This document shows positions 1-64,000 of a DNA stretch of 64,000 bases, one piece after another. A model generated the notes under the pieces. The model made no database searches. It saw only the letters and a program-made list of their open reading frames with translations, and had not been told where the DNA came from. The DNA is taken from NCBI RefSeq assembly GCF_022761015.1, contig NZ_JAKWJQ010000001.1:620001-684000 (forward strand), in the 5' to 3' direction. Each line of letters opens with the position of its first letter. Positions within the stretch are counted from its first letter, which is position 1. The position numbers were made by a program, and so were the translations under genes. The DNA comes from Humibacter sp. RRB41. Its GTDB lineage: Bacteria > Actinomycetota > Actinomycetes > Actinomycetales > Microbacteriaceae.

Positions 1-109
1 CCAGGAACCACAGAGCGGCGATGTCACCGGTCGCGTCCGACAACGGGGACCGTTGACTCCGTTTCCCGGCGGGCGGGGAGGACGCACGGGATCTTGCCAT
101 GACGCCCAT
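1..109 (-). CDS. Possible partial HxlR-type regulator (5' end only)
   Basis: A frame on the minus strand is open from ATG codons at 107-109 or 98-100 to the window edge (about 36 residues). It contains KRSQRSPLSD followed by GDIAALWFL. HxlR regulators often begin with a KRS..CP.....GD.W.LLIL pattern, and they are commonly divergent from NAD(P)H oxidoreductases such as the gene at 209. The conserved Cys and Trp are absent, and a short open frame is not surprising at this GC content. This is a weak call that needs the sequence to the left. Confidence 0.22.
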   Translation of the reverse strand, partial: MGVMARSRASSPPAGKRSQRSPLSDATGDIAALWFL

Positions 110-121
110 CCTACATTTCGT

Positions 122-164
122 TTGACAGGCGACGGTTGCATATGCAACGGTTGTTTGATCAACC
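122..164 (+). promoter_or_regulatory. Putative promoter and operator palindromes before the oxidoreductase
   Basis: A TTGACA hexamer at 122-127 is followed by a perfect 14-bp palindrome, GTTGCATATGCAAC (135-148), and directly by a second inverted repeat with GGTTG/CAACC arms around TTGATCAA (149-164). The palindromes lie where RNA polymerase would bind, which suits a dimeric repressor. No convincing -10 hexamer sits at the optimal distance, so the promoter itself is less certain than the palindromes. Confidence 0.4.
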
Positions 165-208
165 AAATCCAAACCGACGTACGCGTCATAGGAGATCAAG
201 GAGTCACG

Positions 209-880
209 ATGCGCATCCTCGTCGTTCTCGACCACCCGTACACGGTCGATTCCGCTGACAACGTGCCACACAGGCGGAGCTTCACCGCGGCCGTCACCGA
301 GGCCGCGATCCGCGGTGCACGATCTGCAGGGCACGAGGTCGATCTGATCGACCTCAGCGCCGATGGGTTCGACCCCCGCATGTCGGCGGACGATCTCACA
401 GAGTGGCGACTGCGAACGCAGAGCGATCCACAGGTGCTGGACTACCAGCGGCGTGTGCTGGAGGCTGAGCAACTCGTGTTCGCATTCCCGATCTGGTGGG
501 AGGCGATGCCTGCTGCAACCAAAGGATTCCTGGATCGCGTGCTGGCCGAGGGCGTGCTCTACGAAGAACTCGAGGGAGCGAAAGGCAACCCCTTCCGATC
601 ATTGATGCCAAGGCTGAACGGCGTGACCCTGCTGACCGTGATGACGACTCCGACTGCGGCATACCGATGGTGGTTCGGCGACCCCGTGACCAAGGTGATG
701 TTCAAAGGAGCCTTCGGCAAAATCGGCGTCAAGAACCTGCGCTGGCGCAACTACGACCGTGTCGAGCATCGCACGCCGCTCCAGCGACAGCGGATGATCG
801 ACGCCACCGAACAGTACTTCTCGCGCTTGTCAGTTGCGAAGCCGCCGAAAAGAGCGGGCGCCACGGCCTCTCTATCCTGA
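209..880 (+). CDS. NAD(P)H-dependent oxidoreductase, flavodoxin-like fold (MdaB/NQO1 type)
   Basis: A 223-residue cytoplasmic flavoprotein of the Flavodoxin_2 group, which reduces quinones or related electrophiles by two electrons using NAD(P)H and FAD/FMN. The N-terminus MRILVVLDHP is the first beta strand and flavin-phosphate loop. FPIWWEAMPAATKGFLDRV (residues 93 onward) is the family signature FP.WW..MPA..KG..DRV. The start at 209 is chosen because GGAGATCAAGGAG (191-203) is a good ribosome binding site; the frame is open to 53 but that stretch has no family similarity. The upstream palindromes suggest repression that is relieved by an electrophile or redox signal. The physiological substrate is unknown. 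Confidence 0.85.
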   Translation: MRILVVLDHPYTVDSADNVPHRRSFTAAVTEAAIRGARSAGHEVDLIDLSADGFDPRMSADDLTEWRLRTQSDPQVLDYQRRVLEAEQLVFAFPIWWEAMPAATKGFLDRVLAEGVLYEELEGAKGNPFRSLMPRLNGVTLLTVMTTPTAAYRWWFGDPVTKVMFKGAFGKIGVKNLRWRNYDRVEHRTPLQRQRMIDATEQYFSRLSVAKPPKRAGATASLS

Positions 881-883
881 CGT

Positions 884-1606
884 TCAGGCCGCGTTCCGAC
901 TGCTCTCGCTCCGATCGCGTGGGACATCGCGGCGGTCGTGCGGCAGCAGAAATCCGGCGACGATCAGCCAGAGCAGTCCGGCGAAACGGCCGATCGGCAG
1001 CCCGATGCTCGCCGGCGGCCAGATCAGGGCGAAGAACGACAACTCCGAGATCACCGCGATCACCAGGCCGACCCACGCGAACCAGCGAGGTGTGAGCCGC
1101 AGGATCAGCGAGGGAACGGCCGCTCCCGCGATCAGCAAGCCGATGCCGCCGACGAATCCGATGCCGCCGAGGGCATAGGTGATGTAGGCGAACGCGTGCA
1201 CGAGCGCGGGGCTCATGCCGCTGATCGACTGGCCGAGCACCCAGCCGATGAGGCCGGAGGCGCCGAGGAAGACGCTTGCGGCGATGCCGCCGTAGTACCC
1301 GATGGCGGGACCCGGAACGCGCGCGCCGAGACGGAGCATGCGGGCGTAGGTGGTCGCGGCGTAGATGCCGAGTGGCACCGATGCCCCGAACGTGAAGAAC
1401 CCGCCGATCGTGGCGGCGGCGGGGTTGTGCGCATAGTAGGCGGCGACATCCGCGGTGCTGCCGAGCGGCGAGGGCACTGCACTCCCTGCGATGGCGGCGC
1501 TGATCGCGATGCCCGCGAGCGTGAGCACCGTCGCGACGACGGCGACGATACCCGCGTTAGGTCCATCCGGGCGGCGCACCGTGTGAGTCGTGGTGGGCGA
1601 TGTCAT
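884..1606 (-). CDS. Polytopic membrane protein of unknown function
   Basis: A 240-residue protein with about six hydrophobic segments, a short polar N-terminus (TTTHTVRRPDGPN) and a basic C-terminus (HDRRDVPRDRSESSRNAA). The organisation resembles DUF4386-like integral membrane proteins, but I see no motif that assigns a function. It is transcribed divergently from the MarR gene at 1688, across an 81-bp gap with an inverted repeat, so it is the likely target of that regulator. Its stop lies 4 bp from the convergent oxidoreductase stop. Confidence 0.75.
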   Translation of the reverse strand: MTSPTTTHTVRRPDGPNAGIVAVVATVLTLAGIAISAAIAGSAVPSPLGSTADVAAYYAHNPAAATIGGFFTFGASVPLGIYAATTYARMLRLGARVPGPAIGYYGGIAASVFLGASGLIGWVLGQSISGMSPALVHAFAYITYALGGIGFVGGIGLLIAGAAVPSLILRLTPRWFAWVGLVIAVISELSFFALIWPPASIGLPIGRFAGLLWLIVAGFLLPHDRRDVPRDRSESSRNAA

Positions 1607-1640
1607 GGTCTCGCTCCTTCTTCAATTCGTTACAACACGC

Positions 1641-1681
1641 AATGATTACATCACAGAATCATTCTGTCAACGCTGTATTCT
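1641..1681. promoter_or_regulatory. Inverted repeats and -10 box between divergent genes (putative MarR operator)
   Basis: CAGAATCATTCTG (1654-1666) is a perfect 6-bp inverted repeat around one base. It overlaps a wider repeat, AATGATT (1641-1647) and AATCATT (1657-1663). MarR dimers typically bind such short palindromes in the promoter they share with a divergent gene. A TATTCT box (1676-1681) ends 6 bases before the GTG at 1688, consistent with a leaderless marR-type transcript. Confidence 0.5.
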
Positions 1682-1687
1682 GGATGA

Positions 1688-2173
1688 GTGCCAACACATC
1701 GACCCGCTCGCATCGGCTTTCTGCTCAGCCAACTCGGCGCCCACGCGTCGCGACGCTTCGACGAGCGCGTCGCCGAGGTGGGGCTCACGGCGCAGCAGGC
1801 GGGCGTGCTGCGCATCCTCGGCCGGCAGCCAGGCGTCAGCCAGCGCGACCTCGCCGATCGACTGGGACTGGTGCAGAGCCGCATGGTCGCGCTCATCGAT
1901 GGGCTCGAGCACGCCGGCCTCGTTGCGCGCACCCGCAGCGAGGCCGATCGCCGCAGCTATGAACTGACGCTCACGCATGCCGGCGGTGCCAAGCTGCGCG
2001 AGCTGCGGGGCATCGCCGAAGTGCACGAGGCGGAGCTTGCCGGATCGCTCGCGACGCCCCAACGCGACGAACTCTTCGTTCTGCTGAGTGACCTCGCGAC
2101 ATCCCTCGGCGTCGATGCCGAGGTGCACGAGGGGTATCGCGCGGCGCAGGGCGGCGAGACGTCGGGCCGCTGA
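1688..2173 (+). CDS. MarR family transcriptional regulator
   Basis: A 161-residue winged-helix regulator. The recognition region QRDLADRLGLVQSRMVALID (about residues 56-75) is the MarR DNA-binding helix-turn-helix, followed by the wing LEHAGLVARTRSEADRRSYE with the family's DRR motif. Start GTG at 1688 is supported by the TATTCT box just upstream. The divergent membrane protein gene and the palindrome between them suggest autoregulation and control of that neighbour. The ligand is unknown. Confidence 0.9.
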   Translation: MPTHRPARIGFLLSQLGAHASRRFDERVAEVGLTAQQAGVLRILGRQPGVSQRDLADRLGLVQSRMVALIDGLEHAGLVARTRSEADRRSYELTLTHAGGAKLRELRGIAEVHEAELAGSLATPQRDELFVLLSDLATSLGVDAEVHEGYRAAQGGETSGR

Positions 2174-2243
2174 CGTCACCCGACTCCGACGAGGCGCGCC
2201 GGAGGTGGATGCATCCGCGCGGAAAGCGCGGCATGCTGGCTTC

Positions 2244-2702
2244 ATGACCGACACAACGCAGCCAGCAGCCGACACCACCGCTCAGACCTCCGGTCCTCGA
2301 ATCGTCGTCGGGGTCGACGGTTCCGATCCGTCGTTGGATGCCTTGCGCCAAGCCGCCAAGTACGCCCCGCTCCTGGGTGCGAGCATCGAGGCCGTCACGA
2401 CGTGGAGCTATCCCGTGTCGGTCGGGCCGTATGCGATGGGCGACGGTCCGACGTTCGAGGATCTGGCGAAGGAGACGCTGGAGCACTCGATCGCGGATGC
2501 CTATGGAGCCGACGTTCCGTCGAACCTGTCCTCGCTGGTCGCGTTCGGACATCCTGCTCAAGTGCTCATCGAGCGCAGCGAGGGTGCAGAGTTGCTCGTT
2601 CTGGGCTCGCGTGGACGCGGCGGGTTCGCGGGCCTGCTTCTCGGATCAGTCAGCTCCGAGTGCGCTTCGCACGCGAAGTGCCCGGTGCTGATCGTGCGCT
2701 GA
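2244..2702 (+). CDS. Universal stress protein, UspA family (copy 1)
   Basis: A 152-residue single-domain UspA protein. IVVGVDGSDPSLDALRQAA is the first strand with the nucleotide-contacting Asp. GSRGRGGFAGLLLGSVS near the C-terminus is the G-x2-G-x9-G-S ATP-binding motif, so an ATP-binding Usp is expected. The ATG at 2244 fits the family start; the longer open frame upstream does not. A CATGCT box lies 7 bases before this ATG and is conserved before the second copy, suggesting leaderless translation. It is a tandem duplicate of the next gene, upstream sequence included. Confidence 0.92.
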   Translation: MTDTTQPAADTTAQTSGPRIVVGVDGSDPSLDALRQAAKYAPLLGASIEAVTTWSYPVSVGPYAMGDGPTFEDLAKETLEHSIADAYGADVPSNLSSLVAFGHPAQVLIERSEGAELLVLGSRGRGGFAGLLLGSVSSECASHAKCPVLIVR

Positions 2703-2784
2703 GCGCGGAATCCGGCCGCGTCGCAGCATCCGCCGACCCGTGTCACAGGGCGGGTCGCTCGCGAGAGCGGGCCATGCTGGGGTC

Positions 2785-3240
2785 ATGACCGACACGAACC
2801 AGCCTGAAGCCGATGCAGCCGAGCAGCCGATCCTCCCCAGAATCATCGTCGGGGTGGATGGGTCGGATCCCTCGTTGCAGGCGCTGCGCGAAGCGGCCAG
2901 GTTTGCTCGGCTGTTGGGTGCGGGCATCGAGGCGATCGCCACATGGACCTATCCCGTGTCGCCAGGACCGTACACCGACGCCGAGCAGCCGCTCGAACAG
3001 CTCGCGAAGGAGACACTCGGTCAGGCGCTCGTGGATGCCTACGGCGAGGATCGCCCGCACAACCTGACCGCAGAGGTCGAGTACGGTCAGGCGGCGCACG
3101 TGCTCGTGCAGCGCAGCGAAGGTGCGGAGATGCTGATCGTCGGCTCTCGCGGGCGAGGCGGATTCGCCGGCCTGCTTCTCGGGTCGGTCAGCTCGGCCTG
3201 CGCCGCGCACGCTAAGTGTCCGGTGCTGATCGTCCGGTGA
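2785..3240 (+). CDS. Universal stress protein, UspA family (copy 2)
   Basis: A 151-residue paralogue of the gene at 2244, sharing MTDT.QP at the start, the IVGVDGSDPSL motif and the ATP-binding GSRGRGGFAGLLLGSVS. The 82-bp spacer repeats the context GCTGG..TCATGACCGACAC seen before copy 1. The duplication therefore included the promoter, and the two genes may be expressed independently. Divergence is concentrated in the middle of the protein (for instance PYTDAEQPLEQL against PYAMGDGPTFEDL). No effector domain is fused. Confidence 0.92.
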   Translation: MTDTNQPEADAAEQPILPRIIVGVDGSDPSLQALREAARFARLLGAGIEAIATWTYPVSPGPYTDAEQPLEQLAKETLGQALVDAYGEDRPHNLTAEVEYGQAAHVLVQRSEGAEMLIVGSRGRGGFAGLLLGSVSSACAAHAKCPVLIVR

Positions 3241-3294
3241 GGTGCTCGCCGCCGCGTCGGGTGGGCCGTGGCCCGTGGCGCTAGATTGGCCGAC

Positions 3295-4368
3295 ATGCCG
3301 GCTCGGGTGACCATCAAGGACGTCGCGCTCGCGGCCGGGGTCAGCAAAGGGGCGGCATCCAACGCGCTCAACGATCGGCCAGGTGTCTCTGAGACGACCC
3401 GCCAGCGGGTCAAAGACGCGGCCGAGCGACTCGGATGGTCACCCAACCGGCTTGCGCAGGCGCTGTCGGGGTCGCGGGGTGATTCGGTCGGATGGGCGAT
3501 CGTGCGTACCGCCAAGACCCCCGCGATCGATCCGTATTTCACCGAGCTGTTCTCGGGCATCGAACTGGAACTCGAGACCACGGACCTCTCGCTCGTCACC
3601 AAGCTCGTCGCCGATCGTGAGGCGGAGGCCGTGCTCTACCGGCGCTGGGCATCCGAGCGGCGCGTGGCCGGGGTGCTCATCTCCGACATCGATGTCGACG
3701 AGCCACGGTTCGAGCAACTCCGCGAACTCGAGACGCCGTTCGTGGCCTTTCGGAGCACGACCGCGGCCGAAGGCGCCATGCCAGCGGAGTTGCGCGTGAC
3801 GTCGGTGCCCGAGGGGTTGCAGGTTCCGACGGTGTGGTTCCAGGAGCTCACGACGGTCGCGACTCTGCTCGATCACGCGCGCACCTTCGGCCATCGTCGC
3901 ATCGCGTGGGTGAGCGGCGACCCGTCGAAGGCGGCCGTCGTGCTGCGGGAGCGGGCCGTCGACAGGTGGTCCGGAGACAACGGCGTCGCCGTGCGAACCG
4001 TGTACACGGACTACAGCCCGAGTGCCGGTGCGCAGCGCGCCGTGGAGCTTCTGCGCTCGGACTCCCCGCCGACGTTCATCGTCTTCGACAGCGACATCAT
4101 GGCGCTCGCCGGCCTGTCGGCCCTCAACGCCTCGGGCTATGGCGTGCCGCGTGACGTCTCCGTCGCGTCGTTCATCGATTCGACGCTCTGCGAGGTGGCG
4201 CTTCCGCCAGTCACGGCACTGGCACATCCGGTCGTCGAATACGGCAGGGCCTTCACCCGTCGGTTGATCCAGCAGATCGGCGACGGCACGGGCACGGATG
4301 CCTGGCTCGAGCCGCCCACGCTGGTGAAGCGCGCGAGCGTGGGCCCGGCGCCCGCGCCCGCGCGGTAG
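3295..4368 (+). CDS. LacI family transcriptional regulator
   Basis: A 357-residue repressor. Residues about 4-50 (VTIKDVALAAGVSKGAASNALNDRPGVS) form the LacI helix-turn-helix and hinge start; the rest is a periplasmic-binding-like sugar-sensing domain with FIVFDSDIMALAGLSAL and DVSVASFID typical of the C-terminal subdomain. ATG 3295 is preferred because a TAGATT box at 3282-3287 places the transcription start at or next to it. The AACCGGTT pair directly downstream has the CG-centred form of LacI-family operators, so this protein probably controls the binding-protein and GMC genes. The inducer is likely a sugar or glycoside. Confidence 0.93.
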   Translation: MPARVTIKDVALAAGVSKGAASNALNDRPGVSETTRQRVKDAAERLGWSPNRLAQALSGSRGDSVGWAIVRTAKTPAIDPYFTELFSGIELELETTDLSLVTKLVADREAEAVLYRRWASERRVAGVLISDIDVDEPRFEQLRELETPFVAFRSTTAAEGAMPAELRVTSVPEGLQVPTVWFQELTTVATLLDHARTFGHRRIAWVSGDPSKAAVVLRERAVDRWSGDNGVAVRTVYTDYSPSAGAQRAVELLRSDSPPTFIVFDSDIMALAGLSALNASGYGVPRDVSVASFIDSTLCEVALPPVTALAHPVVEYGRAFTRRLIQQIGDGTGTDAWLEPPTLVKRASVGPAPAPAR

Positions 4369-4377
4369 CGGTCAGTG

Positions 4378-4418
4378 AACCGGTTCTGCCCTTGACTACT
4401 AAACCGGTTCTGTAATAC
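4378..4418 (+). promoter_or_regulatory. Promoter with two AACCGGTT LacI-type operators
   Basis: The 11-mer AACCGGTTCTG occurs at 4378-4388 and again at 4402-4412, each with the palindrome AACCGGTT. Between them is TTGACT (4392-4397), and TAATAC follows at 4413-4418 with a 15-bp spacer. Operators that bracket the -35 and abut the -10 would block polymerase. The 24-bp spacing puts them on roughly the same helical face. The site lies just after the LacI gene and before the sugar-binding lipoprotein. Confidence 0.7.
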
Positions 4419-4526
4419 CGTCGGCCGAGTCCGGCAAGGTCGTTCATGGGCGGCAGCGGGAGGCAGGACGGCAGCACCGACGTCACATTCAAGCGCGAGA
4501 CATCGCCTCAAACGAAGGAGTTTGAC

Positions 4527-5840
4527 ATGCAGACCGGCGCATCCAGCAGCGTGAGCAGACGAGGGTTCCTGGCGGGCAGCGCCGCCGTGGCAGTGAGCCT
4601 CGGGCTGAGCGCGTGCGCGGCATCCGGGAGCGGATCCTCCAGCACCGGGGGCCCCATCACGTTCTGGGACATGGTGTGGGGAACGGGCACGACCTACACC
4701 GCCAAGGCGCGTTCCATCGTGAACGGTTACCAGCCGAAGGGCCGCGACCGGGGAATCAAGTACCAGTCGATTCCGTGGGCGAACTGGAACCAGACGTTCA
4801 CGTCGGCGGCGGCGTCGAAGACCACTCCGGCCGTCGCATCCGGTGCCGCGTTCCTGCCGTTCTACTTCTTGGAGCAGGGCTCGGTGGTTGCCGCCGACGA
4901 CCTGGTCAAGACGCTCGACAAGAACGGCGCGAACGACTTTCTTCCCGGCCTGCTCCAGCAGATGAAGACCAGCAAGGGCTACGCGGCGCTGCCGTGGTCG
5001 ATGGATCTTCGTGTGCTCTGGGTGCGCAAGTCGCTGCTCGAGAAAGCGGGCGCGGACTTCCCCACCGACTGGGATTCCTTCATCAGGGCAGGCGAGGCCC
5101 TGCAGAAGAAGGGGCAAGTCGGCCTCGGCCTCGCCGCCGGGAGCACCACGACGGATGCCCAGCACACGGTGTCCGCGTTGATGATCAACAACGGCGGCGG
5201 CATGTTCGACGAGAACGGCAACCTCGACTGCGTGACAGACCGCAACATCGAGACGCTGGATTTTCTGAACGAGTGCGTGAAGAAGGGCATCATCGACCCG
5301 CCCTCGCTCAGCTACACGAACACCAACCTCGCGACCGACTGGACGGACGGCCACGTGGCGATGGGCTTCAACCAGACCGGGCTCGACAAGACCTTCCGCC
5401 CGGATCAGCAGTCGGACCTCGAAGTGATCGCCCCCTTGAAGGGACCGCACGGCGACACTGGAACCGTGTATTACATCAACCCGTTGATGATGTTCGACAC
5501 GAGTCCGTCGCAGGAGTCGTCGGAGGCCTTTCTCGCCTGGTACCTCGACCAGATCCACCTGTTCTGGACCAGCGGCGTCGAGACCGACCTGCCGGTGAAG
5601 AAGAGCATCACGAAGCTGCCGGTGATCCAGAACAACAAGAACCTCGTGAAGTCGGTGAACGAGTGGCAGCCGATCGGCAAGACCATCGGTGCTCGCACCG
5701 ATCACGCCTTCGCCGCACTGAACACCGTGGACGGCGGCACTGCCAGCGCCACGTTCGTGCAACGCATCGTACAGGGGGAGCAGTCGTCCAAGCAGATTCT
5801 GCAGAACCTGCAGATGTCGCTCGAGAAAGTCATCAAGTAG
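4527..5840 (+). CDS. Extracellular sugar-binding lipoprotein (ABC family 1)
   Basis: A 437-residue solute-binding protein. The N-terminus has a twin-arginine-like SRRGFLAG (RR at 11-12), a hydrophobic stretch and the lipobox LSAC (Cys30), predicting a lipoprotein on the outer face of the membrane. The body resembles family-1 sugar-binding proteins (ITFWDMVWGTG, ALPWSMDLRVLWVRKSLLEKAG, VAMGFNQTGL). ATG 4527 follows GAAGGAG at 4515-4521 by 5 bases. No ABC permease or ATPase gene is present within the window, so its transporter must be encoded elsewhere or it serves another role. The LacI operators upstream make it sugar-regulated. Confidence 0.85.
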   Translation: MQTGASSSVSRRGFLAGSAAVAVSLGLSACAASGSGSSSTGGPITFWDMVWGTGTTYTAKARSIVNGYQPKGRDRGIKYQSIPWANWNQTFTSAAASKTTPAVASGAAFLPFYFLEQGSVVAADDLVKTLDKNGANDFLPGLLQQMKTSKGYAALPWSMDLRVLWVRKSLLEKAGADFPTDWDSFIRAGEALQKKGQVGLGLAAGSTTTDAQHTVSALMINNGGGMFDENGNLDCVTDRNIETLDFLNECVKKGIIDPPSLSYTNTNLATDWTDGHVAMGFNQTGLDKTFRPDQQSDLEVIAPLKGPHGDTGTVYYINPLMMFDTSPSQESSEAFLAWYLDQIHLFWTSGVETDLPVKKSITKLPVIQNNKNLVKSVNEWQPIGKTIGARTDHAFAALNTVDGGTASATFVQRIVQGEQSSKQILQNLQMSLEKVIK

Positions 5841-5843
5841 ATC

Positions 5844-7892
5844 GTGGACATCGAATCCGAATCCGAATCAGAAGCGGATGCCGTGCTCGGGCGCCCGGAG
5901 CTTGTTGCGCTCGTCGATCTGGTGGTGCCGGCCGATGACTGGCCGTCGGCGTCGCAGTCGGGTGCGCTGACCTTCCTCGCCCGGGCGCTCCACGACCGCC
6001 CCGAGTGGGCGGGTCGCATGCGGGAGCTCCTCGACGCGGATCGCCCGACCGAGCACGCCGAGTGGGAGTGGTTCGCCGAGCTGGTCAGCGGTGGCTTCTA
6101 CGCGGATGAAGCCAACGGCGGCAACGCGGATGCCCGCTCGTGGCGCATGGTGCAGTGGCGGCCCGAGCCGGTCGGCGGGTGGCCGGCTCTGGCATCCGAG
6201 CCTGATCGTGCCGGCGTGCTCATCACGCCGGCGACGCTGGGCGTTCTCTACGACGCCATCGTCGTCGGATCCGGAGCAGGCGGCGGCGTTCCCGCCGCCG
6301 AGCTGGCGAAGAGCGGGCGCCGCGTGCTGGTGGTCGAGGCCGGATCCTGGCCGACGACGGACCGGCTCGACTCGGACCACCTTCGGAATCCGCGTTCGGA
6401 CTGGGGCCTGCCGGTGTGGAGCGGACCGGACGACAGCACGCATCCGCGGGTGCTGAGCAACGACTCGGGCGATCACCTGATCGCTCCGTCCGACGCGGGT
6501 TGGGGCAACAACGCCTTCACGGTCGGCGGAGGCACGCGGGTGTACGGCGCCCAAGCGTGGCGTTTCTCGCCGATCGACTTCCACATGGCGACCACGTACG
6601 GAACTCCGGAGGGCAGCGCGCTCGCCGACTGGCCCTTCGGCTACGACGAGCTCGAGCCCTATTACCAGCGGGCGGAGTGGGAGATGGGTGTGAGCGGCCT
6701 CGGCGAGGCGACCCCGCACGCCGGCCACCGCTCGCGGCCGTACCCCATGCCTCCGCTACCGGGCGGGGTCGCCGACACCGTGCTCGGCCGGGGTGCAGCG
6801 GCCCTGGGCATCCCGACGCTGCCGCCGCCGCTGCTCATCAACTCGAAGCCGTACCTCGGCAGGGCCGCGTGTGCGCAGTGCGCGATGTGCGTCGGCTTCG
6901 CGTGCCCGGTCGACGCGAAGAACGGCAGCCAGAACACAACGCTCGCCGCCGCGTTCGACACCGGCAACTGCTCGATCATCGTCGAGACGTCGGTGCTGCG
7001 ACTGCTGACGGATGCCGTCGGCCAGGTGATCGGCGCGCGCGTCGCCGGCATGAGTGACGGCTCCGTCTGGACAGCCGACGTGTACGCCGATGACATCGTT
7101 CTCGCGGCGGGTGCGACGGAGACCGCGCGCCTCTTGCTGAACAGCACGAGCGAGCGCGAACCGAACGGCATCGGCAACAACGCCGATCAGGTCGGACGCC
7201 ACCTGCAGGCTCACCTCTACGGCGGCGCGACCGCCATCTTCGACGACGACGTCGTCGACCTGCTTGGCCCGGGGCCGTCGATCGCGACGACGCTGTACCA
7301 GCACGGCAACCCGGGCATCGTCGGCGGCGGGATGATCGCGAACGAGTTCGTCCCGACCCCGTCGAACACCTACCGCTACCTGGTGGCAGCCGGCTTGATC
7401 CCGTCGTACGGTGCCGAGTCGAAGGCCGGCATGCGCCGGCTGGCGAACCGGATGATGCGCATCATGGGGCCAATCCAAGAGGTCACGTCCCACGAGTCGC
7501 GAGTCAGCGTCGCGCCCGGGGTGACGGACAGATTCGGGATGCCGGTCGCCCGGCTGAGTGGAAGCAACCACGACGAGGACTACCGTGGCCGCGACTTCCT
7601 CACCGACCGTGCCGCAGAGTGGCTGCAGGCGTCCGGAGCCCGCTCCGTCGTTCCTCTCACTCGGGACCGCAGCCGCTGGGCGCCGAGCTCCGGCCAGCAC
7701 CAGGCGGGTACCTGCCGCATGGGCGACGACCCGGCACGAAGCGTTGTCGACCCCGTCGGCCGCGTCTGGGGCCACGACAACGTGCGCATCACGGATGCCT
7801 CGGTGCACGTGACCAACGGCGGCGTGAACCCGGTGCTCACCGTGATCGCGAACGCCTTCCGCACCATGGACAGGATGCTCGCCGGCAGGTAG
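5844..7892 (+). CDS. GMC oxidoreductase fused to a gluconate 2-dehydrogenase subunit 3-like domain
   Basis: A 682-residue flavoenzyme. Residues about 16-115 (LVALVDLVVPADDWPSA...) resemble gluconate 2-dehydrogenase subunit 3, normally a separate small chaperone or maturation subunit. From residue 137 comes the FAD-binding GSGAGGG (142-148), then the Cys-rich CAQCAMCVGFACP near 343-355 as in sugar and alcohol GMC dehydrogenases, and a C-terminal HQAGTCRMG and VTNGGVNPVLT block with the active-site region. It probably oxidises a sugar or glycoside with a membrane acceptor. No signal peptide is seen. The GTG at 5844 lies 3 bp after the lipoprotein stop. The start encodes ESESESE from a six-base repeat. 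The exact substrate is unknown. Confidence 0.82.
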   Translation: MDIESESESEADAVLGRPELVALVDLVVPADDWPSASQSGALTFLARALHDRPEWAGRMRELLDADRPTEHAEWEWFAELVSGGFYADEANGGNADARSWRMVQWRPEPVGGWPALASEPDRAGVLITPATLGVLYDAIVVGSGAGGGVPAAELAKSGRRVLVVEAGSWPTTDRLDSDHLRNPRSDWGLPVWSGPDDSTHPRVLSNDSGDHLIAPSDAGWGNNAFTVGGGTRVYGAQAWRFSPIDFHMATTYGTPEGSALADWPFGYDELEPYYQRAEWEMGVSGLGEATPHAGHRSRPYPMPPLPGGVADTVLGRGAAALGIPTLPPPLLINSKPYLGRAACAQCAMCVGFACPVDAKNGSQNTTLAAAFDTGNCSIIVETSVLRLLTDAVGQVIGARVAGMSDGSVWTADVYADDIVLAAGATETARLLLNSTSEREPNGIGNNADQVGRHLQAHLYGGATAIFDDDVVDLLGPGPSIATTLYQHGNPGIVGGGMIANEFVPTPSNTYRYLVAAGLIPSYGAESKAGMRRLANRMMRIMGPIQEVTSHESRVSVAPGVTDRFGMPVARLSGSNHDEDYRGRDFLTDRAAEWLQASGARSVVPLTRDRSRWAPSSGQHQAGTCRMGDDPARSVVDPVGRVWGHDNVRITDASVHVTNGGVNPVLTVIANAFRTMDRMLAGR

Positions 7893-7895
7893 CGC

Positions 7896-9269
7896 TCAGT
7901 CCGTCGACATTCGGGCACCGCCTAGCGGCCCGCCGAGTCGGTAGAAGAAGAACGGCACCGCAGACAGCAGACAGCTCACCGCAGGCACGAGTGTGATGCC
8001 GACGAACACCGTGTTCTGCATCGATGCGGTCACGGTGACGCCGTCCTGGTAGCCGGCGGCCACGATCACGAGGCCGAAGGCGAGCACCGACAGCGCGGTC
8101 ATGATCTTGGAGACGAACGTCAGCGTGGCGAACGAGATGCCGTCGTTGCGCACGCCGGTGCGCCTCTCGACGTCGTCGACGGCATCCGCGATCATCGTAG
8201 CCTGCACCACGAGGAACGCCCCGAGCGTGAGCCCGGTGAGGAAGATGAACACCACGATCGCGACGATGCTGTCGAAGCCGACGAAGTACATCGCCACGTA
8301 CAGCACGGTGCCGGCGAACGAGCTCGAGATGGCGAGCGCGCGTCCGGACATCCAGCGCAGCAGCAACGGTGTCGCGAAGGATGCGATCACCATGCCGCCG
8401 ATGATCGCGGCGCCGATCAGCGTGAACAGGCCCTCGTTGTTGTAGGCGATGACGACGAAGACCGCGCCCCCAGCCTGCACGATGTAGCGGCCGAAGCCGA
8501 GCACCGAGCCCAGCAGCACCATGAGCAAGGGAGTGTTGCGGGCGAGAGTCAGGAACAGCTGGCGAAAGCTCAAGCGCGTCTGCGCAGCCTGGGATTTGCG
8601 TTCGCGTGCGAAGAAGAACGGCAGCACGTAGAGCGCCATGCCGAGCACCGCGACCACGCCGACGGCGAGCGACCAGCCCGACCCGGTCGTCTTCGGGCCG
8701 AAGCTGAGCGCGCTGGCGAGCCACGGCATCCCGAGCGTTGCGAGCCCGAGCGAGATGGCGCCGAACGCGCGCACGTTCGAGACGACGCGGGTGCGGATGG
8801 CCGGGTCGGCGAACGCGGACCCGATCAGCCCCCAGAACGGCACGTCGCACGCCGTGTAGGCGATGCCCCAGAGCAGATACACGATGCCGAAGTAGATGAG
8901 TTGGACGTTTTCGGCGGCATCAGGGACAGTGAAAAGCAGAGTGGTCAGCAGGGCGACGGGCGCCGCCGAGAACAGGATGTAAGGACGCAGCTTGCCCCAC
9001 CGCGTGTGCGTCATGTCGATGATGCTGCCCATCACCGGATCGCTGATCGCGTCGAACACCTTCGCGATCGTGATGATGCCCGTGGCGATCGCGATGCCGG
9101 CCGTGCTGATGTGGGCGAACTGCAGCAGGTACACGAGGATGAACGTCGTCACCGTGGTGAGGATGATGTTCTGCCCGAACCCGGCCACCACCACAGACAC
9201 CCGTTGCACTCGTGCGGAGGGAACCCGACTTTCCGTCGTGTCGCCGGTCGTCACCGTGTCGCCCGTCAT
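7896..9269 (-). CDS. GPH-family sugar:cation symporter (MFS)
   Basis: A 457-residue, 12-helix transporter of the glycoside-pentoside-hexuronide:cation symporter group. The loop DPVMGSIIDMTHTRWGKLRP (about residues 77-96) is the family signature D..MG...D...T.WG..RP. A second conserved region near residue 330 includes DAVDDVERRTGVRNDG. It begins 4 bp inside the end of the upstream alpha-mannosidase gene, so the two are translationally coupled, and it is the probable importer of the mannose-containing glycoside or its product. Its stop is 4 bp from the convergent GMC stop. Confidence 0.9.
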   Translation of the reverse strand: MTGDTVTTGDTTESRVPSARVQRVSVVVAGFGQNIILTTVTTFILVYLLQFAHISTAGIAIATGIITIAKVFDAISDPVMGSIIDMTHTRWGKLRPYILFSAAPVALLTTLLFTVPDAAENVQLIYFGIVYLLWGIAYTACDVPFWGLIGSAFADPAIRTRVVSNVRAFGAISLGLATLGMPWLASALSFGPKTTGSGWSLAVGVVAVLGMALYVLPFFFARERKSQAAQTRLSFRQLFLTLARNTPLLMVLLGSVLGFGRYIVQAGGAVFVVIAYNNEGLFTLIGAAIIGGMVIASFATPLLLRWMSGRALAISSSFAGTVLYVAMYFVGFDSIVAIVVFIFLTGLTLGAFLVVQATMIADAVDDVERRTGVRNDGISFATLTFVSKIMTALSVLAFGLVIVAAGYQDGVTVTASMQNTVFVGITLVPAVSCLLSAVPFFFYRLGGPLGGARMSTD

Positions 9270-12262
9270 CGTGTCCTCTCCAGCAGAATCGTCTTGATCT
9301 CGAACGGGTCGAACGCAAGGCGCCCGAGGTCGGCGGGTGCGATGGGCTCCTCCATCAGGTTCGTCTCGGTCACGGTCTCGTGTGCGAATCGCGTGTCCAC
9401 CGCAGTAGTCGCCCGTCGTCCGAGGCTCTCGTAGAGCCGCAGCACGACGCCGCGGCCGTTCTGCTCCGGCTTGATCGTCTCGATCACAATGCCTGGGTCC
9501 GAGGAGCTCGCCGCGCTCTCGAGAACGTGCTCGCCGACCGGGATCAGCGGGTTGTTGAGTCGGTAGCCGTCACGGATGACGGGCCTCAGGTCCCCGCCCG
9601 CGAAGGCGCGGAACGCGTACGTGAAGCGATGCATGCCCCTGTCAGCGGTCTTGTCGGGGAACGTCGGCGACCGCAGCAGGTTGATGCTGAGCAGTCCGTT
9701 CTTGGCGCGGTGCCCGTACTTCGAGTCGTTGAGCAGGGCGAAGCCGCCGCCGGCATCCTGCGTGGCGATCCATTTGTGAGCACAGGTCTCGAATTGTGCG
9801 CGTTCGGCGGGATCGTTCTCTGTTGTCGGGCGGGCGATGTGCCCGAACTGGATCTCCGATAGCGCTGTCGGCCCGAAGTGGGTCGGGCGGAACTCGGCTC
9901 GGAGCATCCTGTGCCGCTCGTGCCAGTCCACGGTCGTCTCGATGCGCACGAGGTCGCTGCCGGCCTCGAGCACGATGCGCTGCTCGATCGTGGAGCGACG
10001 GGTGCGGAATGTCTGGCTGCGCACGATGGTCGGTCCGTCGACCTCGACGCGGATGTCGGTTGCCCGCAACGTTCGTGGCGTGCGCTTGACGTACTTGATT
10101 CCGATGTCCCAGGCGTCGAACGGAAACTGGTACGGGTCGCGGTGCAGCACGAGCCGGTTCAGTCCGCCGCCCGCGTGCTCGAGACCCTGCGCGTCGACGC
10201 ATGAGACGATCTCGCCGCTGGGCCCGAAGCGCAGCGTCAGCAGGCCGTTCGCGAGCGTGTCGCCGTCATGCAGCAGCTCAGGATGCTCGTGGGCCGCGGG
10301 AGCGAGCGTCGCGGACGCGTAGGGCGCGGCATCCGCTTCGTACCAGCGGCCGTCGACGCGCACGTGCTCGCGGCGGTGGAACGAAGTGAGGTTGAGCACC
10401 GATGCCGCGGCCTTGGTCGCCACCGGCCCGGCCGACGCGGGCTCGGCCGATACGGATTCGGCCGACACGGATTCGGCCGGCACAGGCATCCGCGCGATGA
10501 GGGAGGCGATGTGGGCATCCAGCACGGCCTCGACGCGCTCGTACGTCTCGATCGCTTCGCGGTTCACCCTGGCGATCGACGACCCGGGGAGCACGTCGTG
10601 GAAGTGCGTGAGCAGCACGTCGCGCCAGAGCGGCTCGAGGGTCTGCGTGCTGTCGTCCCCGACGATGGCGGCAAGCGCCTCTGCATCGTGCAGCTTGCGT
10701 TCGACGAGCCGGTTACGGCGTTTGATCTGCGCCTGCACCGTGTAGGTGCCCTGGTGCGTCTCGAGGTAGAGCTCGCCGGAGTGGGTGTGCTCGACGGGCA
10801 TCCGCTCGAGGCGGCGGAAGAAGTCGGTGGCGGTCGAGTACTCCACCTTGGGGAGCCCGCGCAGGCTGTGCTCCCGCTCGGTGACCTCGAGGTGGATCTC
10901 GCCGGGGCCACCTCCGCCGTCGCCCGAGCCGTAGACGAGCAGGGCCGTCTCGAGCTTCTTCTCCGGATACTGCCGCAGCCCGGTGAGCAGGTTGTCGGCG
11001 GCCGCCCGGCTGTTGTAGTCGCCCTCCGGCGGCATGTGCACCAGCACGCTCGACCCGTCGATGCCCTGCCAGGTGAACGTGCGGTGAGGAAAGACCGTGA
11101 CCTTGTTCCACGCGAGCTTGATGGTCATGAACCAGTCCATGCCGCTCTTCTTCAGAATCTGCGGCAGGTTGCCGCTGTAGCCGAAGGTGTCGGGCAGCCA
11201 GCACAGTCGCAGATCGTCGGGCGCCCGCCCGAATTCCTTGCTCAGAAAGCGCCGGCCGACGAGCGCCTGGCGTACCAGAGACTCGCCGCCCGGCAGGTTC
11301 GTGTCGGTCTCGACCCAGAACGAGCCCTGCAGCTCGAGGCGTCCGGCGGTGACTGCGTGCTTCAGGCGTTCGAAGAGAGCAGGATGCTCCTGCTTCATCC
11401 ACTGCAACTGCTGCGGTTGGCTCGTGCCGTAGACGTAACCCGGGCGTTCGTCGAAGTTGGTCAGAGCCCTGGCGTAGGTGCGGGCGGCCTTGCGCCGGGT
11501 CTCGCGCCACGGCCACAGCCACGCCATGTCGAGGTGCCCGTGGCCGATGGCGCTGTACACGAACTCGCTGGTCGACTCCGCGGCGAGCAGCGGCACCAAC
11601 TCGGCGCGAGCCGAACGGATGTCGCCCCTCGCGAAGCGGGACCACGCCCGGTCGAGCCCGGCGCGCAGCTCCGTCGCCAGCGCGGCGTCCTCCGTGGCGT
11701 CGGCCAGCACCGCCAGGGTCAGGTAGTCGTAGTACAGCGCGTAGGCGTCCTCGTCGCGCCTGGCCAGCGTCGCGCCGTGGAACCGGCCTCGCCCGATCGG
11801 GTAGAGCAGCCATCCGTTGTAGCCGAGGTCGGCGTAGAAGTCGACGGTTCCGCCGCTGGTGTCGAGGCCGCGTACGGGCCGGAACCTGCCGCCGCTGTGC
11901 GGAAGGTCGCCCTGCTGGAACACGGTGCTGACGGAGTCGACGATGTCGCCCGATGCCGAGTACACGAGGCCCTCGCCCGCGATGCCGAGCAGGATGACGG
12001 CATCCGTCACGCCGTCCGGAACGGCACCCTGCACGTGCAGCCACGCGCAGTCGCCGGTGCGGCCCCAGACGGCTCCGGCTCTCACGGGCGCGAAACTGTG
12101 GCGATCGAGCTCGGCGAACGGGATCGGCTCGGGCGACGCGATGATCTCGGCATCGAGCTGCCGGATCGGCGTATAGATGCGTGAGCGGATGCGCGTGAGC
12201 CGCCGGTACTGCCACGGCTGCTGAGCGGCGAGGCCGATCAGCCAGTCGGCGAACCCGAACAC
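9266..12262 (-). CDS. Alpha-mannosidase, glycoside hydrolase family 38
   Basis: A 998-residue retaining alpha-mannosidase, about the usual length for bacterial GH38. GHGHLDMAWLWPW (240-252) carries the zinc ligands His243 and Asp245. LPDTFGYSGNLPQI (356-369) carries the likely nucleophile Asp358. The C-terminal half is the family's beta-sandwich region. No signal peptide is seen, so it should act in the cytoplasm on imported oligosaccharides. It heads a two-gene operon with the GPH symporter. A linker near residue 590-610 contains a tandem repeat (SVSAESVSAEPASAG) absent from typical members. The frame is intact. Confidence 0.95.
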   Translation of the reverse strand: MFGFADWLIGLAAQQPWQYRRLTRIRSRIYTPIRQLDAEIIASPEPIPFAELDRHSFAPVRAGAVWGRTGDCAWLHVQGAVPDGVTDAVILLGIAGEGLVYSASGDIVDSVSTVFQQGDLPHSGGRFRPVRGLDTSGGTVDFYADLGYNGWLLYPIGRGRFHGATLARRDEDAYALYYDYLTLAVLADATEDAALATELRAGLDRAWSRFARGDIRSARAELVPLLAAESTSEFVYSAIGHGHLDMAWLWPWRETRRKAARTYARALTNFDERPGYVYGTSQPQQLQWMKQEHPALFERLKHAVTAGRLELQGSFWVETDTNLPGGESLVRQALVGRRFLSKEFGRAPDDLRLCWLPDTFGYSGNLPQILKKSGMDWFMTIKLAWNKVTVFPHRTFTWQGIDGSSVLVHMPPEGDYNSRAAADNLLTGLRQYPEKKLETALLVYGSGDGGGGPGEIHLEVTEREHSLRGLPKVEYSTATDFFRRLERMPVEHTHSGELYLETHQGTYTVQAQIKRRNRLVERKLHDAEALAAIVGDDSTQTLEPLWRDVLLTHFHDVLPGSSIARVNREAIETYERVEAVLDAHIASLIARMPVPAESVSAESVSAEPASAGPVATKAAASVLNLTSFHRREHVRVDGRWYEADAAPYASATLAPAAHEHPELLHDGDTLANGLLTLRFGPSGEIVSCVDAQGLEHAGGGLNRLVLHRDPYQFPFDAWDIGIKYVKRTPRTLRATDIRVEVDGPTIVRSQTFRTRRSTIEQRIVLEAGSDLVRIETTVDWHERHRMLRAEFRPTHFGPTALSEIQFGHIARPTTENDPAERAQFETCAHKWIATQDAGGGFALLNDSKYGHRAKNGLLSINLLRSPTFPDKTADRGMHRFTYAFRAFAGGDLRPVIRDGYRLNNPLIPVGEHVLESAASSSDPGIVIETIKPEQNGRGVVLRLYESLGRRATTAVDTRFAHETVTETNLMEEPIAPADLGRLAFDPFEIKTILLERTR

Positions 12263-12357
12263 GCATGCCTCCTCGCTCTGCGCCCAGCCGTTCGTCGCGG
12301 ATGCGGTGCGTGTCGGCTCGCGACCAGCCTAAGCGGAGCAAACGACACGCGCCGTCC

Positions 12358-12756
12358 TCAGCTCGCGACGGGCCGCAGGAGTCGGCGGATGCCTCCGCGC
12401 GCGAGCATGAGCACGATGATCAGCGCGGTCACCTGGAAGAACCCGCCGAGATAGACCTGCCCCTGAAAGACGAGTGCCGTGAGCTCGAGCACGATGAACT
12501 TGCTGCCGGGCATGATCAGCAGCAGCGTCACGATGCTGATCACCCGACGCGGCGTCGACGAGGCCGACTTCACGCGCTTGAGGAGCGTGGTCTTGACCCA
12601 GACGACGAGCTCCAGAACGAGTTTGAGCAGCACCGCGGTGAGCAGCGTGAGCAGGTAGGTCTCCGCGATGACCTGCGGAAAGAACTCCACGAAGAGGCCG
12701 AGGACCACCGCGTATGCGAACACGTCGACGATGTCGGCCGCGCGCAACCACGGCAT
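12358..12756 (-). CDS. Small integral membrane protein of unknown function
   Basis: A 132-residue protein with about four hydrophobic segments (VFAYAVVLGLFVEFFPQVI, LLTLLTAVLLKLVLELVVW, VISIVTLLLIMPGSKFIVLE, VTALIIVLMLARGG) and a positively charged central loop, KTTLLKRVKSASSTPRR. The last segment is followed by a basic tail. I do not recognise a named family. It stands alone between the mannosidase and the epoxide hydrolase, both on the same strand. Confidence 0.7.
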   Translation of the reverse strand: MPWLRAADIVDVFAYAVVLGLFVEFFPQVIAETYLLTLLTAVLLKLVLELVVWVKTTLLKRVKSASSTPRRVISIVTLLLIMPGSKFIVLELTALVFQGQVYLGGFFQVTALIIVLMLARGGIRRLLRPVAS

Positions 12757-12886
12757 CCCGCGAGCCTAGCGAACGGATGCCCTGGCGAGCGTCGGCGAGC
12801 CTGCCGGTTCGCCTGCCCGAGCCCAGGCAGCCACGGTTCCGCGATGTCCAACGCCCTCGCGGCCGCAGCCGAGCTAGAGGGTCGTG

Positions 12887-14050
12887 CTACGTGCGCAGGC
12901 TCCTGAGCCCGGTGCGGATCTCGTTGATTAGGATGTCGGGTTGTTCGAATGCTGCGAAGTGTCCGCCCTTGTCGGCCTCGCCGTAGTGGATCAAGTCGGT
13001 GTAGGTGTCTTCGATCCAGCTTCGCGGCAGGCGTGGGATATCGCGTGGGAACACGGTCACCGCGACCGGGAGTGTGAGCTTCGGGCCGGCCATACTGCCG
13101 CCCTTGTTCTCCCAGTAGATGCGGGCGGACGATGCTGCGCTGTTCGTGAACCAGTAGATCGAGATCGCGTCGAGGATCTCATCGATGCTGAGTGCGTCTT
13201 CGGCGAGCCCGTGATTGTCGGTCTTGGATTGGAATTTGTCGTAGATCCAGGCCGCTTGACCGGCAGGAGAGTCCGCCAGAGCGATTCCGATGGTCTCTGG
13301 TTTCGTGCCTTGAAGGTGATTTGCTCCACCCATATCGCCGTTGTAAAGGGCGAGGGTGTCCATGGCGTAGCGCTCTTCGGGCGAGAGCGTGTCGGGGACC
13401 TCTGAGGGGAAGGCGTACGGGCTGTTCAAGTGAATTCCGAGCAGACCCGCAGGTCGCATAACCCCGAGTGCGGACGTTACGACTGAACCCCAGTCGCCGC
13501 CTTGAGCGGCCCAGTTCTCGTAGCCAAGGCGCTTCATCAGTTCCGCCCACGCGGTTGCGATGCGCGTAACGTTCCACCCCGTGTCGGTCGGCTTCCCAGA
13601 GAACCCGAATCCGGGCAGCGACGGAATGACGACGTCAAAGGAGTCTTCGACGTTTCCCCCGAACGCCACCGGGTCGGTGAGTGGTTCGATGAGTTTCAGG
13701 AACTCGACGATCGAGCCAGGCCATCCGTGCGTCAAGATCAGGGGCATCGCATTCGGATTCTTGGACCTGACATGGATGAAGTGAATGTCCAGCCCATCGA
13801 TCTCCGTCAAGAACTGGGGGAATCGATTGAGTTCTCGCTCGAATCGGCGCCAGTCATACTCTCGCTGCCAGTAGTCGATCAGCGATGTGGTGTTCTCCAA
13901 GCGGACACCTTGCGACCAGTCGGGGACAGTTTCCTGATTCGGCCATCGCGTTCTCGCCAGTCGCTGCTTCAGATCCGCGATCTCGGAATCCGGGATCGCG
14001 ACGGTGAACGGGCGGACGAGGGATGAGGATGCCGGCGTCGAAGAGGTCAT
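12887..14050 (-). CDS. Epoxide hydrolase (alpha/beta hydrolase with EHN domain)
   Basis: A 387-residue cytoplasmic hydrolase that opens epoxides to diols. Residues about 10-120 form the EHN domain (RPFTVAIPDSEIADLKQRLA, WPNQ). The oxyanion HGWPGS motif follows near residue 105. The nucleophile is in the GGDWGS motif (Asp) near residue 195. The catalytic His lies in DKGGHFAAFEQP near the C-terminus. ATG 14050 is chosen because AGGAAAG lies about 9 bases upstream and the EHN similarity begins soon after; the frame is open much further upstream without similarity. Confidence 0.9.
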   Translation of the reverse strand: MTSSTPASSSLVRPFTVAIPDSEIADLKQRLARTRWPNQETVPDWSQGVRLENTTSLIDYWQREYDWRRFERELNRFPQFLTEIDGLDIHFIHVRSKNPNAMPLILTHGWPGSIVEFLKLIEPLTDPVAFGGNVEDSFDVVIPSLPGFGFSGKPTDTGWNVTRIATAWAELMKRLGYENWAAQGGDWGSVVTSALGVMRPAGLLGIHLNSPYAFPSEVPDTLSPEERYAMDTLALYNGDMGGANHLQGTKPETIGIALADSPAGQAAWIYDKFQSKTDNHGLAEDALSIDEILDAISIYWFTNSAASSARIYWENKGGSMAGPKLTLPVAVTVFPRDIPRLPRSWIEDTYTDLIHYGEADKGGHFAAFEQPDILINEIRTGLRSLRT

Positions 14051-14343
14051 GACCTTGCTTTCCTGAGCTGAATCACGGTGCGCGCGTGCACACTCTCGCA
14101 CAACAGGCAGCGGATGAGGTTTGCGGCCGTACTCGACGGGGTGAACGCTTCCGACGGAGCTGCCGAAACGGTCTGGGTCGAATTCGTCGCCCGTCTCTGG
14201 CCCTTGGCGCACCGGTACCGAGTGCTGTTGACGCTGCGGCGCGGCAACGATAACGAGCCTGCTCGTCCTCGGAGTACCCGAAGCGTGCGCCAAGGCGCTG
14301 GTGGACGCCCGGCCGTGACGCCCTGCAGTCGACCCGCGCCGTC

Positions 14344-14955
14344 CTACTGCGAGAGGTAGGCCGACAGCCACGCATTCGCGATAATGCGGTGGCCGAGTTC
14401 GGTCGGGTGCACCCCGTCGGCCGCGAGATCGGCAGGCGAGAACTCCCCGAGCTGGGCCTGCAGGAAATCGTCGAGTGCAAGGTGACGAGTACCGAATTCG
14501 GCGGCCAGAGCCTGCACAACGGCGATCTTCGGATCGAGGTCCTCCCGCCACGTCGCCTGCTCGGGCGTCAGAGGGAGCAAGAACGGATCGACGAGGATGA
14601 TCCGGCCGATTCCGGCACCGACCGCCTGTTCGAGAAGCGACCGGTACCCGCGCTCGTACTTCTCGACGGACGTCGGGTCGTCGCTGTCGTAGCGACGCCA
14701 GGTGTCGTTGATGCCGATCAGAATGCTGAGGGTGTCCGGATGCTCGTCGAGGCAGTCCATCGTCCAGCGATCGAGCAGATCGACGACACGATTGCCGGAG
14801 ATGCCGCGATTGACGACCGTCTCCCCCTGGCGTACGAGCGCCAGTTTGTCCGAGACCTCGCGAACGTACCCGTGGCCGAGCTGTCGATCCGGATCGTCCC
14901 GTCGACCGCAGTCGGTGACGCTGTCACCGATGAACAGGACCTTCGTGGATGACAT
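14344..14955 (-). CDS. SGNH/GDSL-type esterase
   Basis: A 203-residue SGNH hydrolase. Block I is VLFIGDSVTDCGRR with the nucleophilic Ser at residue 12. Block II Gly is in NRGISGNRVVDLL. Block III is IGINDTW with the oxyanion Asn. Block V is DGVHPTELGH with the catalytic Asp and His. No signal peptide is seen, so it is probably cytoplasmic. Such enzymes deacylate sugars or short esters. The start ATG at 14955 directly precedes the family's first strand. Confidence 0.9.
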   Translation of the reverse strand: MSSTKVLFIGDSVTDCGRRDDPDRQLGHGYVREVSDKLALVRQGETVVNRGISGNRVVDLLDRWTMDCLDEHPDTLSILIGINDTWRRYDSDDPTSVEKYERGYRSLLEQAVGAGIGRIILVDPFLLPLTPEQATWREDLDPKIAVVQALAAEFGTRHLALDDFLQAQLGEFSPADLAADGVHPTELGHRIIANAWLSAYLSQ

Positions 14956-15071
14956 TCAACGCTCCTGACGGATGCACGGGCTTCGGACGGGGGCGCACGT
15001 TCAGCCGCGCGCCGAAGCGAGCTTGCCACATCGTGACGGTGCAGGGCGGGCGACGTCATTAGGGTGAGCCC

Positions 15072-15464
15072 GTGAACCTTCCTGACGACCTTCTCCGCCT
15101 GCTGCAATCGGCCAGCACCTGCTACATCGCGACGCTGATGAAAGACGGGTCGCCGCAGCTGACCCAGGTCTGGGTCGACACCGATGGTGAGCACGTGGTG
15201 ATCAACAGCGTCGACACGCACCTGAAGGTGCGCAACATCCGCCGGGATCCCCGTGTGGCGGTGACCGTGAGTGATCCCGAGAATCCGCGTCGCTACTACC
15301 AGATTCGTGGTCGTGCCTCGCTGGGCTACGAGGGAGCCGCGGAGCACATCGACGCGTTGTCGATGAAGTACAGCGGGCGGCCGTACGCCTGGTACGGCGG
15401 TCGCGACCAGGTGCGCGTCATCCTGACCATCGACGCCGACCGGGTCAGCGCATTCGGCGGCTGA
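15072..15464 (+). CDS. PPOX-class F420-dependent oxidoreductase (PNPOx-like split barrel)
   Basis: A 130-residue split beta-barrel protein of the flavin/deazaflavin oxidoreductase superfamily. The pattern CYIATLMKDGSPQLTQVWV then HLKVRNIRRDPRVAVTVSDP is typical of actinobacterial F420- or FMN-binding PPOX proteins. GTG 15072 lies 7 bases after a TAGGGT box (15060-15065), which indicates leaderless expression and decides the start. It lies just upstream of the phosphatase-DUF3090-SCO1664 triad on the same strand but has its own promoter. Substrate unknown. Confidence 0.85.
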   Translation: MNLPDDLLRLLQSASTCYIATLMKDGSPQLTQVWVDTDGEHVVINSVDTHLKVRNIRRDPRVAVTVSDPENPRRYYQIRGRASLGYEGAAEHIDALSMKYSGRPYAWYGGRDQVRVILTIDADRVSAFGG

Positions 15465-15516
15465 TGCAGGTAACCCTGCGCCGCACGAGGGGGCGCGGAT
15501 GCCTACGCTTGCCATC

Positions 15517-16203
15517 ATGGGCACGGTGATCCTCGTACGGCACGGGCGCACCGCTGCCAACGCACGCGGCATCCTGGCAGGTCGTTCCCCGGGCGTCGCA
15601 CTCGAAGCGACGGGCCGGGCGCAGACGGAGCGGATGGCCGAGCGCCTCGCCGCCGTGCCACTCGTGCGCGTTGTCTCGAGCCCGCTCGAGCGCTGTCGCG
15701 AGACATCCCGTGCCATCCTCGCCAGGCAGCAGGACGCGCCCGGCCTCTCCATCGAGCGCGGCATCACCGAGTGCGACTACGGCGACTGGCAAGGGCGCCC
15801 GCTGAGCGAGCTCGCGCGCGAGTCGTTGTGGGCGCAGGTGCAGCGGAATCCGGCATCCGTCGTTTTTCCGGGCGGCGAGTCCATGGCGGGCATGCAGGCG
15901 CGGGCCGTCGCGGCCATCCGACGGCACGATGAGGCGCTGACAGCCCAACATGGACCGGGCGCGGTATGGGCGGCGGTGAGCCACGGCGACCTGATCAAGT
16001 CGATCCTGGCCGATGCGCTCGGCATGCACCTCGACCTGTTCCAGCGCATCTACGTCGGGCCGGCATCCGTCTCGATCGTGCGATACGGCACGGGCCACCC
16101 CGAAGTGCTCGTCACCAACACGGACGCCGGCGACCTCTCGTGGTTGGGACGAAGCACCCCGCAGACGGATGCCCCGGTCGGCGGCGGCGCAGACACTCAC
16201 TGA
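15517..16203 (+). CDS. MSMEG_4193-type histidine phosphatase family protein
   Basis: A 228-residue member of the histidine phosphatase (phosphoglycerate mutase-like) superfamily. VILVRHGRT holds the phospho-accepting His near residue 9; SSPLERCRET, ITECDYGDWQGR and the distal VSHGDLIKS complete the active site. ATG 15517 is preferred over the ATG at 15499 because a TACGCT box (15504-15509) ends 7 bases before it. Together with the next two genes it forms a conserved actinobacterial triad of unknown function, so its substrate is not known. Confidence 0.88.
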   Translation: MGTVILVRHGRTAANARGILAGRSPGVALEATGRAQTERMAERLAAVPLVRVVSSPLERCRETSRAILARQQDAPGLSIERGITECDYGDWQGRPLSELARESLWAQVQRNPASVVFPGGESMAGMQARAVAAIRRHDEALTAQHGPGAVWAAVSHGDLIKSILADALGMHLDLFQRIYVGPASVSIVRYGTGHPEVLVTNTDAGDLSWLGRSTPQTDAPVGGGADTH

Positions 16204-16235
16204 AGGTTCGGGGCCGGGCTCTTAAGATGAAGCCC

Positions 16236-16793
16236 ATGCCCACGGTCGTCCACGGATTCGATTGGCCGGATCGCGTCGTCGTCGGCACGATCGGCCGCCC
16301 GGGATCGCGCACGTTCTACCTGCAGACGCGCGAAGGGTCCCGGCTGATCAGTGTGCGTGTCGAGATAGAGCAGTCGGCGGCGCTCGCGGACAAGATCGAG
16401 CAGATCCTCAACCAGCTGATGACCGAAGATCGCAACGCGCTGCGCATTCCCGTCGACGCGCCCCCTGAGCTGGTCGACACCGATCCGCTCGAGCCCGTCG
16501 AGGAGCAGTTCCGCACGGGAACGTTGGGGCTCGGCTGGGATCCGTCGACGGCGCAGATCGTCATCCAGGCGTATTCGTTCCCCGAGATCGACGACGACGT
16601 CGACCCGGACTCGATCGACGTCGACGAGCTCGAACCAGAAGAAGCGCTGCAGGTGCGGATGCCCGTCGGCACTGCCCGCGCCTTCGTGCAGGCCACGCGC
16701 GCGGTGGTGGGTGCGGGGCGTCCGACATGCCCGCTCTGTGGTCAGCCACTGGACCCGGACGGCCACGTGTGCACCACCTCCGACGAGCTGTGA
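16236..16793 (+). CDS. DUF3090 family protein
   Basis: A 185-residue protein matching the actinobacterial DUF3090 (TIGR03847) family: VHGFDWPDRVVVGTIGRPG, FYLQTREG and the C-terminal zinc-ribbon-like CPLCGQPLDPDGHVC with four metal-ligand candidates (CxxC...HxC). ATG 16236 is chosen over ATG 16227 because TAAGAT (16223-16228) would start transcription at about 16235-16236. The stop overlaps the GTG of the next gene by 4 bp. Function is unknown; the tight linkage with a phosphatase and a kinase-fold protein suggests a shared phosphate-transfer task. Confidence 0.88.
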   Translation: MPTVVHGFDWPDRVVVGTIGRPGSRTFYLQTREGSRLISVRVEIEQSAALADKIEQILNQLMTEDRNALRIPVDAPPELVDTDPLEPVEEQFRTGTLGLGWDPSTAQIVIQAYSFPEIDDDVDPDSIDVDELEPEEALQVRMPVGTARAFVQATRAVVGAGRPTCPLCGQPLDPDGHVCTTSDEL

Positions 16794-17563
16794 CGACGCC
16801 GAGCGCGGACCTCGAACACGGCGACCTCGAACTGATCGGACGCATCGAGGTCGCGTCGAACGAGACGTTCCTCGCGAGCATCGACGGCATCCGCGTCGTC
16901 TACAAGCCCTCGGAAGGGGAGCGGCCGCTCTGGGACTTTCCGGACGGCGACCTTGCGAACCGGGAGGTCGCCGCGTACCTCGTGTCGCAGGCGCTGGGCT
17001 GGAACATCGTGCCGCGCACCTGGCTGCGCGACGGGCCGCTCGGTCCCGGCATGGTGCAGGTCTGGCACGACGTCGACGCCGAACAGGATGCCGTCGACGT
17101 CGTTCCCGCGGATGCCATTCCACACGGCGGGTGGCGCCTCGTGTTCGAGGGAATCGACGAACGTGAGCGGCCGGTGGCGCTCATTCACGAGGACTCGGCC
17201 GTGCTGCGCCGCATGGCGGTCTTCGACGTCATCGTGAACAATGCCGATCGCAAGGCCGGGCACATCCTCGCCATGCCGGATGGCCATCGCTTCGGCGTCG
17301 ACCACGGGCTCACGTTCCACGTCGAGCACAAGCTGCGCACGGTGCTCTGGGGCTGGGAGGGCGACGGTCTCGAGGCCGACGAGCTCGACGGCATCCGCCG
17401 GGTTCGGTCGGGCATCGCCGGCGACCTCGGCGCCGCGCTCGCCGCGTTACTGAGCTCAGACGAGCTGGACGCCTTTGCCGCACGCTGCGATCGGATGCTC
17501 GCTCGCGGCCGATTCCCCGGCCCGAGCGGCGACATGCCCGCGATGCCCTGGCCGCTGTTCTGA
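16790..17563 (+). CDS. SCO1664 family protein with PI3/PI4-kinase-like fold
   Basis: A 257-residue protein of the SCO1664 (TIGR03843) family, reported to be distantly related to phosphatidylinositol 3/4-kinases. Visible kinase-like elements are VVYKPSEGERPLWDFP (candidate ATP-contacting Lys), VFDVIVNNADRKAGHIL (catalytic-loop-like D..NN.DRK) and FGVDHGLTF (metal-binding DxG-like). The GTG start at 16790 overlaps the DUF3090 stop (GTGA), so the two are coupled. Its last 108 bp overlap the convergent PAP2 gene. Whether it phosphorylates a small molecule or a protein is unknown. Confidence 0.88.
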   Translation: MTTPSADLEHGDLELIGRIEVASNETFLASIDGIRVVYKPSEGERPLWDFPDGDLANREVAAYLVSQALGWNIVPRTWLRDGPLGPGMVQVWHDVDAEQDAVDVVPADAIPHGGWRLVFEGIDERERPVALIHEDSAVLRRMAVFDVIVNNADRKAGHILAMPDGHRFGVDHGLTFHVEHKLRTVLWGWEGDGLEADELDGIRRVRSGIAGDLGAALAALLSSDELDAFAARCDRMLARGRFPGPSGDMPAMPWPLF

Positions 17564-18478
17564 GCGGTCGGATGCGGTCGTGTCGCTTCCCTCGGCATCG
17601 GAGACATCGTCGGTAGGGGTCTTACCGCACAGCTGAAACGCCGTCCGGCCCACCAGCGCTGTCGACAGCAATGACACGATCGCAAAAATGGGGACGGTCC
17701 AGAGCATCGGCTTCCAGGCGCTCGCGACGGCGACCACGACGAGCACAGACGCGATGGCGATCGCTGCCGGAATGGACCAGAGCCGACGCGGTCGGATGCG
17801 TCCTCGCCCGCTCGCGAGCAGTGCGCCGACGATCAGGAACACCGCTGATACGAGCAGGGCGCCACCCATGACATCGCTCGACCTGTGCCAGCCCATCGAT
17901 AGCACTCCCGCCCCGATCATCACTGTCCAGGCGAGGAGCAGCGGGGCGCACCAGCGGAGCCAGGTGCGTGGCACGACGATCAGAAGGGCGAGCGTCACGG
18001 CGGCGGCGACGGCGAAATGTCCGCTCGGATAGCTCGGATCGACATCGGGGGAGACGACCAGCCGCGGCCGCCCCGCGACGTCCTTGAAGGCCTGGGTCGC
18101 CAGCACGGCGACCGGAGTCGCGATAGCGACGATCGCGAGATCCCGCCACCGCCGTTGCACCGCTGCGATCAACACGGCGATGGCAAGGCCGGCCACGACC
18201 GTCTCGCCGCCGTGCTCGAACGGAGGGAACTGCAGGTAGTCGTAGGGAAACCACACCAGCGTTTGCGTCTCGTATCCGCCGAGCAACGAATTCTCTGCCC
18301 ATTGCCCGATGGCCGTCAGATTCGAGATCGCATACAGAACGAGAAACCCGAGAATCAAGAGGCCCGCTACCGACAATCGCACCGTTTTGGCGCGGCGCGA
18401 CGTGGCGTCGACCAAGATGACCTCGATTCCGGGGGCCGTCGCAAGACGTGGAGTGCGCCTTCGCCCCAGGCCCGACAT
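17456..18478 (-). CDS. PAP2 family membrane phosphatase
   Basis: A 340-residue protein with about seven hydrophobic segments and the three PAP2 motifs: KDVAGRPR (K-x5-RP) at about residue 128, PSGH at about residue 147, and SMGWHRSSDV (SR-x5-H-x3-D variant) near residue 190. Such enzymes dephosphorylate lipid pyrophosphates or phosphatidic acid at the membrane. The C-terminal ~65 residues after the last helix are polar and likely disordered. The last 36 codons overlap antisense with the end of the SCO1664 gene. Confidence 0.88.
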   Translation of the reverse strand: MSGLGRRRTPRLATAPGIEVILVDATSRRAKTVRLSVAGLLILGFLVLYAISNLTAIGQWAENSLLGGYETQTLVWFPYDYLQFPPFEHGGETVVAGLAIAVLIAAVQRRWRDLAIVAIATPVAVLATQAFKDVAGRPRLVVSPDVDPSYPSGHFAVAAAVTLALLIVVPRTWLRWCAPLLLAWTVMIGAGVLSMGWHRSSDVMGGALLVSAVFLIVGALLASGRGRIRPRRLWSIPAAIAIASVLVVVAVASAWKPMLWTVPIFAIVSLLSTALVGRTAFQLCGKTPTDDVSDAEGSDTTASDRSEQRPGHRGHVAARAGESAASEHPIAACGKGVQLV

Positions 18479-18650
18479 GTGCGTGAAGCGAGAACTCTAC
18501 CGGACCGCCTTGGTGCCCCACCCACGTCCCTCACTGGGGCAGGGCACCACCCCTCGACGGGGAGAGGGGAGACTCGGGGTGTCTCCACTGAAAGAGACGT
18601 CGATGGCACCAGATCATGACGGGAGGCTCTCAAAAGCGGAGACTGAAGCC

Positions 18651-20054
18651 ATGCGTGCACAGTGGATGCTTCGCGCCGGCGTTCTTTGCGGTGCTGTGCT
18701 CCTGCTCGCGGCGTGCACCACGGCCGTGCCAGAGGTCACATCGTCATCGCCGCGGGCGCCGGCGACCCGCACCGCGACGGCCACGCCGGCACCCACGCCG
18801 ACGATCCCTGCCACGCTCTGGTCGTCGTACCACTCCGACCAGGCACGCACGGCATCCGTCTCGGGCACCGCGCCGGCCTCGGCCAAGCAAGCGTGGCGGG
18901 CCGATCTCAGCTCTGCCGTCTACGGCGAGCCCGTCGTGTTCGGTGACACCGTGATCGTCGGCACCGAGTCGGATGACGTGGTCGCGCTCGATCGGACCAC
19001 CGGTCGCCGCCTGTGGGCCTATCACCTCGGAACACCCCTCACGAACGTCGCTCAGCGTGCCGGATGCGGCAACATCGATCCGCTCGGCATCACTTCGACG
19101 CTCGCGATCGACGCGGCTCGCGCGGAGGTCTTCGCCGTCGGCGAGGTGGTCGGCAGCGATGGCGCCGTGCATCACAACCTCGTCGGGTTGGCCATCGCCA
19201 CAGGGCATCCCCTGCTCAGTGAGAGCGTCGATCCACCGTTGCCCGCCGGTGAGCAGACCATCAACCTGTTGCAACGCCCCGGCCTCGCGGTGGCCAACGG
19301 GCGTGTCTACATCGGCTACGGCGGCAACTACGGGGACTGCGGCGAGTACCACGGCTGGCTCGTCGGTGCGTCCGAGACCCAGGCCGGCAGCCTCGTGAGC
19401 TTCGAGGTGGCACGCGACGGCCAGGGCGGCGCGATCTGGCTCTCCGGCGGTGCACCCGCGATCGGACCTGACGGCAGCGTCTACGTCACGACCGGCAACG
19501 CGAACCCGTTCCCGCCCGGCCTGGACCCGCTCGAGCAGACCGAGAGCGTCGTGAAGCTGTCGCCCACCCTTCAGGTGCTCGCCTCGTACAAGGACCCGGC
19601 GGCGGGCGGCGACGAGGACCTCGCGACCGGCAATCCGGTGCTCCTGCCCGGTGGTCTCGTCTTCGCGGTCGGCAAGACCGACAACGGATACCTGCTGCAA
19701 GCATCCGATCTCTCACGCGTCGCCGAGATCAGCGGCGTGTGCGGCAGCGACCCCGACGGCGGGCCGGCCTACGACCCGGCGACGCAGCATCTGTTCGTGC
19801 CGTGCCGGGGCGGTGGGATCCAGATCATCGACGTCGGCGCCCGCACGCTCGGTCCCGTACTCGCCGGCGCGAACGGCGCTCCCATCGTCGTCGGCGGCAC
19901 GGTCTGGGCGTCCTCGTACCCTGGCGGCGGCCTCAGCGAGTTCTCCACCAACGGGGCTCGCCGGTTCAGCAACTGGACACGGGGGCGCTGCCCAACTTCG
20001 CGACGCCGTCCTTCGCCGGCGGGATGCTGTTCCTCGGCACCGCCTCAGGCGTGA
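18651..20054 (+). CDS. PQQ-like beta-propeller lipoprotein with probable 3' frameshift
   Basis: A 467-residue lipoprotein. Residues 1-22 (MRAQWMLRAGVLCGAVLLLAAC) form a signal peptide with lipobox LAAC; a Thr/Pro-rich linker follows, then beta-propeller blades with PQQ-like repeats (VIVGTESDDVVALDRTTGRRLWAY, VYVTTGNANPF). After EFSTNGARRFSNW near 19970 the frame becomes Arg/Pro-rich and non-homologous. Another frame continues with DTGALPNFATPSFAGGMLFL and IAFGG up to a stop at 20071, which is a typical final blade. One base seems to be gained or lost near 19955-19980. ATG 18651 gives the best signal peptide; ATG 18603 is an alternative. Extracytoplasmic role unknown. Confidence 0.75.
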   Translation: MRAQWMLRAGVLCGAVLLLAACTTAVPEVTSSSPRAPATRTATATPAPTPTIPATLWSSYHSDQARTASVSGTAPASAKQAWRADLSSAVYGEPVVFGDTVIVGTESDDVVALDRTTGRRLWAYHLGTPLTNVAQRAGCGNIDPLGITSTLAIDAARAEVFAVGEVVGSDGAVHHNLVGLAIATGHPLLSESVDPPLPAGEQTINLLQRPGLAVANGRVYIGYGGNYGDCGEYHGWLVGASETQAGSLVSFEVARDGQGGAIWLSGGAPAIGPDGSVYVTTGNANPFPPGLDPLEQTESVVKLSPTLQVLASYKDPAAGGDEDLATGNPVLLPGGLVFAVGKTDNGYLLQASDLSRVAEISGVCGSDPDGGPAYDPATQHLFVPCRGGGIQIIDVGARTLGPVLAGANGAPIVVGGTVWASSYPGGGLSEFSTNGARRFSNWTRGRCPTSRRRPSPAGCCSSAPPQA

Positions 20055-20146
20055 TCGCATTCGGCGGCTGATGGGCTCTGTTCCCTTCGGTGTATTCCGC
20101 GCCGACGGGTAGACCGCTAGGGTCTGATCAGCTTGGAAGGATGCGC

Positions 20147-21088
20147 ATGCAGATCAGGGTTCCGCGGCGCCGAGAGACTCGCGGTGGAACCGCAGCGAAG
20201 ATCCGGCCGTCGCGTCGGCGCACACTCGCAGCACTCGCCATCGCAGTGACCGTGACGGCCGCGCTCGCCGGATGCGTTTCGGCCGAGAACGCCAGCGCCC
20301 ATGCGGCACACAGTCACGCTCCTCACACCACGGCGCCTGCCAAACGGCCGACGGCATCCGCCGCTCCCGACCCGGCGTTGTCGCACGCCGCGACCGCGGG
20401 CCCGGTGAGCAGCCCGGTGCCGAGCCCGACGCTGACCCCGGTGCCGGCGGGAACCGTCGTTGCGCAGGGCAGCGTCGCCTCGCCGAAGGGGAGTATCCAC
20501 TTCAACTATCGGGTGGTCGCCAACGGTGACAACAGCTACTCCGCCCAGTACTCGAATTTCACCTCGACGGTGCCTGTGCCGGTCTCGGTGACGCTGCTGG
20601 ACATCCCGCCCGCCGTCGGCGACGGGCTGACCTATCACGGAGTGGGTGACCATGTGCTCGGCGGTCCGACGACAACGCCGACGTCGTCGACCGCGTCACT
20701 CGGGTCAGAGGATCAGCCCTCCTACCTGAGCGCCCTGGTGACCTATTCGTCAGTGGCCTCCGACAATGGTGTCCCAGTCGAGCTCGGACCGAACAAGGTG
20801 CTCGCCGTGAACTCGGTGAACTGGTCCATCCCTGTTCGTCAGTCGAACGTGCACCCGGTCGACCATGGTGCGCGAACGTATGCCGCCGGCAAGGTCACGG
20901 CGACCACGCCAAGCGGTGCGCCGAAGAGCTACCTGATCGCCCCAGGCGATCTGACGGCCGTGGTCGCCGAACGTTTCGGCATCTCCGTCGAAGACCTCAT
21001 CTGGCTGAACGCGAACCTGCAGGTCTTCGGCGACCAGCAGTACCTCTACGAGGGCACGACGCTCAATCTGGACCCCGACAGCCTCTGA
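20147..21088 (+). CDS. Secreted lipoprotein with C-terminal LysM-like domain
   Basis: A 313-residue protein. An Arg-rich n-region, the hydrophobic TLAALAIAVTVTAALAGC and lipobox Cys43 predict a lipoprotein. An Ala/Pro/Thr/Ser-rich linker (residues about 50-110) leads to a beta-rich middle domain that I do not recognise. The C-terminus, SYLIAPGDLTAVVAERFGIS followed by DLIWLNANL, resembles LysM (peptidoglycan binding). ATG 20147 is preferred because GGAAGG at 20135-20140 is 6 bases away; ATG 20141 is too close. A TAGGGT box lies at 20118-20123. Probable cell-wall-associated protein. Confidence 0.78.
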   Translation: MQIRVPRRRETRGGTAAKIRPSRRRTLAALAIAVTVTAALAGCVSAENASAHAAHSHAPHTTAPAKRPTASAAPDPALSHAATAGPVSSPVPSPTLTPVPAGTVVAQGSVASPKGSIHFNYRVVANGDNSYSAQYSNFTSTVPVPVSVTLLDIPPAVGDGLTYHGVGDHVLGGPTTTPTSSTASLGSEDQPSYLSALVTYSSVASDNGVPVELGPNKVLAVNSVNWSIPVRQSNVHPVDHGARTYAAGKVTATTPSGAPKSYLIAPGDLTAVVAERFGISVEDLIWLNANLQVFGDQQYLYEGTTLNLDPDSL

Positions 21089-21098
21089 CGCCCGCCCG

Positions 21099-21923
21099 TT
21101 ACACCTTCGGGAAGCCCTGGCGCCACGTCGGGTGGATGAGCGACATCCCTGCCGCTTTGGCTTTCGCGTTCGAGATGGCACGGCCCGTCGGCGCTCCCTC
21201 GGGGAGTGGTGCCTGCTGAGGTGCCGGAGCACCCAGCCCCGCTGCGTAGATCGGCAGCCAGGTCGTCCCCGCCGCCGGTTCGTCGTCGACGATGTGGTAG
21301 ATCCCGTCAGGCCAGTCGATCGACTGCACGGTTGCGGCGACCACGTCATCGATGTGCGCGAACGACGTGATCGCCGGTGTCGCCGGTACCAAGCCCGCGG
21401 TCACGGCGGCTGCGATGCGCGCGCCGGGCGCGTACCAGGTGCCGGGGCCGTAGAGCATCCCGTATCGCAGCACAGTGGCGTGCGGCAGACCGAGAACGGC
21501 CTGCTCCATTCCTTCGACGGCCGAGCCGGGGATGATCGGGTCGTCTTCGGTGGCCGGCGCCTCGCCGTCGGGGAAGATCCAGGCGATGCTCTGCACGATC
21601 ATCCGTTCGACCCCCGCCGCGGTGGCGGCCGCGACCAGGTTCGCCGTTCCGTCGCGGCGCAGACGAGCGTTGGCCTCGGTGTCGGCCATGCTCAGGTCGG
21701 TCAGTTCGTGCAGGACGAGATCCGGGGCTGAGTCGGCCACGACCTCTGCGAGCGCGTTCGCGTCGTACACGTCGACGATGACGCCTCGAGCGCCGAACTC
21801 GGCCAGACGCGGCAGGTTCTCCTCCCGTCGCGTCGTCGCGACCACGTCGTGGCCGCGAGCCGTCAACTCCGGAATGAGCCGGCTGCCTATCACGCCGGAC
21901 CCGCCGGCCAGGAAGATGCGCAT
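21099..21923 (-). CDS. NAD(P)-dependent epimerase/dehydratase-like protein (atypical SDR)
   Basis: A 274-residue Rossmann protein. MRIFLAGGSGVIGSRLIPEL has the GxxGxxG dinucleotide motif of extended or atypical SDRs. The active-site Tyr lies in LRYGMLYGPGTWYAPG, and SFAHIDDVVAATV matches the family's D..D...A. The gene lies near the ECF41 sigma factor at 22567, and ECF41 regulons typically include an epimerase, oxidoreductase or carboxymuconolactone decarboxylase, so it may be the sigma factor's target. Its stop is 11 bp from the convergent LysM lipoprotein stop. Confidence 0.88.
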   Translation of the reverse strand: MRIFLAGGSGVIGSRLIPELTARGHDVVATTRREENLPRLAEFGARGVIVDVYDANALAEVVADSAPDLVLHELTDLSMADTEANARLRRDGTANLVAAATAAGVERMIVQSIAWIFPDGEAPATEDDPIIPGSAVEGMEQAVLGLPHATVLRYGMLYGPGTWYAPGARIAAAVTAGLVPATPAITSFAHIDDVVAATVQSIDWPDGIYHIVDDEPAAGTTWLPIYAAGLGAPAPQQAPLPEGAPTGRAISNAKAKAAGMSLIHPTWRQGFPKV

Positions 21924-22052
21924 CTGTTCGCTGCTTTCTCGGGACGCATTCGGTCCCCTCGTCAGCCAAGACCGAGCAGGTCTCTGGGATGTGAGGCGTT
22001 CAGCTCCATCCTGGTGAAAAACGTTGTGCGTCGCCCCCAGCGACCGCGATCC

Positions 22053-22478
22053 TCATGGTGCCACCTCAGACGCTGTGACGCGCGGTCGGCTGGGCAGTGC
22101 GAGGATGATGCCGAGCGCGGCGCTGATGACGAGAGCGATGATCTCGGTGACGTAATCCGCCGTCGTCCCCTCGGGATGCAGGACGTGGTACCCGAAGTGC
22201 AGGACTCCGAAGACACCCCAGCCGACTCCTGCGATCCGGCCGGGAAGCGCGGTGCGAGCCAGCAGCCCGACGAGCGTGATGGCTGCGAGACCGAGATAGA
22301 AGCTGCCGACATCCCGGACGAGATGCTCGTTGTATGGACCGTCGACGCTGACGAAGTTGAGCCCGAAGCCGGGAAAGAAGTTGTAGAACGGCCGGGGGAG
22401 GAACTCGGCCCAGACGCCGGTGTAGAGCGCCAGAATCAAGGTGAGCGCGAGAAGGATGCGCCGCAGAGGTGTGTTCAT
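22053..22478 (-). CDS. Four-helix membrane protein (DUF4383/DoxX-like)
   Basis: A 141-residue protein with four hydrophobic segments: ILLALTLILALYTGVWAEFL, VGSFYLGLAAITLVGLLA, IAGVGWGVFGVLHFGYHVLH and VTEIIALVISAALGIILALP. The conserved-looking loop PRPFYNFFPGFGLNFVSV resembles small actinobacterial DoxX- or DUF4383-type proteins. ATG 22478 is preferred because of GAGAG just upstream; the frame extends to 22565 but that would overlap the sigma-factor start. It is divergent from the ECF41 gene and is another candidate member of that regulon. Confidence 0.72.
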   Translation of the reverse strand: MNTPLRRILLALTLILALYTGVWAEFLPRPFYNFFPGFGLNFVSVDGPYNEHLVRDVGSFYLGLAAITLVGLLARTALPGRIAGVGWGVFGVLHFGYHVLHPEGTTADYVTEIIALVISAALGIILALPSRPRVTASEVAP

Positions 22479-22566
22479 ATCTCTCAGGACCCGATGGTCG
22501 ATGCATTTGTGAGGCGAATGCCTGACGTTTCCATTCACCGTCCCGTCCTGATCAGAGGAGGCCATG

Positions 22567-23466
22567 ATGACCGATCACGATCACGATCTCGATGCCGAAG
22601 TGCTGGGCGAGCGCCGGCATCTGCTCGCGCTCGCCTACCGGATGCTCGGCACCGTCGCCGAAGCGGAGGACGCGGTGCAGGAGACCTACATCCGCTGGTA
22701 CCGGATGAGCCAGGCCGAGCGGGACGCGATCCATGTCCCCAGGGCATGGTTGACCCGAGCTGCCAGCCGTGTCTGCTTGACCGTCCTCGATTCCGCTCGG
22801 ATGCGGCGCGAACGCTACGTCGGCCAGTGGCTCCCCGAGCCCGTCCCCATCTCGGCGTTCGCAGAGGCGGGCTCCGGCCCAGACGACCCCCTGGATCGGG
22901 TCACACTCGACGAGTCGATCAGCACCGCGCTTCTCGTGGTGCTCGAATCCATGACCCCGGCCGAACGAGTCGCCTTCGTCCTGCATGACGTGTTCGCCCT
23001 GCCATTCGACGAGATCGCGGAAGTCGTCGGACGAACCCCTGCGGCCTGCCGGCAGCTCGCGTCTGCGGCGCGGCGTCGTGTGCAGCAGGCCAGGGCCCGC
23101 CAGGTCCCGCGAGCCGAACACGATCGGGTCGTGCAGGCCTTCGCCGCCGCGGCAAGGGACGGCGACCTCGCGGGCCTGGTCGCCGTCCTCGATCCGGATG
23201 TCGTGCTGCGCTCCGACGGCGGCGGCATCGTCACGGCGGCACGCAACCCGATCTACGGGGCCGAGAAGGTCATCCGCTTCCTGATGGGAGTCCTCGCGAA
23301 GAATCCCCAGGCGGATGTGATCGAGCAGGGTACCCCGGACGGGCTCGGCTTCGCCCTGTGGGACGAAGGGCGCATCATGGGCGTCGTCACGCTCGAGGTG
23401 ATCGCGGGCCGGATCGCGAATGTGCGCATGGTCCTCAATCCCGACAAGCTCACCCTCTGGACGTGA
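22567..23466 (+). CDS. ECF41-type RNA polymerase sigma factor with SnoaL-like C-terminal domain
   Basis: A 299-residue extracytoplasmic-function sigma factor. Region 2 (AYRMLGTVAEAEDAVQETYI) and region 4 (AERVAFVLHDVFALPFDEIAEVVG) are clear. The linker WLPEP (near residue 88) and the C-terminal extension with DGGG (near 218) and NPDKL (near 293) are the ECF41 hallmarks; the SnoaL-like extension senses or inhibits in place of a separate anti-sigma factor. AGGAGG (22556-22561) is 5 bases from ATG 22567 but only 2 from ATG 22564, so the second ATG is chosen. No anti-sigma gene is adjacent, as expected. Confidence 0.92.
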   Translation: MTDHDHDLDAEVLGERRHLLALAYRMLGTVAEAEDAVQETYIRWYRMSQAERDAIHVPRAWLTRAASRVCLTVLDSARMRRERYVGQWLPEPVPISAFAEAGSGPDDPLDRVTLDESISTALLVVLESMTPAERVAFVLHDVFALPFDEIAEVVGRTPAACRQLASAARRRVQQARARQVPRAEHDRVVQAFAAAARDGDLAGLVAVLDPDVVLRSDGGGIVTAARNPIYGAEKVIRFLMGVLAKNPQADVIEQGTPDGLGFALWDEGRIMGVVTLEVIAGRIANVRMVLNPDKLTLWT

Positions 23467-23499
23467 CGCCTCGATCGGGATTGCTCCGTAGGCGGACGC

Positions 23500-24255
23500 C
23501 TATTGCCCACCGAGGCGGTAGACCGAGACGTGGCTGCTGGACTCGGCTGTGAAAGGAGTCCGGTTCCAGTCCGCCCAACGGGACTCGAGGTGGAAGCCGG
23601 CAATGCGCCCCATGAGGTCGAGTTCGCTCGGCCAGATGTAGCGGTGGGGTGAGCGGAAGACCTCTGCCCGACGCCCACCTTCGATGTCGGCTTGGAAGCG
23701 GAAGTGGTGCGAGACCACCTGTTGATGGAGAGTGTCCACAGTGTCCACGAGGATGTAGCCCGGCTCGCTGACTTCGACCGTGCCCCCGTGTCCCGGCGGC
23801 AGCGCGCGCAATTGCGGCACCCAGAGCTCGATCACGAAGCATCCGCCAGGCCGTAAATGGCGGGCGGCGTTGACGAAGCACTCGACCTGCTCGTCTTGCG
23901 TCAGCAGGTTGGAGATGGTGTTGAACACGAGGTACGCCAACGCGAAGTCTGTTCCGGCGTTGGCGGACGCCATGTCGCCGAGGACGACGGGGATCCGGTC
24001 GTCGCCGACCTTCTCGCGAAGTCGCGAGAGCATGGCACGGGACAACTCGATTCCGCTCACCCCGACGCCGGATTCGGTCAGCGGAATGGCCACCCGCCCG
24101 GTTCCGATCGCGAACTCGACGGCGCGCCCACCGCCGGCCAGTCCCTTCAGCACCTGGACCGTCGGGCCGAGGATGTCCGGGCTGAACATGCCGGTACCAG
24201 GGGTGTCGTAGCTCTGCGCTGCTTCGGTATCCCAGACCTGCTGCTGATCGACCAC
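23500..24255 (-). CDS. Class I SAM-dependent methyltransferase
   Basis: A 251-residue methyltransferase. GGRAVEFAIGTGRVAIPL (about residues 42-59) is motif I (E/D-x-G-x-G), VSGIELSRAML is the acidic motif II, and LVFNTISNLLTQDEQ and LRPGGCFVIELWVP complete the Rossmann core. The C-terminal HRYIWPSELDLMGRIAGFHL is typical of small-molecule methyltransferases. Substrate not predictable. It stands alone, convergent with the sigma factor, about 220 bp from the divergent hydrolase gene. Confidence 0.88.
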   Translation of the reverse strand: MVDQQQVWDTEAAQSYDTPGTGMFSPDILGPTVQVLKGLAGGGRAVEFAIGTGRVAIPLTESGVGVSGIELSRAMLSRLREKVGDDRIPVVLGDMASANAGTDFALAYLVFNTISNLLTQDEQVECFVNAARHLRPGGCFVIELWVPQLRALPPGHGGTVEVSEPGYILVDTVDTLHQQVVSHHFRFQADIEGGRRAEVFRSPHRYIWPSELDLMGRIAGFHLESRWADWNRTPFTAESSSHVSVYRLGGQ

Positions 24256-24479
24256 AGAGTCATCCTGGCTCGAGTGTTCGAACGATGCAATCGACGGTCA
24301 CGGCATCCATGTCCTGAAACACCAGTCGACGCGAGACTGTGCGCGGTGGGGCTGCGCCGTTGATCGCGGCATCTTCGGAAATCAGCCAGCGTACGGATTG
24401 TCGTAGGTGTCCCAAGGAACACGTAGCGGGATCCTTCTGCGTGCGTCGAATCTCCCTCGGAGGGAACTACCATTTCGGC

Positions 24480-25256
24480 GTGAGGGGATATGTCGAGGTG
24501 GCGGGTCGGCGGGTCTGGCATGAGGTCTCCGGGGTGGGCGACCCCGTCGTCTTACTGCACGGCGGATTCGTGGGTGCATCGTCGTATTCACGGCAGGTTC
24601 CAGCATTGGTCGAGGCCGGATATAGAGTCCATGTCCCCGAGCGACGCGGGCACGCCCACACACCGGATGTCGAGGGCCCGATCACGTACTCGGCGATGGC
24701 CGACGATACGGTTGCTTACCTCGAGCAGGAGGTCGGCACTCCGGCGCACCTCGTTGGATGGAGCGACGGGGCGGTGGTGGCGCTGCTTGTGGCCCAGCGT
24801 CGCCCTGACCTCGTGGCCCGGATGGTCCTGATCGGTCAGTACTACAACTCCTCCGGAAAGGTTGCCGGAGGAGATATCGTCGCGCTCCTCGGCACATCAG
24901 AAGTGATCGCGTTCCTGCGCCAGGGATACGATTCCGTCTCTCCGGATGGCCCTGAACACTTCGCGGTAGTGCACGCCAAGATGCTGCGCATGTTTGGCTC
25001 GGAGCCCGAGATTCAACTGCACACTCTGCACGGGATCACTAGCCCGACTCTCGTGGTACAGGGCGACAGAGACGAGGTCAGTGTCGAGCACTCCCTCGCC
25101 GTAGTCTCGGCACTTTCGCATGCGCGCCTCGCGGTGCTCCCCGGCGACCACACTCTCCCAATCGCCCGTCCAGACCTCGTCAATCCGTTGATCGTCTCAT
25201 TTCTCGGCGTCGACGACCCGCAGCCTCCCCCCGACTGGAACGTTCCCACGTACTGA
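24480..25256 (+). CDS. Alpha/beta fold hydrolase
   Basis: A 258-residue hydrolase of the lipase/esterase/peroxidase-like alpha/beta group. The oxyanion-hole motif is VVLLHGGFVGAS, the nucleophile elbow GWSDGAVVALL (Ser near residue 99), the acid is in VVQGDRDEVS, and the His is in VLPGDHTLP. GTG 24480 begins directly before the first strands (RGYVEVAGRRVWHEVSG). GGAGGGA at 24459-24465 is rather far (14 bases), so the start is uncertain and the frame is open to 24339. Physiological substrate unknown. Confidence 0.83.
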   Translation: MRGYVEVAGRRVWHEVSGVGDPVVLLHGGFVGASSYSRQVPALVEAGYRVHVPERRGHAHTPDVEGPITYSAMADDTVAYLEQEVGTPAHLVGWSDGAVVALLVAQRRPDLVARMVLIGQYYNSSGKVAGGDIVALLGTSEVIAFLRQGYDSVSPDGPEHFAVVHAKMLRMFGSEPEIQLHTLHGITSPTLVVQGDRDEVSVEHSLAVVSALSHARLAVLPGDHTLPIARPDLVNPLIVSFLGVDDPQPPPDWNVPTY

Positions 25257-25578
25257 CTGCGCTGCGGCACCGGCATTCCGTCGCAACGGCCGCAGTAAGC
25301 ACGGACGCAGGGTGGCGACACCTCATTCAACCTCCGCCGATTCGAGTCCCTGAATGCAAACAGGACCGACATCGCAGCGCAAGCGTCCCAGGTTGGCAAA
25401 CGGTCGCCGGCGGATCCGCTTGTGAGCGTCGCTCAGGTGACAAGTGCGAGTGAGCGAACTAAACGATGATCTCGCGGTTGCCGTCACCGACCTGGAATGA
25501 CTCATAGTTCCGTGCCATCGATCACTCGCACCGACAGGCCAGCCTCGAAGGTCATCGAGTCCGCAGCGGTTCGTCGTG
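25257..25578. other. Gene-less 322-bp interval
   Basis: Between two convergent stops, with no frame that has family similarity, no RNA gene and no clear terminator. Composition looks less GC-rich than the neighbourhood. It may be decayed coding sequence of the island that ends at the tRNA cluster. Confidence 0.5.
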
Positions 25579-26154
25579 TTACTTATCGAATCGGTGTCCT
25601 GCTGCGTTCGGTGGCCTCAGGGTCAGGACGAGGATCAGCACTCCGAAGGCGAGGCCGAGGATGCCGGTAGTAACCGAAACGGTGATCGCTGCGGGATCGC
25701 CGCCAGATGTAGCGGTGCTCACCACGGACTGGACGCCGAAGGCATTCAACGCTGACTGAAGTCCGGCAAGTACGAGGAAGGGCAGCGCCCACCAGCCGTG
25801 GTGGTTTGAGTCGTGCAGGCGTCTCCAGGTCAGGGCTGCGAAGGGAAGGATTGTCGCTGCGGTCCAGACCGTCTGGCAGACGACGATCACCAGCGGAGCG
25901 CCGCCACCAGCTAGTGCACCGGCGCTGGCCATGACGATGCTCGCGAGAACGTTGATGCCGAAGTAGGTCAGCGCCCACCACCAGAACTCGGCACGGCTGG
26001 CGCGACCGGTGAATATGGCGTACTTCTGCCAGAACCGCTTGAACGCTGCACCGAAAGGTGCCCCGTAGTACGGCTGATCCAGCGGCGGCGCCCCGGTAGG
26101 CCGGGTTCCGAGCGGCGGCACTGACGGAGGCTGGGCCAGGGAGTAGTCGGGCAT
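25579..26154 (-). CDS. DUF805 family membrane protein
   Basis: A 191-residue protein. A Pro-rich, Tyr-containing cytoplasmic N-terminus (PPSVPPLGTRPTGAPPLDQ, PYYGAPF) precedes the DUF805 core: FKRFWQKYAIFTGRASRAEF followed by WWW, then three or four helices with LTWRRLHDSNHHGWW, the family signature RRLHD....GW. ATG 26154 has GGAGG 7-11 bases upstream. DUF805 proteins are small inner-membrane proteins without known activity. It may belong to the same acquired block as its divergent neighbour. Confidence 0.88.
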   Translation of the reverse strand: MPDYSLAQPPSVPPLGTRPTGAPPLDQPYYGAPFGAAFKRFWQKYAIFTGRASRAEFWWWALTYFGINVLASIVMASAGALAGGGAPLVIVVCQTVWTAATILPFAALTWRRLHDSNHHGWWALPFLVLAGLQSALNAFGVQSVVSTATSGGDPAAITVSVTTGILGLAFGVLILVLTLRPPNAAGHRFDK

Positions 26155-26325
26155 CTTCGCCTCCGGAATGCGGTGCTGATGGCGGGCAACGTGAGCACAC
26201 GATATCGGAGAAGGGAAACTCGTGCAGACCCTCGATGAAGCGTGCATAAGCCGATCCCCTGGCGTGCGGATCGTTGGCGGCGATATCGTCAGATGTCAGC
26301 GTGGACGTGTGAGGAGTGTGCGGTC

Positions 26326-26946
26326 GTGGCCTCGTGGAGCGCGAATACGAGTCGGACGGCGACGCTGTGGGGCGGTGCTGGTCTCGCGTTGGGTGGGATT
26401 CTGTGGATACTCGCTGGTGTCCCGTTTCCGCACGTCGTTGCGGCCGGTGTGTGGCAGGCGACCGCGAACATCCTGATCTGTGCGGCGGCGGTGATCCTCG
26501 GGATGGGTTCGCACCACGAACCCGGAATCGCCGGCCGTTCTGGATGGGGTGTTACCGCTGTGATCCTGTTCGGGGCTCGCAATCTCGTCCTGGCGGTGTT
26601 CGGTTGGATCTCGTTGGCGGCTTTCAATGCGACCGGGACCGTCATGCCCGTTGTGGTTGTGATCAATGCGGTCCTCGTCATTGCCTTCGCCTTGGCGACG
26701 CTTGCAGCCGGAATCTTCGCGATCCAAGCGGGAGCACTCCACGGGGTCGCACGATGGACGCTCTTCGCTGTCGGATGCTGCTACCTGCTGTCGATCCCGT
26801 CCCTCTTCGTTCTCTGGAATCCGGTGAGCAGCATCCTCGGATACCTCGGCCCCTGGCTCGTCATGATCACGGGCCTGTCGTATGCAGTCCACGGCCAGCT
26901 AACCAGCATCCGGGCCCGTACCAAGGCCATCAACGAGCAGTGGTGA
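26326..26946 (+). CDS. Six-helix membrane protein of unknown function
   Basis: A 206-residue protein composed almost entirely of hydrophobic segments (LWGGAGLALGGILWILAGV, ANILICAAAVILGMG, VTAVILFGARNLVLAVFGWI, VVVINAVLVIAFALATLAAG, WTLFAVGCCYLLSIPSLFVL, ILGYLGPWLVMITGLSYAV) with a short basic C-terminus. I recognise no family. GTG 26326 is preferred because TGAGGAG lies about 10 bases upstream; ATG 26293 would add the odd N-terminus MSAWTCEECAV by translating through that site. It directly precedes the integrase remnant. Confidence 0.62.
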   Translation: MASWSANTSRTATLWGGAGLALGGILWILAGVPFPHVVAAGVWQATANILICAAAVILGMGSHHEPGIAGRSGWGVTAVILFGARNLVLAVFGWISLAAFNATGTVMPVVVVINAVLVIAFALATLAAGIFAIQAGALHGVARWTLFAVGCCYLLSIPSLFVLWNPVSSILGYLGPWLVMITGLSYAVHGQLTSIRARTKAINEQW

Positions 26947-26949
26947 CCT

Positions 26950-27070
26950 CACACATCGATGACTTTGAATGTCTACGCTGACCTTTTCGATGACGACCTT
27001 GAATCAGTGGCTACCGCACTCGATGCCGGAGCGGCTGCTGCAGATGTGGGCAAAGTGCGGGCAAGAGTAG
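26950..27070 (+). pseudogene. C-terminal remnant of a tyrosine recombinase (phage-type integrase)
   Basis: The frame reads HTSMTLNVYADLFDDDLESV and then ATALDAG. This is the characteristic end of actinobacterial phage integrases (..MTLD.YADLFDDDLD.VA..LD), which includes the catalytic Tyr of the NVYADLF segment. Nothing upstream matches the rest of an integrase: a stop lies at 26944-26946. A shift to another frame would end it at the TAG at 27068-27070 (..MWAKCGQE). It lies about 65 bp from the 3' end of tRNA-Phe, the usual position of an integrase after tRNA-targeted integration. Confidence 0.75.
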
Positions 27071-27106
27071 TCATTCCCAGGTTCGGGAGCCTCCTTGGAA
27101 AACGAG

Positions 27107-27131
27107 AAAACCCCCGGATGACCGGGGGTTT
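27107..27131 (-). terminator. Rho-independent terminator of the tRNA operon
   Basis: On the minus strand CCCCCGG (complement of 27122-27128), a four-base loop and CCGGGGG (complement of 27111-27117) form a perfect 7-bp GC stem, followed by TTTT (complement of 27107-27110). It lies directly downstream of tRNA-Phe. A few T residues on the plus side (27129-27131) could make it weakly bidirectional. Confidence 0.85.
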
Positions 27132-27134
27132 CGG

Positions 27135-27210
27135 TGGTGGCTCCGACCGGCATCGATCCGGTGACCTTTCGATTTTCAGTCGAACGCTCTACCAACTGAG
27201 CTACAGAGCC
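27135..27210 (-). tRNA. tRNA-Phe (GAA), CCA encoded
   Basis: Minus-strand cloverleaf starting GGCTCTGTAGCTCAG, with anticodon stem TTCGA/TCGAA and loop CTGAAAA, giving anticodon GAA. The T-arm has GATCGATGC and the acceptor ends GGAGCCA. The CCA is encoded (complement of 27135-27137), unlike in the two sister tRNAs. It is the last gene of the Glu-Asp-Phe operon. Its 3' end faces the integrase remnant, so it is the probable attachment site of a lost element. Confidence 0.97.
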
Positions 27211-27272
27211 GAGGCATCCTGATGGATGCCTACTGGAAAAGAAGCCCTCCATATAGAAGGGCTTCTCCACCG

Positions 27273-27346
27273 CGACCCTGACGGGACTTGAACCCGCGAC
27301 CTCCGCCGTGACAGGGCGGCACGCTAACCAACTGCGCTACAGGGCC
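27273..27346 (-). tRNA. tRNA-Asp (GTC)
   Basis: A 74-nt minus-strand cloverleaf starting GGCCCTGTAGCGCAG, with anticodon stem CCGCC/GGCGG and loop CTGTCAC, giving anticodon GTC. The T-loop GGGTTCAAGTCCC is canonical, and the acceptor pairs with one G-T. The discriminator base is G and no CCA is encoded. It lies 46 bp from tRNA-Glu and 62 bp from tRNA-Phe in the same operon. Confidence 0.97.
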
Positions 27347-27392
27347 TTGATATTTTCAGTTATAAGTGTAGTCATGCTCGCGGCTCCGGCTG

Positions 27393-27465
27393 TGACCCCA
27401 ACGGGATTCGAACCCGTGCTACCGCCGTGAAAGGGCGGCGTCCTAGGCCACTAAACGATGGGGCC
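27393..27465 (-). tRNA. tRNA-Glu (TTC)
   Basis: A 73-nt minus-strand cloverleaf starting GGCCCCATCGTTTAGTGG, with anticodon stem CCGCC/GGCGG and loop CTTTCAC, giving anticodon TTC. The T-loop GGGTTCGAATCCC is canonical. The discriminator base is A and CCA is not encoded. It is the first gene of the three-tRNA operon, 28 bp downstream of the predicted transcription start. Confidence 0.97.
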
Positions 27466-27492
27466 GTCCACGCTCACGGCGCCTGACTACCG

Positions 27493-27528
27493 AGGGTAAA
27501 GCCTAAAGGAACCCTCGCCGATTGCCAA
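27493..27528 (-). promoter_or_regulatory. Promoter of the tRNA-Glu-Asp-Phe operon
   Basis: On the minus strand TTGGCA (complement of 27523-27528) and TAGGCT (complement of 27500-27505) are separated by exactly 17 bp, with transcription expected to begin near 27493. This is a good housekeeping-type promoter placed about 30 bp before tRNA-Glu. Confidence 0.7.
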
Positions 27529-27552
27529 ACCGGGTCGGTACGTCGCGGTCTC

Positions 27553-27627
27553 GCGCCACGATTCAGGACAGGCGACGTCTCGAGCGGGCTATGGGGATGG
27601 CCGCGCGTATGTCCTGATTCGTGGCGC
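27553..27627. repeat. 18-bp imperfect inverted repeat with 39-bp spacer
   Basis: GCGCCACGATTCAGGACA (27553-27570) is repeated in inverted form as TGTCCTGATTCGTGGCGC (27610-27627) with one mismatch. The intervening 39 bp contain a CTCGAG and a G-rich run. There is no T-tract, so it is not a standard terminator. It lies between the divergent tRNA operon promoter and the M23 gene and may be a REP-like element. The rest of the 289-bp gap holds no gene. Confidence 0.7.
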
Positions 27628-27754
27628 CCCCTCTCCGCGCCGAATCCCGCGACGAGCCCCGAATGGCCCGGAATCCCGGACGGGCGGGCGTTACGGTGGC
27701 ACGAGTTCCGAGCACGTCGACCGGCAGCCGCGCGGCCATCCGAGGAAGCGAACC

Positions 27755-28993
27755 ATGACGCGAGACCCCCGAAAGCGACGGCGCGTGCGCCTCGGAGCCG
27801 TGCTCACGGGCATCCTGATCGCGGCGCTCTGCGGCGGCATCGCGCAGCCCGCGTACGCCGACGCGTACCCCAGCTGGCAGGACGTGCAGAACGCCAAGGC
27901 GAATCAGTCGGCGGCTCAGGCGGAGGTGACGAAGATCCAGGGGCTGATCGCCAACCTCCAGTCCCAGGTGGAGCAGACCAAGGCCGCTTCGGTCAAAGCG
28001 GGCGAAGAGTTCAACGTCGCTCAGCAGAAGTTCGACCTCGCCGACGTGAAGGCGCGGGAGCTGCAGTCGCAGGCATCCGGCCTGAAGAAGAAGGCGGATG
28101 ACGCCACAACGCAGGCGGGACGCCTCGCCGCCGAGCTCTACCGCTCCGGCGGCGGCGACCTCACGGCGAACCTGTTCCTGAGCGGATCCAAGAGCTCAGC
28201 GGATGCCGACAAGTTGCTCGACCACCTCGGCTCAGCATCGAAGCTGGTCGAGAACACCAGCGGCATCTACGAGCAGGCCGAGCAGGCACGCAACACCGCG
28301 AAGGCGATGAGCGATCAGGCGAACACTGCCCGGACGGAGCGCGAGACGCTGCGCACCGACGCGGATGCCGCCCTCAAGAAGGCGGTCGCCGCTGCGAAGG
28401 CTGCCCAGGGTGCGTTGACGACGCAGCAGGCGCAATCCGTCGTGCTGAAGGCCCAGGTCGCGGCGCTGAAGGACAAGACGACTGCGACTGTCGCCGGCTA
28501 TCAGAAGGGCGTCGCTGCTCGCGCTGCCGCTGCCAAGAAGGCGAACAGCAGCGCCGGGCTGCCGGGCGGTTTCGTCGGTCCGCAGGGCTGGGCGGTGCCG
28601 GCGTACGGGCCGATCACGGACGGCTTCGGCGCTCGGGTGTCGCCCTGTGCGGGCTGCTCGTCGTACCACGAGGGAGCCGACATCGGCGCCGCGTGCTACT
28701 CCACGATCTACGCCGCCTACTCGGGCGTCGTGTCGTACACGGGGCCGAACGCCGGCTACGGCAATTTCATCCTGCTCGACAACGGGGGTGGCACTTCTAC
28801 GGCATACGGACATATCGTGGACGGAGGCATCCTGGTCGGAATGGGCCAGAGCGTGGGGGCTGGGGAGCCGATCGCGAAGGTCGGTTCGACCGGAAATTCG
28901 ACAGGGTGCCATCTGCACTTCGAGGTGCGGATCAACGGGAGCGCGATCGACCCGATCCCGTTCATGTCACAGCGGGGGGCACCACTTGGCTGA
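27755..28993 (+). CDS. Coiled-coil M23 family peptidoglycan endopeptidase
   Basis: A 412-residue secreted murein hydrolase. A signal peptide (LGAVLTGILIAALCGGIAQP, AYA) is followed by AYPSWQDVQNAKANQ and a long Ala/Lys/Gln-rich coiled coil (about residues 35-265). The C-terminal LytM/M23 domain has zinc ligands in HEGADIG (near 306) and HLHFEV (near 386), plus the AYGH element. It resembles EnvC/RipC-like cell-separation factors, where the coiled coil regulates activity. It forms an operon with the NlpC/P60 gene, whose TTG start lies inside its last codons. Expected to act in the wall during division. Confidence 0.9.
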   Translation: MTRDPRKRRRVRLGAVLTGILIAALCGGIAQPAYADAYPSWQDVQNAKANQSAAQAEVTKIQGLIANLQSQVEQTKAASVKAGEEFNVAQQKFDLADVKARELQSQASGLKKKADDATTQAGRLAAELYRSGGGDLTANLFLSGSKSSADADKLLDHLGSASKLVENTSGIYEQAEQARNTAKAMSDQANTARTERETLRTDADAALKKAVAAAKAAQGALTTQQAQSVVLKAQVAALKDKTTATVAGYQKGVAARAAAAKKANSSAGLPGGFVGPQGWAVPAYGPITDGFGARVSPCAGCSSYHEGADIGAACYSTIYAAYSGVVSYTGPNAGYGNFILLDNGGGTSTAYGHIVDGGILVGMGQSVGAGEPIAKVGSTGNSTGCHLHFEVRINGSAIDPIPFMSQRGAPLG

Positions 28994-30380
28994 CAACAAA
29001 CGCGCGTTCGAGCGCAAGCCGCATACCGGCATCCGGTCGCATTCAGCGGCCCAGTCCGGAAAAACCGGCCCGATCGTGATGCGTCCGATCGCCATGGGTG
29101 CGGCGGCGGTCGGGGTGATCACCGCGTCGATCGGCATCATCGCGCCGCCAGCGTATGCGGACGACTACCCGAGCTGGAACGACGTTCAGCACGCCAAGCA
29201 GAACGTCGAGGCCCAGCAGGCGCTGGTCGACAAGATCACCGGCCTGGTGGCCGACCTGCAATCCACTGTGGATGCCGCCAACAAGACGGCAGACGTGGCC
29301 GCCGAGGCCTACCTCAACACCAAGATCAAGCTGGATGCCGCAACCAAGACCGCGAGCGACCTGACCTCGAAGTCGAAGGCTGCGGCCAAGACGGCGAAGA
29401 CATCCGCAATGCGAGCGGGCCTGCTGGCCTCGCATCTGGCGAAGGCCGGCGGCGACTCGTCGATCAACCTGCTGCTCTCAGGCGGCAAGGTCGACGAGTC
29501 CAACCAGCTGCTCTACCAGCTGGGCACGATGAGCCAGCTCACCGAGCAGTCGACGACCGTCTACCGGCAGGCGGTCACCGACAAGAACACGGCGGACTCC
29601 CTCGCTGCCCAGGCGGCGTCGGCCGAGAAGACGCGAAAGTCGCTGACGGCGGATGCCAGTGCCGCGCTCGACAAGGCGAAGGCTGCGGCCACGGATGCGC
29701 AGGCCGCGCTCTCGCAGCAGCAGTCCAAGCAGAGTGAGCTCGTCTCACAGCTCGCGTCGCTGAAGAACACGTCGGAGCAGCAGGCTGCGCAGTACCTAGT
29801 CGGCAAGAAGAAGGCCGACGAGGCAGCGGCCGCCAAGGCTGCTGTAGTCAAGGCGCCGCCAGCCCCGCCGGCGTCTAACGGCGGGTCAGCGGGCGGCTCT
29901 GGTGGCGCTGGCGGCTCGGGCGGCTCGTCGGGCGCCGGGGGCACGGCACCTTCCGGAGGCGGCGGATCGGCACCGTCTGGAGGTGGCGGATCGGCGGGCG
30001 CACCGAACAGCAGCGCGGTGGAGACGGCGATTGCCTACGCCTACGCCCACATCGGGGCGCCGTATGACATCGGCGGCCAGGGCCCGGTCTACTATGACTG
30101 CTCGGGATTGGTGATGATGGCGTACCTCGCGGCCGGCATCGGCACCGGGGACCACAGCGTCACGTCCCAGTTCTACACGGCACAAGCGCGCGGCCAGCTG
30201 GTTCCGCTGAGCCAGCGTCAGCGCGGCGACATCATCTTCTGGTACGACGGCGGCTTCTACCACGACGCCATCTACCTGGGCGGCGGCCAGATCATCGCCG
30301 CACGCGATTACGGCGAGCCGCTCGCGGTGCAATCCCTCTGGGGAAGCCCCTACCCCTACGTAGCGCGGCCTTCCGCCTGA
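28986..30380 (+). CDS. Coiled-coil NlpC/P60 family peptidoglycan hydrolase
   Basis: A 464-residue secreted protein. After an unusually long charged N-terminus comes the signal segment PIAMGAAAVGVITASIGIIA, then DDYPSWNDVQHAKQNVEAQQ and a coiled coil that is clearly paralogous to the preceding M23 protein. A Gly/Ser-rich linker (GGSGGAGGSGGSSGAGG) leads to the NlpC/P60 domain with catalytic Cys in YYDCSGLV (near 374) and His in GFYHDAIYLGG. TTG 28986 overlaps the previous stop by 8 bp and has GGGGGGC upstream; ATG 29079 is the alternative and would give a conventional short signal peptide. It resembles RipA-type endopeptidases. Confidence 0.85.
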   Translation: MADNKRAFERKPHTGIRSHSAAQSGKTGPIVMRPIAMGAAAVGVITASIGIIAPPAYADDYPSWNDVQHAKQNVEAQQALVDKITGLVADLQSTVDAANKTADVAAEAYLNTKIKLDAATKTASDLTSKSKAAAKTAKTSAMRAGLLASHLAKAGGDSSINLLLSGGKVDESNQLLYQLGTMSQLTEQSTTVYRQAVTDKNTADSLAAQAASAEKTRKSLTADASAALDKAKAAATDAQAALSQQQSKQSELVSQLASLKNTSEQQAAQYLVGKKKADEAAAAKAAVVKAPPAPPASNGGSAGGSGGAGGSGGSSGAGGTAPSGGGGSAPSGGGGSAGAPNSSAVETAIAYAYAHIGAPYDIGGQGPVYYDCSGLVMMAYLAAGIGTGDHSVTSQFYTAQARGQLVPLSQRQRGDIIFWYDGGFYHDAIYLGGGQIIAARDYGEPLAVQSLWGSPYPYVARPSA

Positions 30381-30433
30381 CACAGCGCCGGTGCGAAGGT
30401 CTGGTGGCGGACGCGAGCCGATGGCCGGACAGC

Positions 30434-30922
30434 TCAGTGCTGCTCAGCGAGCCGCGTGATGGCTTCCTGCACGATGCGGTCGGCGTCGGCGGCGTTGCCC
30501 CAGGCATCCACCTTGACCCACTTGCCGGGCTCGAGGTCCTTGTAGTGCTCGAAGAAGTGCTGGATCTCCTTGCGCGTGTACTCCGGAATGTCTTCGACAT
30601 CCTGAATCCACGTCCACCGCGGGTCCTTGTACTGCACGGCGATGATCTTGTCGTCGCCACCGGCCTCGTCGCTCATGTGCAGCACGCCGACCGGGCGCAC
30701 CTTCACGCCGACACCCGGGAACAGCGGGTAGTCGAGCAGCACGAGCACGTCGAGCGGGTCGCCGTCTTCTCCGAGGGTGTTCTCGAAGAATCCGTAATCG
30801 GTGGGGTAGCTGAAGTTGGTGTACAGCACGCGGTCGAGGTACACGCGACCGGTCTCGTGGTCGACCTCGTACTTGTTGCGGCTGCCCCGCGGGATCTCGA
30901 TGATTGCGTCGTAGTCGGCCAT
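30434..30922 (-). CDS. ppa: Inorganic pyrophosphatase
   Basis: A 162-residue family I soluble pyrophosphatase, the usual length. [18 protein letters not shown] is the substrate-binding start. [12 protein letters not shown] carries the metal-binding DxxDxxD-like signature, and KDPRW and [17 protein letters not shown] complete the active site. The enzyme hydrolyses PPi and drives biosynthesis in the cytoplasm. ATG 30922 directly precedes the conserved start ([13 protein letters not shown]). It is divergent from tilS, as is common in related actinobacteria. Confidence 0.97.
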
Positions 30923-31116
30923 GCTGCCGGTGCTCCATTCGTGGGGTGATGCTGACGGATGCCCACCGCGGCAGGGCTGCACGCGCCACCGCCGCAGACA
31001 CGCGCTACCAATCTACCGTCGGCCGAAGACGTTCCGATCGGCCTCGCGCCAGCGCCTGCTGGACGTGCGTCGAACGGCGCATGGCCGCCCGATGCAGTGT
31101 GGCCTAGCGTGGAGCC

Positions 31117-32157
31117 GTGACCGAAGCCGACCGCCGTCCGCGGCTCACCCCTCCCATCGCGGACGTGCGCCGCGCGGTACGGGACGCACTCGCGGCCGCC
31201 GGAGTCGTTCAGGGCGATCTCGTTCTGGTGGGCCTCAGCGGCGGGGCGGACTCGCTCGCGCTGGCCGCGGCGACGGCGTTCGAGGGGCCGCGGGCGGGCA
31301 TCCGTGCCGGAGCCATCATCGTCGACCACGGGCTGCAGGATGCCTCAGCCGCGACCGCGGACCGCGTGCGCGAGCAGGCGGTCGCCCTCGGCCTCGATCC
31401 GGTGGTCGTCAAGCGCGTCGACGTCGCATCCGCGACGGCCGGCGGTGGTCCCGAGAATGCCGCAAGGGATGCGCGTCGCACCGCGTTCACGGAGGCGATG
31501 ATCGAGACCGGCGCCACGCACGTGCTCCTCGCGCACACCCTGGACGACCAGGCTGAGACGGTGCTGCTCGGACTCGCGCGGGGGTCGGGAGCGGCGAGCC
31601 TGCAGGGCATGGCAGAGGCGGCCGGAACGGTGCTGAGGCCGTTGCTGGGCATCCGTCGGGCAACGACTCGGCAGGCGTGCCTCGACGCTGGCCTCACGCC
31701 GTGGGACGACCCGCACAACGTCGACCCTTCTTATGCGCGCGTGCGCGCGAGGCGCGAGGTGCTTCCGGTGCTCGAGCGCGAGCTCGGTCCGGGTGTCGCC
31801 GAGGCGCTCGCCCGCACGGCCGAGCAGTTGCGAGAGGATGCCGAGGCTTTCGACGAGATGATCGAGGAGCTCATCGAGGACCTCTGCGAGCCGGCCGAAG
31901 CCGGAATCGCCGTGTCGGTGGGCGCGCTCGAGGCGAACCCGCCGGCACTGCGCAACAGGATCATCCGTTTCGTGGTGTTCAGCGAGTTCGGGGTCGCGCT
32001 CGAGCGGGTGCATGTTCTCGCGGTCTCGCGGCTGGTGACCGACTGGCACGGTCAGAAGTCTCTGGATCTGCCCGGTGGAATACAGGCCGCGCGCTCGGGA
32101 AGCCACATCGTGTTCTCCACCACGGGATCGACCGAGGTTCTGCCGCACGAGCACTGA
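31117..32157 (+). CDS. tilS: tRNA(Ile)-lysidine synthase
   Basis: A 346-residue N-type PP-loop ATPase that converts C34 of the tRNA-Ile CAU anticodon to lysidine. The PP-loop is [14 protein letters not shown] (SGGADS at 41-46). [19 protein letters not shown] is the second conserved block, and [17 protein letters not shown] follows. A TAGCGT box (31105-31110) lies 7 bases before GTG 31117, which indicates a leaderless mRNA. It begins the tilS-hpt-ftsH-fol gene order typical of Actinobacteria. Confidence 0.95.
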
Positions 32158-32192
32158 TCCAGCAGCCTCGGGCGCATGCGAGGATGGACCAC

Positions 32193-32744
32193 ATGCTGCC
32201 CGAAGACATCGAAGGCGACCTCACGCAGGTGCTCGTCACCGAAGACCAGATCAAGCAGCGGCTCGTGGAGCTCGCAGCCCAGATCGACACCGAGTACGCG
32301 GGCAAAGACGTGCTGCTCGTCGGAGTGCTCAAGGGCGCCGTCATGGTGATGGCCGACCTGGCGCGGGCGCTGAGCATCCCGATCAACATGGACTGGATGG
32401 CCGTGAGCTCGTACGGTGCCAGCACGAAGTCGAGCGGTGTCGTGCGCATTCTGAAGGACCTCGACTCGGAACTCGCCGACCGTCATGTGCTGATCGTCGA
32501 GGACATCATCGACTCCGGCGTCACCCTGTCGTGGCTGCGCGAGAACCTGCTGTCGCGCGGGCCGGCATCCGTCGAGATCTGCGCGCTGCTTCGCAAGCCG
32601 GATGCCGCCAAGGTCGAGGTCGACGTCAAATACGTCGGTTTCGAGATTCCGAACGACTTCGTCGTGGGATACGGCCTCGACTTCGCCGAGCGCTACCGCA
32701 ACCTGCGCTCGGTGGGCGTGCTCGCGCCGCACGTCTACGAATAG
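32193..32744 (+). CDS. hpt: Hypoxanthine phosphoribosyltransferase
   Basis: A 183-residue purine salvage enzyme that makes IMP/GMP from hypoxanthine/guanine and [22 protein letters not shown] is the base-side loop, and [17 protein letters not shown] is the PRPP-binding signature. [17 protein letters not shown] is the conserved C-terminal block. ATG 32193 lies 8 bases after GCGAGGA; ATG 32184 (MDHMLPE) is an alternative. It lies 35 bp after tilS, as in many Gram-positive bacteria. Confidence 0.95.
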
Positions 32745-32864
32745 CTCGCTCAGCAAGCTGAGCCCGCCGCCGCCAGCACACAGTCGATTGCTGACAAAGG
32801 GTTAGCACGCCGTCGGCGAACACGCAGATTTCCTCAAGGACGGTAGCGATACCCTGACAGCACC

Positions 32865-34877
<2,013 letters not shown>

Positions 34878-34890
34878 GCACGAGGACCAC

Positions 34891-35463
34891 GTGGCCGTCG
34901 ACCGCGCACGCATCGAATCGGCCGTAGCCGAACTGCTCGCCGCCATCGGCGAAGACGTGACGCGGCCGGGGCTCGAGAAGACCCCGGCTCGCGTCGCCGA
35001 GTCATACGACGAGTTCTTCGGCGGACTGGGCCTCGACGCAGTCGAGCCGCTTCGTGACACGGTGCCGCTCGGCGACAACGATCCGGAGACGGTGCTGCTG
35101 CGCGACATCCGTTTCCGCTCGATGTGCGAGCACCACCTGCTGCCGTTCGAAGGTGTCGCCCACCTGGCCTACCTTCCCGGTGAGCGGGTCGTCGGCCTCG
35201 GCAGGCTGCCGAAAGTGGTGGAGATCCTCGCCGCGCGGCCGCAACTGCAGGAGCGCCTCACCGAAGAGATCGCCGACACGATCGTGCAAGGCCTCGACCC
35301 GCGCGGTGTGCTCGTGGTGCTCGACGCACGCCACGCCTGCGTGACCACGCGCGGCGCCCGCCAGAGCGATGCCACCACCGTCACGATCGCCAGCCGCGGA
35401 CAGCTCAGCGACCCGGTCGTGCGCGCCGAACTCATCGCCCTGATCGGCCGGGGCGTGAAGTGA
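34891..35463 (+). CDS. folE: GTP cyclohydrolase I
   Basis: A 190-residue enzyme that converts GTP to dihydroneopterin triphosphate, the first folate step. The zinc ligands are in RSMCEHHLLPFEGVAH (Cys79 and the following His) and in the later ARHACVTTRGAR (Cys). PGERVVGLGRLPKVVEILA and RPQLQERLTEEIADT are typical. GTG 34891 has GAGGA about 6 bases upstream and lies 13 bp after ftsH. Its TGA overlaps the folP GTG (GTGA), starting a chain of coupled genes. Confidence 0.97.
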   Translation: MAVDRARIESAVAELLAAIGEDVTRPGLEKTPARVAESYDEFFGGLGLDAVEPLRDTVPLGDNDPETVLLRDIRFRSMCEHHLLPFEGVAHLAYLPGERVVGLGRLPKVVEILAARPQLQERLTEEIADTIVQGLDPRGVLVVLDARHACVTTRGARQSDATTVTIASRGQLSDPVVRAELIALIGRGVK

Positions 35464-36290
35464 CGCAGATCATGGGCGTCCTCAATGTGACGCCCGACTC
35501 GTTCAGCGACGGTGGACGCTGGGCGTCGACGGATGCCGCCATCGCCCACGGCGTCGAGCTCGCCAGGCAGGGCGCAGACATCGTGGACGTCGGAGGGGAG
35601 TCGACAAGACCCGGCGCCGAACGTGTTCCCGTACCTGCAGAGCTGGGGCGCGTGCTGCCGGTGGTCAGCGAGCTGGCTGCGCGGGGCATCCGCGTCAGCA
35701 TCGACACCATGAACAGCGAGACCGCCAAGGCCGCCGTCGACGCCGGAGCGCAGATCGTGAACGACGTGTCGGGCGGGCTGGCCGATCCGGCCATGGCGCC
35801 ACTCATCGCCGAGCGCGGGGTGCACTACGTGGTGATGCACTGGCGCGGGCACAGCGACCACATGAACGATCTCGCCACGTACGAGGATGCCGCCCACGAC
35901 GTTCGCGACGAGCTGCTGCGCCGCGTCGACGCACTCGAAGCGCAGGGTGTCGGGGCCGAGCGGATCATCATCGACCCCGGGCTCGGATTCGCGAAGAACG
36001 CCGACCACAACTGGGACGTGCTGCACCACCTGCGCGAGTTCGAGGCGGTGGGGCTGCCCGTGCTGGTCGCTGCGTCGCGCAAGAGGTTCCTCGGAGAGTT
36101 GATGCCGCAGGGAGCATCCATTCAGGACCGCGATCTGCCGACGGCCGTCATCACGGCGCTGGCCGCCCGCGACGGCGCGTGGGGCGTGCGCGTGCACGAC
36201 GTCGTGTCGACGCGCATCGCGCTCGATGTCGTTCGCTCCTGGGAGAAGGGCACCGCCGAAGAGGCTCGACACGAGAAGATGGATCGATGA
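35460..36290 (+). CDS. folP: Dihydropteroate synthase
   Basis: A 276-residue TIM-barrel enzyme that joins DHPP and p-aminobenzoate; it is the sulfonamide target. MGVLNVTPDSFSDGGRW is signature 1, DIVDVGGESTRPGAE signature 2, and IVNDVSGG, IIIDPGLGFAK and PVLVAASRKRFLGEL are the other pterin- and phosphate-binding loops. It starts at the GTG overlapping the folE stop and ends in an ATGA overlap with folB. Confidence 0.97.
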   Translation: MTQIMGVLNVTPDSFSDGGRWASTDAAIAHGVELARQGADIVDVGGESTRPGAERVPVPAELGRVLPVVSELAARGIRVSIDTMNSETAKAAVDAGAQIVNDVSGGLADPAMAPLIAERGVHYVVMHWRGHSDHMNDLATYEDAAHDVRDELLRRVDALEAQGVGAERIIIDPGLGFAKNADHNWDVLHHLREFEAVGLPVLVAASRKRFLGELMPQGASIQDRDLPTAVITALAARDGAWGVRVHDVVSTRIALDVVRSWEKGTAEEARHEKMDR

Positions 36291-36673
36291 GCGGCGACCG
36301 GATCACCCTGACCGGCCTGCGCGTGCGCGCACATCACGGTGTCTTCGAGTTCGAGCGCGAGCAGGGGCAGGACTTCGTGATCGACGTGACCGCGTGGCTC
36401 GACCTCGGCCCGGCGGCGCGCGGCGACGAGCTCGCAGCGACCGTGCACTACGGCGAGCTGGCCGAAGCGGTGACGGATGCCGTGACATCCGATCCGGTCG
36501 ACCTGATCGAGACCGTCGCGGAGCGCGTGGCACGCGTCGTACTGTCGTTCCCCGCCGAGCGCACCGAGGTGACCGTGCACAAGCCGGATGCCCCGATCTC
36601 CGTGCCCTTCGGCGACGTCGCGGTCACGGTGGTGCGCGACCGCACCTGGTACGAGAGCGTGGTGACCCCGTGA
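36287..36673 (+). CDS. folB: Dihydroneopterin aldolase
   Basis: A 128-residue enzyme that cleaves dihydroneopterin to hydroxymethyl-dihydropterin and glycolaldehyde. ITLTGLRVRAHHGVFEFERE is the conserved N-terminus; HYGELAEAV and DLIETVAERVARVVL hold the substrate-contacting Glu; VHKPDAPI has the catalytic Lys. The ATG overlaps the folP stop and the TGA overlaps the folK GTG. Confidence 0.96.
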   Translation: MSGDRITLTGLRVRAHHGVFEFEREQGQDFVIDVTAWLDLGPAARGDELAATVHYGELAEAVTDAVTSDPVDLIETVAERVARVVLSFPAERTEVTVHKPDAPISVPFGDVAVTVVRDRTWYESVVTP

Positions 36674-37209
36674 TCGCCGTGAAGCCCCGGCAGCAACGAC
36701 TGCGTCCGCTGGAGCCGGCCGTCGTCGCGTTCGGCAGCAACCTCGGCGACCGCGAGGCGACCGTGAAGGCGGCGCTCGACGACCTCGCCGCGACGCCCGG
36801 GGTGCGACTGGATGCCGTCTCGCCCTTCATCGAGACCGCCGCCGTGCGCCTCGACGGCGTCGACGAGGATGCGCCGCGTTACCTGAACGGCGTCGCGCTC
36901 ATCTCGACGGCGCTCGATCCGCACGGGTTGCTCGCCGAGCTGCACCGCATCGAGGATGCCCATGGCCGCGTGCGCGTCGAACGCTGGGGCGACCGCACGC
37001 TCGACCTCGACCTCATCGCGATGGGTGGCAGACAGGTGCACGACGACGAGTTGCAGCTGCCGCATCCGCGGGTATCCGAGCGGGAGTTCGTGCTCGCCCC
37101 GTGGCTCGAGGTCGACCCGGATGCCGAGCTGCCGGAGCTGGGACGCGTCGATGCGCTGCTGGCGCGGCTGCGGGCATCCGATGCCACGCCGGCGGGAGGT
37201 GCCTCGTGA
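36670..37209 (+). CDS. folK: HPPK, 2-amino-4-hydroxy-6-hydroxymethyldihydropteridine pyrophosphokinase
   Basis: A 179-residue kinase that pyrophosphorylates hydroxymethyl-dihydropterin. VVAFGSNLGDRE is the pterin-binding start, RVRVERWGDRTLDLDLIAMG the signature with two Mg-binding Asp residues, and LPHPRVSEREFVLAPWLEV the C-terminal block. A 16-residue extension precedes the family start. The GTG at 36670 overlaps the folB stop, and its TGA overlaps the DUF3180 GTG. Confidence 0.96.
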   Translation: MIAVKPRQQRLRPLEPAVVAFGSNLGDREATVKAALDDLAATPGVRLDAVSPFIETAAVRLDGVDEDAPRYLNGVALISTALDPHGLLAELHRIEDAHGRVRVERWGDRTLDLDLIAMGGRQVHDDELQLPHPRVSEREFVLAPWLEVDPDAELPELGRVDALLARLRASDATPAGGAS

Positions 37210-37682
37210 GACGCACAGGACCCACCGCCCTCATCGTGCTCGGTGTCATCGGCATCGCGATCGGATACCTGCTCGAGATCGCGTTGGTCGCCGCCGGTAC
37301 GTCGATGCTCATCCCGCCCATCTCGCTGTCGGTCACGTTGATCGCGATCGGGGTCATCGTGGTGCTGCTAGCCATTCCGATCAGACGCGCCGTGCGCAGC
37401 AAGGTGAGGGTGCACGTCGATCCGTTCCGTGCGATGCGCATCGCCGTGCTCGCCAAGGCGTGCAGCTTCGTCGGCGGGCTGCTCACCGGTACCGGCATCG
37501 GCATCGTGGTCTACGTGCTGACGCGCCCGGTGACGTCGCCCAGTTCGACCTGGCTGAGCGTGATCGCGGCGGTGAGTGCGGTCATCCTGCTCGTCGGCGG
37601 GCTCATCGCGGAGTCGTTCTGCGCGCTGCCGCCCTCGGACGACGAGAAGGAGCAGTCGCCCGATCACGCCCCGGCCCGCTGA
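37206..37682 (+). CDS. DUF3180 family membrane protein
   Basis: A 158-residue protein with four hydrophobic segments (TALIVLGVIGIAIGYLLEIA, LIPPISLSVTLIAIGVIVVL, ACSFVGGLLTGTGIGIVVYV and VIAAVSAVILLVGGLIAESF) and a polar tail. This family is conserved at the end of actinobacterial fol operons. It overlaps folK by 4 bp and so is coupled to folate genes, but I know of no assigned activity; a role in folate or pterin movement is only a guess. Confidence 0.88.
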   Translation: MRRTGPTALIVLGVIGIAIGYLLEIALVAAGTSMLIPPISLSVTLIAIGVIVVLLAIPIRRAVRSKVRVHVDPFRAMRIAVLAKACSFVGGLLTGTGIGIVVYVLTRPVTSPSSTWLSVIAAVSAVILLVGGLIAESFCALPPSDDEKEQSPDHAPAR

Positions 37683-37802
37683 AGCGGTGCGCCGCGCTGA
37701 CGCTCGCTCACCTCTAACGTTCATCAGCACTGTCCCCCTCTGCCGTGCTTCGTGCCCGGACCGCCCGCGCAGCCTGTGAAAACGGTGCGCGCTGGTGCGG
37801 CC

Positions 37803-37828
37803 GCGTGGTGTCGCTGCGTGGTGTCGCC
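37803..37828. repeat. Tandem 13-mer in the gap after the fol operon
   Basis: GCGTGGTGTCGC(T/C) occurs twice in direct succession (37803-37815 and 37816-37828). The surrounding 271-bp gap (37683-37953) between DUF3180 and the AraC gene contains no other gene or clear terminator. Confidence 0.6.
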
Positions 37829-37953
37829 GCGTTTCCGGTTCGCCCAGGCCGCTCTTCAGGACATACCGCGCGACGTCCACACCATGGCCGCCTCGCCTCG
37901 TATCTCCTGCAGAAGTGCGCGACCGTCGGCGTCCTCGGTGCAAACTGGATGGC

Positions 37954-38412
37954 ATGCCGGTCGATCTCGGGGAACTCCGCCGACTCCGTCGTGCCCGCGA
38001 TCGGATGGACCGCGAATACGCCGAGCCGCTCGACGTCGAGGCGCTCGCGAGCACGGCGCTGATGTCGCAGGCGCACTTCAGCCGCAGGTTCAAGGAGACG
38101 TACTCCGAGACGCCGTACTCCTACCTGATGACACGGCGCATCGAACGCGCGAAGGCCATGTTGCGATCGACCGAGCTCAGCGTGACGGATGTCTGTTTCG
38201 CCGTCGGATGCACCAGCCTCGGCTCGTTCTCCAGCAAGTTCACTGAGCTCGTCGGCGAGAGTCCGACGGACTACCGGGCGCGCAATCACGACGCGTTGAA
38301 GATGTTCTCGCCGTGCCAGGTCATGGTGCTGACCAGGCCCCGCATCACGCGCAACGAGTCCGGCACCCAAGTGAGCAGTTTCGGAGAAGCGCCGGCGGCA
38401 TCCCGCGCCTAG
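37954..38412 (+). CDS. AraC family transcriptional regulator
   Basis: A 152-residue protein containing only the two helix-turn-helix motifs of AraC/XylS proteins (LDVEALASTALMSQAHFSRR and VTDVCFAVGCTSLGSFSSKF) and a short tail (SPCQVMVLTRPR); there is no N-terminal ligand domain. ATG 37954 lies 8 bases after a weak CAAACT box. It is followed at 11 bp by a VOC protein gene; this AraC-VOC pairing is common in Actinobacteria, which suggests that the VOC product is its target. Confidence 0.9.
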   Translation: MPVDLGELRRLRRARDRMDREYAEPLDVEALASTALMSQAHFSRRFKETYSETPYSYLMTRRIERAKAMLRSTELSVTDVCFAVGCTSLGSFSSKFTELVGESPTDYRARNHDALKMFSPCQVMVLTRPRITRNESGTQVSSFGEAPAASRA

Positions 38413-38422
38413 CGTTGCAGTC

Positions 38423-38827
38423 ATGACAACTTCACTCAGCGGCGTGCACATCGTGGTCGACGATCCGGATGCCGCCCTCGTGTTCTACCGCGACACGCTC
38501 GGTCTGACCGTGCGCAGCGAGGTCGCCAATGGCGGCTTCCGCTGGATCACCCTCGTCACCGACAGCCAGCCCGAGGTCGAGATCGTTCTCGAGCAGCCGC
38601 ACGCTGGACGCTCGGAGGAGAACGGCGATGCCGTCGCGGCCCTGCTCGCCAAGGGCGAGTTGCAGATGGTGCAGTTCCGCTCGGACGACCTCGACGCGAC
38701 GTTCGAGAAGGTGTCAGCGGCGTTCGGGGCCGAGGTCGTGCAGGAGCCGACCGAGCAGTTCTGGGGTGTGCGCGACTTCGCAGTGCGTGACCCTGCAGGC
38801 AACATGGTGCGCATCGCCCAGGCCTAG
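38423..38827 (+). CDS. VOC family (glyoxalase/bleomycin resistance-like) protein
   Basis: A 134-residue protein with two beta-alpha-beta-beta-beta modules: VHIVVDDPDAALVFYRDTLG at the N-terminus and FGVRDFAVRDPAGNMVRIAQ-like residues WGVRDFAVRDPAGN at the end, with conserved metal-site positions His10 and Glu in VEIVLEQ. A TAGCGT box (38410-38415) lies 7 bases before the ATG and overlaps the AraC stop, so it can be transcribed separately and without a leader. Substrate unknown. Confidence 0.9.
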   Translation: MTTSLSGVHIVVDDPDAALVFYRDTLGLTVRSEVANGGFRWITLVTDSQPEVEIVLEQPHAGRSEENGDAVAALLAKGELQMVQFRSDDLDATFEKVSAAFGAEVVQEPTEQFWGVRDFAVRDPAGNMVRIAQA

Positions 38828-38886
38828 GGCGCCACGCCTGGAGGACAGGCCGCGGTTCGTCGGTGGGCGGAGCGGGCCGGGCGTGC

Positions 38887-39513
38887 TCAGCCGCGGGGCT
38901 TGCGGTCGGCGCGACGCACCAGCGTCCATGCGATCGGCAGCAGTGCTGCGGCGATCGCCCACTTGATGATGCCGCCGAGGATGAACGGCGTGAATCCGGC
39001 GGCCATCACGGCCGCGAAGTCGTTCGGCAGGCCGAGGTTGCCCAGCACGATCGCGAGATACGGCAGACCGAACAGGAACGGCACGATGCTGGCGGCGAGG
39101 AAGCCGGCAGACGCGAGCAGCGGATGCCTGTCCCAGGCGCGCTCCGACAGCCATCCGATCAGCGCGGCCGAGAAGATGAACCCGATCACGAACCCGAAGC
39201 TCGGTGTGAGCACCGAGGCCGGTCCACCGGTGAAGTCGGCGAAGATCGGCAGGCCGGCGAGCCCGAGCAGCATGTAGAGCGTTGTCGACACGATTCCGCG
39301 CCAGGCGCCGAGGCTCGCGCCGACCAGCAGCACGGCGAGCGTCTGCCCGGTGACCGGCACCGGCCAGAGCGGCACGGAGATCTGCGCGGAGACCGCGATG
39401 AGCGCGGTGCCGGCCAGGATCAGAATGGCGTTCGTGATCGCGTTACGAGGCACGACGCGATCGGCCAGGGTCGGCACGAGGCGCTGTGTGGGGGCGGATG
39501 CTGCTGTCGACAC
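38887..39513 (-). CDS. bioY: Biotin transporter BioY
   Basis: A 208-residue S-component of the biotin ECF transporter, with about six membrane helices. ALIAVSAQISVPLWPVPVTG followed by QTLAVLL is the BioY signature (PVP.T.QT), and GLPIFADFTGG, PSFGFVIGFI and LGNLGLPNDFAAVMAAGFTP match the family. No bioM/bioN genes are adjacent, so it may act alone or use a shared ECF module. The upstream region holds inverted repeats that may be operators. Confidence 0.95.
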   Translation of the reverse strand: MSTAASAPTQRLVPTLADRVVPRNAITNAILILAGTALIAVSAQISVPLWPVPVTGQTLAVLLVGASLGAWRGIVSTTLYMLLGLAGLPIFADFTGGPASVLTPSFGFVIGFIFSAALIGWLSERAWDRHPLLASAGFLAASIVPFLFGLPYLAIVLGNLGLPNDFAAVMAAGFTPFILGGIIKWAIAAALLPIAWTLVRRADRKPRG

Positions 39514-39572
39514 GGTGGTCTCCGTTCGGTGGGCGTGGTCCAGAGGGTGGTGGTGTTGCGATCGAAGCGTGG

Positions 39573-39600
39573 GTTCCGGTGAACACCGAGCTGCTCGGTG
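39573..39600. promoter_or_regulatory. Inverted repeats upstream of bioY
   Basis: GTTCCGGTGAAC (39573-39584) has GTTC/GAAC arms. It is directly followed by a perfect hairpin, CACCGAGCTGCTCGGTG (39584-39600, 7-bp arms, 3-base loop). These lie 60-87 bp upstream of the bioY start on the minus strand. They could be a repressor operator or a 5'-UTR hairpin. They do not match the BioQ half-site orientation. Confidence 0.4.
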
Positions 39601-39690
39601 CGCAACGTCGATCTCACACTAGACCGGGACCTCAGACGGGCTTGCTGTGCAGCGGTGACATTCGATCGGTGCATTGTTTGGCGGAATACA

Positions 39691-39733
39691 CCAAGGGCGG
39701 CGGCCGCTCTCGTGATGCGACCACCGCCCTTGG
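39691..39733. terminator. Strong hairpin after the MFS gene
   Basis: CCAAGGGCGGCGG (39691-39703) and CCACCGCCCTTGG (39721-39733) form a 13-bp stem with one mismatch and a 17-base loop, 31 bp downstream of the MFS stop on the minus strand. No T-tract follows on either strand, so it would be an atypical terminator or a transcript-stabilising hairpin separating the MFS gene from bioY. Confidence 0.5.
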
Positions 39734-39763
39734 CGAACGATGCCAGATCTGTGCTTTGCCCGT

Positions 39764-41308
39764 TCAGCGTTCCTCGGGAAGGACCTCAGCAGTCGGCGCA
39801 CCTGTCGTGGCGTCGGGCGCGATGACGGTCTGCGGCTCGGTTCCGCCCTGGTATTGCACCGTCTTGTGCAGCACTGCCATCAGCAGCATGACCACACCGG
39901 CGGCGGCAAGGACCCACCACAGGTTGGTGTACGACTGCGCCGTCGGAACCGACACCTTCGCCCCGTTCACCGGCACGACCACGGCCGTGGCGTAGAGCAC
40001 GGCAGTGAAGACCGGCGCCGCCAGAGATCCGATGGTGCCGGTCACGGTCGTCGCCGCCGCCGAGAACAGCGAAGCCTCGCTGTCTTTCGCCGCGTGCAGG
40101 AAGGCCGCGTTCGCTGTGGTGCTGCCGAGAGCGTAGGCGATGCCCCAGATGCCCATGCCCACCGCGTTCTGCCAGATCTCCGAGTGGCCGAGGGCCATGA
40201 ACGTGAAGCCGACCACCGTGAGAGCGCCGGCGATGAAGAACGACGTCTTGATGCCGATACGGGTGATCACGCGACCGACGAAGAAGCCGCCGAAGAGAAT
40301 GAAGAACGCCGTCGGCATCAGGAACAGCGAAGCCATCAGCACGATGTAGCCGTATCCGTAGTCGAGTTCGGGCACACCCGGCACCGGTGTGAACTCCGCG
40401 TAGCTGGTGACGGCGAGGTTCGAGATGATCGCGACGGCGGCGAAGAGGCCGGCGGCGAAGTACGCGGGAACGGCCGAGCGACGGAAGGTTCGACGCAGAT
40501 CGATCATCGGTGAGCTCACGGAGAGTTCCCACCAGACCCAGCCGCCCATGGCGACGAATCCGATCACAAGCGCCAGCACCGCACCGCTGCCCCACTCGCT
40601 GGCGTAGCTGATGGCGACGGCGATCAACGTGAGTCCCACGATGAGGAGCGCGGCGCCCAGGTAATCGATGCGCGTCCGCGACTGGACCCTGTAGTCGGGA
40701 ACCAGGATCCAGCCGACCACGAAGGTGAGTGCGGCGAGGACGGCCATCACCCAGAACACCGTGTGCACGCTGCCCTGAAGCTGAAGCACCGTTCCCCCGA
40801 GGAGGAACGAGAAGGCGACGCCAACGCCGACCGCGGCCGTGACGAGCCCGAGACCACGGTTGGTGCCATGGGCATCCGTCGACTTCTCCCGCACGAGAGC
40901 GAGCGAGATCGGGATCGCGGCGCTGAGCCCGAGGACGATGCGACCGATCAGCAGAAGGGTGAAGCCGGGCGCCAGAGCGCACAGCACGTTGCCGAGGGTG
41001 GTCATTGCGACGCCGAGGAGGAGAAACCGTCTCAGGCTCACTCTCTCGGCCAATCGCGTGAGCACCGGGAGAGCGCCGGCTCCCACGATGCCGAGGATCG
41101 CCAGAACCACTGTCGCCTGCGATGCCGTGAGGTGGAACTCCTCGCTCATCACGCCCAAAAGGGGGATGAGCGCCAGTGCTTGGCTGTCCCCGACGAGGAC
41201 GATCAAGGCTGCGACGACGGCCACTGCTGTGACCGGGCGAATGTGAAGCCTCGCAAGTCGCAGCTCAATTCTGCCGGCCGATAATTGCGCTACAGATGTG
41301 CTGTTCAT
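39764..41308 (-). CDS. MFS transporter, DHA2-like multidrug efflux type
   Basis: A 514-residue transporter with about 14 hydrophobic segments, which suits the 14-helix DHA2 group. Motif A-like PVLTRLAERVSLRRFLLLG follows helix 2, and motif C-like GVGVAFSFLLGGTV is in helix 5. The protein has a polar N-terminus and a Pro/Thr-rich C-terminal tail (GGTEPQTVIAPDATTGAPTA). It starts with ATG 41308 preceded by AGGGCAGGAA. It lies alone beside a long AT-rich gap; no regulator gene is adjacent. Substrate unknown. Confidence 0.85.
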   Translation of the reverse strand: MNSTSVAQLSAGRIELRLARLHIRPVTAVAVVAALIVLVGDSQALALIPLLGVMSEEFHLTASQATVVLAILGIVGAGALPVLTRLAERVSLRRFLLLGVAMTTLGNVLCALAPGFTLLLIGRIVLGLSAAIPISLALVREKSTDAHGTNRGLGLVTAAVGVGVAFSFLLGGTVLQLQGSVHTVFWVMAVLAALTFVVGWILVPDYRVQSRTRIDYLGAALLIVGLTLIAVAISYASEWGSGAVLALVIGFVAMGGWVWWELSVSSPMIDLRRTFRRSAVPAYFAAGLFAAVAIISNLAVTSYAEFTPVPGVPELDYGYGYIVLMASLFLMPTAFFILFGGFFVGRVITRIGIKTSFFIAGALTVVGFTFMALGHSEIWQNAVGMGIWGIAYALGSTTANAAFLHAAKDSEASLFSAAATTVTGTIGSLAAPVFTAVLYATAVVVPVNGAKVSVPTAQSYTNLWWVLAAAGVVMLLMAVLHKTVQYQGGTEPQTVIAPDATTGAPTAEVLPEER

Positions 41309-41681
41309 TTCCTGCCCTGTTATAAGAGAGCGCGCTGAGGACAGGTTCGACCAAGGGGCCTCGTCGCCCTGCGCGATCGTGATCGGATGAACCCTGGGAT
41401 TCAGACGACCATGTCTTCATCCGCTCAGCGTCTTTAATTCGGCATCGGGGCTCGAGTTATTAGAACCGTACAGGCGACGATGCGCTTTGTATACATATTT
41501 CGTGGGATTCGTGAAAAGAAATGAATTCATTCGAAAGACGCGCACGACTGATTGCGCCGGCGTCTTCGCACGGCGTGATTCCACTATGAATGCACGTCAT
41601 CGATAAGGGCGAATGAATTGCATTTTCAATTCGTCCGAGATCGAGAGCGACCGGTGAACGGGTTCCATTCGGCCGTGACTG
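41309..41681. other. AT-rich, palindrome-dense intergenic region
   Basis: A 373-bp gap without a gene between the MFS start and the thiolase stop. It is strikingly AT-rich from about 41430 to 41640. It contains TGTATACA (41488-41495), the 12-bp palindrome AATGAATTCATT (41520-41531), GAATTG-N6-CAATTC (41615-41632) and CCGTGACTGTCACGG (41673-41687, overlapping the thiolase stop). The segment near 41330 (TATAAC on the minus strand) may be the MFS promoter. Confidence 0.6.
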
Positions 41682-42845
41682 TCACGGTCGCTCGTTGGAC
41701 AGAACGAGGCTCCCTCCCGCGCCGAACATCATGCCGACGCCTTGCACGAAACTGGTGTGCACGTCGGGCACCTGCACGACGGCTTCGCCGCGCAACTGAC
41801 GCACGGCCTCCTGGATGGCGAACATTCCGTACATGCCGCTGTGCGTGTAGGAGAGGCCGCCGCCCTGAGTGTTCATCGGAAGGTCTCCGCCCGGCCTGGT
41901 GTGGCCCTCGCGGAAGAACTCCGCCGATTCGCCCTTGCCGACGAACCCGGTGTCTTCGAGCATGTACAACGGCAGGTGCGCGAACGCGTCGTAGAACATC
42001 AGGTGGTCGATGTCGTCGTGCGTCACGCCGGCTGTCTCGAAGGCCTCCTTCGCGCCACGGCGGAACGGCCCGAAGCTCTCCAGATCGTCCATCTGCGAGA
42101 CGATCACGCTCTCCGTTCCCTCGCCGGAACCGAGTACGTAGACGGCGCGGTCGGCCGAAGGGAGATCGCGCGCGCGTTCCGCGCTCATCAGCACGAGGGC
42201 TCCACCGGCATCCGTCACCACACAGCACATGTCACGCGTGAACGGGTAGGCGACGGGTGGCGCGGCGAGTACACCCGCCACGTCGATCGGGTCGCGACGT
42301 TGCGCTCGTTCGTTCGGAATGGCCCACAACCGCTGCGAGACCACGACCTCTGCCAGGTCCTCGCGTGTGAAACCGCGGGAGGCCATGAACGCGAGCACCG
42401 GCGTGGTGAACGACGAGTATGGCGCAAGCGCGCCGTACGGCTGCTCGAATTGTCCGCCCATCGACGACGGAGATGGCGCGTAGTGCGGCACTCCGGTGCG
42501 GGAGCGGCCGGACTCCCCGTGCGTGACGAGCACGACGTTCGCGGCGCCGGATGCGATCGCTGCCGATGCGTGTCGAACGAGTGCCATGAAGCTGCAGCCG
42601 CCGAGCATCGTGCCATCGGCCCAGCGCGGACGGAGGCCGAGCATGTCGGCGAGCTCGATGGCCGTCGGTCCCGCGGTGGCGACTCCGTCGATCTCCGAGA
42701 TGTCGATTCCGGCGTCGGCGATCGCGCGACGCGCCGCATTGGTGTGCAGGTGGATCATCGATACATCCGGCACCTTGCCGATGCGATCGGTTTCGGCTGC
42801 GCCGACGATGGCGATGTTGCCACCGTGCATGCTGGGCGTCGTCAT
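41682..42845 (-). CDS. Thiolase-like protein (lipid-transfer/acetyl-CoA acetyltransferase group)
   Basis: A 387-residue member of the thiolase superfamily, SCP2-thiolase/Ltp type. Cys84 in MLGGCSFMALVRHA is the expected nucleophile. Conserved blocks include VVSQRLWAIPNERAQ, MNTQGGGLSYTHSGMYGM and QGVGMMFGAGGSLVL. It lies 2 bp after a DUF35 gene; in steroid side-chain degradation the Ltp2 aldolase needs such a DUF35 partner. It may therefore be a thiolase or a retro-aldolase acting on a CoA ester. It belongs to the acyl-CoA locus around the TetR gene. Confidence 0.88.
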   Translation of the reverse strand: MTTPSMHGGNIAIVGAAETDRIGKVPDVSMIHLHTNAARRAIADAGIDISEIDGVATAGPTAIELADMLGLRPRWADGTMLGGCSFMALVRHASAAIASGAANVVLVTHGESGRSRTGVPHYAPSPSSMGGQFEQPYGALAPYSSFTTPVLAFMASRGFTREDLAEVVVSQRLWAIPNERAQRRDPIDVAGVLAAPPVAYPFTRDMCCVVTDAGGALVLMSAERARDLPSADRAVYVLGSGEGTESVIVSQMDDLESFGPFRRGAKEAFETAGVTHDDIDHLMFYDAFAHLPLYMLEDTGFVGKGESAEFFREGHTRPGGDLPMNTQGGGLSYTHSGMYGMFAIQEAVRQLRGEAVVQVPDVHTSFVQGVGMMFGAGGSLVLSNERP

Positions 42846-42847
42846 GC

Positions 42848-43297
42848 TCAGGCCCTCGTCTCGAGGGCGGATGCCGCGGCTGCGATCGTGGCCGCGGTGT
42901 CGGGCGTGAAGACGGGCAGGAACTGGTCGCCTCTCGGCTCGAACGCGACCTGCACGCGAAGGCCGAGTGGCAGATTCTCGGGCACCGGCTCGATGCCGAC
43001 GACGTTCGTCATGAGGCGCACGCCTTCGTCGAGTTCGACCAAGGCGATCACCTGCGGTTCTTCCGTGCCGAACATCGGGAACGGGCGGTAATTGATGTTG
43101 TACGACGCGAGCGAGCCTTTACCGGAGACGACACGCCATTCGACATTGTCGGAATTGCATTTCGGGCAATAAGGGCGGGGGTAGAAGTAGAACTTCTCGC
43201 AGGAATTGCACCGCTGAATGCGAAGCTCTCCGACCGCCGTGCCTTCCCAGAACTGAAGGGTTTCCGGAGTGGGTACCGGTACTGGCCCTTGCGACAC
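42848..43297 (-). CDS. DUF35 Zn-ribbon/OB-fold protein
   Basis: A 149-residue protein. Residues about 29-48 form a zinc ribbon (RCNSCEKFYFYPRPYCPKC, CxxC-x10-CxxC), followed by an OB-fold (GKGSLASYNINYRPFPMFG, VIALVELDEGVRLMTNVVG). DUF35 proteins are partners of thiolase-like enzymes and position acyl-CoA substrates. The 2-bp gap to the thiolase gene supports a complex of the two. Confidence 0.92.
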   Translation of the reverse strand: MSQGPVPVPTPETLQFWEGTAVGELRIQRCNSCEKFYFYPRPYCPKCNSDNVEWRVVSGKGSLASYNINYRPFPMFGTEEPQVIALVELDEGVRLMTNVVGIEPVPENLPLGLRVQVAFEPRGDQFLPVFTPDTAATIAAAASALETRA

Positions 43298-43343
43298 ATT
43301 CGCTCCTTTTCGTGGGTATCAGTTCGAGTCCGCGCCGATGGCG

Positions 43344-44261
43344 CTATCGCGTTCGTGTTTCGCGCGTTCGAGCGGCCATCGCCTGCTTGTATTTGTCGAC
43401 GTCTGCGGTGATATCGGCGCGCTGTGCGGCATCCGCTATTCCCTTTTCGCCGTCGAGTCCGATGAGATAGTCGATGGTCGAGATCACGGTTGATGCGGCG
43501 AACATCGAACGCGAGCCGCGCAACTGCGGATACAACCGTTGAATGAGTTCGAGCACCGTTGTGTCTCCGTCGGCGATGAACTCACGTACCTGGTCGATGC
43601 GCCTGGATCGAACATCGATCACGACGGATGTCTCCCCGACCAGATCGGTCACTATCGGTCCGTGGCCCGGTAGCCCGGTCGTCTCGTGATCGCCCGCGAA
43701 CTCGCGCAGTCGCTGGAGTGAGGCGAGCAGATCGCCGAGCTTGCCCATCACGCCGGATGAGCGCCCTCCGAGCACGGTGTCGCCCGTGAGCAGGGCGCCG
43801 CGCCCGCACCCGGTGTCCGATGGCACCCAGAGGCAAATCGAGTCGTCGCTGTGACCTGGCGTGTGCAGCACCGAGACCGGCAGACCACCGACCGTGAGCA
43901 CGTCGCCCTCCTTCAGGAGATCGTCGGCGAATCGAGGTGACATGCCGATCACGCGGGTGCCGAGCGAGTCTGCGAGCGTGCGCGCACCGTCGCTGTGGTC
44001 GGGATGGTCGTGGGTGAGCAGCACGGCGGAGACGGTCCGGCCGTCGAGCGTTCCCTGTCTGCGCAGTGCTTCGAGGTGCGCGGCGTTCTCGATTCCGGGG
44101 TCGACGATGATGCTCTCGTCGCCTGCGGCGATGATCCACGAGTTCGTGCCCTCGTAGGTCCAGGAGCTCGCGTTCGGTGCCAGCAGGTGCGTGACATTCG
44201 GCGTGACGAGGCGACCGACGCTGGGCGCCGGCGGCCATTCCACCGTCGAATCGATCGTCAT
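43344..44261 (-). CDS. MBL-fold metallo-hydrolase (LACTB2-like)
   Basis: A 305-residue metallo-beta-lactamase fold protein. LLTHDHPDHSDGA (near residues 81-93) is the HxHxDH metal site; HTPGHSDDS and LTGDTVLGG supply further ligands; the C-terminal LPGHGPIV holds the last His. The C-terminal helical part resembles LACTB2-type hydrolases. It is divergent from the TetR gene across the operator and is followed at 46 bp by the DUF35-thiolase pair, so the three may form one operon. Perhaps it acts on a thioester or lactone intermediate; that is inference. Confidence 0.88.
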   Translation of the reverse strand: MTIDSTVEWPPAPSVGRLVTPNVTHLLAPNASSWTYEGTNSWIIAAGDESIIVDPGIENAAHLEALRRQGTLDGRTVSAVLLTHDHPDHSDGARTLADSLGTRVIGMSPRFADDLLKEGDVLTVGGLPVSVLHTPGHSDDSICLWVPSDTGCGRGALLTGDTVLGGRSSGVMGKLGDLLASLQRLREFAGDHETTGLPGHGPIVTDLVGETSVVIDVRSRRIDQVREFIADGDTTVLELIQRLYPQLRGSRSMFAASTVISTIDYLIGLDGEKGIADAAQRADITADVDKYKQAMAARTRETRTR

Positions 44262-44394
44262 CGTTGACCTCTCTGTGCCGAATACCTGCTGACGATCCGT
44301 AGAGCCCGCCTGAGCGCTACCGCCTGACTGCTACCGCCTGCCTGCGATCCCGCCTCGCACCCTCGTGTGGTGATCGTCGGAGATCCAAACCAGA

Positions 44395-44412
44395 TTCTAG
44401 AATGAAGTTCTA
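44395..44412. promoter_or_regulatory. Putative TetR operator, site 1 (metallo-hydrolase/TetR intergenic)
   Basis: TAGAATGAAGTTCTA (44398-44412) is a 15-bp palindrome with TAGAA/TTCTA arms, overlapping TTCTAGAA (44395-44402). TAGAAT could serve as a -10 box in both directions. A close variant lies before the SDR gene at 45312-45326. The gene between them encodes a TetR regulator. Confidence 0.65.
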
Positions 44413-44511
44413 ACACGGCCATCACCTCGGTCGCAAGACGCAGCATTCACGAGTCCGTGCCCGAGGTGTGGCAAGCTCGGCCCGAAAGCAGAACGTTCGG
44501 AAGGGGGCGAC

Positions 44512-45135
44512 GTGACCGAATCCATCGCAGCGGCGAACGCTGCAACGGACAAGCCGGCGCGTCAGTGGGGTCGAACCCAGCAGACCCGCAGGGTGATCCT
44601 GGACGCCGCACGAGACGTCTTCATCGAAGAGGGCTACGCCGATGCCAACATCGCGCACATCGTCGAACGCTCCGGCCTGAGCGTCGGCAGCGTCTACCAC
44701 CACTTCAACGGCAAGGCGGATCTCTTCCTCGCGCTCTGGGACGAGTTCGAGACCGTGTACACCGAGGCGGCGACCACGGCGGTGGCCGACGCACGGCACT
44801 CCGGCGTCAGTGATCCGATCGAGCTGTTCATCGCCGGAACGCGCGCGTATCTCGAGGTGGCGCGCGGGGCATCGCGCCTCACGCTGCTGTTCCGCGGCGG
44901 TGACGGCCCTCCCGGGTACGACACGCTGGGGCGCAGGGTCGGAGCCGAGTGGATGAAGAACAACACCACGCTGCTCGGCCTGGAGGACACCCCGGTGAGC
45001 CGGCTGAAGGTGCGCATCCTCATCTCGACGGTGGTGGAGGGCGAACGCGCCATCGCCTCGGTGGAGAGCCCGTCGGAGATCGACACACTCATCGACGAGG
45101 CGATCTCGATCGTGCGCAGCATCGCGAGCCTCTGA
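44512..45135 (+). CDS. TetR family transcriptional regulator
   Basis: A 207-residue repressor. The DNA-binding domain is at about residues 21-68 (RTQQTRRVILDAARDVFIEE, then IAHIVERSGLSVGSVYHHFN with the TetR recognition helix). The C-terminal ligand domain is of the acyl-CoA-locus type but not assignable further. GTG 44512 follows AAGGGGG by about 6 bases. Operators on both sides suggest that it controls the divergent metallo-hydrolase/DUF35/thiolase genes and the SDR-to-cytochrome operon downstream, presumably released by a CoA ester of the substrate. Confidence 0.92.
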   Translation: MTESIAAANAATDKPARQWGRTQQTRRVILDAARDVFIEEGYADANIAHIVERSGLSVGSVYHHFNGKADLFLALWDEFETVYTEAATTAVADARHSGVSDPIELFIAGTRAYLEVARGASRLTLLFRGGDGPPGYDTLGRRVGAEWMKNNTTLLGLEDTPVSRLKVRILISTVVEGERAIASVESPSEIDTLIDEAISIVRSIASL

Positions 45136-45269
45136 CCGAAGCCATGGATGCCGTCGGCCCGGCCGGCCGGTTGCAGCTCGGGCGCGCAGCATCTCGCTGC
45201 TCGGCGACCCATCGTCCCCCTTCGGTGCGGGCGCCGGGGCGGTGCTCGGTTCGAAGCTCGGATCGGAGC

Positions 45270-45326
45270 TTGACGAGACACGAGCGCGCTCATATGGTGT
45301 GAACCAGGTTCTAGAACGAGATTCAG
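45270..45326 (+). promoter_or_regulatory. Promoter of the acyl-CoA operon with TetR operator site 2
   Basis: TTGACG (45270-45275) and TATGGT (45293-45298) are separated by exactly 17 bp. Directly downstream lie GTTCTAGAAC (45308-45317) and TAGAACGAGATTCAG (45312-45326), which matches site 1 at 11 of 15 positions and covers the expected start of transcription near 45305. This is a strong layout for repression. The remaining parts of the 321-bp gap (45136-45456) hold no gene; the SDR start is about 150 bases further on, so the leader is long. Confidence 0.68.
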
Positions 45327-45456
45327 TTCTGCGGACGTACACGGACGTCGATGGTTCCGACGAAGGTCGGTCCTCATGTCGGCAGTGTCCGGCGGCGGCG
45401 GCAGGCGCAGCGCTCGTTCGGACATCCGATCGGATCACTCACCCAATGGAGGGCTC

Positions 45457-46218
45457 GTGTCACAGCTGGATGGAAAGGTCGCCGTCGTCACCGGCGCGGG
45501 ACGCGGAATCGGGGGTCGGACCGCGGTGCGGCTGGCATCCGATGGAGCGGCGGTCGCCGTCGTCGACATCAGCGACGAGGCGACGGTCGCGACGGTCGCC
45601 GAGATCGAGGCGGCCGGCGGGCGAGCGATCGGCGTGGCCTGCGACGTTCGGGACGAGGAATCGGTGCTCGCTGCGGCAGCGCGTGTGCAGTCGGAACTCG
45701 GAGACATCGGCGTGCTGGTGAACAACGCGGGCGTGCTGCGCGACAATCTCGTGTTCAAGATGAGCGCCAGCGACTGGGACACCGTGCTCGGGGTCCACCT
45801 GCGCGGAGCGTTCCTCTGGTCGCGCGCGGCGCAAGCGCAGATGGTGCCGGGCCGCTGGGGCAAGATCGTGAACCTGTCGAGCACCTCAGCCACCGGTAAT
45901 CGCGGCCAGGCCAACTATTCGGCGGCGAAGGCCGGCATGCAGGGCTTCACCAAGGCGCTGGCCATCGAACTCGGCCCGTTCGGCATCAACGTCAATGCCG
46001 TCGCGCCCGGATTCATCGCCACCGACATGACCCGATCGACAGCCGAACGCACCGGCGTCGACTTCGAGCAGATGCAGAAGGCCGCATCGGAGCGCATCCC
46101 GGTGCGCCGCGTCGGCCGGCCGGAGGACATCGCCGGTGTCATCTCGTTCCTGGTGAGCGAGGACGCCTCGTACGTCTCCGGCCAGGTCATCTACGTGGCG
46201 GGCGGCCCCGTCGGCTGA
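45457..46218 (+). CDS. Short-chain dehydrogenase/reductase (FabG/3-hydroxyacyl-CoA type)
   Basis: A 253-residue classical SDR. VVTGAGRGIGGRTAVRLAS holds the TGxxxGxG cofactor motif, VVDISDE suggests NAD(H) preference, NNAGVLRDNL is the NNAG motif, and YSAAKAG the catalytic YxxxK with the upstream Ser in NLSSTSA. GTG 45457 has GGAGGG just upstream. The C-terminus VSGQVIYVAGGPVG is FabG-like. In this operon it probably oxidises the 3-hydroxyacyl-CoA made by the MaoC-type hydratase. Confidence 0.92.
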   Translation: MSQLDGKVAVVTGAGRGIGGRTAVRLASDGAAVAVVDISDEATVATVAEIEAAGGRAIGVACDVRDEESVLAAAARVQSELGDIGVLVNNAGVLRDNLVFKMSASDWDTVLGVHLRGAFLWSRAAQAQMVPGRWGKIVNLSSTSATGNRGQANYSAAKAGMQGFTKALAIELGPFGINVNAVAPGFIATDMTRSTAERTGVDFEQMQKAASERIPVRRVGRPEDIAGVISFLVSEDASYVSGQVIYVAGGPVG

Positions 46219-46290
46219 CGCCGGCATCCAGCGGCCAAGCCCACACCTGAACTCACCACATCCCAACACAACTCACGTGGAGACATTGCA

Positions 46291-47463
46291 ATGATCGACT
46301 TCTCACTCTCGGACGAACAGCGGATGGTGCGCGACACCGTGCGCGACTTCATCGAAAAGGAGGTCATGCCGTTCGAACCGCAGGTGCTGCGCAACGAGCG
46401 ACAGGGCCTGCCAGCACTCGAACCCGGTCAGCTGAAAGACCTGCAGAACAAGGCGAAGGCTGCCGGCTTCTGGGGCATCGGAACACCGGAGGAGTACGGC
46501 GGCACCGATCTCGGAGCCGTCATGACCTCGATCGTCGCCATGGAGGGCGGGCGCACCTTCGTGCCGTTCCGCTTCGGGGGCACGGCCGACAACATCCTGT
46601 ACGGCGGCAACGAGGAGCAGAAGAAGGAGTACCTGATCCCGACGATCAACGGCGAGCGCCGCAGTTGTTTCGCGATCACAGAGCCGGGCGCCGGGTCGGA
46701 TGCCGCGAACATCCGCACGCGCGCCGTGCACGACGGCGACGACTGGATCATCACCGGCGAGAAGATCTTCATCACGAACGGCAACGAGGCCGACTTCGTC
46801 ATGGTGTTCGCCGTCACCGATCCGGAGAAGGGCGCCGAAGGCGGCATCACGTGCTTCCTGGTCGACCGTGAGATGGGCTGGACGTCGCAGCCGATCGCGA
46901 CGATGGGCGAGTGGGGCCCAGCAGCGCTCAACTTCGACAACGTTCGGGTGCCGGGCAAGAACGTGCTCGGCGAGGTCGGCTGGGGCTTCAAACTGGCGAT
47001 GCAGTGGATCGGCAACGGACGCTATCTGATCCCGTCCGGCGCGATCGGCGCAGCAGAGCGACTGCTGGAGATGGCGATCGAGCACGCCAAGAACCGTCAG
47101 TCGATGGGTCACGTGATCGCCGACTACCAGGCGATCCAGTGGCACATCGCCGACTCGCACATCGAGATCGAGCAGGCCAAGTGGCTGACCCTGTACGCGG
47201 CATGGTTGCTGGAGAACAACAAGGACAACCGGCATGCGGCATCCATCGCCAAGCTCACCGGGTCGGTGATGGCGAACAAGGTCGTCGACAGGGTGCTGCA
47301 GATCCACGGCGGCATGGGTTACACGAAGGAGTTGCCGATCGAGCGCTGGTACCGCGAGCTGCGACTGCTGCGCATCTTCGAGGGCACCGACGAGATTCAG
47401 AAGCGCACCATCGCCCGGAACCTCATCAAGGGCTACGCGAAGGTGAGCGACATCGGCGGCTGA
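46291..47463 (+). CDS. Acyl-CoA dehydrogenase
   Basis: A 390-residue FAD enzyme that introduces the alpha-beta double bond of acyl-CoA and passes electrons to ETF. FAITEPGAGSDAA and the later WIITGEKIFITNGNEADF are the flavin and substrate regions. The C-terminal LLRIFEGTDEIQKRTIARNL contains the typical catalytic Glu. QIHGGMGYTKELPIERWYRE is the FAD-dimer contact signature. Length is normal. It follows the SDR by 72 bp and is served by the EtfBA genes further on. Confidence 0.95.
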   Translation: MIDFSLSDEQRMVRDTVRDFIEKEVMPFEPQVLRNERQGLPALEPGQLKDLQNKAKAAGFWGIGTPEEYGGTDLGAVMTSIVAMEGGRTFVPFRFGGTADNILYGGNEEQKKEYLIPTINGERRSCFAITEPGAGSDAANIRTRAVHDGDDWIITGEKIFITNGNEADFVMVFAVTDPEKGAEGGITCFLVDREMGWTSQPIATMGEWGPAALNFDNVRVPGKNVLGEVGWGFKLAMQWIGNGRYLIPSGAIGAAERLLEMAIEHAKNRQSMGHVIADYQAIQWHIADSHIEIEQAKWLTLYAAWLLENNKDNRHAASIAKLTGSVMANKVVDRVLQIHGGMGYTKELPIERWYRELRLLRIFEGTDEIQKRTIARNLIKGYAKVSDIGG

Positions 47464-47511
47464 ACCACCCCACCCCACACGTTCGCGGCCTGAACCGATC
47501 AAGGAGGATTC

Positions 47512-49653
47512 ATGACGGCCACCGAAGCCCTGCTCCCAGGTGTCACAGTCGACGACGTGACCCAGCTCTTCAACCCGAAGTCGATCGCACTGATCGGCGC
47601 CACCGACAAATCGCACTGGTCGATGTCGATCTACAAGAACCTGCTGGACGGTGGATTCCAGGGTTCCGTGTATCTGGTCAACCCGCGCGGCGTCGTCGTG
47701 CACGGACAGCAGTCGTACGCGAACATCGCCGACCTGCCGGAGACCGTCGACATGGCCTTCGTGATGGTGCCGACCACTGCCGTGCTCGAGGTGATGGAGA
47801 AGATCGCGGATGCCGGCATCCCGACCGCGGTCGTGCTCACCTCGGGCTTCGGCGAGGTGGGTGAGGAGGGCGCGCAGCTGGAACGGCGGCTGACCGACCT
47901 CGCCTCCGATCGCGGCATCACGGTGCTCGGCCCCAACGGCAACGGATACGTCAACGTGGCATCCGGCATCACACCGTACGGGCTGCCGATCACCGAGCCG
48001 CTGCGCAAGGGGTCGATCGGGGTCGTGCTGCAGAGCGGCGCCCTGGCGAGCGCGGTCATCCAGCTCGCTCAGACGCGCAACGCGGGCCTCAGCCTGTTGG
48101 TGTCGATGGGAAACGAGTCGATGATCTCGATGACCGATGTGATGCGCTACCTGGTCGAGGACGAGGCGACCAAGGTGATCACGCTCTTCATCGAGTCGAT
48201 CAGGCATCCTGAGGACTTCATCGACGTCGCCAAGCGGGCGCTCGCCGCCGGCAAGCCCATCGTCGCGCTCAAGGTGGGCCGCAGCGCAGGCGGAGCGCGG
48301 GTCGCCAAGGCGCACACGGGTTCGCTGGTCGGCGACGACGGTGTGATCGACGCGGTCTTCAGGCAGAGCGCCGTGATCAGGGTGGACTCGCTCGAGGACC
48401 TCATCGTGACCTCAGATCTGCTCTCGCACACCGGCCCACTGCCCGGCAGGAGGGTCGGCTTCGTGACGCCGTCCGGCGGCGCCTGCGAGGTCATCTCCGA
48501 CCGTGCAGAAGACGAGGGGATCGAGATTCCGGAGTTCTCAGCAGCGACGGAGGAAAAGCTGCGCCGGGTGCTGCCCGACTTCGCGAGCGTGCACAATCCG
48601 ATCGACGTGACCGGTTACATTTTGATCGACGATCAACTGGCCATCAAGGCGTTGAGCGCTGTTCAGGATGACCCGAACATCGATCAGATCGTCTACGTCT
48701 CCGACCTGCCGCACGACACCCCTGCCGACGTCGACGTGGCGATCGCCAGGTACACGGCGCAGGCCGCGGCGCTCTCGCAGACGTCGAAGCCGGTCATCGT
48801 CGTCTCGAACACGATCACCGATATCACGCCGATCGGCCGCCGGGTCGCCGACGCGAGCGGATTCCCCGGCGTGGTCGGCGGTATCCATCACGGACTGACA
48901 GCACTCGGCCGGGCGATCGCATGGTCGGAGCGGTATCGGGCGGCGATCGGCAGGCGAGAGGAGGCCGTTGCAGACGACAGCCCGATCATCGTCGACGCGG
49001 CGCCCGGCGAGACGTTCGCCGAGCGAAGGGCGACAGCGCTGCTGGCAGAGCACGGCATCCCGATGGTGAAGAACGAGCTCGTGCACAGCGCCGACGAAGC
49101 GGCCGAGGCGGCCGATCGCGTCGGCTACCCGGTCGTGGTGAAGCTGTCGGCGGACGAGATCGAGCACAAGAGCGACATCGGTGGCGTCAAGCTCGATCTC
49201 CATGACGCGGACGCCGTGCGTCGCGCGTTCGACGCCGTCATCGCCGCCGGCCGGGGCGCGGAAGCAGCCGACCCTGCTGCCCTCGTTCAGCCGCAGCGCT
49301 CCGGAGGCGTCGAGCTGATCGTCGGGGCGGTGCGCGACCCCAAATGGGGCATGGTGCTGGCCGTCGGGCTCGGGGGTGTGTGGGTGGAAGTGCTGAAGGA
49401 CTCGACCCTGCATCTGCTGCCTGTGAACCGCGAGCAGGTCAAGGCCGGCCTCGGTTCCCTGCGCGGCGCAAAGCTGCTCGCTGGTGCACGTGGCACCGAG
49501 GCGGCAGATCTGGATGCCGTTGCCGACGTGGTCGTGCGCATCGCGAACGTCGTCGAGCGGCTTGGCGACCGTCTCGAGTCGCTCGAGGTGAACCCGCTGC
49601 TCGTGCGCGGATCCGACATCGAAGCGCTCGACGCGCTGATCACCTGGAGGTAG
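47512..49653 (+). CDS. ADP-forming acyl-CoA synthetase (acetate-CoA ligase family)
   Basis: A 713-residue single-chain NDP-forming ligase. Order: CoA-binding Rossmann domain (FNPKSIALIGATDKSHWS, about 14-130), succinyl-CoA-ligase-like domains (VVLQSGALASAVIQ; AKAHTGSLVGDDGVIDAVFR around residue 265) and a C-terminal ATP-grasp (ERRATALLAEHGIPMVKNEL, YPVVVKLSADEIEHKSDIGG, about 500-713). It activates a carboxylic acid to its CoA ester with ATP, releasing ADP and Pi. AAGGAGG lies 5 bases before the ATG. It is likely the entry step of the locus; the acid is unknown. Confidence 0.92.
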   Translation: MTATEALLPGVTVDDVTQLFNPKSIALIGATDKSHWSMSIYKNLLDGGFQGSVYLVNPRGVVVHGQQSYANIADLPETVDMAFVMVPTTAVLEVMEKIADAGIPTAVVLTSGFGEVGEEGAQLERRLTDLASDRGITVLGPNGNGYVNVASGITPYGLPITEPLRKGSIGVVLQSGALASAVIQLAQTRNAGLSLLVSMGNESMISMTDVMRYLVEDEATKVITLFIESIRHPEDFIDVAKRALAAGKPIVALKVGRSAGGARVAKAHTGSLVGDDGVIDAVFRQSAVIRVDSLEDLIVTSDLLSHTGPLPGRRVGFVTPSGGACEVISDRAEDEGIEIPEFSAATEEKLRRVLPDFASVHNPIDVTGYILIDDQLAIKALSAVQDDPNIDQIVYVSDLPHDTPADVDVAIARYTAQAAALSQTSKPVIVVSNTITDITPIGRRVADASGFPGVVGGIHHGLTALGRAIAWSERYRAAIGRREEAVADDSPIIVDAAPGETFAERRATALLAEHGIPMVKNELVHSADEAAEAADRVGYPVVVKLSADEIEHKSDIGGVKLDLHDADAVRRAFDAVIAAGRGAEAADPAALVQPQRSGGVELIVGAVRDPKWGMVLAVGLGGVWVEVLKDSTLHLLPVNREQVKAGLGSLRGAKLLAGARGTEAADLDAVADVVVRIANVVERLGDRLESLEVNPLLVRGSDIEALDALITWR

Positions 49654-49656
49654 AGG

Positions 49657-50520
49657 ATGCCGCTCAACCTGGATGCCGTCGGCACCACGAGCGCCCCGTC
49701 CATCGTCGAATGGACGGCGGAGGAAGCCTTGATCTATGCGCTCGGAGTCGGGGCGGGCCAGGATGATCCGTTGAAAGAGCTGGCGTTCACCACCGAGAAC
49801 ACGCACGGTGTCGAGCAGCGTGTGCTGCCGACGTTCGGAGTCGTCCTCAACCAGTTCCGCGGCACGCGTCGCCTCGACATCGGAACGTTCGACCCGGCCA
49901 TGCTGGTGCATGCCGAGCAGAGCGTCGAGCTGTCGGGCGCGCTGCCGGCATCCGGCGCACTCGAGGTCGTCTCGACGGTCACCGGCATTTACGACAAGGG
50001 CAGCGGGGCGCTGGTCGTCAGCGAGGCGACGGGCACACCTCCCGGCGGGGTCGTTCCGTTGGTCGTCACACGCTCCTCGCTCTTCATCAGGGGCGAGGGC
50101 GGATTCGGCGTGCGAGGACCGAAGGATGCCTGGGCCGCGCCCGAGCGCGACGCGGAGATCGTGCTCGAGGCATCCACTCGGCCCGATCAGGCGCTGCTCT
50201 ACCGGCTCTCCGGCGATCACAACCCCCTGCACACCGACCCGGCGTACGCGGCGCGTGCCGGGTTCCCGAAACCGATCCTGCACGGCATGGCCACCTATGG
50301 AGTGGTCGGCAGGGTGCTGCTGAACGCGCTCGCCGACGGCGACATCGAGCGGTTCGCAGGCATGAGTGGCCGGTTCAGCAAGCCGGTCTTCCCCGGCGAG
50401 CGGCTGAGCGTGCAGGTCTGGACTGCCGACGAGGGCGGTCTCGAACACCTGTTCCGGGTGGCGAACGATTGCGACGAGGTCGTGCTCGATCGCGGCACGT
50501 TCACGCTGCGGGCGGCGTGA
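49657..50520 (+). CDS. MaoC family dehydratase (double-hotdog enoyl-CoA hydratase 2)
   Basis: A 287-residue protein with two hotdog domains like the hydratase part of peroxisomal MFE-2. The N-terminal half is degenerate (YALGVGAGQDDP, FTTENTHGVEQRVLPTFGVV). The C-terminal half has the R-hydratase signature LYRLSGDHNPLHTDPAYA with catalytic Asp and His, then FPKPILHGMATYG. It adds water to trans-2-enoyl-CoA. Only 3 bp separate it from the ligase gene. Confidence 0.93.
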   Translation: MPLNLDAVGTTSAPSIVEWTAEEALIYALGVGAGQDDPLKELAFTTENTHGVEQRVLPTFGVVLNQFRGTRRLDIGTFDPAMLVHAEQSVELSGALPASGALEVVSTVTGIYDKGSGALVVSEATGTPPGGVVPLVVTRSSLFIRGEGGFGVRGPKDAWAAPERDAEIVLEASTRPDQALLYRLSGDHNPLHTDPAYAARAGFPKPILHGMATYGVVGRVLLNALADGDIERFAGMSGRFSKPVFPGERLSVQVWTADEGGLEHLFRVANDCDEVVLDRGTFTLRAA

Positions 50521-50572
50521 AGCCGCTGCGGTTCGAAATGGTCGGTGGAGTGAGACGCGGGAGAAGAGGCGC

Positions 50573-51346
50573 ATGAGAATCGTCGTTCTCGTCAAGGAGG
50601 TGCCCGACACCTATGGCGCGCGCAAGCTCGATCTCGAGACCGGGCTGGCGCTGCGGGATGCCGGCGACAAGGTGCTCGACGAAGTGGGCGAACGCGCGCT
50701 CGAGGTTGCGATCTCGTATGCCGAGTCGGCGCCGGGCACCGAGGTCGTCGCCCTCACCGCCGGCCCGGAGTCGGCGGCGAACTCGGTGCGCAAGGCGCTC
50801 GCCATGGGTGCAGATCGCGCCGTGCATGTAGCCGACGACGCTCTCGCCGGCGCTGACCTGACACTGACCTCGCAGGTGCTGGCTGCCGCACTCGCCGACC
50901 TGTCTGCGGATCTGATTCTCGCCGGCAACGTCTCGACGGACGGCTCGGGCGGGGTGATCCCCGCCATGATCGCCGAGAGGCTCGGCCTCGCCAATGTGAC
51001 GGCGCTCGACAGCGTCGAGCTTGCCGAGGGCGTGCTGCGCGGGGAGAGGGCCGCGGACGGCGGTCGCAGCAAGGTCGAGGCATCCCTGCCCGTCGTCGCG
51101 TCGATCACGGAGCAACTGCCCGACCCGCGATTCGCGAGCCTCAAGGGCATCATGGCGGCGAAGAAGAAGCCCTACGACACGCTTTCGCTCGCCTCTCTCG
51201 GGGTCGACGCCGATGCTCTGGTGCCCCGTTCCATCATGATCGCCGTCGCCGAGCACCCGCCGCGTGAGGCCGGCGTGAAGGTCGTCGACTCCGGCGACGC
51301 CGGTCACCAGCTCGCCGAGTTCCTCGCCCGGAAGGGGCTGGTGTGA
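50573..51346 (+). CDS. etfB: Electron transfer flavoprotein beta subunit
   Basis: A 257-residue EtfB that binds AMP and pairs with EtfA to carry electrons from acyl-CoA dehydrogenases. [19 protein letters not shown] is the family start, GAD.AVHV follows, and [20 protein letters not shown] with [21 protein letters not shown] forms the signature. It lies 52 bp after the hydratase gene and overlaps etfA by 4 bp. Confidence 0.95.
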
Positions 51347-52350
51347 CCGTGGCGCAGCATGACGGAGCCGCCGTATATCCGCAGGATGCAGTCCTGGTGC
51401 TGGTCGAGACGTCGGCGGACGGCAGACCTGCGAAGACCGTCGCCCAGCTCGTCTCCGTTGCGGCTGCGGTGGGCACTCCGGTGGCGTTGGTGGTGACGGC
51501 GGCGGGGCCCGATGAAGGGGCCGTCGAAGCGTTGGGACGACTCGGCGTCGGACACGTGCTGGTGGCGGAGCGAACGGACGAGGCATCCGTCGTCGGCGCC
51601 GCCTACACGGATGCCCTCGCCGCGGCGGCCACGCTCGTCGCGCCGGAGGCGGTGCTGGTGTCGAACACGATCGACTCCCGCGACGCGGCGGCACGGTTCG
51701 CCGTGCGTTCGGGGAACGCGCTCGCCGTGGACGCCGTCGGTGTGTCCCGCGACAACGAGGGGATCGTCGCCCACCATTCCGTCTACGGCGGGGCGTACGA
51801 CGTCGACTCCGCGGTGACCTTCGGCGCGGCCGTGATCACGCTTCGCGCCGGAGCTGCCGGGCCCACACCCTCGCCGGTCACGCCCACGGTGCGCCGGCTG
51901 AACGCGGAGGCGTCGACGCCGGTCGTCGCGGTCGTGTCGAGGGATGATGGGGAGCCGGCATCCGAGCGTCCTGAGCTTCGTGGCGCAGCGCGAGTCGTCG
52001 CCGGTGGTCGGGGGCTCGGCTCGAAGGAGCAGTTCGAGCTCGTCGACAGGCTGGCCGACGTGCTCGGTGCCGCAGTCGGTGCGTCGAGGGCCGCGGTCGA
52101 CGCCGGATACATCCCCTACGCGCACCAGGTCGGTCAGACCGGCGTCTCTGTGTCGCCGCAGCTCTACGTCGCACTGGGCATCTCCGGTGCGATCCAGCAC
52201 CTGGCAGGAATGCAGACGGCCAAGACCATCGTGGCGGTCAACAAGGATGCCTCGGCACCGATCTTCGAGATCGCCGACTTCGGCATCGTCGGCGACGTGT
52301 TCGAGGTCGTACCGCAGCTGATCTCCGCGATCGAGTCGAAGCGGGCCTGA
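51343..52350 (+). CDS. etfA: Electron transfer flavoprotein alpha subunit
   Basis: A 335-residue FAD-binding EtfA. The C-terminal FAD domain is unmistakable: [75 protein letters not shown]. The N-terminal domain is more divergent. The GTG overlaps the etfB stop. The next gene, a membrane cytochrome b, starts 7 bp downstream, which is an unusual neighbour for etfBA. Confidence 0.95.
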
Positions 52351-52356
52351 ACTGGA

Positions 52357-53742
52357 ATGACAGAGGAGACGAGCCCCAGGCCGATCCGTCGCGGGCTGCC
52401 GCGCGTGCACGGAGGAGCGGCGTGGCCGGAGGCCACGCAGGTTCCGGTGGGCGTGGCACCGGCGGCGGGCGAGGCGGCTGAGCACGTCGTGTCCGAGCCG
52501 CTCGCCGGTGAACGCACGACGGTCGTGGCCGGCGACACGACGGTCGTGCCGCCGCCGATCCGCCAGGCGATCGCTCCAACGCTCCCCGCCCGGCCGGACC
52601 GGGTGCGCCGAGGGTTGCCGAGAACGCACGACGGAGAACCGTGGCCGCCAGCGCCAGCGCCAGCGCCAGCTCCGGCGCCAGCGTCGGAGTCGGAGCCGCT
52701 CGCCGTGCCCGCGCCCCTCGCGCCGATCGAGACCGTGCCCGCTTCTCCCGAGGAGCCGGTGCGCACCGAGCCGGTCGACACCGCACCGCCGGAAGCCGCT
52801 CCATCCGCGTCGGAGCGAGGTCCCGCACCCGGCGCAACGAGGCTCTACCGGGGACGCAGCGCCACCCAGTGGGTGTGGCGGTCGATCGGGGCCGCGGTCG
52901 CGATCATCGCGGCAGCGGGCATCCTGGTGCTCGCTGCTCGCGGCCTGCTCACGTTCCGATTCGTGCAGGACTTCGTGCACACGTATCCGGGCGACTACGC
53001 ACTGCCCGCGAGCGCGCCGGTCGGATTCCCTGCGTGGGTTGGTTGGCAGCACTTCTGCAACGCGTTCCTGGTAGTGCTGATCATCCGTTCCGGTATCCAG
53101 GTGAGGCGTGAGAGTAGACCGAAGGCGAGCTGGACACCGCGCTGGAACGCCAATCGCAAGATCAGCCTCACGCTGTGGCTGCACCAGTCGCTCGACCTGC
53201 TCTGGATCGTGAACGGCCTCCTCTTCGTCGTGCTGCTGTTCTGCACAGGGCAGTGGATGCGCGTGATCCCGACCAGCTGGTCGGTGTTCCCGAATGCGGT
53301 CTCCGCCGCGCTGCACTACGCGTCGCTGAACTGGCCGACCGACGATGGCTGGGCCAACTACAACAGCCTGCAGCAGCTCACGTACTTCGCGACGGTCTTC
53401 GTCGCGGCGCCGCTCGCGGCGGTGACCGGCGTACGGATGTCGGGCCTCTGGCCGAAGAAAGCCGAACGCTTGAGCCGGGTGTATCCGGTCGAGCTAGCGA
53501 GAGCCATCCACTTTCCCGTCATGGTCTACTTCGTCGCCTTCATCGTGGTGCACGTCGCGCTGGTGTTCTCGACGGGGGCCCTCCGCAATCTCAACCACAT
53601 GTACGGCGGGAGCGATCAGGTGAACTGGGTGGGATTCTGGATCTTCGTCGTCTCCGTTCTGGTGATGGCCGGCGGCTGGATTGCGGCGCGTCCCGTCATC
53701 GTCGCGCCGATCGCATCGCTGTTCGGCAGAGTCGGCCGGTGA
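52357..53742 (+). CDS. Cytochrome b561-like membrane protein with repeat-containing N-terminal tail
   Basis: A 461-residue protein. Residues 1-165 are Pro/Ala-rich and disordered-looking, with two copies of RRGLPR.H.G..WP (RRGLPRVHGGAAWP near residue 7, RRGLPRTHDGEPWP near 83). The membrane part (about 170-450) resembles the cytochrome b/b561 domain of dehydrogenases and has candidate haem ligands in WQHFCNAF, LWLHQSLDL, AIHFPVMV and VVHVALVF. Its place 7 bp after etfA suggests that it links ETF to the quinone pool. No iron-sulfur or flavin domain is present, so ETF or another partner would have to donate directly. This function is inference. Confidence 0.8.
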   Translation: MTEETSPRPIRRGLPRVHGGAAWPEATQVPVGVAPAAGEAAEHVVSEPLAGERTTVVAGDTTVVPPPIRQAIAPTLPARPDRVRRGLPRTHDGEPWPPAPAPAPAPAPASESEPLAVPAPLAPIETVPASPEEPVRTEPVDTAPPEAAPSASERGPAPGATRLYRGRSATQWVWRSIGAAVAIIAAAGILVLAARGLLTFRFVQDFVHTYPGDYALPASAPVGFPAWVGWQHFCNAFLVVLIIRSGIQVRRESRPKASWTPRWNANRKISLTLWLHQSLDLLWIVNGLLFVVLLFCTGQWMRVIPTSWSVFPNAVSAALHYASLNWPTDDGWANYNSLQQLTYFATVFVAAPLAAVTGVRMSGLWPKKAERLSRVYPVELARAIHFPVMVYFVAFIVVHVALVFSTGALRNLNHMYGGSDQVNWVGFWIFVVSVLVMAGGWIAARPVIVAPIASLFGRVGR

Positions 53743-54992
53743 CCTCCGCGTACCGTGGTTCCACGGCGAGGCTTCTTCTGCTCGCCGGAGCGATGTTCAT
53801 GGTGGGAACCAACGCATCGGTGATCGCCGGGCTCTTGCCCCAGATCGCGAACCAGCTCGGTACGACCCAGGCGACGGTGAGCTACTCGATCACGGTCTAC
53901 GCGGTCATCGTGGCGATCGCCGCGCCGCTGGCATCCATTTTTCTGGCGCGTGCATCGCGTGCCGTGCTGATGGCGTGTGGTGCGGCCTTCTTCTCGATCG
54001 GCACCATCGTCGCCGCGACCAGCGTCAACGTCGAAGGGTTCATCGGCGGTCGCGGCATCGCGGCCCTTGGCGGGGCTGCGCTGGTGCCGACGGCCAGCGC
54101 CGTGGCGACATCCCTCGTGCCGCCGGAACGTCGTGGCAGGGCGCTCGCCATGGTGAGCGCAGGCTTCACCCTGTCGGGCGCAATCGGCACCCCGCTCGGC
54201 ACCGCCCTCGGCAGCATTGCGAGCTGGCGGCTGCCGATGTGGTGCCTGGCGAGCATCGGGATCATCGTCGGCATCGGCATCGCACTGCTGTTCCGAAAGA
54301 TTCCGACCGCGGCACCTGTGCCGATCCGACGCCGCCTGGCACCCCTGGCCGACAGGCGAGTGATCGCCGCGGTGCTGACGACTCTCTTCATGGTCGTCGC
54401 CTTCAACGTCGTGTTCATCTTCAGTGCGAGCCTGACGTCAGGGGCGACGGGCGGCGAGGGCACACTCCTCGCTGTGCTGTTGATGGGCTATGGACTCGCC
54501 GGCGTCGTCGGCAATCTGATCGCCGGTCCGGTCACCGACCGCTACGGCAGCAGGGTGATCGCGGTGATCGCGTTGGTCGCTGTCGGCATCCTTCTCGGCG
54601 TGCTCCCACTGACCGTGTGGTCGTTCCCGCTCTGCCTGATGGTGTTCGCCGTCTGGGGCTTCGTGGCGGCGGGCACGAGCGTGCCCGTTCAGCACAGGCT
54701 TGTGGTCATCGACCCTGATGCCGCAGCCGTCACACTGTCGTGGAACTCCACAGCGATGTACGTCGGAATCGCGCTCTCCCCGCCGCTCGGCAACTTCGTG
54801 ATCGGTCTCGGCGGTCCGCTGCTCACGCCGGTGGCGGGCGTCATCTGCGTCGGGCTGGCGCTGGTGTCGTTCCTGATCGGGCTTCTGCCGACGCGATCTC
54901 GCGTATCTGTTCGCTCGGTCCGCGGCGGCTCGGCGGCCCTGCTTGCTGTGCCGGTCGCGGAGCGGGCGACGTGCGTCGACCCCGCCCCGTGA
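53739..54992 (+). CDS. MFS transporter (AraJ-like/DHA1 group)
   Basis: A 417-residue, 12-helix MFS protein. Helix 1 (LLLLAGAMFMVGTNASVIAG) and the following LPQIANQLG are of the sugar-efflux/DHA1 type; the motif-C-like stretch is SAGFTLSGAIGTPLGTALGS. Motif-A-like sequence DRYGSRVIAV lies after helix 8. The GTG start overlaps the cytochrome b stop by 4 bp, so it is co-translated with the acyl-CoA operon and may move its substrate or an end product. Confidence 0.86.
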   Translation: MTSAYRGSTARLLLLAGAMFMVGTNASVIAGLLPQIANQLGTTQATVSYSITVYAVIVAIAAPLASIFLARASRAVLMACGAAFFSIGTIVAATSVNVEGFIGGRGIAALGGAALVPTASAVATSLVPPERRGRALAMVSAGFTLSGAIGTPLGTALGSIASWRLPMWCLASIGIIVGIGIALLFRKIPTAAPVPIRRRLAPLADRRVIAAVLTTLFMVVAFNVVFIFSASLTSGATGGEGTLLAVLLMGYGLAGVVGNLIAGPVTDRYGSRVIAVIALVAVGILLGVLPLTVWSFPLCLMVFAVWGFVAAGTSVPVQHRLVVIDPDAAAVTLSWNSTAMYVGIALSPPLGNFVIGLGGPLLTPVAGVICVGLALVSFLIGLLPTRSRVSVRSVRGGSAALLAVPVAERATCVDPAP

Positions 54993-55003
54993 GTGCGAAG
55001 CAC

Positions 55004-55052
55004 CCTTCGACCCTTCGACTCGCTGCGCTCGCTCAGGACGGCGCTCGCTCAG
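55004..55052. repeat. Short intergenic repeat with duplicated CGCTCGCTCAGG
   Basis: The gap after the MFS gene reads CCTTCGACCCTTCGACTCG, then CTGCGCTCGCTCAGGACGG, then CGCTCGCTCAGGGAG. The words CCTTCGAC and CGCTCGCTCAGG each occur twice within 50 bp. The CTTCGA...GCTCAGG arrangement resembles dispersed intergenic repeats of high-GC genomes. No T-tract. Confidence 0.5.
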
Positions 55053-55129
55053 GGAGCCGACGTCCACCGCGTAGGCGCAGGCGCCATCAGTACGATGGTG
55101 TGCACCCATCGGCAGAGGCGAGGAGCACA

Positions 55130-55612
55130 GTGTCGCAACGACTTGACGTGGCCGCGCAGTGGCGTCGTGTGTCGCCGAAGTACGTCGTCGTCGTGCTGGT
55201 GAGTTCCCTGATCGGGGGCGTGATCGCCGCTGCGATCGCCGTGTTCGCCTGGCTGGTTCTCGGCTGGGGCTGGGCGTGGATCGCCCTCATCGTCATCGTC
55301 GTGATCGCGCTCGTGCAGCTCATCATCGCTCCGCGTCGTGCCAGGGCGATCGGGTATCAGCTGCGCGACGACGATCTGTTGATCCGCCGCGGCATCATGT
55401 TCCAGCGCTTCGTCGCCGTTCCGTACGGCCGCATGCAACTGCTCGACATCGAGCGCGGTCCGATCGACCGTGTGCTCGGCCTGGCCGAGCTCAAGTTCGT
55501 GACGGCGGCGGCGTCGAGCAGGGTCTCGATCCCCGGGCTCGTCGACACGGATGCCGCGTGGCTGCGCGATCGCCTCGTCGAGCTTGCCGAGGCGCGCAGG
55601 ACGGGGCTCTGA
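55130..55612 (+). CDS. Bacterial PH domain membrane protein (YdbS-like)
   Basis: A 160-residue protein. Two adjacent helices (YVVVVLVSSLIGGVIAAAIA and WAWIALIVIVVIALVQLII) precede one bacterial PH-like domain (RARAIGYQLRDDDLLIRRGI, PYGRMQLLDIERGPIDR). This is the ydbS half of the ydbS-ydbT pair found in Firmicutes and Actinobacteria. GTG 55130 has AGGAG 6-10 bases upstream, with a TACGAT box at 55091-55096. Function unknown; in Bacillus the pair protects against some membrane-active peptides. Confidence 0.87.
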   Translation: MSQRLDVAAQWRRVSPKYVVVVLVSSLIGGVIAAAIAVFAWLVLGWGWAWIALIVIVVIALVQLIIAPRRARAIGYQLRDDDLLIRRGIMFQRFVAVPYGRMQLLDIERGPIDRVLGLAELKFVTAAASSRVSIPGLVDTDAAWLRDRLVELAEARRTGL

Positions 55613-55619
55613 CGTTCTC

Positions 55620-57230
55620 GTGACCGAGACCTATTCGGCGGCGACGGGGCTCGCCGACGGCGAGTGGCATCGGATGCACAAGGCGACCCCGTTCCTGCGC
55701 GGCGGGATCGCCATCGTCGCCGTCGCCGGCGTGATCATCGCGAATCTGCGCGAACGCATCGTCAACCTCTTTCTCGGAACGCCCGACTATCCGTCAGGCG
55801 ATCCGGTCGACGCGATCATCAAGCACAACTTCGAATGGCCGGCGATCGGCATCGCGGTGGTGGTGATCGCAGCCTGCGTCGGCGTCTTCACGTTGTCGTG
55901 GCGAGTGCAGACGTTCCGCGTGACGAACGAAGCCGTCGAACTGCGCAGCGGCATCCTGAGGCGACAAGAGCGCAAGGCCAGGCTCGATCGCATCCAGGGC
56001 ATCAATGTTCAGCGGCCCATCTTCGCCAGGGTGTTCGGCGCAGCGAAGCTCGAGATCGTGGTCGCCGGCCACGACGCCAACCTCGACCTCGCCTATCTGC
56101 CGTCGAAGGTGACCGAGACCCTCCGGCGTGAGATCCTGCGCCTGGCGTCGGGTGTGCGGGCCGAGGAAAACGTGCAACGCGACGCCGCGGGGGCGCCCTT
56201 CGACTCGCCTGCGGCTCCCGCAGAGGGCGGCGGCTCGGCATCGTCGTCCTTGCGCGGGTCGGCCCGCGACGTCGTCGCCGACCGCGTCGACGAGTTCATC
56301 AGCCCGGCCGATCTCGATCCGGATGCCGCGCCACCGGCATCCGTGGTGCGCATGCATCCCGGCCGGCTTGCCGGCTCGCTGCTGTTGAGTGGACCAAGCA
56401 TCGTGATGCTGCTCATCGTGATCGCGATCATCGTGGGCGCGGCGACCGGACGTTTGTGGCTGATCATCCTGATCTTCCCGATGGTGCTGAGCCTTGGCGG
56501 GCTCTACATCCGCCGCTTCAGCAAGGCCGTCCGTTACAACATCGCGGGCAGCGACCAGGGCGTGCGTATCGGCTTCGGACTGCTCACCACCAGCAGCGAG
56601 ACCGTGCCGCCCCGGCGCATCCACGCGGTCGAACTACTGCAGCCGCTCGCCTGGCGTCCGTTCGGATGGTGGCAGGTGCGCATGAACACTGCAGGGCACA
56701 CCCGCGGACGCAACTCGGCGGGCGAGTCCCGCACCACGACGCTGCCGGTCGGCAACCGCCGCGACGTGCAGCGCGTGCTTCCCCTGCTGCTCCCCGGTAT
56801 GGACGACGTTGTGCGGGATGCCATCGCGCACGCGGGCATGACGGCTCGCGCCGACCAGTCCGCATTCTCGTCTGCACCGGGGAGGGCCGCATGGCTGCGA
56901 CCGTTCTCGTGGCGCAAGACCGGCTACACGATCGCGGACGGCGTGATCGTCGTGCGGCACGGCGCGATCTGGCGACGCGTCGTGTTCGTGCCGCTCGCGC
57001 GCATGCAGAGTGTCGAGGTGGAGCAGGGGCCGGTGCGGCGCATCCTCGACCTGGCATCCGCCGACGTGCACCTCATCGACGGACCGGTCCACGCGAGGCT
57101 GCCGGTAGTCGATGTGCGGTCCGCCGAAGAACTCTTCGCGCTCGCGGGCGCAGGAGCGATCGCGTTCGCCGAGAGCGAGGCAGAGCACGGCACGCCTCCC
57201 GCACCGTCGAACACAGGGAGGGATGCCTGA
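55620..57230 (+). CDS. Multi-domain bacterial PH domain membrane protein (YdbT-like)
   Basis: A 536-residue protein. Helix pair 1 (about 25-95), PH-like domain 1 (FRVTNEAVELRSGILRRQER, then RIQGINVQRPIFARVFG), a Pro/Ala/Ser linker, helix pair 2 (about 255-300), PH-like domain 2 (RIGFGLLTTSSETVPPRRIH) and a third, degenerate one (WRKTGYTIADGVIVVRHGAI, PLARMQSVEVEQGPVRR). GTG 55620 lies 7 bp after the YdbS-like gene. The three cores keep the R(I/M)Q..(D/E)..(Q/R)GP pattern. Its stop overlaps the next ATG by one base. Confidence 0.86.
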   Translation: MTETYSAATGLADGEWHRMHKATPFLRGGIAIVAVAGVIIANLRERIVNLFLGTPDYPSGDPVDAIIKHNFEWPAIGIAVVVIAACVGVFTLSWRVQTFRVTNEAVELRSGILRRQERKARLDRIQGINVQRPIFARVFGAAKLEIVVAGHDANLDLAYLPSKVTETLRREILRLASGVRAEENVQRDAAGAPFDSPAAPAEGGGSASSSLRGSARDVVADRVDEFISPADLDPDAAPPASVVRMHPGRLAGSLLLSGPSIVMLLIVIAIIVGAATGRLWLIILIFPMVLSLGGLYIRRFSKAVRYNIAGSDQGVRIGFGLLTTSSETVPPRRIHAVELLQPLAWRPFGWWQVRMNTAGHTRGRNSAGESRTTTLPVGNRRDVQRVLPLLLPGMDDVVRDAIAHAGMTARADQSAFSSAPGRAAWLRPFSWRKTGYTIADGVIVVRHGAIWRRVVFVPLARMQSVEVEQGPVRRILDLASADVHLIDGPVHARLPVVDVRSAEELFALAGAGAIAFAESEAEHGTPPAPSNTGRDA

Positions 57231-58090
57231 TGGCCGCCAGATCGGGACGCCTCGGGGTCGGCATCGTGGGCGCGGGCCGCGTCGGCGCCGTGCTCGGCGC
57301 GGCGCTCGCCGGAGCGGGGCACGCCCTTGTCGGCATCGCGACGTCGAGCCAGCAGAACCGCGAGCGTGCCGAGGCTCTGCTGCCCGGTGTTCCCGTTCTG
57401 TCGGTGCCCGACGTGATCGAACGCGCCGAGTTGGTGCTTCTGGCCGTGCCGGGCTCTGAGCTGCCCACCCTCGTGAACGGGCTCGCGCTCACGGGTGCGT
57501 GGCAACCCGGACAGCTCGTTGTGCACACCGCGCCCGAGTTCGGGGTCGGTGTGCTCACGCCGGCACTGCAGCGGGGCGCCATTCCGCTCGCGCTGCATCC
57601 TGCGATGGTGTTCAGCGGCACGAGTCTCGACCTCGCCAGGCTCGCCGAGAGCTACTTCGCCGTCACAGCGCCCGCTCCCGTGCTGCCGATCGGACAGGCG
57701 CTCGTCGTCGAGATGGGCGGCGAACCTGTGATCGTCGACGAGAGAGCTCGCGCGGCGTACGCGGAGGCGGTCTCGACGGCGACCACGTTCTCGCGCTCGA
57801 TCGTGGAGCAGGCATCCGGAATCCTCGCGGGACTCGGAATCGAGAATCCCGGGGCATACCTGTCCTCGCTGGTGCGTTCATCCGTCGACGAGGCGCTGCG
57901 CAGGGCCGGGGCGCCGACGGAGCTCGACGTGCTCGACGTGCCAGGGCTGCTCGGCGGGGTCGGGCCGCTCGACGGAACCGGGCCGGGCGACGGGACGGGC
58001 TCGCTCGACGCGGGTGGAGACATCCGCGGCCTCGATCTCGACGTGGACCGTTTCGATACCGACGACCCCGAAGAACCGGAGGAGAGATGA
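57230..58090 (+). CDS. Rossmann-like plus DUF2520 protein, candidate ketopantoate reductase
   Basis: A 286-residue protein. LGVGIVGAGRVGAVLGAALA is an NAD(P)-binding Rossmann start; the middle helical domain (IPLALHPAMVFSGTSLDLAR, then SRSIVEQASGILAGLGIENP) is DUF2520, related to the C-terminal halves of ketopantoate and pyrroline-5-carboxylate reductases. A low-complexity tail (GPLDGTGPGDGTGSLDAGG and acidic DDPEEPEER) follows. It overlaps panC by 4 bp, and panB or panE is not seen here. Its place suggests that it reduces ketopantoate to pantoate for PanC; this is inference. Confidence 0.82.
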   Translation: MAARSGRLGVGIVGAGRVGAVLGAALAGAGHALVGIATSSQQNRERAEALLPGVPVLSVPDVIERAELVLLAVPGSELPTLVNGLALTGAWQPGQLVVHTAPEFGVGVLTPALQRGAIPLALHPAMVFSGTSLDLARLAESYFAVTAPAPVLPIGQALVVEMGGEPVIVDERARAAYAEAVSTATTFSRSIVEQASGILAGLGIENPGAYLSSLVRSSVDEALRRAGAPTELDVLDVPGLLGGVGPLDGTGPGDGTGSLDAGGDIRGLDLDVDRFDTDDPEEPEER

Positions 58091-58953
58091 CCGAGCCGCG
58101 TGTGGTGCACACGATCGCCGGCATACGAGACGAGGTGCAGCATGCCCGTGCCCGTGGCGCGCGCGTCGCCCTCGTGCCGACGATGGGCGCTTTGCACGCC
58201 GGGCACCTGGCGCTCGTGCGCCGCGCGCGCGAACTCGCCGACGTCGTGGTCGTCTCCATCTTCGTGAACCCGCTGCAGTTCGGGCCGAACGAGGACTTCG
58301 AACGTTATCCCCGCACGCTCGACGCCGATCTGACGGCGCTGGACGACCTCGCGGACCTCGTGTTCGCGCCGTCTGCCGCCGAGATGTACCCGAGCGGGCC
58401 GACGCAGACCCGGGTCACCGGCGGCGAGGTCGCAGAGCTCCTCGACGGTGCGTCGCGGCCAGGGCACTTCGACGGCATGCTCACGGTGGTGGCCAAGCTG
58501 CTGAACATCGTGCAGCCGCACTTCGCGATGTTCGGACAGAAGGATGCCCAACAGGTCTTCCTGGTGCGGCAGATGGTCACCGACCTGAACCTGCCGGTGT
58601 CGATCGAGGCGGTTGAGACCGTACGAGAGGGAGACGGACTGGCGCTGTCGAGCCGCAACGGGTTCCTGGACGGCCAGGCGCGCAAAGCGGCCGTCGTGCT
58701 CTCGGTCGCGCTGGCGGATGCCGCAGCAGCGGCTCACGACGGCGCCTCGGCAGCACTCGCCGCCGGTCTGGAGCGCGTCGACGCCGTGTCTGGAGCCTCC
58801 GGGGCGACCGTTAAGCTTGATTACCTGGCCATCGTCGACCCGCAGACCTTCCGTTCCGTCGCAGAGGCGTATCGCGGACCCGCCATCGCGCTGATCGCGG
58901 CCCGGGTGGGCGAGACGCGACTCATCGACAACGCGAGCGTCGTGATCGGGTGA
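58087..58953 (+). CDS. panC: Pantoate-beta-alanine ligase
   Basis: A 288-residue pantothenate synthetase that condenses pantoate and beta-alanine with ATP. VPTMGALHAGHLALVRRA is the ATP-binding HxGH-type motif, VVVSIFVNPLQFGPNEDF the pantoate region, FGQKDAQQVFLVRQMV the KDxQQ motif and LALSSRNGFL the SSRN/KMSKS-like loop. Length is normal. The ATG overlaps the stop of the DUF2520 gene. Confidence 0.97.
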   Translation: MTEPRVVHTIAGIRDEVQHARARGARVALVPTMGALHAGHLALVRRARELADVVVVSIFVNPLQFGPNEDFERYPRTLDADLTALDDLADLVFAPSAAEMYPSGPTQTRVTGGEVAELLDGASRPGHFDGMLTVVAKLLNIVQPHFAMFGQKDAQQVFLVRQMVTDLNLPVSIEAVETVREGDGLALSSRNGFLDGQARKAAVVLSVALADAAAAAHDGASAALAAGLERVDAVSGASGATVKLDYLAIVDPQTFRSVAEAYRGPAIALIAARVGETRLIDNASVVIG

Positions 58954-58995
58954 GGCGGCCGCACGATCGCAATACCGCAGAACCGCACCACCGCA

Positions 58996-59031
58996 GGTTG
59001 AGGAGCACGCGCAGGCGTGCGTCTTGAAACC
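58996..59031. repeat. REP-like imperfect palindrome between panC and lysS
   Basis: GGTTGAGGAGCACGC (58996-59010) and GCGTGCGTCTTGAAACC (59015-59031) fold into a hairpin with a perfect GCACGC/GCGTGC inner stem and a partly paired outer GGTT..AACC. Sequences of the form GGTTGAGGAGC...GTC(T)CGAAACC recur in intergenic regions of Microbacteriaceae, as far as I recall. It could end panC transcription, but there is no T-tract. Confidence 0.5.
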
Positions 59032-59059
59032 GCCCCGAACAGGATGACGAAGAGGAACC

Positions 59060-60610
<1,551 letters not shown>

Positions 60611-60659
60611 CCAGCCCGCAGCCCCCGCCACCGCCCCGCCACCGCCCGCCGGTCTCACC

Positions 60660-60687
60660 CGGTCCCGCCCGGCCCAAGGTGGGACCG
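60660..60687. terminator. Hairpin after lysS
   Basis: CGGTCCC (60660-60666) and GGGACCG (60681-60687) make a perfect 7-bp stem with a 14-base loop, 50 bp after the lysS stop. No T-tract follows. It lies between a C-rich tract (60621-60652) and the left palindromic element, and could be a lysS terminator or part of that element. Confidence 0.35.
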
Positions 60688-60696
60688 TGGCGGAAA

Positions 60697-60748
60697 ACAG
60701 GCAGGAAAGCGCATACCACGCGGGAACAGGCACGATCCGCCTGTTTCC
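60697..60748 (+). repeat. Palindromic element, left copy (inverted relative to 61746-61797)
   Basis: A 52-bp element beginning ACAGGCAGGAAAGCGCATAC and ending GCCTGTTTCC. Its inner hairpin is GGGAACAGGC (60722-60731), loop ACGATCC, GCCTGTTTCC (60739-60748), ten pairs with one G-T. It matches the reverse complement of 61746-61797 at 47 of 52 positions. A C-rich tract (60621-60652) lies on its outer side. The element lies 122 bp before the AbiEi/DUF559 gene. Confidence 0.88.
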
Positions 60749-60869
60749 GCGTGAACTGCCTGCATCGCGGTCGTGGTGTCTCCGCGTCCACAGCCTGCAT
60801 CGCACAGAGTCCTCCACCATCTGGCACTGATCAGGATGCCTGCCACGCGCACCCGGACACGATGAGCAC

Positions 60870-61718
60870 ATGGCCCGCGTCGCCAGTACACTCGTCCGCC
60901 TACAAGGGCTCGCAACGCGAGCCCAGCTGAGGCAGAACGGATGCACCGACCACGAGATCCGTGATTATGTCGCGGCAGGATTCGCCAAGACGGTGCGACG
61001 CTCCTGGCTCGCGGCGCCCACTGCCCGACGTGAGGCGGTCCGTGCTGTAGAACTGGGCGGCATTCTCGGCGGTGAAAGCGCACTCCGCAGCATGGGCGTG
61101 TGGGTCTCGCAGAACACCGGTCTCTGCGTCGCTGCACCCAGGACTGCGAGCAGGCTCCCTCCGCTTCGGGTTGGCGAGTATCGGGTGCATCCGCACACGT
61201 TCGTCTGGCCCGAAGGCATCCGCTGGCGAATGGGTGTTGTGGATGCCCTCGTGGTGCTCGCCGGCAGAGTGAGCTATCAGCACCTCGTCGCTTCGATCGA
61301 CAGCGCGCTGCACAAGGGCGTGCTTTCCGCCCGCCAACTCGACGAACTCTTCGCACGGCTGCCCGCGCGCCTGCGGTTCGCGCGAGCGCTCGTCGAGCCC
61401 CTCAGCGCATCCGGAATCGAGACCATATTCCGGCTCGCAGCCATCGCGGTGGGCTGGCACGTGCAGGTGCAGGTCGACATTCCGGGCATCGGCCTGGTCG
61501 ATCACCTCATCAACGGCTGGCTGATCGTTGAGACCGACGGTGACGAGTTCCATTCGTCCAGGCAGCAGCGAGCGAAGGATCGCTCTCGGGATGCGGCAGC
61601 CGTTCGCAAGGGCATGAAATCCCATCGGTTCGGGTACGAGCAGATCATGAACGATCTCGACGGATGCATCGAGGTTGTGGCGGACATCCTGGCCGCTGGC
61701 CGTCCTGGTCGCTCCTGA
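60870..61718 (+). CDS. AbiEi-like N-terminal domain fused to DUF559 (Vsr-like) endonuclease domain
   Basis: A 282-residue protein. Residues 1-60 (LVRLQGLATRAQLRQNGCTD, then VRRSWLAAP) form the winged-helix domain of type IV antitoxin AbiEi-like proteins. The C-terminal part (about 190-275) is DUF559, a PD-(D/E)XK-like fold related to very-short-patch-repair nucleases: GIGLVDHLINGWLIVETDGD and EFHSSRQQRAKDRSRDAA give D...ExDG..FH and DR.RD. No toxin partner is adjacent. ATG 60870 precedes the domain directly. It is enclosed by inverted copies of a palindromic element, which suggests a mobile cassette. Its biological role is unknown. Confidence 0.82.
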   Translation: MARVASTLVRLQGLATRAQLRQNGCTDHEIRDYVAAGFAKTVRRSWLAAPTARREAVRAVELGGILGGESALRSMGVWVSQNTGLCVAAPRTASRLPPLRVGEYRVHPHTFVWPEGIRWRMGVVDALVVLAGRVSYQHLVASIDSALHKGVLSARQLDELFARLPARLRFARALVEPLSASGIETIFRLAAIAVGWHVQVQVDIPGIGLVDHLINGWLIVETDGDEFHSSRQQRAKDRSRDAAAVRKGMKSHRFGYEQIMNDLDGCIEVVADILAAGRPGRS

Positions 61719-61745
61719 CGCCGGTCGACCACAGGCAAATCGAGT

Positions 61746-61797
61746 GGGGACAGGCAGATCGTGCCTGTCCCCGCGAGGTATGCGCTTTCCTGCCTGT
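61746..61797 (-). repeat. Palindromic element, right copy (inverted relative to 60697-60748)
   Basis: Read on the minus strand it begins ACAGGCAGGAAAGCGCATAC, as the left copy does, and ends GCCTGTCCCC. The inner hairpin is perfect: GGGGACAGGC (61746-61755), 7-base loop, GCCTGTCCCC (61763-61772). Relative to the left copy an A-T pair is replaced by G-C, and a G-T by G-C, so pairing is maintained. It begins 28 bp after the AbiEi/DUF559 stop and has a G-rich tract on its outer side. Confidence 0.88.
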
Positions 61798-61834
61798 TCT
61801 CGCGATGGGCGGCGGGGGCGAGGGCGGGCGAGGC

Positions 61835-61855
61835 GGGGGCGGGGGCGGGGGCGGG
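61835..61855 (+). other. G-quadruplex-forming tract
   Basis: Four G-runs (5, 5, 5 and 3) separated by single C residues at 61835-61839, 61841-61845, 61847-61851 and 61853-61855. Single-base loops make this a strong G-quadruplex candidate on the plus strand. It lies between the right palindromic element and the stop of the CtaG-like gene; the mirror-image side of the cassette has a C-rich tract. Confidence 0.7.
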
Positions 61856-61892
61856 CTGGCTGAGCGGAATGCGGGGAGGGCTCGGGGTAGCG

Positions 61893-62702
61893 CTAGTGCT
61901 CCTGGTACCGCCGCAGGTGCTCCTCTGTGAGGGCATCCATCTGCTCGTCGGTGAGCTCGTCCATCTTCTTGGCCTCGCGCTTGTCGGTGTGCATCCACCG
62001 CACGAACAGGATGATCAGCACCGGAATGTCCGCGACCTCGGCGATGAACCACAGAAAATCGCCGGACAGATGCTGGTCGTGCAGCTGTGAGGGGAACCAC
62101 GCGGGCAGCGTGCCCACGATCGCGTGGGCGTGGTCGAGCACCGACTCGTTGAGGCGCAGCAGGATGCCCGGAATGGCATCCAGCACCAGCTCCATGAACG
62201 CGAGCATGAACTCCGCGGTGATGAAGAGGCTCGTGCGCAGCAGTCCGCTGTCGGTGATCGGCAGCACCATCAGGGTGCCGACGAGTGGAACGCCGAGCGT
62301 GATCGCCGCCTCCCATCCCGGGTCGAGCCGCAGCGCCGCGGCGAACGGCGTGAGAAACAGGCAGAACCCGATCAGGGCGACGATCGGCGCGAACATGGCG
62401 TTGCCCATCAGGCGTACCGGCCACGATTTCAGCACGCGATCCAGCACACGTCCGGGAGCTCCGGACAGCGCGGCGCGAGCAAGGCTCACCGGCCGTCCGA
62501 GAGAGATAAGGCCAGGCACGACGAACAGCAGGAACGCGATCCGCGTCGTGAACGCCCAGCGCAGATCGACGCTCCAGGTGCCGAGGAACCCGAACTCGAT
62601 CCACGCGTACGAGCCGAGCCCGAGCACGTAGAACGCGATCGTCGGCCACGCCTTCCATTCCACGCCGTTGCGCTTCGCCAGATACAGGCCTGCCCCGTAC
62701 AC
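61893..62702 (-). CDS. CtaG-like membrane protein (caa3 oxidase assembly family), 5' end probably damaged
   Basis: A 269-residue polytopic protein of the caa3-type CtaG family, involved in copper insertion or assembly of cytochrome c oxidase. It has about seven helices and a charged C-terminus (HTDKREAKKMDELTDEQMDA). The first standard start (GTG 62702) lies inside the first helix: the same frame continues upstream as PEPATPDVLTFLTTFSFNPF and AFAAIVIAAAV, clearly coding, back to a TGA at 62814-62816 without any ATG, GTG or TTG. A GTG at 62810-62812 is in another frame and would fit the true start if one base were gained or lost near 62785-62808. Confidence 0.75.
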   Translation of the reverse strand: MYGAGLYLAKRNGVEWKAWPTIAFYVLGLGSYAWIEFGFLGTWSVDLRWAFTTRIAFLLFVVPGLISLGRPVSLARAALSGAPGRVLDRVLKSWPVRLMGNAMFAPIVALIGFCLFLTPFAAALRLDPGWEAAITLGVPLVGTLMVLPITDSGLLRTSLFITAEFMLAFMELVLDAIPGILLRLNESVLDHAHAIVGTLPAWFPSQLHDQHLSGDFLWFIAEVADIPVLIILFVRWMHTDKREAKKMDELTDEQMDALTEEHLRRYQEH

Positions 62703-62824
62703 GGCGGCGGCGATGACGATCGCGGCGAACGCGAACGGGTTGAACGAGAACGTTGTGAGAAAGGTCAGTACGTCAGGCGTGGCAGGCTCCGGAACGAGTG
62801 CAGGGCGGTCACGTCATTATCCGC

Positions 62825-62888
62825 CGGATGCCTGTGGGCGCCAGTCGGAGCGCGCGCAGTACGGATGCCTGTGGGCGCCAGTCGGAGC
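62825..62888. repeat. 27-bp direct repeat upstream of the CtaG-like gene
   Basis: CGGATGCCTGTGGGCGCCAG followed by TCGGAGC occurs at 62825-62851 and, without a mismatch, at 62862-62888, a period of 37 bp. Each copy contains GGCGCC. The repeat fills the gap between the ROK gene stop and the 5' end of the CtaG-like gene, where its promoter should be. Confidence 0.85.
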
Positions 62889-62900
62889 CATCCGCTCCAC

Positions 62901-64000
62901 TCATGCCGACACGGCCGCCTTCAGCCCCATCGTGCGAGGCGCGAGCTCGGTCTGCATGACGAGCGCAGCACCGCCGACGGCGGCGGCGTCGGTCACGTCG
63001 GTGGACAGGCGCACGCGCACCGAGTGCTGGTTGCGCACGAACAGGTCGGCGTCGAGTCGGCGTGACACTGCCCGCACGTAGGTCGGGCCCGCCACGGCGA
63101 AGGCCGGACCCGCAAGCGAGACGGAGTCGAGGTCGAAGAGGTTCGCCATCGTCAGCACCCCGGAGGCGAGGTGTTCGGCGGATTCCTCGACCAGCGCGCT
63201 GGCCTGCTCGTCGCCGCGTGCCGCTGCCATGGCGATGGCGCGGAAGTCCTCGAACTCGTCCTCGCCGCGCAGGCCGAGGCGGTCCTCTTCACCGAGTTCA
63301 CGGGCGCGGCGCACGACCGAGCCGGGATCGGCGATCTCCTCCAGAAAGGCCGGCGAGCCGTCCCTGCCCGTCACGACAATCTGTCCGAGTTCGCAGGCAT
63401 TCGAGCTCGCGCCCCGGAAGACGATGCCGTCGATCAGCACTCCTGCGCCGATACCCGTGCCCATGTAGACCGTGGCGTGCGCGACCGCGTCGTCGAGCTT
63501 GCCGCTCCAGAAGTCGCCGATGGCAGCTGCGGTCGCGTCGTTGTCGAGGATGACCGGCAGGTGCACCGCCTCCGACAACATCTCCCGAAGGGGCACGTCG
63601 CGCCACGCTCCGAGATGGGGCGAATGCAGGATGGCCCCGCGCGCGATGTCCAAGGGACCGGGCGCGACGACGCCCACGCCGACCACGGAGGACTTCTCGA
63701 TGCCGAGCCCGTCGAGCGTTCTGTCGATCTCGCCGGCCAGCCGCACGACCATCTCGGAGGGTTCGGCTGTGCCGGTGCCCGGGGTGCGTGTGCGCCCGAC
63801 GATCGCCCCGGAGAGGTTGATCACGACGAAGGTGATCGACTCCCTCCCGAGCTGCACGCCGACCGCGTAGCGCGAGCTTGGGTTGACGTCGAGCATCACG
63901 GGTGGTTTGCCGCCCGTCGACTCTCCTCGGCCCGTCTCGACCACGAGACCGTCGGTCATCAGCTGACGGACCACCGTCGACATGGTGGCCTGCGTGAGGC
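62901..64000 (-). CDS. ROK family transcriptional regulator (5' end beyond the window)
   Basis: At least 366 residues; the frame runs off the right edge. The visible start LTQATMSTVVRQLMTDGLV is the second half of a MarR-like helix-turn-helix, as in NagC/XylR-type ROK repressors. The sugar-binding ROK domain follows: VGVQLGRESITFVVINLSG (phosphate-1 loop region), VILDNDATAAAIGDFWSG and YMGTGIGAGVLIDGIVFRG. The zinc motif typical of ROK kinases is only partly kept (NACELGQIVV). It probably represses sugar genes outside the window. Confidence 0.9.
   Translation of the reverse strand, partial: LTQATMSTVVRQLMTDGLVVETGRGESTGGKPPVMLDVNPSSRYAVGVQLGRESITFVVINLSGAIVGRTRTPGTGTAEPSEMVVRLAGEIDRTLDGLGIEKSSVVGVGVVAPGPLDIARGAILHSPHLGAWRDVPLREMLSEAVHLPVILDNDATAAAIGDFWSGKLDDAVAHATVYMGTGIGAGVLIDGIVFRGASSNACELGQIVVTGRDGSPAFLEEIADPGSVVRRARELGEEDRLGLRGEDEFEDFRAIAMAAARGDEQASALVEESAEHLASGVLTMANLFDLDSVSLAGPAFAVAGPTYVRAVSRRLDADLFVRNQHSVRVRLSTDVTDAAAVGGAALVMQTELAPRTMGLKAAVSA

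Follow-up and report, generated by a model that had tools for sequence, protein, structure and literature searches.

RAYT genes are vertically inherited, resident genes flanked by their own palindromic element, with dispersed, extragenic copies that are non-autonomous, and REP elements also occur in genomes without a RAYT gene, as described in three papers (PMC8049555, PMC3733652, PMC8266576). The RAYT protein is a HuH tyrosine (Y1) transposase, and the REPs on which it acts carry the tetranucleotide GTAG at the base of their hairpin. Homing endonucleases of the EDxHD group spread through DNA breaks; what is dispersed is the gene itself, which lies in an intron or intein or at a homing site. 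In AbiE, a type IV toxin-antitoxin system, AbiEi domains are DNA-binding regulators and AbiEii is the toxin. To our knowledge, most DUF559/AbiEi-type genes have no assigned role. The protein described here shares a DUF559/Vsr-like nuclease domain with VsrA of Caulobacter (PMC12907096), but VsrA has ties to mismatch repair and to a cytosine methyltransferase, and the word stem "palindrom" is absent from the main text of the VsrA paper. No earlier report of a nuclease-palindrome partnership of the kind considered here was found in the open papers searched.

We analyzed a 64,000-nucleotide stretch of Humibacter sp. RRB41 (the window; its genome is G000 below), in which an AbiEi/DUF559-type gene lies between two inverted copies of a palindromic element (Table 1). 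The flanking of the gene, the dispersal of the element, its common architecture, a lineage-specific core that changes jointly in the arms, a partial tracking of that core by scattered copies, and the existence of gene-less states suggest that the locus is probably part of a nuclease-palindrome partnership, one that resembles RAYT/REPIN but is built on an unrelated enzyme.

Table 1. Features of the locus, in positions of the window
Feature	Position	Strand	Remark
Gene for a class II tRNA synthetase (D, K and N), read as lysS; conserved locus marker, outside the system	59060..60610	+	
Palindromic element on the left, 77 bp, with outer stem, internal box (5' side), inner hairpin and bulge (3' side)	60692..60768	+	R1 match C1:680688-680772
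Left element, outer-left core motif ACAGGCA	60697..60703	+	
Left element, 5' internal-loop box, GAAAGCGCATAC; consensus over 29 elements, GATCGCGCTCTC	60705..60716	+	
Left element, inner hairpin with ACAGGCA and GCCTGT arms	60717..60753	+	
Left element, outer-right core arm TGCCTGC	60757..60763	+	
Gene for a 282-aa protein of AbiEi/DUF559 type, its N-terminal part AbiEi-like on weak evidence, its C-terminal domain resembling EDxHD nucleases	60870..61718	+	
Predicted nuclease domain, residues 184-276	61419..61697	+	invariant residues, 7-row alignment
Palindromic element on the right, 77 bp, in inverse orientation to the left one	61726..61802	-	R1 match C1:681722-681806
Right element, inner hairpin	61741..61777	-	

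The preliminary description had reported two inverted 52-bp elements with a conserved hairpin, and the inversion is borne out. Over 52 positions, 60697-60748 matches the reverse complement of 61746-61797 at 47, the two flanks give a local alignment score of 140 (maximum of 38 in 500 mononucleotide shuffles), and in the inner stem an A-T pair becomes G-C and a G-T pair becomes G-C between copies. The hairpin stands as described, but the length of 52 bp has to be extended to about 77 bp, because an outer stem (ACAGGCA ... TGCCTG) surrounds the inner hairpin. In each element the outer stem is followed inward by an internal box and then by an inner hairpin that repeats the core motif of the outer stem. 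Unlike the REPs acted on by RAYT, the element is a nested double palindrome with a GATCGCGCTCTC-type box, and no GTAG tetranucleotide occurs in the consensus of 29 elements. As single-stranded DNA, both window copies fold better than dinucleotide shuffles (z of -3.6 and -4.2). The C-rich and G-rich tracts that were thought to extend the symmetry outward are present in the window genome. However, the flanking pairs of G001, G003, G004, and G029 align over the element itself and hardly or not at all beyond it, and the tracts are therefore regarded as low-complexity sequence of local character. Of the 53 genes called crudely in the window, the AbiEi/DUF559 gene alone has a strong shared repeat in its 400-bp flanks (score of 99; the next is 31), and none of a small set of 13 control genes with noncoding flanks was positive for such a repeat.

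The predicted protein differs from the RAYT transposase, in that it appears from Pfam and Foldseek to combine an N-terminal part weakly resembling AbiEi with an EDxHD homing-endonuclease-like domain. At E values up to 1, Pfam returned MTES_1575 (below cut-off) and DUF559. The top PDB profile match was the EDxHD homing endonuclease I-Bth0305I (3r3p; E 0.012), and Foldseek aligned the same structure with a probability of 1.00, a TM score of 0.75 on the target, and an E value of 0.04, a likeness that holds at the fold level only. The residue pattern also agrees; E184, D211, E221-x-D223, H228, and D237 are invariant over seven aligned rows, two of which are apparently identical. First by E value in Foldseek was the AbiEi antitoxin 6y8q, but with a TM score of 0.17-0.29 and an rmsd of 13 Å or more, and no Foldseek match of the window protein had an E value below 0.001. 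The AlphaFold model has a mean pLDDT of 58, with residues 41-120 at 27-40. The PADLOC AbiEi profile matched the window protein at E 1.8e-6, and AbiEi profiles matched only one or two of the seven members of the protein alignment. Unlike AbiE, no AbiEii-like nucleotidyltransferase toxin gene adjoins the gene, its neighbors being lysS (tRNA-synt_2) and a Caa3_CtaG gene. Unlike a homing endonuclease gene, it lies, as far as the locus shows, in neither an intron nor an intein (intron search with Rfam over 60500-62000), but stands free in the intergenic space between two intact-looking genes, and the dispersed entity is a non-coding palindrome rather than the gene. An Rfam match to lysM-Actino within the gene was sub-threshold (E 0.58), and a 16S fragment was matched at a contig end.

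All five genomes of the genus that were examined, together with G029 of another genus, contain a lysS-linked orthologue between two such elements, just as a RAYT gene is flanked by its own element. These orthologues are 53-61% identical to the window protein, and their flanking elements lie 1.03-1.12 kb apart. In total, the gene adjoins lysS in eight genomes of three genera and is therefore mostly inherited in place, which resembles the single resident, vertically inherited gene of each RAYT/REPIN family. It points away from lysS in the six genomes above, and towards lysS in G206 and G089, two genomes of one genus; at least one flip or re-insertion must therefore have occurred between genera. 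The cassette layout suggested in the preliminary description is accordingly retained only in part: inheritance beside lysS speaks against it, and the reversal in two of the eight genomes speaks for it. That reversal and the inverted flanking repeats would also suit an invertible cassette, in which recombination between the repeats flips the gene. We give this hardly any credence, as a single orientation prevails in all six of the genus genomes and G029, several paralogues have direct instead of inverted flank copies, and the solo copies described below would be left unexplained.

While the architecture of the element is kept, the cores of the flanking pairs vary by species (ACAGGCA, ACCGGAG, ACAGCAG, ACAGGAC/ACATGCC, and ACAGGCC). 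The two flanking copies within one genome are 79-83% identical (five genomes), and flanking copies from different genomes have a mean identity of 66% and a maximum of 78% (40 comparisons). The same 6-8 bp core recurs in the four arms of an element, and the arms change together; agreement between the outer-left and inner-left cores extends to 7.14 of 8 positions, compared to 5.51 after shuffling, with none of 5000 shuffles reaching the observed value. Stem covariation, a check proposed at the outset, is moderate in the window genome alone, where 10 copies contain eight pairs with double changes (a number reached by 67 of 500 shuffles; the score was reached by one of 500). With the relatives included it is strong: 25 of 28 base pairs are doubly changed across 29 diverse elements, and the score of 0.460 (0.166 when shuffled) was reached by none of 500 shuffles. 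Such covariation, the mostly intergenic placement with few divergent sites, and the internal-loop box might be expected of a functional RNA, or of a transcription terminator or 3'-end structure, under selection for RNA structure. This appears highly improbable, since no Rfam family reached its gathering score over an element in nine element loci, no match at E 1 covered the elements in 60500-62000 of the window, an outer and an inner stem with the same co-changing core are not required by RNA folding, and the flank repeat is tied to one gene family, far above controls. The joint change of core and gene from species to species points to a previously unrecognized partnership between an enzyme family and a genomic repeat.

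Copies of the element number roughly 10-30 per genome, compared to more than 100 for REP (PMC2817692). As in RAYT/REPIN, the dispersed copies are largely extragenic, with 42 of 49 solo copies clear of crude ORF calls, and none of these 49 (four genomes; one solo with only 0.6 kb on one side) has a DUF559 gene within 1.5 kb. Read literally, the first of two refuting outcomes named in the preliminary description, an element spread through the genome apart from DUF559 genes, is what the 14 solo copies in the window genome and the 49 solos above show. They do not argue against a RAYT-like reading, because one resident gene with a dispersed non-autonomous population is what that reading predicts. 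The empty sites that had been predicted do exist; a congener has one, and some element sites are empty in four relatives. The empty sites were too diverged for a target-site duplication to be made out when their alignments were inspected by eye. Moreover, a congener that lacks the gene retains elements (G128, at least 14), much as REPs occur without RAYT.

The core of the resident flanking pair is found in 13 of 14 solos in G000 (model R1 was built from window-genome copies and favors ACAGGCA), in all five tabulated solos of G029 plus seven more that were seen, and in three of four tabulated in G002. Only 5 of 18 tabulated solos carry it in G001, 5 of 12 in G003, and 2 of 5 in G004, and several subfamilies therefore coexist with one orthologue. 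The tabulation takes in every one of the 14 solos in G000, 18 of the 19 distinct places listed for G001, and part of those of G002, G003, G004, and G029. For 23 of 58 solos the closest reference was the flanking pair of their own genome; 5000 permutations gave at most 21. The test is blurred by conserved non-core parts, both G002 references in it are the same upstream element with a one-base shift, and, like the other permutation tests, it carries no correction for relatedness. Where solo sites are orthologous and both flanks match, the orientation is the same in each of the 13 distinct pairs. At several orthologous sites the core in each genome is that of its resident gene, and a non-resident core is found at others (L039 in G001, L210 in G003, L054 in G004, and the L005 site in G001).

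A single recognition specificity, which would fit both the co-changing arms and the putative rewriting in place, could also belong to a regulator. The elements would then serve the AbiEi-like part as operators or other regulatory sites, for autoregulation and a regulon, with the nuclease-like domain being secondary. The DNA-binding nature of AbiEi domains, the PADLOC match, the first (if weak) rank of an AbiEi antitoxin in Foldseek, and the element copy upstream of the gene are all compatible with this. Nonetheless, it is unlikely: a second copy lies downstream of the gene in all six of the genus genomes and G029, the 49 solos are placed between tandem (20), convergent (15), and divergent (5) genes or are unassigned (9) by crude calls, and sites that are empty in four relatives are not regulon-like.

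For the nuclease-palindrome partnership, we propose that a single resident gene, passed on mainly at its locus, is bordered on both sides by a copy of its own nested palindrome, while further non-coding copies lie scattered, mostly between genes. The protein would bind the core, and may nick or cut the element, perhaps when extruded as a hairpin or cruciform. Repair of the break from another copy would spread the element and convert old copies in place to the resident motif. The break-driven spread of EDxHD homing endonucleases provides a natural analogy. Of the earlier suggestions, the REP/RAYT comparison and the recognition of palindromes by DUF559/AbiEi proteins are supported, at the level of sequence, by the association, by between-species tracking of the motif, and by the absence states; mobilization is what we infer. 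If this is true, the RAYT/REPIN way of life would have arisen again with an unrelated enzyme, and the rewriting of orthologous elements where they stand would supply a natural example of concerted evolution driven by a nuclease. The natural variation of the core between species would form a ready-made specificity code, directly testable by swaps of orthologues and elements.

The association is not confined to one locus. A DUF559/AbiEi-type match at E 1e-40 or better was found in 139 of 299 genomes of the bacterial family, and a shared flank repeat was detected in 18 of 40 paralogues (hand-picked before the flanks were seen, broadly in match-list order below the first 30 loci, one per genome, with some listed genomes skipped) and in 10 of 17 close orthologues, compared to 0 of 192 controls (open reading frames of 150 aa or more, called crudely within those 40 regions). 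The close orthologues tested were 17 of 18, L086 at a contig edge being excluded. In a second bacterial family, 13 of 28 genes had a shared flank repeat (28 of 30 loci; the partial matches L256 and L264 were excluded). Without such a repeat at the cut-off were 22 paralogues, 7 close orthologues, and 15 second-family genes.

Transposases classically account for the movement of short dispersed palindromes that have no coding capacity, and G128 keeps its elements without a DUF559 gene. The elements might be MITE- or REP-like repeats moved by an unrelated transposase, with the DUF559 gene as a passenger or a tolerated neighbor. We consider this quite unlikely, as the association recurs with many paralogues, each lineage having its own element sequences, and each species has a core of its own in the flanking pair, which the solos share in part; nor is the DUF559 gene simply carried along, because none of the 49 solos adjoins one. 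Extended to the family, the nuclease-palindrome partnership leads to a wider proposal that is possible, if a little short of probable: a broad class of AbiEi/DUF559 nucleases may be resident drivers of private palindrome populations, each reading its own four-armed element. Upon a change in nuclease specificity, break and repair would rewrite old elements in place, and gene and repeats would evolve together, whether as a selfish pair or as a domesticated one. Once tested, a link to dispersed palindromes would assign a function to many DUF559/AbiEi-type genes.

Dispersal varies among lineages. Model R2 gave at least 11 copies in 7 of the 299 family genomes, six of which have a close orthologue; these counts are lower bounds, obtained with stricter filters and from at most 15 places per genome. 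Twelve of the 18 genomes with a close orthologue are outside the 13 with an R2 match; some of those without a match have other flank elements, and none was seen by the test in G089, G090, and G299. Dispersal is weak or absent for the elements of G145 and G010, the latter type comprising two flank copies and one partial extra copy. A G247-type query gave nothing strong in G199 and G288, which is not a fair test of dispersal, because the flank sequences of these genomes differ. Within 500 bp of the Agrococcus loci L055 and L056 there is no flank pair. The window genome has two further DUF559 genes, both without an inverted flank pair (scores of 33 and 34; shuffle maxima of 29 and 31), and one of them has a direct flank repeat of a different sequence, with a score of 56.

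The preliminary description placed an AbiEi/DUF559-type gene between two inverted 52-bp elements. The inverted pair is real: the first copy and the reverse complement of the second agree at 47 of 52 positions, and alignment of the two flanks scored 140, against a maximum of 38 in 500 shuffles. The 52-bp match lies within a longer unit of about 77 bp, in which an outer stem encloses a 5' internal box, an inner hairpin whose loop has 5 nt, and a short bulge on the 3' side. ACAGGCA, the short motif repeated in the element (hereafter its core), is present in four arms, two per direction. The resident gene adjoins a Caa3_CtaG gene and a gene for a class II tRNA synthetase, regarded as lysS. Judging from its Agrococcus relatives, the family is probably Microbacteriaceae. 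The base-biased tracts outside the elements are symmetric in this genome, as had been claimed, but not in the pairs of its relatives.

Features of the element-flanked locus (window positions)
Feature	Position	Strand	Remark
C-rich tract	60611-60690		outside the first element
First element	60692-60768	+	full unit
52-bp match, first copy	60697-60748
Resident gene	60870-61718		282 aa; enclosed by the two elements
Second element	61726-61802	-	full unit
52-bp match, second copy	61746-61797		compared as reverse complement
G-rich tract	61803-61860		outside the second element

R1, a covariance model built from 10 copies in the window's genome (G000), was run on 59 genomes; it had at least seven matches in all five genomes analysed for the genus (G000-G004) and in G029, from another genus, and one weak match in G005. 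In G001, G003, G004 and G029, a relative of the window protein is encoded beside lysS, between inverted elements separated by 1.04-1.09 kb; G002 is arranged likewise (elements at C10:10163 (+) and 11284 (-), gene between, lysS adjoining). These orthologues are 53-61% identical to the window protein. The core of the flanking pair is ACAGGCA in G000, ACCGGAG in G001, ACAGCAG in G004 and G002, ACAGGAC/ACATGCC in G003 and ACAGGCC in G029. The two flanking copies are 79-83% identical in five genomes, compared with a between-genome mean of 66% (maximum 78%). In two further family genomes (G206, locus L081; G089, locus L082), a close orthologue adjoins lysS in reverse, pointing towards it, which relative to the window's genus is an inversion or re-insertion between genera. 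No lysS was found within 6 kb of the Agrococcus loci.

The window protein scored 25.2 bits against MTES_1575 of Pfam (under its cut-off of 38.2) and 21.1 bits against DUF559 (just over 20.6); the former matched all seven family members and the latter five. PADLOC returned AbiEi (E 1.8e-6, residues 13-161), and AbiEi models match just one or two of the seven. A profile search of the PDB gave the homing endonuclease 3r3p (E 0.012). The AlphaFold model, built on three sequences, had a mean pLDDT of 58, with 27-40 at residues 41-120 and blocks at 64-88, one at 55, in residues 181-280. Foldseek ranked the AbiEi antitoxin 6y8q first (TM 0.17-0.29, rmsd 13 Å or more) and I-Bth0305I (3r3p) third (probability 1.00, TM 0.75 on the target), with no Foldseek E value below 0.001. 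E184, D211, E221-x-D223, H228 and D237, among which we assume the catalytic residues to lie, are invariant in seven aligned rows, a pattern compatible with an active EDxHD enzyme. That family name is in use (PMC6083498).

Stem covariation among the 10 copies of G000 is moderate: eight pairs carry double changes, a number matched by 67 of 500 shuffles, and the score of 0.142 was matched by one of 500. In an alignment of 29 diverse elements it is very strong: 25 of 28 pairs carry double changes, the score is 0.460 (0.166 shuffled; 0.066-0.134 in slid controls), 84.0% of cells are paired and none of 500 shuffles reaches the observed value on any of the five measures, with relatedness among elements inflating such shuffle-based statistics. 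Two cores that do not pair with each other, the outer-left and the inner-left, agree at 7.14 of 8 positions versus 5.51 when shuffled (0 of 5000 reach it). This joint change argues for a single protein reading all arms, which would account for it better than would RNA folding.

BLAST located the element at 10 places in G000 (E ~0.001 or better), the window's two included, and R1 at 16 distinct places (E <= 1), i.e., 14 solos, or copies away from the resident gene. By crude gene calls, the 49 solos of G000, G001, G003 and G004 occupy 20 tandem, 15 convergent and five divergent intergenes, with nine unassigned, and seven of them overlap a crude ORF; no DUF559 gene lies within 1.5 kb of any solo (one was covered for 0.6 kb on one side). 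The resident core is carried by 13 of 14 solos in G000, 5 of 5 tabulated in G029 (and seven more among the matches listed), 3 of 4 tabulated in G002, 5 of 18 in G001, 5 of 12 in G003 and 2 of 5 in G004. For 23 of 58 solos the nearest pair is that of their own genome (permutation maximum 21 in 5000). Tracking of the resident core is thus partial, and the several subfamilies coexisting in G001, G003 and G004 are a real limit.

For eight G000 solos, the flanking sequence was searched for in G001-G004, and five sites were comparable in all four. Empty sites, to be looked for in a cassette-like layout, do exist: those of L006 and L009 are empty in all four relatives, and at that of L193 no element-like sequence was found in any of the four. 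The L008 site is empty in G002 and occupied in G001, G003 and G004, each time with that genome's own resident-type core. At the L005 site all four have an element or a damaged one, its core resident in G002 and G003 and non-resident in G001 and G004. A second comparison, of extracted loci, matched solos at both flanks in 13 distinct pairs, alike in orientation in all 13. One site has ACAGGCA in G000 (L197, resident), ACCGG in G001 (L205, resident) and ACAGC in G003 (L210, non-resident); another has ACCGGAG in G001 (L207) and ACAGCA in G004 (L042), both resident; a third has a resident core in both G003 (L029) and G002 (L266). L039 of G001 retains ACAGGCA, which is non-resident there. Old sites thus persist, and the cores they hold are rewritten in place, in many cases, though not in all, to that of the resident pair.

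R2, a model from the 29 diverse elements with at most 15 places scored per genome, found at least 11 places in seven of 299 family genomes (G000-G004, G029 and G128) and one weak match in each of six others. Six of those seven have a close orthologue; none was found in G128 by the profile search of the 299, and of the 18 genomes that possess a close orthologue, 12 are absent from the set matched by R2. The lysS site of G128 (L304) is without the gene and has a half-element remnant downstream of lysS, broken off inside the inner hairpin; the genome contains at least 14 dispersed elements, 13 of them full-length and forming 19-26 of the 28 pairs. In its congener G236 the lysS site lacks both gene and element, and this genome does not figure among the 13 matched by R2. 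The half element of L304 stands where a congener has the gene.

The profile of seven orthologues gave, in the 299 genomes, 18 strong matches (273 bits or more), below which came many paralogues scoring no more than 209 bits. A repeat common to both 400-bp flanks, inverted or direct, with a score of at least 44 was found at 10 of 17 close orthologues, 18 of 40 paralogues and none of 192 control genes (maximum 36). Control reruns gave 0/189, 0/185 and 0/174 at 400, 450 and 600 bp, and 0/13 for controls with noncoding flanks. For a second family within the order, tested with 450-bp flanks, such a repeat was present at 13 of 28 genes. The repeats are often long palindromes whose sequence varies by lineage; some are nested, and several have a CAGG core. 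Beyond the genus, several solos of the queried element, nearly full in length, are present in each of G032, G129, G247 and G076; such a set was not found in G145 and G010.

The sequences themselves show the association of gene and element, the dispersal, the architecture, the joint change of the cores, their rewriting in place and states without the gene. In the mechanism proposed, the protein would bind the core in the element arms and cut or nick the element when folded; elements would then be converted or spread as the damage is repaired from another copy. Gene conversion would explain both the rewriting in place and why the two flanking copies are so alike; a further step would be needed for insertion at empty sites. 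The comparison with REP sequences and RAYTs stands for the way of working but not for membership, as enzyme and tag differ. RAYTs are single-copy and vertically inherited, with REPINs as their substrates (PMC8049555); their genes lie between GTAG repeats or long inverted repeats, CGTC-type REPs have no known enzyme (PMC3733652), and TnpA-REP is an HuH enzyme (PMC8266576). No report tying DUF559/AbiEi proteins to dispersed palindromes was found in the open literature searched (titles and abstract beginnings), and novelty is claimed for that coverage only.

The third DUF559 gene of G000 (L068, G000:C1:812000-822000, gene ~4422-5261), for which no flank pair was found, adjoins a long gene resembling rpoB. 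Another paralogue there (L069, G000:C2:3000-13000, gene ~4022-4741) carries in its flanks a direct repeat with another sequence (CTCGGAGATC-type, score 56) and may have its own element family. A second element architecture (~110 bp; ends like GTTCATAAAACAGGAG) occurs in a different genus, on both sides of a paralogue as well as dispersed (L095 of G129, L134 of G032). Flank palindromes of distant paralogues have an inner ACACGCC motif in common (L135 and L136 in the same family, L244 and L248 in a second), and this sharing across two families may reflect an old common element. At the G029 locus (L073), the inner hairpin of the upstream element also aligns, in direct orientation, with 35 bp of the downstream one (score 60), because the elements are palindromic.
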